The notes under the pieces were generated by a model. The model saw only the letters and a program-made list of their open reading frames with translations. It was not told the DNA's origin and searched no databases. Below are positions 1 through 6,974 of a DNA stretch of 6,974 bases, in pieces. Source of the stretch: a bacterium (lineage in GTDB: Bacteria > CG2-30-53-67 > CG2-30-70-394); NCBI GenBank assembly GCA_024278555.1, contig JAJRSX010000092.1:1-6974 (forward strand), given 5' to 3'. Within the stretch, counting starts at the first letter, position 1. Each line of letters starts with the position of its first letter. The translations under genes were made by a program, and so were the position numbers.

Positions 1-71
1 CCGCACCGTCTCCCTCCTGCTGCCCCCTGCGCCGACCCTCCCCTGGCGCGCCTCCTCCCCGGAGCCCCACC

Positions 72-1271
72 ATGTCCCTCCTCCGCACCCTCCTCCCCCT
101 CCTTCTGATGGCCTCCACCGCTTGTGCTCACGCCGACGGCGCCTTCCACGGCGCTGGATCGCCCTACCGCGACCTGAGCAAGGTCAAGGTGGGGACCATC
201 GTCCACCTGCGCACCGGCCGGACAGTGGACCGGGCCACCCTCTTCGACCACCTCGCCCGCGTGCAGGTGGTCTACGTCGGCGAGACCCACGACAACCCGG
301 AGGCCCACCGCATCCAGTTCGAGATCCTCCAGGCGCTGGCCGCCCGCCACCCGGACCTGGCGGTGGGGCTGGAGATGATCCCCCGTGATCAGCAGCCGCT
401 CCTCGACGCATGGGTCGCCGGCCATATGGAGGAGAAGGAGTTCGCCCGCCGCTGGACGGCGCTCTGGTCCACCGGCTACCGCGCCTACGAGCAGATCCTG
501 CGGCTCTGCCGCGACCGGCAGATCCCCCTGATCGCCCTCAACGCGCCACGCACCCTGGTCCACGCGGTGGCCAAGGAGGGCATCGACCACCTCTCCGAGA
601 AGATGCGCGGCGCTCTCCCCGACACCATCGACACCGACGACCCGTACCACCGGGCCAAGACCGAGGCACTCTTCTCCGGCCACTCCAAGGAGCACACCCC
701 GGACTTCGACCGCTTCTACCCGGCGCAGCTCCTGTGGGACGAGACCATGGCCCAGACCGGCGCCGACTACCTCAAGGCCCACCCGGGTTCCCACCTCCTC
801 GTCCTCGCCGGCGGCTACCACGTGGAGCAGGGGGTCGGGATACCGCGCCGCCTCTTCCGGCGGCTGCCGGTCCCCTTCGCCACCGTCCTCCCCTTCACCC
901 CGGTGGTGCCGGAGGACAAGCAAGACCGGCTGATGAAGGTAAAGCGGATGCCGACCCTCCACCTGCTGATCGCCGACTTTGCCTGGGCGGTGAACTACGC
1001 TGACCTGCCGGGGGTAAAGCTCGGGGTGGTCGTGGGCCAGACCAAGGAGGAGCCCGACCAGGTGGGTCTCGCCGTCGACCAGGTGATGGACGACACCCCC
1101 GCCGCCACCGCCGATCTGCGCGCCGGGGACCGGATCGTGACGGTAAACGGCGAGACCGTGAACGACCTCGCCGACCTCCGCTGGATCCTCGGTGCCCTCA
1201 AGAGGGGCGACACCGCCACGGTCACGGTGGAGCGGGACGGAGAGCGCCAGACCGTCACCGTTACCTTCTGA
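72..1271 (+). CDS. ChaN/DUF399-type haem-binding family protein with C-terminal PDZ domain, exported
   Basis: The 399-residue product starts with a basic residue and a Leu-rich segment (residues 3-17), then Ala-Cys-Ala-His-Ala, so it is exported. Cys18 could be a lipidated Cys, but Ser at -3 makes a poor lipobox, so ordinary cleavage after Ala19 or Ala21 is equally possible. Residues about 50-290 carry the ChaN (Cofac_haem_bdg) pattern: YVGETHDN (68-75), VGLEMIPRDQQ, LIALNAP, and AGGYHVEQGVGIP starting at 246. Family members bind haem through such conserved His and Tyr residues; iron or haem handling here is inferred. From about residue 315 to the end there is a PDZ-like domain (LGVVVG, RAGDRIVTVNGETV, then a beta-rich tail). 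The start is supported by GGAG at 61-64, seven bases before ATG. The frame is open to the window edge, but no better start is visible. It looks monocistronic. Confidence 0.88.
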   Translation: MSLLRTLLPLLLMASTACAHADGAFHGAGSPYRDLSKVKVGTIVHLRTGRTVDRATLFDHLARVQVVYVGETHDNPEAHRIQFEILQALAARHPDLAVGLEMIPRDQQPLLDAWVAGHMEEKEFARRWTALWSTGYRAYEQILRLCRDRQIPLIALNAPRTLVHAVAKEGIDHLSEKMRGALPDTIDTDDPYHRAKTEALFSGHSKEHTPDFDRFYPAQLLWDETMAQTGADYLKAHPGSHLLVLAGGYHVEQGVGIPRRLFRRLPVPFATVLPFTPVVPEDKQDRLMKVKRMPTLHLLIADFAWAVNYADLPGVKLGVVVGQTKEEPDQVGLAVDQVMDDTPAATADLRAGDRIVTVNGETVNDLADLRWILGALKRGDTATVTVERDGERQTVTVTF

Positions 1272-1324
1272 AGAGGGTCCGCAGAAATAGCCCCAAGCGT
1301 TCGCGCCCTCCTTCACACCGCTGG

Positions 1325-1360
1325 AACACGAAAACACGAAAGGGGGAAAGCACGAAAAAC
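1325..1360. repeat. Degenerate CACGAAA short-repeat block
   Basis: Three copies of ACACGAAA or GCACGAAA lie in a purine-rich stretch, separated by AGGGGGA. The block sits in the 144-base gap between the ChaN-family gene and the pentapeptide gene. It is one of several such blocks in the window (also near 4121, 4272, 6484, 6567 and 6657). No function is visible. The rest of this gap shows no clear promoter or terminator. Confidence 0.6.
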
Positions 1361-1415
1361 AGCTAATCCGCTGAGGGTGCTCAAGTCGGCGCCACGGTGG
1401 GCCGAGGAATTCACC

Positions 1416-1751
1416 ATGCCGACGATCAAGTCAGACCCCCTCTACCAGCTCCTGCGCGACGAGCAGGTCGACGCCTTCAACAAAGAGGTGGCGGCGGGCG
1501 CCATCGTCGATCTCGCCGACGCCGACCTGCGCAACGTCCACCTCCAGGGGGCCGATCTGCGCCGGGCCAACCTGCGCGGCGCCTACCTGCGTGGTGCCAA
1601 TCTGAAGGGGTGCGACCTGAGCGAGGCCGACCTCACCGGTGCCTCCATTCACGAGGCGCACATCAGCGGCTGCCTCTTCCCGGCGAACATCAGCGCCACC
1701 GAGATCCGCCTCTCCCACGAGTTCGGCACCCGCATGCGGGTCAACATCTGA
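1416..1751 (+). CDS. Small pentapeptide-repeat protein
   Basis: The 111-residue protein has an N-terminal non-repeat cap (MPTIKSDPLYQLLRDEQ and following residues), then ten consecutive pentapeptides of the A(D/N)LXX type (residues about 36-85; ADLRN, ADLRR, ANLRG, ANLKG, ADLTG and so on). These should fold as a short right-handed quadrilateral beta-helix. A short tail follows, LFPANISATEIRLSHEFGTRMRVNI in outline. There is no signal peptide or membrane segment, so it is probably cytoplasmic. Proteins of this size with the same cap and a GTRMR-type tail occur in proteobacteria as uncharacterised pentapeptide proteins. Some larger family members mimic DNA and bind gyrase, but nothing here shows that activity. 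ATG at 1416 is preferred over an upstream GTG at 1377, because GAGG lies at 1404-1407 and the 13 extra residues look non-native. Confidence 0.85.
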   Translation: MPTIKSDPLYQLLRDEQVDAFNKEVAAGAIVDLADADLRNVHLQGADLRRANLRGAYLRGANLKGCDLSEADLTGASIHEAHISGCLFPANISATEIRLSHEFGTRMRVNI

Positions 1752-1768
1752 GGCGCGGCCAGCCTCAG
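1748..1768. terminator. Convergent hairpin spanning both stop codons (possible bidirectional terminator)
   Basis: CTGAGGC (1748-1754) pairs perfectly with GCCTCAG (1762-1768) across a 7-base loop. The left arm contains the TGA of the pentapeptide gene and the right arm contains the complement of the TGA of the minus-strand gene. A symmetrical hairpin between convergent genes suits a bidirectional terminator, but neither side has a U-tract, so intrinsic termination is uncertain. Confidence 0.4.
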
Positions 1769-1956
1769 GCGTAGAGGTCGAGGAAGCGCCCCACATGGGG
1801 CCGCTCGCGCCGTCGGACCACCGACGGGCGGTCGCCGCCCTCCTCCTCGTTGACGCGCGGCGACGCATCGCTCACCACCCGCGCCGGCCGTGGCCGGTCG
1901 AAGCGGTAGTCGCGATAGTGGCCCACCGCGGTCTCGATCTGGGGTATGCGACTCAT
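1765..1956 (-). CDS. Small hypothetical protein, 63 aa
   Basis: I do not recognise this protein. It begins MSRIPQIETAVGHYRDYRFD, has a very polar Arg/Glu-rich middle with VNEEEGG, and ends in GRFLDLYA. It has no signal peptide, membrane helix or Cys. The case for a real gene is codon usage: read on the minus strand, nearly every third position is G or C, and the residues form a balanced soluble composition rather than the Pro/Arg/Ala-only strings of shadow frames here. It is convergent with the pentapeptide gene, with 13 bases between the stops. A clear Shine-Dalgarno is missing; only a weak GAAG lies just upstream of ATG. A competing plus-strand frame at 1639-2037 has a poorer composition. 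Confidence 0.5.
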   Translation of the reverse strand: MSRIPQIETAVGHYRDYRFDRPRPARVVSDASPRVNEEEGGDRPSVVRRRERPHVGRFLDLYA

Positions 1957-2197
1957 GGCTTCAGCCTGGGATTACCCCCTCCCGTTCCCCAATGCAGGAT
2001 CCGGGCCAACCTGTGCGGGTCGCACAACCCAAGGTAAACGCTCGCTCCATCTCTACGGCCACCATTCTCCGGAGGAGGGCCATCTCACAATGAGACACCT
2101 CACTGATCGGCAAGAACGACGAGAGAATGACACATATACCGAAGATTCTGCACGCCGCCGGTGCCGCGACCGTAGTGGCACGGGTATGCTGCGCGCC
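1957..2197. other. Intergenic region with small hairpins and an unused strong Shine-Dalgarno
   Basis: These 241 bases lie between a divergent pair (minus-strand 63-aa gene, plus-strand 86-aa gene), so they should hold both promoters, but I cannot pick convincing -35/-10 pairs. Two inverted repeats are visible: TGTGCG/CGCACA (2012-2026, 3-base loop) and GTGCC/GGCAC (2161-2181). GGAGGAGG at 2071-2078 precedes an ATG at 2090 that is in frame with the downstream gene. Composition changes here: third positions between 2090 and 2197 are mixed, unlike the adjoining genes. This looks like a leader rather than coding sequence. Confidence 0.4.
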
Positions 2198-2458
2198 ATG
2201 GAAGAATACACCCCCCGCGACCGGCTCGACGCCCCCACCACCGGCTTCATGGAGGCAAAGCTCCTCCTCACCGGCGTCGAGCTCCGCCTCTTCGACCCGG
2301 CGGTGAACATGGTGGCGATGACCGGCGGCGGCCGGGTCTACACCGCCGGCGAGATCGCCGCCTGGGGCGAGGCAGCGGGGCGGGTGTGCGACGGCTGGGA
2401 CCACCTCGGGCCGCGCTCCTGTCTGATTACCCTGCGGCGGCCGGAGGTGACCGAGTGA
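2198..2458 (+). CDS. Hypothetical protein, 86 aa, first gene of an operon with the AF1514-like gene
   Basis: I do not recognise this family. The protein begins MEEYTPRDRLDAPTTGFMEA and has a hydrophobic stretch around LLLTGVELRLF. It continues with a glycine-rich turn (MTGGGRVYTAGEIAAWGEAAG) in outline and ends near LGPRSCLITLRRPEVTE. It has no signal peptide, is predicted soluble and mixed alpha/beta, and contains two Cys. The start is uncertain. ATG at 2198 is chosen because GC-rich third positions begin there. ATG at 2186 and at 2090 are in the same frame, and the one at 2090 has GGAGGAGG 11 bases upstream. Its stop overlaps the GTG start of the next gene by four bases, so the two are translationally coupled. 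The coupling suggests related roles, which I cannot name. Confidence 0.65.
   Translation: MEEYTPRDRLDAPTTGFMEAKLLLTGVELRLFDPAVNMVAMTGGGRVYTAGEIAAWGEAAGRVCDGWDHLGPRSCLITLRRPEVTE
2443..2448 (+). promoter_or_regulatory. Shine-Dalgarno fixing the GTG start of the AF1514-like gene
   Basis: GGAGGT lies six bases before GTG at 2455, inside the 3' end of the preceding gene. It decides the start, because the longer in-frame ATG at 2386 has no such signal and would overlap the upstream gene by 73 bases. Confidence 0.75.
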
Positions 2459-2739
2459 AGCGCCTCGCCGTCGATGCCACCGCCTGGGAGCTCGACTTCG
2501 ACACCGCCCGCCGCCTCGCCGACGGGGTCGCGGCGACGCTGCTCGGTGAGGCGACCTGCCTCTCGTGGTACGACGCCGAGCGCGACTACGAGGCCCCCGC
2601 CGGGGCCAGCGAGTGCCACCAGGGTTGCCCGACCCCGGGCTACATCGACTACGCCGCCAACCGCGGCGCCGAGCTCCTGGTGGAGGTAGACGGCGGCCGC
2701 TTCACCTTCTGTTACCTCGCCATCGACGAGTTCGTTTGA
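2455..2739 (+). CDS. AF1514-like (DUF5619-type) small protein
   Basis: The protein has 94 residues from GTG. The pattern is a short beta/alpha start (RLAVDATAWELDFDTARRLA), then CLSWYD at 35-40, an acidic/aromatic run (AERDYEAP), SECHQGC at 52-58, PGYIDYAANRGAELLVEVDGG in outline, and a final beta strand FTFCYLAID. LSWYDxE followed by a Cys-His pair, GYIDY and a GRFxFxY strand matches what I remember of the AF1514 family, whose function is unknown. Cys54, His55 and Cys58 could bind a metal or act in redox, but this is inference. It overlaps the upstream gene at GTGA, and rsmB starts five bases after its stop. It looks like the middle gene of a three-gene transcript. Family assignment is from memory and should be treated as moderate. 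Confidence 0.65.
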   Translation: MKRLAVDATAWELDFDTARRLADGVAATLLGEATCLSWYDAERDYEAPAGASECHQGCPTPGYIDYAANRGAELLVEVDGGRFTFCYLAIDEFV

Positions 2740-2744
2740 CCACC

Positions 2745-4103
2745 ATGGCCACCAATTCAAAGGGGGGACGGCGGCGGCGTCCGCCGGCCAACCCGGCGCG
2801 CGGCCGCGCCCTGCGCCTGCTGCGGCGGCTGCGGCCGGAGGCCGACGACGGCCCCCCCCTGGCGGAGGTCCTCGACCGCGGCGACCTCTCCGGGGCCGAT
2901 CGTCGCCTCCTGCACGCCCTCTACCTCGCCGTCTGCCGCAACCGGCCGTGGCTCGACCACTGCATCGCCCCGCTGGTCAAGCGGCCGTGGGCGGAGGTAG
3001 AGCCGCGGGTCCAGGACATCCTGCGCCTCGGCGCCGCCCAGCTCCTCTGCATGGAGCGGATCCCCGCCCACGCCGCAGTCTCCGAGTCGGTCGCCCTCTG
3101 CCGCGCCGCCCACGTCGACCGCGCCGCCGGCTTTGTGAACGCGGTCCTCCGCCGCCTCGCCGCCACCCCGCCGTCGCCACCCGACCCCGAGGGCGAGGGG
3201 GGGATCGCCCTCACCTGCGGCATGCCCGACTGGCTGGTGGCGCGGTTCGTCGCGCGCCACGGGGAGGCGGAGGCGCGGGCGCGGCTCACCGCCCTGAACA
3301 CCCCGCCCGCCGGTACCGTCGTGCGCCTCAACCCCCTGCGCGGCGATCGCCAGGCGACCCTGGCCGCCCTCGCCGAGGCCAGCTCCCCTCCCCCCCCCGC
3401 CCCCCTCGGGCGAGACGGCGTCGTCCTTGCCGCCAACCTCCGCCCCGCCGACCTCCCCCCCCTCGTCGACGGCCGCATCTACCTACAAGACGGGGCCTCC
3501 CAGTGGGTCGCCGAGGTGGTCGCGCCCAAGCCCGGCGAGCGGATCCTCGACGCCTGCGCCGCCCCGGGCGGCAAGGCGTCGCACCTGGCGGCCCTGATGG
3601 GAAACAACGGCGAGGTGGTGGCGGTAGAGCTCGACCCGGGTCGTACCAAGCGGCTGCGCCTCAACCTCCGGCGCCTCGGCGCCACCTGCGTGCGGGTCGT
3701 GGAGGCGGACGCGGCGACCCTCGCCGACGGCCCGCCCTTCGACCGCATCCTCCTCTACGCCCCGTGCACCGGCCTCGGGGTGATGCGCCGCCACCCGGAG
3801 ATCCGCTGGCGCCGCACCGCCGCCGCGGTGGTCGAGACGGGCCACCTCCAGTCCCGCCTCCTGCGGCGGGTCGCCGCCCATCTGCGCCCCGGCGGCACCC
3901 TGGTCTACGCCACCTGCTCCACCGAACCGGAGGAGGGGGAGGCGGTCATCGCCCGCTCTCTCGCCGACAACGACGCCTTCACCGCGGCGCCCCTGGCCAC
4001 CGTGCCGGAGGCGGTGGCGGAGGTCGCTCCCGGCCAGTACCGCACCCTCCCCCACCGGGCAGAGCTCGACGCCTTCTTCGTCGCCCGCCTGCGGCGCGGA
4101 TGA
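2745..4103 (+). CDS. rsmB: 16S rRNA (cytosine-5-) methyltransferase RsmB
   Basis: The 452-residue protein fits the family length and order. A NusB-like RNA-binding domain (about 15-150) carries the signature ESVALCRAAHVDRAAGFVNAVLRRL in outline. After a proline-rich linker near 213-222 comes a Rossmann methyltransferase domain that uses S-adenosylmethionine to methylate C967 (E. coli numbering) of 16S rRNA. Motif I is DACAAPGGK (269-277). Motif IV is YAPCTG (338-343) with Cys341. Motif VI is YATCS (388-392) with the catalytic Cys391. The C-terminus is AELDAFFVARL. Oddity: motif IV is normally DAPC, and here the Asp is Tyr338 (TAC instead of GAC). Both cysteines remain. The ATG has no clear Shine-Dalgarno. 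It lies five bases after the AF1514-like stop, so reinitiation or coupling is likely. The frame is open upstream to 2565, but that part is a shadow of the previous gene. Confidence 0.95.
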   Translation: MATNSKGGRRRRPPANPARGRALRLLRRLRPEADDGPPLAEVLDRGDLSGADRRLLHALYLAVCRNRPWLDHCIAPLVKRPWAEVEPRVQDILRLGAAQLLCMERIPAHAAVSESVALCRAAHVDRAAGFVNAVLRRLAATPPSPPDPEGEGGIALTCGMPDWLVARFVARHGEAEARARLTALNTPPAGTVVRLNPLRGDRQATLAALAEASSPPPPAPLGRDGVVLAANLRPADLPPLVDGRIYLQDGASQWVAEVVAPKPGERILDACAAPGGKASHLAALMGNNGEVVAVELDPGRTKRLRLNLRRLGATCVRVVEADAATLADGPPFDRILLYAPCTGLGVMRRHPEIRWRRTAAAVVETGHLQSRLLRRVAAHLRPGGTLVYATCSTEPEEGEAVIARSLADNDAFTAAPLATVPEAVAEVAPGQYRTLPHRAELDAFFVARLRRG

Positions 4104-4120
4104 GCCTCTCGGTCGTGTTT

Positions 4121-4150
4121 CACCACGGGGGACACGGGGGGACGTAGGGG
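4121..4150. repeat. Degenerate CACGGG short-repeat block after rsmB
   Basis: Three imperfect units (CACCACGGGG, GACACGGGGG, GACGTAGGGG) are arranged in a 10-base period just downstream of the rsmB stop. A related short block, CCACGGAATCCACGGAACGG, lies at 4272-4291. They belong to the same dispersed family as the blocks at 1325 and 6567. Confidence 0.6.
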
Positions 4151-4171
4151 GCAATAAACGGCCGGTGGTGG

Positions 4172-4258
4172 TTTTGATAGGGGCGGCATAAGCGGCTGAA
4201 CGGGTTGCCAAACAGGCGGTGGCGGCAATCTGAGTCGCCTCCGGATCCCATGCCGCCC
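4172..4258. repeat. Structured intergenic segment: TTTTGATAGGGGCGG box plus 9-bp inverted repeat
   Basis: TTTTGATAGGGGCGG (4172-4186) reappears with one change at 6749-6763. Its 3' part starts a perfect inverted repeat, GGGCGGCAT (4181-4189) with ATGCCGCCC (4250-4258), 60 bases apart. The spacer holds a further GGCG/CGCC pair. The region 4104-4346 has no supportable gene, and these elements and the CACG blocks are all I see in it. It may be a decayed non-autonomous element. Confidence 0.4.
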
Positions 4259-4346
4259 GGCAGGGAATTGGCCACGGAATCCACGGAACGGGCGAGGGCG
4301 CGCGGCGGAAAAAAAGAGAACGAGGTGGCGCCTGCCGTGTTTCGCA

Positions 4347-4378
4347 GGAATTGGGGTCAGAATTGGAATTGGGGTCAG
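4347..4378. repeat. Tandem direct repeat of GGAATTGGGGTCAG
   Basis: GGAATTGGGGTCAG occurs at 4347-4360 and again at 4365-4378, an 18-base period. The second copy runs directly into the left arm of the large inverted repeat. Its GGGGTCAG core appears a third time, inverted, at 4446-4453. GGGGTCAG-type boxes beside palindromes are typical of REP-like elements. Confidence 0.75.
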
Positions 4379-4454
4379 GCTTGCAAACTTGCAAGTTTGC
4401 CCGTTGAGGGCCAACCGCGAGGTCCAAACTTGCAAGTTTGCAAGCCTGACCCCA
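4370..4454. repeat. REPIN/MITE-like element: perfect 30-bp inverted repeat around a 25-base spacer
   Basis: Bases 4370-4399 are the exact reverse complement of 4425-4454. Each arm runs from the outer box TGGGGTCAGGCTTG into CAAACTTGCAAGTTTG, which is itself a perfect 16-bp palindrome (4384-4399 and 4425-4440), so several alternative folds are possible. Two inverted units around a short unrelated spacer are the layout of a REPIN, a REP doublet mobilised in trans by a RAYT (Y1-type) transposase. No RAYT gene is in the window. Folded in RNA it would form a very strong hairpin after rsmB, but no U-tract follows, so a terminator role is only possible. I saw no target-site duplication flanking it. 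Confidence 0.75.
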
Positions 4455-4588
4455 GAGTCTTTGACTGAGGATCAGCGAGAACATCTCAATGTTTTTATTG
4501 ACTATAGATACATTCCCCGCCCGTTTCGACCACCCCAACCGCGGCCTCGGAGGGGACCGAAAGGCTCCCTGAGGGCGCCTCCTCGCGG

Positions 4589-5225
4589 GTGCTCCAGCCT
4601 GTAGAGCGTCGGGCCAATGCATCCAAGGCGAGCATCCGCGCCGAAAAGCGCTCCCGCGCGCGGCCGGGGTGCCGGAGGCGAGCGTTCTGGAGATGGCGGC
4701 GGACGCGGGCTACGACTCGAAAGAGGCTCTCGCCTTTGCCGAGGCGAATGAGAGCTGGATCAAGGTCCTGGTCGCCCAACCGGAGACGCCGCGAGGGGGG
4801 GCAAGGTCTTGGGTCCCGAGGCGTTCCAGGTCCACGAGGATGGCACCGCCACCTGTCCCGCGGGCAAGGCGATGGCCGGACCGTACGCGGTTCAGGGGAC
4901 CCGCCAGCAGTGGAAGGGGCGCGGCTGTACGCGCTGTCCGCTCAAGCCGGGATGTACGCGCGGGAAGAGTCGGACCTTGACCTTCGCCCCGGAGGCCGCC
5001 CGGCTTCGCAAAACAATGGAGCAGCGGGTCACCGAGCCGAAGGGCAAGGCGCGGTATGCAAAGCGCATGGCGACGGTGGAGCCGGTCTTTGCCTACCTGC
5101 AAGACGTCATGGGGTTCCACCGGGTGAGCTCGGGTCTGAGTGAGACGATTCAGGCGGAGATCCTGCTCAAGGTGTTGGCCTACAACCTGATACGGTTGGA
5201 GACGGCGGCGGCGGTCTCGACCTTC
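4589..5225 (+). pseudogene. Decayed IS1182-type transposase remnant
   Basis: Transposase pieces appear in three frames. One frame gives RRANASKASIRAEKRSR (about 4604-4654), like the ANASK region of IS1182 transposases. A second gives AADAGYDSKEALAFAE (about 4696-4743), with the second catalytic Asp of the DDE core. A third (about 4800-5210) gives TCPAGKAM, a CTRCPLKPGCTRGK Cys cluster, then RMATVEPVFAYLQDVMGFHRV with the catalytic Glu, and [13 protein letters not shown]. The last switch falls at a run of seven G (4795-4801) and needs a -1 shift. The stretch between the ANASK and DAGYDS regions, which should hold the first catalytic Asp, is largely deleted. The N-terminus is absent, and the last frame has no stop until 5510, inside rpe. 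It is therefore inactive. I cannot define the ends of the element. It lies between rsmB and rpe. Confidence 0.8.
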
Positions 5226-5226
5226 A

Positions 5227-5302
5227 CCCGGTGGTCGAACCACACCGGGACCACCGTTGCCCCCATCTCCTTGGAAAATCACCGTCCCTGTCCGCACAGG
5301 GA
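5227..5302. other. Two hairpins between the transposase remnant and rpe
   Basis: CCCGGTG (5227-5233) pairs with CACCGGG (5243-5249), and TCCCTGT (5285-5291) pairs with ACAGGGA (5296-5302) around a 4-base loop. They may be remains of the element's right end, or transcription-slowing structures upstream of rpe. Neither is followed by a U-tract. Nothing else is recognisable in 5226-5390, and no clear promoter for rpe is visible. Confidence 0.35.
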
Positions 5303-5401
5303 GGTCTGGGTCCGACGATCCGGGGGCCGTTCCATCGGTGGCCAACACACCTCCCCATCGGGCATCCTGAGCGGGCGCTGTCCCCCCCTTCGGAGCCCTC
5401 C

Positions 5402-6049
5402 ATGGCCGTCCAGATTGCCCCGTCGATCCTCTCCGCCGACTTCGCCCGTCTCGGAGAGGAGGTGCGCGCGGTGGCCGCTGCCGGGGCCGACTGGATCCAC
5501 GTCGACGTGATGGACGGCCACTTCGTCCCCAACATCACCATCGGCCCCCTGGTGGTCCGGGCCATCCGGCCGCACACCGAGCTGCCGATCGATACCCACC
5601 TGATGATCGAGGCGCCGGACCGCTACATCCCCGACTTCGCCGCCGCCGGCAGCGACCTGATCACCGTCCACGCCGAGGCGTGTCTCCACCTCCACCGCAC
5701 CGTCGCCCTGATCCGCGAGTCGGGCGCGCGGCCGGGGGTGGTCCTCAACCCGGCCACGCCGCTCGAGGTTTTGGAGTACCTCCTCGGAGACCTCGACCTG
5801 GTCCTCCTCATGTCGGTCAACCCGGGCTTCGGCGGCCAGAGCTACATCCCGGCGGTGACCGACAAGATCCGCCGCCTGCGCGCGATGGTCGACGCGCGCG
5901 GCCTCGACGTGGCGATCGAGGTGGACGGCGGCGTCAACCCGACAACCTGCGCCGAGGTCCGAGCGGCCGGGGCGACGGTCCTGGTGGCCGGCTCCGCGGT
6001 CTTCGGAACCGACGACTACGGCGCCGCGATCGCCACCCTGCGGGGGTGA
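5402..6049 (+). CDS. rpe: Ribulose-phosphate 3-epimerase
   Basis: The 215-residue TIM-barrel enzyme interconverts ribulose 5-phosphate and xylulose 5-phosphate in the pentose phosphate and Calvin pathways. Family motifs appear in order: [16 protein letters not shown] (5-20), [19 protein letters not shown] (31-49), DTHLMIE with His66, [29 protein letters not shown] with Asp175, and VAGSAVFG for phosphate binding. The metal ligands and acid-base residues are all present (His33, Asp35, His66, Asp175). ATG at 5402 is set by GGAG at 5392-5395, six bases upstream. The frame is open further upstream to 5231, but that part lies in element debris. The DUF2203 gene follows after 11 bases and probably shares the transcript. 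A chromosomal housekeeping role is likely; nothing else of the Calvin cycle is in view. Confidence 0.97.
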
Positions 6050-6060
6050 GGCCGCACGTC

Positions 6061-6474
6061 ATGGCCGACTTTCACGAGTTCACCCTGGAGGAGGCGCGCG
6101 CCACCCTCCCCCATGTCCGGGAGTTGGTAATCGACCTGCGGGAGGCGTGGGAGACCCACGAGCTCCTCAGCCGGGAGATCCACGCCCACCTCGGCGGCCG
6201 CCGCTTCGAGGCGCTGCCGGCGGAGGAGCAGGGGGCGATCGCCACCCACCTCCCGGCCCTGTCGCGTCTGAAGGAGCGGATCCGTGACCGGGTCGCGGAG
6301 CTGGAGGAGATCGGCTGCGTCATCAAGGGGCCCGGGGAGGGGCTGGTGGACTACTTCGCCCGCGTCGACGGCCGGGCGATCTGGCTCTGCTGGCGCCTCG
6401 GCGAGGAGGATATCTCTTACTACCACGACTTCGAGGAGGGGTTCGCCGGGCGGCGGAAGATCGACTTCGAGTAA
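6061..6474 (+). CDS. DUF2203 family protein
   Basis: The 137-residue soluble protein has an N-terminal FTLEEARATLPHVREL motif (5-20), two long charged helices likely to form a coiled-coil hairpin (about 20-85, with LSRLKERIRDRVAELEEIG in outline), then VIKGPGEGLVDYFARVDGRA and IWLCWRLGEEDISYYHDFEE. It ends GFAGRRKIDFE. The GLVDF-x-AR-x-DGR, LCWRxGE and GFAGRR elements are the hallmark of DUF2203, widespread in bacteria and without known function. It has no signal peptide. ATG at 6061 is preceded by GAGG at 6048-6051, which overlaps the rpe stop, so expression with rpe is probable. An upstream in-frame extension to 5680 is a shadow of rpe. Confidence 0.93.
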   Translation: MADFHEFTLEEARATLPHVRELVIDLREAWETHELLSREIHAHLGGRRFEALPAEEQGAIATHLPALSRLKERIRDRVAELEEIGCVIKGPGEGLVDYFARVDGRAIWLCWRLGEEDISYYHDFEEGFAGRRKIDFE

Positions 6475-6483
6475 CGGGGTAAA

Positions 6484-6508
6484 ACCACGAAGTTTACGAA
6501 GGGGGAGG
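6484..6508. repeat. CACGAAG/TACGAAG short-repeat block
   Basis: CCACGAAG and TTACGAAG, nine bases apart, are followed by a G-rich run directly after the DUF2203 stop. This is the same family as the block at 1325-1360, and in both cases the A-rich version is followed by GGGGGA. Confidence 0.55.
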
Positions 6509-6566
6509 TAGGCCGGGGGGGAGGGCGTCGCCGGTAGAGGAGCCGCGGGTTGATGGGGCCTGATCG

Positions 6567-6604
6567 CACCACGGAGGACACGGGGGCACCGGGGGACAAA
6601 GGTG
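6567..6604. repeat. CACGGAGGACACGGGGG short-repeat block
   Basis: About four imperfect 9-10 base units (CACCACGGA, GGACACGGGG, GCACCGGGG, GACAAAGGT) lie in the middle of the gap between the DUF2203 gene and the IS1634 element. A weaker CAAAGAGACAAAGCACACCA block follows at 6660-6679. The gap 6475-6776 holds these blocks and the TTTTGTTAGGGGCGG box at 6749-6763. I see no gene in it, because the reading frames there lack the third-position GC bias. Confidence 0.6.
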
Positions 6605-6776
6605 CCCGTGCCTTGCGACGACAGCGGCGGCAAGCGCGACACATTGCGGGGAGCTCACCCCAAAGAGACAAAGCACACCAAGCCCATCTTCGTCACTTTC
6701 CGCTCGCAAAGGTGCGGATTTGGGGGTGGCGTTCGGGCAAGGTGTTGATTTTGTTAGGGGCGGGTCGCGGGATCCG

Positions 6777-6820
6777 AATGTAGTGCCTTACGATTATTTA
6801 TTAATATTGACATTTTCCCC
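6777..6820 (+). promoter_or_regulatory. AT-rich left end and possible promoter of the IS1634-type element
   Basis: Composition drops abruptly from GC-rich DNA to an AT-rich stretch (TTACGATTATTTATTAATAT, 6789-6808) just upstream of the transposase gene. This is where the left end of the insertion sequence is expected, perhaps near TAGTGCCTTA at 6781. TTGACA (6807-6812) resembles a -35 box, but a good -10 at the right spacing is not visible. TAATAT (6802-6807) could instead be a -10. The exact end cannot be fixed without the right terminus. Confidence 0.4.
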
Positions 6821-6840
6821 GCCGCCGGCACCTTGGCGGC
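6821..6840 (+). promoter_or_regulatory. Hairpin abutting the transposase start codon
   Basis: GCCGCC (6821-6826) pairs perfectly with GGCGGC (6835-6840), leaving an 8-base loop. The right arm ends at the base before the ATG and contains the only Shine-Dalgarno-like bases (GGCGG). In RNA this stem would hide the initiation site, a way insertion sequences damp translation from read-through transcripts. The regulatory role is inferred. Confidence 0.45.
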
Positions 6841-6974
6841 ATGTTCATCCGTCAGACGGCCACTCGGCGCAAGAAGGACGGTTCCCCCTACACGACCCAT
6901 CGGTTGGTGGAATCGACTCGCGTGGGTCAGAAGGTCCGGCAACGGACGCTGCTGCACCTGGCCGCCGACTTTTC
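6841..6974 (+). mobile_element. IS1634-type transposase gene, 5' part, cut by the window edge
   Basis: The first 44 codons are visible. They read MFIRQTATRRKKDGSPYTTH, then RLVESTRVGQKVRQRTLLHL and AADF. The pattern MFIR, then a basic stretch, a Tyr/His, RLVES.R, RQRTLLHL is the N-terminus of IS1634-family (IS4-like DDE) transposases, normally about 500 residues. This part contains no catalytic residue, so whether the gene is intact cannot be told. Frame and start are undamaged. The AT-rich leader and hairpin just upstream fit the left end of an insertion sequence lying between the DUF2203 gene and whatever follows. Confidence 0.82.

Follow-up and report, generated by a model that had tools for sequence, protein, structure and literature searches.

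Y1 transposases with a DnaA-like C-terminal domain, lying between inverted GGGGWSAS repeats that are also dispersed as dimers, are known as TIRYT or TIRtrons, with TIR repeats as the associated families (Di Nocera et al. 2013, PMC3733652), and are treated as subclass 2.1 by Quentin et al. 2018 (PMC6006769). Published work already covers the TIRYT genes, their GGGGWSAS motif and TIR dimers, and also REP clusters arranged in tandem repeats with flanking DNA of variable length. Related systems are the REPINs built from GTAG REPs and their RAYT transposases (Bertels and Rainey 2011, PMC3116915), in which short inverted doublets reach high copy number and a Y1 gene carries the same ends, and the IS200/IS605 elements (IS608 and ISDra2), which have directional ends, a target 5′ of the left end and a fixed tetranucleotide 3′ of the right end.

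Here we analysed a 6,974-nt stretch of DNA (the window), which is contig C61 of a 3.06-Mb genome assembly in 211 contigs, and conclude, with a probability of about 0.8, that an inverted repeat within it is a non-autonomous mobile mini-element in which two ends of the TIRYT-type Y1 (HUH) transposase unit on contig C170 stand inverted to each other. Its family, its copy number, the ends it has in common with the transposase gene, its polarity and its absence from a congener are directly supported. The element and the C170 unit resemble TIRYT in the transposase, the flanking inverted repeats and the dispersed dimers, whereas their NNTT/AGAG polarity and fixed-tip ladders were not found in the published descriptions of TIRYT.

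A dispersed mini-element downstream of rsmB

An inverted-repeat scan of the window identified arms at 4370–4399 and 4425–4454 that are reverse complements at 100% identity, separated by 25 nt, and that form the longest perfect inverted pair in the window. The perfect 30-bp inverted repeat claimed in the original prediction is therefore real, its 30-nt arms matching exactly, and CAAACTTGCAAGTTTG occurs twice in it, at 4384–4399 and 4425–4440. The core element is probably 83 bp long (4371–4453, plus strand, left end to right end), as judged from the exact inverted repeat and alignment to other genomic copies; the outermost T/A pair (4370/4454) probably lies outside it, because T4370 closes a target copy, GGAATT, and A4454 opens an AGAG tail. 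In the scan and in the genomic copies, the left end (4371–4399, plus strand) consists of the tag GGGGTCAG followed by GCTTGCAAACTTGCAAGTTTG, and the right end (4425–4453, minus strand) is the left end inverted. Between them, an asymmetric spacer (4400–4424, plus strand), common to most doublets in either orientation, gives the element its polarity. Folded as single-stranded DNA, the 85 nt reached −41.4 kcal/mol compared with −14.3 ± 2.7 for shuffled sequences (z = −9.9), and a single arm folded weakly (−5.7 kcal/mol, z = −1.2). Of the two folds predicted earlier, the long stem thus held up and the pair of small stems is marginal.

The 16-nt end GGGGTCAGGCTTGCAA is present in 55 exact copies in the 3.06-Mb genome, compared with 0 for a reversed-pattern control, showing that it is not a chance sequence. 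Inverted pairs of this end (family A) within 150 bp of each other were found at 19 loci, most commonly as doublets of 83 bp, followed by 92 bp and 42 bp, with variants of 75, 82 and 84 bp; the 42-bp version is a perfect palindrome. The genome holds about twenty almost identical mini-elements of 42–92 bp at scattered places, the window repeat among them, and the 19 pairs, with somewhat variable spacing, bear out the expectation of many inverted copies with variable spacers. Eight further loci (L005, L006, L009, L023, L039, L044, L046 and L049) open with the first 24 nt of family A and continue into another common sequence, with no inverted end at these loci; they are possibly a one-ended derivative.

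The hairpin lies 267 bp 3′ of the rsmB stop codon, and a hairpin of this strength could be read as a terminator or attenuator kept in place for that function. We found no terminator-like site in 4050–4600, and many copies lie elsewhere in the genome. The family A motif occurs in 5 of 60 genomes searched, including its own, and is absent from the only congener among them (G001). This congener keeps rsmB and rpe on both sides of the same intergene (81% and 87% identity) without the element, so the element is not a conserved terminator, and conservation downstream of rsmB in relatives, named in the original prediction as grounds for that reading, was not seen in this congener. Together, these results largely refute a terminator or attenuator role, which we regard as very improbable; incidental effects of the element on transcripts are possible.

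A member of a second repeat family (family B) is also absent from the congener at a second syntenic locus, and for the copy at L047 synteny could be matched on one flank only. No exact empty site was recovered among the loci compared; an IS1182-like fragment beside the copy at L030, considered as an empty site, was rejected by eye because its other flank does not come from that element. The doublets have identical arms, and their spacers differ between copies, a pattern that would also arise if the perfect arms reflected conversion between copies and not recent movement. Gene conversion or template switching could keep arms perfect, but copies missing at syntenic loci of the congener represent gain or loss of whole elements, and we consider conversion an unlikely explanation. 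Recent movement of the window copy, as first suggested from its undecayed arms, is plausible.

A putative cognate Y1 transposase and the polarity of the ends

Four Y1_Tnp genes were found in the genome, on contigs C170, C27, C185 and C70. The C170 gene sits between inverted family A ends at 19262 (plus) and 20287 (minus), providing the Y1 gene flanked by the element's own motif that the original prediction had proposed to look for. Its product (P0001, 319 aa) contains Y1_Tnp and Bac_DnaA_C domains, the latter scoring 38.6 bits against a cut-off of 31.5, together with HLH and YIHLNP motifs; against the NCBIfam model REP_Tyr_transpos it scored 78.1, just below the cut-off of 80. The Bac_DnaA_C domain corresponds to the C-terminal HTH domain of subclass 2.1.2, and the tag GGGGTCAG, carried by both ends of the window element and of the C170 unit, matches the TIR motif GGGGWSAS. 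The Y1 genes on C27 and C185 adjoin ends of two other GGGGTCAG families (on C27 the upstream end alone was seen), and the retrieved stretch around the C70 gene contains no GGGGTCA. In this one genome, three repeat families apparently pair with three Y1 genes. A 62% identical transposase, whose GGGGTCAG-tagged ends differ in sequence, is encoded in the record Nitrospirae bacterium CG2_30_70_394; we take this genome (G060) and G001 to be one assembly, because their matches coincide, coordinates included.

Because the C170 gene encodes Y1_Tnp and Bac_DnaA_C domains and the ends carry GGGGTCAG, the sequence features support assignment to the TIRYT/TIR dimer class (RAYT group 1/subclass 2.1) and not to GTAG REPs. 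Subclass 2.1 is said to be the counterpart of RAYT group 1 in the scheme of Bertels et al. 2017. The earlier proposal of a REP doublet of the RAYT-mobilised kind stands as to the kind, given the copies, the Y1 gene with the same ends and the absence in the congener, but a classical GTAG REP doublet does not fit the tag. The GTAG (GTRG) tetranucleotide at the foot of REP hairpins was not found at the element ends; the present elements share with GTAG REPINs (PMC3116915) the short inverted doublets, the high copy number and the Y1 gene with the same ends, but differ in the transposase group and perhaps in their single ends, which are not convincing hairpins. The left end of the C170 unit does not fold. 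The element extends a known, little-studied class to another lineage.

Another origin, in which the element is a MITE derived from a DDE insertion sequence and has nothing to do with Y1 transposases, would account for the terminal inverted repeats and the small size, and a DDE transposase remnant adjoins the element. The match of its ends to those of the Y1 gene, however, points elsewhere, and no DDE element bounded by GGGGTCAGGCTTGCAA was seen in the retrieved loci, making this origin very improbable.

The ends of the TIRYT-type mini-element appear not to be equivalent. Among 15 unique doublets oriented by the asymmetric spacer, a count from which the script missed some doublets, AGAG followed the right end in 10, whereas CTCT preceded the left end in none (0/15; Fisher p = 2e-4). 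TT preceded the left end in 11 of the 15 and was missing in 4. In the window the AGAG tail occupies 4454–4457 (plus strand), and at the C170 unit GGTT precedes the 5′ end and AGAG follows the 3′ end; locus L028, read by eye, apparently has the opposite polarity. The mini-element thus appears to be directional, mostly with NNTT before one end and AGAG after the other, resembling IS200/IS605 ends. This polarity holds in most copies, while ladders at the flanks blur a reading in terms of target duplication, and the present elements differ from IS200/IS605 in that their ends are long inverted repeats and their transposase belongs to the REP-associated class. We suggest that the C170 transposase would recognize GGGGTCAG-tagged ends on single-stranded DNA, cutting on the left after an NNTT target and on the right after AGAG, and that the 83-bp unit could thereby be moved much like IS200/IS605 elements.

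Ladders of target sequence and element tip

Many ends are preceded by at least one unit in which the last few bases of the target are followed by the first few of the element. In the window this ladder spans 4347–4370 (plus strand) and reads GGAATT-GGGGTCA-GAATT-GGAATT-element, with one 7-base tip of the element (4353–4359) set among copies of the target, as read from the sequence by the rule seen at other ends; at L047 it reads CAAGAAACATT-GGGGTCA-CAAGAAACATT-element. Ladder units join the last 4–13 target bases to the opening 7 bases of the element, GGGGTCA, and stand in tandem. Among same-strand rung pairs within clusters, 58% had 5 or more target bases in common, a figure inflated by tandem arrays, compared with 4.9% between clusters. 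In a scan that did not presuppose the tip, 29 of 84 ends had the last 6 target bases repeated in the 120 nt upstream, compared with 2.2 expected, and the length of the element bases after the repeat peaked at 7 (13/43). Overlap at the junction was 0 in 22 cases and 1 in 9, about the chance level, and microhomology-guided slippage is accordingly not favoured; other, longer segments resist simple decomposition. Inspection by eye did not bear out a rule that ladder units begin at a C|A cut.

The pattern extends beyond this genome, to unrelated ones. The congener shows the two-rung pattern 22 times, compared with once in the control, and in a wider set it was found in 43 of 193 genomes, many of them at control level. 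Among 49 pairs from other genomes, 22 repeated at least 4 target bases, compared with 1.6 on average and at most 8 after shuffling, an excess inflated by pairs partly picked by eye and by two loci (L134 and L161) that cover the same place.

We infer that the ladders may be scars of a site-specific nick. Such a nick is a reasonable idea, because the TnpAREP enzymes of E. coli, Stenotrophomonas and Marinomonas cleave single-stranded DNA next to REPs, at CT or CA. If one strand were nicked precisely after GGGGTCA and the other broken at a variable point 4–13 nt into the target, fill-in and rejoining would yield exactly a duplicated [target k-mer + GGGGTCA] without microhomology. Tentatively, and at somewhat less than even odds, we propose that TIRYT transposases make a nick after GGGGTCA at their own ends and that its repair builds ladders recording repeated fixed-site cuts, a footprint that would extend to several unrelated bacterial groups. 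In the open-access literature on such elements we found no description of the fixed 7-nt tip and blunt junction.

For the ladders alone, a serious rival to nick-and-fill is that the palindrome caused slippage during replication or snap-back copying without any role for a transposase; its chances also fall short of even. Palindromes stall replication, inverted target copies beyond several elements look like snap-back copying, and some ladder units reach 13–31 nt into the element. However, families whose hairpins differ share one end point of the unit, the 7th base, and junction overlap is no greater than chance. If the nick reading of the ladders is true, stutters of target sequence and 7-base tip in the flanks may record how the elements are processed, and a genome sequence alone would reveal both the cut site of a transposase and its repair products. 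No biochemistry on TIRYT-class transposases was found in the literature covered, and bench tests would then become direct.

Family B and the surroundings of the element

Family B (GGGGTCAGGTCTTG...CACATTTCTTG, loci L050–L064 of the same genome) consists of palindromes some 60 bp long that are close to perfect; ladders flank them on either side, and an inverted target copy is often present. At several of these loci the target k-mer is also found inverted on the far side, for example AGAGGACTTT...AAAGTCCTCT at L053, and sharing of target bases on opposite strands was also seen between rungs. In two extreme cases, L055 (1–100) and L057 (400–533), the flanks are mutually inverted up to the contig end, which may reflect either the assembly or a genuine inverted duplication; the other inverted target copies could stem from pre-existing palindromic targets or from snap-back copying.

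Directly 3′ of the window element, at about 4669–5290, lies the remnant of a DDE transposase (DDE_Tnp_1_6) split over frames, to our reading IS1182-like, and part of this gene also lies beside the copy at L030. An open frame that starts at 6840 and runs off the window at 6974 reads like the beginning of a transposase, although its 45 available aa match no Pfam family. CACGAAG/CACGGGGGACACGG-like repeats abound in intergenic stretches of the window at 1320–1360, 4110–4160 and 6480–6600 and were seen beside several other copies as well.
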